7,360 nt of DNA, from the NCBI GenBank assembly GCA_945901665.1, contig CAMDLJ010000124.1, forward strand, positions 1 through 7,360. Reading direction: 5' to 3'. The position numbers and the translations under genes are program-made. Each line of letters starts with the position of its first letter. Positions within the stretch are counted from its first letter, which is position 1. Shown here piece by piece: positions 1 through 7,360 of the stretch. The notes beneath the pieces were generated by a model. The model made no database searches and was not told where the DNA came from. It was given only the letters and a program-made list of their open reading frames with translations. The DNA is from Bordetella parapertussis. GTDB lineage: Bacteria > Pseudomonadota > Gammaproteobacteria > Burkholderiales > Burkholderiaceae.

Positions 1-1213
1 GCAAGGTGTACTGCACCACGTCGGTGTTGGCTTCCATGAAGGCGGCTTCGCAGTACGCCAAATAAAACTGCCAAATGCGCACAAAGCGCTCGTCAAAGCC
101 CAGCGCCAGCACCTGGGGTTTGACCTGCATGAAGCGCTCGCGCCACAAATGCAAGGTGTGGGCATAGTCCAAACCAAAAGCAAACTCGTCGACCACGCGC
201 AGGCCCGCGGCTTGCGCCTGCTGGCGAAACGCGCTGGGCGAAGGCAGACAACCGCCGGGGAAGATGTATTGCTGGATGAAGTCGGTGCCGCGCACATAGC
301 GATCAAAGTAGCTGTCGGCGATCACAATGCTTTGGATGCAGGCGCGGCCGCCGGGCTTGAGCAAACGCGTCACCGTTTCAAAGTAGGTGGGCCAATACGC
401 CTGACCCACGGCTTCGATCATCTCGATGGAGCAAATGGCATCGAAGGGTGCATCGTTGATGTCGCGGTAGTCTTGCAAGCGAAACTGCGCCTGAGCACTC
501 AGGCCCTGATCGCCCAGGCGCTTTTGCGCATGCGCGAGTTGCTGCTCGCTGAGCGTCACACCGGTGAAGTCCACGCCCCATTCGCGGGCGGCCATTTCGG
601 CCAGCGCCCCCCAGCCGCAGCCGATTTCGAGCAAGCGTTGGTTGTGTCCCGGTGTGAGGTTGACCATGCGCAAGGCGCGACGCACTTTGGCGTCTTGCGC
701 TTGGTCCATGGGCAGCATGGGGTTGCCATCGAACCAGGCCGATGAGTAGTTCATGGTCGGGTCCAGCCACAGGCTGTAAAAAGCGTTGCCCAGGTCGTAA
801 TGGGCATGGATATTTTTGCGGCTGTTGCTGCGGGTGTTGCGGTTGAGCCAATGGCGCAGCCGGTGCGCCAACTGGCCCCACCAGTGGCCGTAAATCACGT
901 CTTCCAGCGCGTTGCGGTTGGCGATGAACACACGCAGCAAGGCGCACAAATCGGGGGTTTCCCATTCGCCCGCAATGAACGACTCGGCAAAACCAATGTC
1001 GCCGCTGCGCATGGCGGCGGCAAACATCCCCCAGTCGTGCACCACCAAGCTGGCGCTGGGCTGTTCGCCCTGGCCGTACACCGATTCGCTGCCATCGGGC
1101 AAGCGCAGGTGCAATCGGCCATGCTGGAGTTTTTGCAGCAGGGGTAAAACCCGGCGTGCGGCCAGGGGCATGTCGGTGGGCAGGCGGTGCTGCGGCGCAG
1201 TGGATGTGTTCAT
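1..1213 (-). CDS. cfa: Cyclopropane-fatty-acid-synthase-family SAM methyltransferase, 3' end cut by window edge
   Basis: The frame is open from ATG at 1213 to the left edge: 404 residues, no stop reached. It ends in QFYLAYCEAAFMEANTDVV (382-400), close to the usual family C-terminus, so only a few residues are missing. The family transfers a methyl or methylene group from S-adenosylmethionine to the double bond of an unsaturated phospholipid acyl chain at the membrane. Seen: the CFA box RKNIHAHYDLGNAFYSLWLD (132-151), SAM loop LLEIGCGWGALAE (194-206), EMIEAVG (264-270) and YIFPGGCLPS (316-325). By my alignment to E. coli Cfa, E239 and Y317 are kept (E267, Y350), but C139 is Ser158 and H266 is Gln294. 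These changes typify the 'EMIEAVG' branch, which includes plant cyclopropane synthases and actinobacterial 10-methyl-type enzymes. The product may therefore be a cyclopropane, a methyl-branched chain or a furan precursor. It starts 14 bases after the DUF1365 stop, without a clear Shine-Dalgarno, so it is probably translated from the same mRNA. The family is certain; the product is not. Confidence 0.93.
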   Translation of the reverse strand, partial: MNTSTAPQHRLPTDMPLAARRVLPLLQKLQHGRLHLRLPDGSESVYGQGEQPSASLVVHDWGMFAAAMRSGDIGFAESFIAGEWETPDLCALLRVFIANRNALEDVIYGHWWGQLAHRLRHWLNRNTRSNSRKNIHAHYDLGNAFYSLWLDPTMNYSSAWFDGNPMLPMDQAQDAKVRRALRMVNLTPGHNQRLLEIGCGWGALAEMAAREWGVDFTGVTLSEQQLAHAQKRLGDQGLSAQAQFRLQDYRDINDAPFDAICSIEMIEAVGQAYWPTYFETVTRLLKPGGRACIQSIVIADSYFDRYVRGTDFIQQYIFPGGCLPSPSAFRQQAQAAGLRVVDEFAFGLDYAHTLHLWRERFMQVKPQVLALGFDERFVRIWQFYLAYCEAAFMEANTDVVQYTL

Positions 1214-1227
1214 CGGTTCAAGTCAAA

Positions 1228-2022
1228 TCAGCGGGTCACAAAATGAGAGGGGCGGTGCGGTTTGGGAACATAGGGAATGCGCTGCCACCACAGCTTCAGG
1301 GCTTGCCAATGGATGCGGGCGATCACGCCCCAGGTCATCAACGGGAATTGCCAAATCGCGCGCCGAAGGCTGTGGGCGCTCACCGGCACCAAATCCCCGC
1401 TGACGCTGGTTTGCAGCAACGGGCCTTGGGCATCGTCGTGGTCAATGCGCACCACGGTGCGCTCGCCGTCAGCGCGTTGGGTGCGCATGAAGCGAAAGCG
1501 GTAAATGCCTTCGATGTGGCAAAAGGGGGACACATGGAACACCTTGGACGCGGTTTGCTCCACCCCCCATTGCGGCGTGGGCAACAAATAGCAATGGCGT
1601 TCGCCAAAGGTGTTGTTGACCTCCACCACGATGGCGCGCAGGCTGTGGTCGTTGCGGTGGCAATACCAAAAGCTCACCGGTTTGAAGGCATAGCCCAACA
1701 CCCGTGGGTAGCAGTGCAGCCAAACCTCGCCATGGGCGTCGTCGATGCCCTCGCGCGCCAGCAACTCCAGCAGCCAGGCCAATGACCCGCCCTCAGCGGC
1801 GCTGCGACCATCGCCATGATCGGTGTCGTGAAAGCTCAGCGCGGCGCGCCGGTTCAGCGCCAAAGCCCCGCCGCCATGGGCTAGCAGGTGGCGCATGGGC
1901 AGCATCAAAAAATAAGTGGGGTAGGCAAAGGCATGGGCTTGGGGCTTCAAGCGCGCATGGCGCACCTGGCCAAACCCAAGCATGGGGCCGACCGCAGCGG
2001 GGGGCGTCCAAGCCAGTTTCAT
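1228..2022 (-). CDS. DUF1365 family protein
   Basis: 264 residues. The start ATG at 2022 overlaps the upstream flavoprotein stop as ATGA, so the two are probably translationally coupled. Family signatures in order: GFGQVRHARLKP (16-27), YPTYFLMLPM (34-43), YPRVLGYAFKPVSFWYC (105-121), EVNNTFGERHCYLLP (134-148), KVFHVSPFCHIEG (160-172) and a C-terminal HWQALKLWWQRIPYVPKP (238-255). This is a full-length DUF1365 protein (PF07103). There is no signal peptide and no strong membrane helix. The biochemical role of the family is not settled. It almost always sits between an FAD amine-oxidase-like gene and a CFA-type methyltransferase, as here, so a role in modifying membrane acyl chains is inferred from context only. 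GGTGGGG a few bases before the start is at best a weak ribosome site; coupling to the upstream gene better explains initiation. Confidence 0.92.
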   Translation of the reverse strand: MKLAWTPPAAVGPMLGFGQVRHARLKPQAHAFAYPTYFLMLPMRHLLAHGGGALALNRRAALSFHDTDHGDGRSAAEGGSLAWLLELLAREGIDDAHGEVWLHCYPRVLGYAFKPVSFWYCHRNDHSLRAIVVEVNNTFGERHCYLLPTPQWGVEQTASKVFHVSPFCHIEGIYRFRFMRTQRADGERTVVRIDHDDAQGPLLQTSVSGDLVPVSAHSLRRAIWQFPLMTWGVIARIHWQALKLWWQRIPYVPKPHRPSHFVTR

Positions 2023-3326
2023 GGCCCCACCCGGCTCACACCCGGCGCTGCCCGGCTCAAGATGCCGCGCGCAGCCGCTTGACCGGCGCGCAGGCCGTCT
2101 TCATGAAAACCATAGCCCAGCCAGGCACCGGCATACCAAGTGTGTTGCTGACCTTGCAAGGCCGCCATGTGGCGCTGCGCCTCGATGGCGGCCAGGTCAA
2201 ACACCGGGTGGTCGTAGGCGTAGCGGCCCAGCACGCAGGCCGGGTCGATCTCGCGCAGCGGGTTGAGCGAGACGATCACCGGCTGATCAAATGGCAGCGG
2301 TTGCAATTGGTTGATCCAGTAGTGCAAACACACCTGTTGCTGTTCGCGCTGGGGGCCGGCGCTGCGCTCATAGTTCCAGGCCGCCCAGGCCAGTTTTCGC
2401 TGGGGCATCACTGAGGCGTCGGTGTGCAAAACGGCTTCGTTGGGCTGGCTGCGGATGGCTGCCAAGGTGGTGGCTTCTTCTAAGCTGGGCTGGGCCAGCA
2501 AGGCCAGGGCTTGGTCGGCATGGCAGGCCAGAATCACGTGGTCAAACGTTTCGGGGCCGGCGTCGGTGAACACCCGCACGCCTTGGGGGCTGCGCTCAAT
2601 GCGCCGCACCGGGGTGTGCAAACGCTTGTCGTCGATGCGCTCGGTGATGCGCGCCACATACTGCCTTGCACCGCCGCGCACGGTGTGCCAGCGCGGTCGG
2701 TTGTTGACCTGGATGAGGCCATGGTTGTGGCAAAAGCGGATCAAGGTGGCCACCGGAAAGCGCAGCATTTGATCGGTCGGGCAGCTCCAGATGCAGCCCA
2801 ACATGGGCAGCAAATACCAGTCTCGAAAAACCGTGCCAAACTGGTGGGCAGCCAAAAAATCTTCCAAAGGCTGCTGCAACTGGGCGTCTTGCCCTTGCTC
2901 GGCCAGGCTGCTGGCCAGGGTGTTGAAGCGCAGCACATCGCGCAGCATGGCCCAAAAGCGCGGGCGCAGCAGGTTGCTGCGCTGGGCAAACACGGTGTTC
3001 AGGTTGGCCCCATTCCACTCCAGGCCTGAGCGGCCGTCGGGGCGCGGCACTTGCACCGAAAACGACATGTCCGAGGCCGCGCTGGTCACGCCCAATTCGG
3101 CCAGCAAGGCGATCAATCCTGGGTAGGTGCGCTCATTGAAGACCAAAAAACCGGTGTCCACCCCATGTGTGGTGGGTTGGCCGGCGCTGGGCAAGGTCAC
3201 GTCCACCGTGTGGGTGTGGCCGCCAAAGTAGTCACCCGCCTCGAACAGGCTGAGCTGGGCTTGGCCATGCAGGGCGTGGGCCGCACTCAAGCCGGCAATG
3301 CCAGAACCAACGATCGCAACTTTCAT
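2019..3326 (-). CDS. FAD-dependent amine-oxidase-like oxidoreductase (COG2907 type)
   Basis: 435 residues, starting at ATG 3326. The N-terminus MKVAIVGSGIAGLSAAHAL is a Rossmann dinucleotide fold with GxGxxG at 7-12. The acidic ribose ligand is E29, followed by the second FAD motif GDYFGGHTHTV (31-41) and the substrate-side motif VDTGFLVFNERTYPGLIALL (56-75). Near the C-terminus WYAGAWLGYGFHEDGLRAG closes the FAD site. This is the flavin-containing amine oxidase/NAD(P)-binding family. It has no signal peptide, so it is probably cytoplasmic or at the inner face of the membrane. In the conserved cassette it partners a CFA-type methyltransferase and is thought to oxidise or reduce (desaturate) acyl chains of phospholipids; plant cyclopropane synthases carry a related FAD domain fused to the methyltransferase. 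It follows the peroxidase gene after 69 bases and overlaps DUF1365 by 4. No Shine-Dalgarno is visible. The exact reaction is unknown. Confidence 0.9.
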   Translation of the reverse strand: MKVAIVGSGIAGLSAAHALHGQAQLSLFEAGDYFGGHTHTVDVTLPSAGQPTTHGVDTGFLVFNERTYPGLIALLAELGVTSAASDMSFSVQVPRPDGRSGLEWNGANLNTVFAQRSNLLRPRFWAMLRDVLRFNTLASSLAEQGQDAQLQQPLEDFLAAHQFGTVFRDWYLLPMLGCIWSCPTDQMLRFPVATLIRFCHNHGLIQVNNRPRWHTVRGGARQYVARITERIDDKRLHTPVRRIERSPQGVRVFTDAGPETFDHVILACHADQALALLAQPSLEEATTLAAIRSQPNEAVLHTDASVMPQRKLAWAAWNYERSAGPQREQQQVCLHYWINQLQPLPFDQPVIVSLNPLREIDPACVLGRYAYDHPVFDLAAIEAQRHMAALQGQQHTWYAGAWLGYGFHEDGLRAGQAAARGILSRAAPGVSRVGP

Positions 3327-3366
3327 GGGGTGTGTGCACCAACAAGGGCAGGGGGCTGAAGAGGCC

Positions 3367-3388
3367 CGCCAATGTGGGTATTTTGGCG
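3367..3388 (-). other. Hairpin in the gpx-flavoprotein gap
   Basis: CGCCAA (3367-3372) and TTGGCG (3383-3388) form a perfect 6-base-pair stem with a 10-base loop, just after the peroxidase stop. No U-tract follows on the minus strand (GGGCCTC comes next), so it is not a standard terminator. It could be an mRNA processing or stability element, or chance. The only promoter-like match here is CTGACA (3394-3399) with a poor -10 (CACATT, 3371-3376), so an internal promoter for the flavoprotein gene is possible but weak. Confidence 0.25.
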
Positions 3389-3395
3389 AAAAGTG

Positions 3396-4043
3396 TCAGG
3401 GCAGCTTGACATTGAGCTGCTTTTCCACTTCGGCAACAAAGTTTTTGTCCTGGGGGCCGGTCATGCTGTTGAAGGCCACGGCATGGGTGCCGTCGCGGGC
3501 GATCACATATTTATAGAAGTTCCAACGCGGGCGGGTGCCGGTGAGCTCGCTCAATTGCTTGAACAAGGGCACCGCCTGGGCGCCGGTGACGCTGGTTTTG
3601 CTGAACATGGGGAACTTCACCCCAAAGGTGTTTTCGCAAAAGTCGGCGATCTTTTGGTTCGACTCGGGCTCTTGAGAAAAGTCGTTGGACGGAAAGCCCA
3701 GCACCACCAATCCACGCCCTTTGTAGCGCGCGTGCAAATCTTCCAAACCTTTGTATTGCGGTGTGAAACCGCAAAAACTGGCGGTGTTGACGACCACCAC
3801 CACTTGGCCGGCGTACTGGCACAGGGATTGGGGCTTTTCGTCTTGCAGCCGATCGTGGGTGTGGCGCAGCAGGCGCGGGCAGGTGGCGTTGGGGCTGGCC
3901 TGGGCGCTGGGGACAACGGCGGGGCTAGGGGTTTGGGCCAAAGCGGGTTGCAACCACACCGCCACGGTTGCGGCGCACAGCAACAGGGCCAAGGCAGCCC
4001 GGGCCAGGGGGCGCGTTGCGGGCATGGGTCGGAGCAGGTTCAT
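3396..4043 (-). CDS. gpx: Exported Cys-type glutathione peroxidase family protein
   Basis: 215 residues. The family reduces hydrogen peroxide and lipid hydroperoxides using glutathione or thioredoxin-like thiols. An N-terminal arginine-containing segment and a hydrophobic stretch (about 15-31), ending in LQPALA|QT, look like a Sec signal peptide cleaved after residue 36. This predicts a periplasmic enzyme. The mature domain carries the peroxidatic motif VNTASFCGFTPQYKGLEDLH with Cys91 (codon TGC, so not selenocysteine), GFPSNDFSQEP with Gln124, and RWNFYKY with Trp174 and Asn175, so all four catalytic-tetrad positions are present. The resolving Cys of plant/yeast-type FPCNQF is Ser119 here. 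Cys55, Cys75 and Cys136 are the other mature-region cysteines. It is the first gene of the minus-strand run, 173 bases from the divergent MerR regulator. No clear ribosome site precedes ATG 4043; Met7 is an alternative start that would also leave the signal peptide intact. Confidence 0.92.
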   Translation of the reverse strand: MNLLRPMPATRPLARAALALLLCAATVAVWLQPALAQTPSPAVVPSAQASPNATCPRLLRHTHDRLQDEKPQSLCQYAGQVVVVVNTASFCGFTPQYKGLEDLHARYKGRGLVVLGFPSNDFSQEPESNQKIADFCENTFGVKFPMFSKTSVTGAQAVPLFKQLSELTGTRPRWNFYKYVIARDGTHAVAFNSMTGPQDKNFVAEVEKQLNVKLP

Positions 4044-4106
4044 GGCGGGGTCCAGTGGGGAGAGGAGGAGAATGGGGGCTTGCGGGCGCTGCAGCCTGTT
4101 CAGGCC

Positions 4107-4125
4107 AATCAGTCTAGACTTGATT
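4107..4125. promoter_or_regulatory. Candidate operator dyad 1 (core GTCTAGAC)
   Basis: AGTCTAGACT (4111-4120) is a perfect 10-base palindrome. Allowing one unpaired T at 4120, the symmetry extends to AATCA...TGATT. It shares the core GTCTAG with the second dyad at 4165-4179 and overlaps one candidate -35 box (TTGATT, 4120-4125). Its position beside a MerR/B12 regulator suggests an autoregulatory site. Operator function is inferred. Confidence 0.4.
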
Positions 4126-4164
4126 TTTGGCCCCAGTTGGGGGATGATGCACCAAACTGGTTTG

Positions 4165-4179
4165 ATTGTCTAGGACAAT
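4165..4179. promoter_or_regulatory. Candidate operator dyad 2 (ATTGTC-TAG-GACAAT)
   Basis: A perfect inverted repeat with 6-base arms around TAG, 38 bases upstream of the regulator start. It overlaps the TTGATT (4162-4167) candidate -35 box and the spacer behind it, where a MerR-type or CarH-type repressor would block polymerase. GTCTAG is shared with dyad 1, 56 bases away. It is the best operator candidate in the window. Assignment to the adjacent regulator is an inference. Confidence 0.45.
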
Positions 4180-4202
4180 TGGGCCATTACAAGGCCACCC
4201 AC

Positions 4203-4207
4203 AAGGA
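4203..4207 (+). promoter_or_regulatory. Ribosome binding site of the LitR-type regulator
   Basis: AAGGA sits 9 bases before ATG 4217. It decides the start: the in-frame alternatives at 4166 and 4250 lack such a site, and a start at 4166 would fall inside the candidate operator. Confidence 0.6.
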
Positions 4208-4216
4208 CATTGCTGC

Positions 4217-5182
4217 ATGAACTTTCGCGCCCAACATGAGCCCTTGACCATGTCCATCGCCGGTGTGGAGCGCGATACCGGCCTGGCCAAAGACACCTTG
4301 CGCGTGTGGGAGCGACGCTACGGTTTTCCGCAGCCTGGGCGCGATGCCTTTGGCGAGCGTGCCTACACCTTGTCCGATGTGGAAAAGCTGCGCGTCATCA
4401 AAAGACTGCTCGACCAGGGCCACCGCCCCGGGCGCATCGTGGCTTTGCCCATTGAGGAGTTGCAACGCTTGAGCCAGGGCATGTCGGGTGAGCGCGTCCA
4501 CTGGGTGGCCCAAACGGACGAGGGCGAGGCCGAGGTCGATTTGCGCGACTTCATGCAAATGATCAAAGAGCACCGGGCCGAGGATTTGCGCCGGGCCTTC
4601 AGCCAAGCGGCCATCACCCTGGGGCTGACGCGGTTTGTCACCGAAGTGGTGGCCCCTTTGAATGTGATGGTGGGTGAAGCCTGGTTGCGCGGCGCGCTCG
4701 AGGTGTTTGAGGAGCACCTCTACACCGAGTCGGTCACCACCGTCATCCGCCATGCCATTGGCAGCGTGCCCGAACAAGGCCAACACAGCACCCCCAAGGT
4801 GTTGCTCACCACCTTTCCCCAAGAGTCGCATGCGGTGGGCTTGTTGATGGCCCAAAGCATCATGGCCATTGAGGGCTGCCGCTGCGTGTCCTTGGGAATT
4901 CAAACCCCGTTGCGCGACATTGTGTTGGCGGCCAAAGCCCACCAAGTGGATGTGGTGGCGCTCAGTTGCAGCATGAGCATGAACCCCAACCAAGTGGTGG
5001 ATGGTTTGCAAGAGTTGCGCAGCATGTTGCCCGAACACATGGTGATTTGGGCCGGTGGCAGCTCACCCGCTTTGCGCCGGCGCGAAATCCCTGGCATGGT
5101 CCCCTTGACCCAACTCGGCGACATCGCGCAAGAAGTGCGCAAATGGCGCGCCGCCCATGTACCCAAAGCCACCCAGCGTTAA
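4217..5182 (+). CDS. litR: LitR/CarH-like MerR-family regulator with cobalamin-binding (photosensory) domain
   Basis: 321 residues. An N-terminal MerR winged helix-turn-helix spans about 12-82 (MSIAGVERDTGLAKDTLRVW, then ERRYGFPQP and the wing RDAFGERAYTLSDVEKLRV). A helical B12-cap domain follows at about 105-190, then a Rossmann-type cobalamin-binding domain at about 193-310. The cap shows W156-x9-E166-H167, the signature by which CarH/LitR holds adenosylcobalamin on its upper face. ESHAVG (203-208) gives the ExHxxG lower-ligand motif with His205, followed by SLGIQTP (225-231) and WAGG (278-281). In studied relatives, dark AdoCbl-bound protein oligomerises and represses; light breaks the Co-C bond and releases DNA. 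It is divergent from gpx and the fatty-acid cassette, which are its likely targets together with its own promoter. The C-terminus lacks the metal-binding cysteines of MerR/CueR. Function in light sensing is inferred from these motifs; domain assignment is secure. Confidence 0.9.
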   Translation: MNFRAQHEPLTMSIAGVERDTGLAKDTLRVWERRYGFPQPGRDAFGERAYTLSDVEKLRVIKRLLDQGHRPGRIVALPIEELQRLSQGMSGERVHWVAQTDEGEAEVDLRDFMQMIKEHRAEDLRRAFSQAAITLGLTRFVTEVVAPLNVMVGEAWLRGALEVFEEHLYTESVTTVIRHAIGSVPEQGQHSTPKVLLTTFPQESHAVGLLMAQSIMAIEGCRCVSLGIQTPLRDIVLAAKAHQVDVVALSCSMSMNPNQVVDGLQELRSMLPEHMVIWAGGSSPALRRREIPGMVPLTQLGDIAQEVRKWRAAHVPKATQR

Positions 5183-5216
5183 TCCAAGTCGCACCAGTCT
5201 TCCCAGAGCCAACGTT

Positions 5217-5245
5217 GGTTGCTCACCAGCGCAAGGTGCGCAACC
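5217..5245 (+). terminator. Strong hairpin downstream of the LitR-type gene, without U-tract
   Basis: GGTTGCTCACC (5217-5227) pairs with GGTGCGCAACC (5235-5245) over 11 positions with one mismatch, around a 7-base loop (AGCGCAA); T5216/A5246 adds one more pair. It starts 35 bases after the regulator stop. What follows is ATGTGGCATC, not a run of T, so it is not a classic Rho-independent terminator. It may mark or protect the mRNA 3' end. The overlapping palindrome CCAACGTTGG (5209-5218) may be incidental. Confidence 0.35.
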
Positions 5246-5349
5246 ATGTGGCATCTTCGCTTTGACACCATGCAGCGTTTAGGCGGTCAAGCGCCACCGG
5301 CCTGACAATGCTTTCGCCACGAGTGGTGCAAACATTGGCAGCGCATCCC

Positions 5350-5355
5350 TAGAAT
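5350..5355 (+). promoter_or_regulatory. -10 box of rfaE2, leaderless placement
   Basis: TAGAAT matches five of six positions of the sigma-70 -10 consensus and ends 7 bases before the rfaE2 ATG (5363). Transcription would then begin at or beside the start codon. The best -35 at standard spacing is poor (TGCAAA, 5327-5332). The gene also lacks a Shine-Dalgarno, which fits a leaderless mRNA. Confidence 0.5.
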
Positions 5356-5362
5356 CGCGCCC

Positions 5363-5854
5363 ATGGATGAACCCGATTTTTTGACCAAATGCGTGGCCCC
5401 GGACCAGGCTGCCTCTGCGGTGCAGGTCTTGCGCGTGCGCGGGCCGGTGGTCTTCACCAATGGGGTGTTCGATGTGCTGCACCGGGGCCATGTGACGTAT
5501 TTGGCCCAAGCCCGCAGCTTGGGCGCCAGCTTGGTGGTGGCCCTCAACACCGACGCCTCGGCGCGGCGCTTGGGCAAAGGCGCTGACCGCCCGTTGAACC
5601 GCGAGGCCGACCGCGTTTGTTTGATCGCCGCGCTGGCCTCGGTGGATTTGGTGACTTGGTTTGATGAAGACACACCGCTGCAACTGATTGAAACCCTGCG
5701 CCCGGATGTGCTGGTCAAGGGGGGGGATTACGACATGGCCACCTTGGCCGAAACCCATGCCATGGCCCGTTGGGGCGGCACGGCCTTGGCCATCCCCTTT
5801 GTGTCGGGTTTTTCCACCACGGCCTTGGTGCAGAAAATTCGCCAAACCCGCTGA
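5363..5854 (+). CDS. rfaE2: D-glycero-beta-D-manno-heptose 1-phosphate adenylyltransferase
   Basis: 163 residues, a stand-alone nucleotidyltransferase of the cytidylyltransferase-like (HxGH) fold. It makes ADP-heptose from heptose 1-phosphate and ATP in the cytoplasm, feeding the lipopolysaccharide inner core. Seen: FTNGVFDVLHRGHVTYLAQA (31-50) with HRGH at 40-43, VALNTDASARRLGK (59-72), RPLNREADR (76-84), PDVLVKGGDY (114-123) and the closing IPFVSGFSTTALVQKIR (144-160), whose STTALVQKI is the ATP-binding second signature. In enterobacteria this domain is the C-terminal half of bifunctional HldE. Here the kinase is absent, as is usual in Burkholderiales, so a separate hldA/rfaE1 must lie elsewhere. 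The short N-terminal extension before residue 20 is ordinary for the stand-alone form. It is a single-gene unit, convergent with glnE. No Shine-Dalgarno precedes the ATG. Confidence 0.95.
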   Translation: MDEPDFLTKCVAPDQAASAVQVLRVRGPVVFTNGVFDVLHRGHVTYLAQARSLGASLVVALNTDASARRLGKGADRPLNREADRVCLIAALASVDLVTWFDEDTPLQLIETLRPDVLVKGGDYDMATLAETHAMARWGGTALAIPFVSGFSTTALVQKIRQTR

Positions 5855-5974
5855 GCCTGGCCGGACAGCCCGCGCTGCTGGCCGGTGAAACAAGCCAGAC
5901 ACATCGCTTGGTGTGGGCCTCTTGGAGAAGCTGGCCTCCGCGTCAAGGACAGATGTGACCGCGCCGCAACCGCC
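5855..5974. other. Convergent gap between rfaE2 and glnE
   Basis: 120 bases between two facing stop codons. CTGGCCGG occurs twice (5857-5864 and 5878-5885), around CAGC-CCGC-GCTG (5867-5878). I see no stem followed by a T-run on either strand, so no intrinsic terminator can be named, although both genes must end here. Confidence 0.4.
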
Positions 5975-7360
5975 TCAAGGTGCACAGGTGGGCTGGGACC
6001 CCACACCCCCCAAGGTGCAGGCCCACAAGCCTTCGATGGCCAGCCGCTCGGCGGCCACGCTGTCAGGTTCAATCTGGGTCGGGGCTTCATCCAAACGGGC
6101 ACGGTGCTGCAAACGGCGCAAACTGCGATAAGCGCGGGCCGCGGTTTGGCCCACGCCCGCGGGCAGCAAGCCCACCGCCTCGGCATGCTGCAGCAAGGCG
6201 ATGTTGCCCACATTGGCGCGCAAGCCGGGGTGGACTTGGCCGAGGCCGAGCACCAAAAACTGCACCGCAAACTCCGCGTCCACCATGCCGCCCGGGCCAT
6301 GCTTGACATCGAAAAGGCCTGCCCGCGCCGGTCGCGCGTGGCGCAGTTTTTCGCGCATGGCGGTGATCTCTTGGGCTAAGGCGGCCAGGTCGCGCGGGGC
6401 GCAAATGACTTGCTCGCGCACCGCTTCAAAGCGCGCTTGAAAGTCGGCCTGGCCCACGCAAAAGCGCGCCCGCGTCATCGCCTGGTGTTCCCAGGTCCAA
6501 GCGGTGTTGCTGCCGCGCTGGGCTTGGTAGTTGGCAAATGACTCAAAGTCACTCACCAGCAGGCCTGAGTTGCCATTGGGCCGCAGCGCGGTGTCAATTT
6601 CGTACAAATCACCCTCGGCAGTTTTGACCGTCAGCCAATGAATGATTTTGCGCACGTACAAGGCATACACCTCACCGGCTTGATCGTGCGCGTCGTCGTA
6701 CACAAACACAATGTCCAAATCGCTGCCGTAGCCCAACTCTTTGCCGCCCAACTTGCCGTAGGCCAAGATGGCAAAAGCGGGCGCTTCGCGGTGGCGTTGC
6801 TTCAAGCGCTGCCAGACCCATTGCGCGGTCACCCGCAGGATCACATCGGCCAGCGCGCTCAGGTCGTCGGCGACTTGCTCCACCCCCAGGCGGCCCTCGA
6901 CGTCGCGTGCCAGGATGCGAAAGGTCTCGGCATGGTGGGCGCGGCGCAGCAAGTTCAGCAGGCTTTCCTCGTCGTCTTGGCCCACACCTGCCAGCGCTTG
7001 TTGCCGCTCGTTGAGGCTGCGCTGCATCTCGGCGGGGTCAAAGCGTTCCATCAACAAGGCCGGGCTGGCCAACTCGTCGATCACCCCGGGGTGTTGCAGC
7101 AAATAGCGCGCGGTCCAACGCGCCGCTCCCAGCAAGCGCAGCAGTTGCTGGTGCACTTGGGGGCGCTCGAGCAACAGCGCCAAATAGCTTTCGCGGCGCA
7201 GCAAGGGCTCGATCCAATCGCACCACCGCAGCGCAGCGGTTTCGCTGATGCTGCCCTCTTGGGTCCATTGGTGGGTGCGCTTGATCAGTTTGACCAAGCG
7301 CTGGCGGCCGTCTTCGCGCAAGGCCCGCACCCGCGGGTGCTCGGGCCACTCCCGCACCCG
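5975..7360 (-). CDS. glnE: Glutamine synthetase adenylyltransferase/deadenylylase, C-terminal half (5' end beyond window)
   Basis: The frame stays open through the right edge, showing 461 residues of an enzyme usually about 900 long. GlnE adds or removes AMP on glutamine synthetase, switching nitrogen assimilation in response to PII and glutamine. Visible, numbering from the first residue in the window: the helical linker at about 1-130, then the C-terminal nucleotidyltransferase (adenylylating) domain with FAILAYGKLGGKELGYGSD (196-214), catalytic SDLD (213-216) and EIDTALRPNGNSGLL (254-268). The C-terminal helical domain follows with LFDVKHGPGGMVDAEFAVQF (349-368). These fit the AT-C half, so the deadenylylating N-terminal half is missing only because of the window. 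The GTG at 7357 is an internal valine, not a start: the preceding codon is in frame and the protein would otherwise be half length. The tail after LAIEGLW (GGVGSQPTCAP) is probably a non-conserved extension. It converges on rfaE2 with 120 bases between. Confidence 0.95.
   Translation of the reverse strand, partial: RVREWPEHPRVRALREDGRQRLVKLIKRTHQWTQEGSISETAALRWCDWIEPLLRRESYLALLLERPQVHQQLLRLLGAARWTARYLLQHPGVIDELASPALLMERFDPAEMQRSLNERQQALAGVGQDDEESLLNLLRRAHHAETFRILARDVEGRLGVEQVADDLSALADVILRVTAQWVWQRLKQRHREAPAFAILAYGKLGGKELGYGSDLDIVFVYDDAHDQAGEVYALYVRKIIHWLTVKTAEGDLYEIDTALRPNGNSGLLVSDFESFANYQAQRGSNTAWTWEHQAMTRARFCVGQADFQARFEAVREQVICAPRDLAALAQEITAMREKLRHARPARAGLFDVKHGPGGMVDAEFAVQFLVLGLGQVHPGLRANVGNIALLQHAEAVGLLPAGVGQTAARAYRSLRRLQHRARLDEAPTQIEPDSVAAERLAIEGLWACTLGGVGSQPTCAP

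Follow-up and report, generated by a model that had tools for sequence, protein, structure and literature searches.

The 7,360-nucleotide stretch of Bordetella parapertussis DNA analyzed here (the window) holds a MerR-B12 regulator divergent from an operon, GPx-ufaD-ufaO-ufaM, that very probably specifies furan-fatty-acid synthesis. We consider it probable that this protein acts, with adenosyl-B12 bound, as a CarH/LitR-type repressor in the dark and that light releases its control of this operon. What can be read from the sequence is the gene content and order, a conserved candidate operator, the position of that operator on a predicted promoter, its tie to the regulator and the retention of adenosyl-B12-binding residues.

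The operon lies on the minus strand and begins with a glutathione-peroxidase-like gene (GPx; 3396 to 4043; Pfam GSHPx, 6.8e-31), whose product, judged by eye from its N terminus, is probably exported. It continues with a UfaD-like FAD oxidoreductase (desaturase; 2019 to 3326; Amino_oxidase, 7.7e-19, and gene order), a UfaO-like DUF1365 protein (1228 to 2022; DUF1365, 1.6e-78), whose gene overlaps that of the oxidoreductase by 4 bases, and a UfaM-like SAM-dependent fatty-acyl methyltransferase of the CMAS/CFA family (2 to 1213; CMAS, 2.2e-84; order as in RPA2569-2571). The methyltransferase reading frame is open at the left edge of the window, with its last codons outside; in the closest relative (L001) the protein has three more residues and then a stop. 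Facing the operon on the plus strand is the CarH/LitR-like regulator (4217 to 5182), within an open reading frame of 4166 to 5182 whose likeliest start is the ATG at 4217. Reading frames and Pfam matches thus agree with the divergent arrangement that an earlier note had described. The oxidoreductase, DUF1365 protein and methyltransferase reproduce the families and order of ufaD-ufaO-ufaM in Rhodopseudomonas palustris (RPA2571-2569), a match by family and order rather than by protein alignment; unlike there, GPx precedes the three genes here and a B12 regulator faces them. UfaO is a DUF1365-containing protein proposed to bring O2-derived oxygen into the furan ring. The earlier "fatty-acid remodelling" can now be narrowed, very probably, to furan-fatty-acid synthesis, the ufa names having been missing from it. 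GPx and ufa-type genes opposite a CarH/LitR-like regulator also fit the suggested defense against membrane photo-oxidation.

The regulator and UfaO lay at most 12 kb apart in 67 of the 77 sampled genomes having both, counting only full-length regulator matches and strong UfaO matches, with weaker rows dropped beforehand. Since so many genomes link the two, the arrangement goes beyond chance. A strong UfaO match was absent from 19 of 96 regulator genomes. The earlier note had also suggested looking for photolyase and DUF3833 genes to the left of the window. In the one locus inspected for this, L001, the genes left of the cluster were chalcone-isomerase-like (below the Pfam cut-off), MFS, DUF3833, SDR and SnoaL-like; no photolyase was seen by eye among reading frames of at least 140 amino acids. 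Rfam searches of the window returned nothing relevant.

Upstream of GPx we found a predicted sigma-70-like promoter on the minus strand, with a -10 element (CATCAT) at 4144 to 4149 and a -35 element (TAGACA) at 4167 to 4172; it was the only match in positions 1 to 5400, where shuffled sequences gave a mean of 0.8, and its -10 region is partly invariant across 5 loci. The predicted -35 element is overlain by a palindrome, TTGTC-N3-GACAA (TTGTCTAGGACAA; 4166 to 4178), the sole exact occurrence in the window and our candidate operator, which is conserved upstream of relatives. In a genome sample, 46 of 63 divergent loci had a palindrome matching at least 9 of 10 positions ahead of the regulator gene, versus none of 36 ufa loci whose genomes had no full-length regulator (Fisher p = 3e-14, kinship ignored) and 82 of 6,327 control windows. 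Its absence at this threshold from all 36 of those ufa loci gives comparative support to the link between regulator and operon, which had previously been only inferred. Among non-divergent loci, 29 of 47 were without any palindrome matching at least 8 of 10 positions. In six genomes the exact palindrome occurred at 13 places, 6 of them the regulator locus; G006 and G001 have no exact copy at that locus, and the sites there carry one mismatch. The predicted -35 element sits at +6, +17 or +28 relative to the palindrome (11-bp steps), and where palindromes are paired, a distance of 53, 63 or 74 bp (5, 6 or 7 turns) mostly separates them. A second palindrome-like site near 4113 (GTCTAGAC) was dropped, as it is not kept in L001. 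We also dropped the idea that a single recognition-helix residue sets the operator type, a comparison confounded because many of the loci with Leu at this residue have the regulator gene at another place in the cluster. Searching print for the 11-base operator strings, we found no related papers, judged by title, among the matches listed.

The regulator matches MerR_1 (3.6e-12), B12-binding_2 (7.7e-06) and B12-binding (1.3e-11; 44.8 bits against a cut-off of 32.1), its family profile matches the CarH structure 5c8d across profile positions 8 to 300 (8.8e-39), and its AlphaFold2 model has a mean pLDDT of 91.6. A PADLOC match of its DNA-binding domain (mads_1, 4.1e-05) was taken as a general helix-turn-helix match. 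The earlier note had pointed to CarH/LitR photosensor motifs, and this holds for W-x9-EH (W156, E166, H167), ExHxxG (H205) and the adenosyl-B12 residues: equivalents of CarH W131, E141, H142 and H177 are all present and are kept in 108, 108, 107 and 106 of 110 relatives. These counts rest on a later sample because our first set of relatives was partly picked by the peptide EVFEEHLY, which fixes V138, E141 and H142. The claim does not extend to His132, the light-state ligand of TtCarH, whose equivalent is Leu here and is His in none of the 110 relatives or of 81 in another count. Rubrivivax gelatinosus (L010) likewise has Leu at this position, together with the ufa genes and an exact copy of the candidate operator. 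Of the published light signature GxxW, EH, GxxH and GxxxP (PMC11796333), we saw by eye GEAW, EH and GIQTP, with QESH replacing GxxH. The regulator scored 121.5 bits against the NCBIfam CarH cut-off of 400. An adenosyltransferase was present in 29 of 30 hand-picked regulator genomes.

Like CarH and class I LitR of Thermus, Bacillus and Myxococcus, the protein combines a MerR DNA-binding domain with a four-helix bundle and a B12 Rossmann domain, and it shares W-x9-EH and the lower-ligand His with them. The CarH targets, however, are carotenoid genes, and its operator consists of tandem 11-bp repeats (PMC8156234) instead of a palindrome. The class II LitR proteins PplR/PmlR of Pseudomonas put ufaM under light control along with genes for an FAD oxidoreductase and an SDR, but they use no B12 and are relieved by a short LOV protein (PMC9758184). 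Class II LitR proteins are without a functional B12 Rossmann domain, whereas the B12-binding domain here is above its cut-off. The Pseudomonas operator, TGTACA-N12-TGTACA, has no counterpart near the regulator, the window yielding two 3-mismatch matches, both coding, with 1.74 expected. Class III LitR of Burkholderia multivorans is likewise a light-linked LitR-family protein, from the same order, and reportedly controls folE2 and cfaB. Its C terminus is said not to resemble the functional (B12) domain (PMC9758184). CtMerR, compared by its published description, is a MerR-type cobalamin photoreceptor that also lacks the His132 equivalent, with Arg at that position and a DNA-binding domain 25% identical to that of TtCarH (PMC11796333).

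The missing His132 raises an alternative, in which the regulator follows adenosyl-B12 supply or corrin redox state and light matters little. The loss of this residue throughout the relatives while those binding adenosyl-B12 are kept would fit such a sensor, as would the finding that TtCarH H132A mostly remains tetrameric in light (PMC10442372). We nevertheless think it rather unlikely: adenosyl-B12 is inherently light-labile, CtMerR still monomerizes in light without this His (PMC11796333), light-damage genes are among the neighbors, with a photolyase-related gene at 16 of 131 loci, and in Pseudomonas light induces the ufaM cluster that LitR controls (PMC9758184). Repression that needs no B12 and that a partner protein or some other stress signal would lift appears less likely still. 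CarA, which has a B12-binding motif yet needs no B12 (PMC8156234), offers a precedent, a LOV protein relieves LitR in Pseudomonas (PMC9758184), and a few of the 110 relatives are without the B12 residues; against this, the near-universal retention of W131, E141, H142 and H177 suggests that B12 binding matters, and Pfam found no LOV gene in the window.

The palindrome itself could instead be the site of another transcription factor or a mere promoter element, with the regulator acting elsewhere, given that one arm looks like a -35 element and that ufa operons occur without the regulator. We regard this as very improbable, since strong sites are nearly confined to the 350 bp upstream of the regulator (176 of 205; 131 loci), the 36 ufa loci described above have none matching at least 9 of 10 positions, and in L207, L212 and L227 the palindrome is gone together with the regulator, which is missing between GPx and RfaE2.

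The earlier note had also proposed that a B12 regulator here takes the place of an ECF sigma factor. The RpoE-ChrR singlet-oxygen regulon has the same kinds of targets, with ufa genes in Rhodobacter and cfa, phrB and a periplasmic GPx in Shewanella, but is under ECF sigma/anti-sigma control from TGATC-N-CGTA promoters. No such promoter precedes the operon, the sole window match (396 to 420) being inside ufaM. Of 300 genomes from the order, 2 carried ChrR, one of them in the regulator's place, and ChrR was above its cut-off in none of 30 hand-picked regulator genomes, including that of the nearest relative (G006), with weak matches in 18. This rarity and the conserved operator favor the proposal in part.

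In the light-released repression that we prefer, the adenosyl-B12-loaded regulator would bind the palindrome in the dark, cover the -35 element of the operon and probably also limit its own expression. Light would cleave the Co-C bond of adenosyl-B12, the regulator would leave the DNA, and the peroxidase and furan fatty acids then made would guard the membrane against singlet oxygen and lipid peroxides. We infer DNA binding, repression, B12 loading, the light response and the lipid product. Given the absence of His132, we predict a light step that does without bis-histidine ligation, perhaps resembling that of CtMerR; the step may differ from that of CarH, or the protein may sense adenosyl-B12 instead of light. 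More tentatively, these proteins could form a distinct Burkholderiales branch of B12 photoreceptors that release DNA without a bis-histidine switch and act as MerR-like dimers on short, promoter-phased palindromes, with a tetramer looping across the promoter. The main job of this branch would be furan-fatty-acid synthesis, not carotenoids, and it would therefore fill the ChrR-sigmaE role in the order.

A LitR-family protein is already known to place ufaM under the control of light in Pseudomonas, without B12 (PMC9758184). The CarH, B12 and light literature contained no furan term among the matches listed, and an earlier mention of the cluster is possible. The locus would provide a concrete candidate operator and a natural CarH-like sensor without His132. 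If the proposal is true, B12 photoreception reaches past carotenoids to membrane furan lipids, and ECF sigma-ChrR, LOV-LitR and B12-LitR are three regulator types on one membrane-protection gene set. Bacteria with this cluster may turn on membrane protection when light destroys B12.

The minus strand of the window carries, from left to right, genes for a CFA/CMAS methyltransferase, a DUF1365 protein, an FAD oxidoreductase and a glutathione peroxidase (GPx). To the right of this operon, the plus strand carries the MerR-B12 regulator (4217-5182) followed by an rfaE2-like gene, and the right part of the window holds an incomplete glnE on the minus strand. As described by Lemke et al. (2020, PMC7380195), UfaM, UfaD and UfaO, the last carrying the DUF1365 domain, convert cis-vaccenate to a methylated furan fatty acid; the Rhodopseudomonas genes are RPA2571 (UfaD), RPA2570 (UfaO) and RPA2569 (UfaM). 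The window matches this set in gene family and gene order, from which we infer a putative furan-fatty-acid operon preceded by a peroxidase gene. The closest relative found, locus L001 from a Comamonadaceae MAG, shows identical gene order on both sides and a regulator with 94% identity, and its operon continues with chalcone-isomerase-like (below the cut-off), MFS_2, DUF3833, SDR and SnoaL-like genes. Locus L014, from a MAG titled Bordetella parapertussis (a doubtful name), has a cluster layout like that of the freshwater Burkholderiales loci L012 and L016.

Linkage of the regulator and the ufa genes is widespread in the order Burkholderiales. Among 300 sampled genomes, first-pass matches at 1e-12 were obtained in 107 for the regulator and in 144 for UfaO. 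After removal of weaker or partial rows (E above about 1e-49 for the regulator and about 1e-37 for UfaO), the regulator remained in 96 genomes, UfaO in 115 and both in 77, and the two lie within 12 kb of each other in 67 of these 77. The regulator occurred without a strong UfaO in 19 genomes, and a strong UfaO without the regulator in 38. Clustering, with one Pfam-checked representative each, placed FolE2 in at least 48 and a photolyase-related gene in at least 16 of 131 loci, both lower bounds since many loci are short.

In 79 sequences, the words overrepresented in front of the regulator can be assembled into TTGTCCWGGACAA. The proposed operator, TTGTC-N3-GACAA, is present upstream of the regulator with at least 8 of its 10 fixed positions matched in 73 of the 81 sequences compared (80 loci plus the window); the window contains a single exact copy, at 4166-4178, and no second one in all 7,360 bases. 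Sites matching at least 9/10 were found at 62 of 65 divergent loci from the contig-scan set and 46 of 63 from the genome sample, two sets that share some genomes and whose counts ignore kinship. Where divergence was not observed, 24 of 60 loci had such a site (8/13 and 16/47; many of these loci too short to tell), as did 82 of 6,327 control windows; two loci were set aside as too short. Where the genome lacks a full-length regulator, no such site was found at any of 36 ufa loci, and at the 8/10 threshold the comparison was 60/63 in the genome sample versus 4/36. These 36 are the loci, out of 38, in which UfaD was found; in this set, DNA-binding-domain-only matches lie elsewhere in genome G184 and, at locus L238, far from the operon. 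At three loci (L207, L212 and L227), GPx directly adjoins RfaE2 without the regulator that separates them in the window, nor is any 9/10 operator left, a natural joint loss of regulator and site.

The 131 loci contain 205 strong sites: 176 lie in front of the regulator, a further 16 fall within the regulator gene, 10 are close to the start of GPx, UfaD or FolE2, and the remaining 3 are at other positions. A genome-wide search for the exact pattern TTGTCYWNGACAA finds it 13 times across 6 genomes, with 6 of these occurrences at the regulator locus; G006 and G001 have no exact pattern there, their sites carrying one mismatch. The matches inside the regulator gene (L042, L045, L047, L051-L054, L060, L064, L066, L067, L069, L078, L118, L124 and L126) sit 240-280 or 370 bases downstream and are possibly auxiliary sites. 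At about 1113 in the Rhodocyclus locus L202, an exact operator is flanked by genes that by eye appear to encode a renalase-like FAD oxidoreductase and a small membrane protein, and it may mark a second target in that genome.

ChrR, the anti-sigma partner of RpoE, exceeded its cut-off in 2 of the 300 genomes. G210 has no regulator match at 1e-12, and its locus L224 (about 10200-11592) carries an ECF-sigma-like frame, identified by eye, and then ChrR, divergent from ufaD. This is a regulator swap, with the pair at the position held elsewhere by the B12 regulator. In G175, ChrR and the B12 regulator coexist on separate contigs. In Shewanella, RpoE2-ChrR is described as driving phrB, cfa and a periplasmic GPx (PMC4336711).

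A sigma-70-like match, TAGACA-N17-CATCAT, runs on the minus strand from 4172 to 4144, the sole one in 1-5400, and its predicted -35 falls within the palindrome. Because shuffled sequence gave 0.8 such matches, the argument for this promoter is its position and not the count. Across five aligned loci, the palindrome is mostly and the -10 partly invariant. Among 77 promoter-operator pairs scoring at least 9/12, 71 have the -35 at +6 (14), +16 to +18 (44) or +28 (13), the +6 class being partly built in because the palindrome arm itself resembles a -35. After 6 duplicates were dropped, 125 distinct upstream regions yielded 54 site pairs less than 90 bp apart, at 52-53 (5), 62-64 (32), 72-74 (13) and other distances (4), in line with 5, 6 and 7 turns of the helix; because spacing is shared among related loci, the independent events are fewer. 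One more distance, 2960, came from a locus that was not long enough for proper trimming.

The profile of the regulator family gives an almost full-length match to CarH (5c8d), and the AlphaFold2 model of the regulator has a mean pLDDT of 91.6. Sensor residues, in TtCarH numbering, were compared in 110 relatives out of 131 listed places, after exclusion of split rows, one additional row and short matches to the DNA-binding domain. W131 has its equivalent in 108 relatives, E141 in 108, H142 in 107 and H177 in 106, and none of the 110 has His at the H132 position. The L151, L154, L156, L176 and L180 regulators have lost one or more B12-binding residues and are perhaps B12 independent, like CarA. 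An adenosyltransferase was found in 29 of 30 hand-picked regulator genomes (PduO type in 28, CobA type in 9); G004 has neither type. H132 is reported to be the upper ligand in the TtCarH light state, and H132A to stay mostly tetrameric in light, where an earlier report differs (PMC10442372). CtMerR is described as having Arg at this position yet monomerizing in light (PMC11796333). The missing His132 is therefore compatible with a photosensor and predicts a light state that would differ from that of TtCarH.

In Pseudomonas, ufaM, phrB and their neighbors are described as light controlled by a class II LitR and a LOV protein, without B12 (PMC9758184), whereas the regulator on the ufa genes of the window is of the B12 type. 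Similarly, CarH operators are described as tandem 11-bp repeats (PMC8156234), whereas the operator proposed here is a palindrome. Relative to the published work compared here, and with priority uncertain, what appears new is the combination of a B12-type regulator on ufa genes, a palindromic operator and a missing His132.
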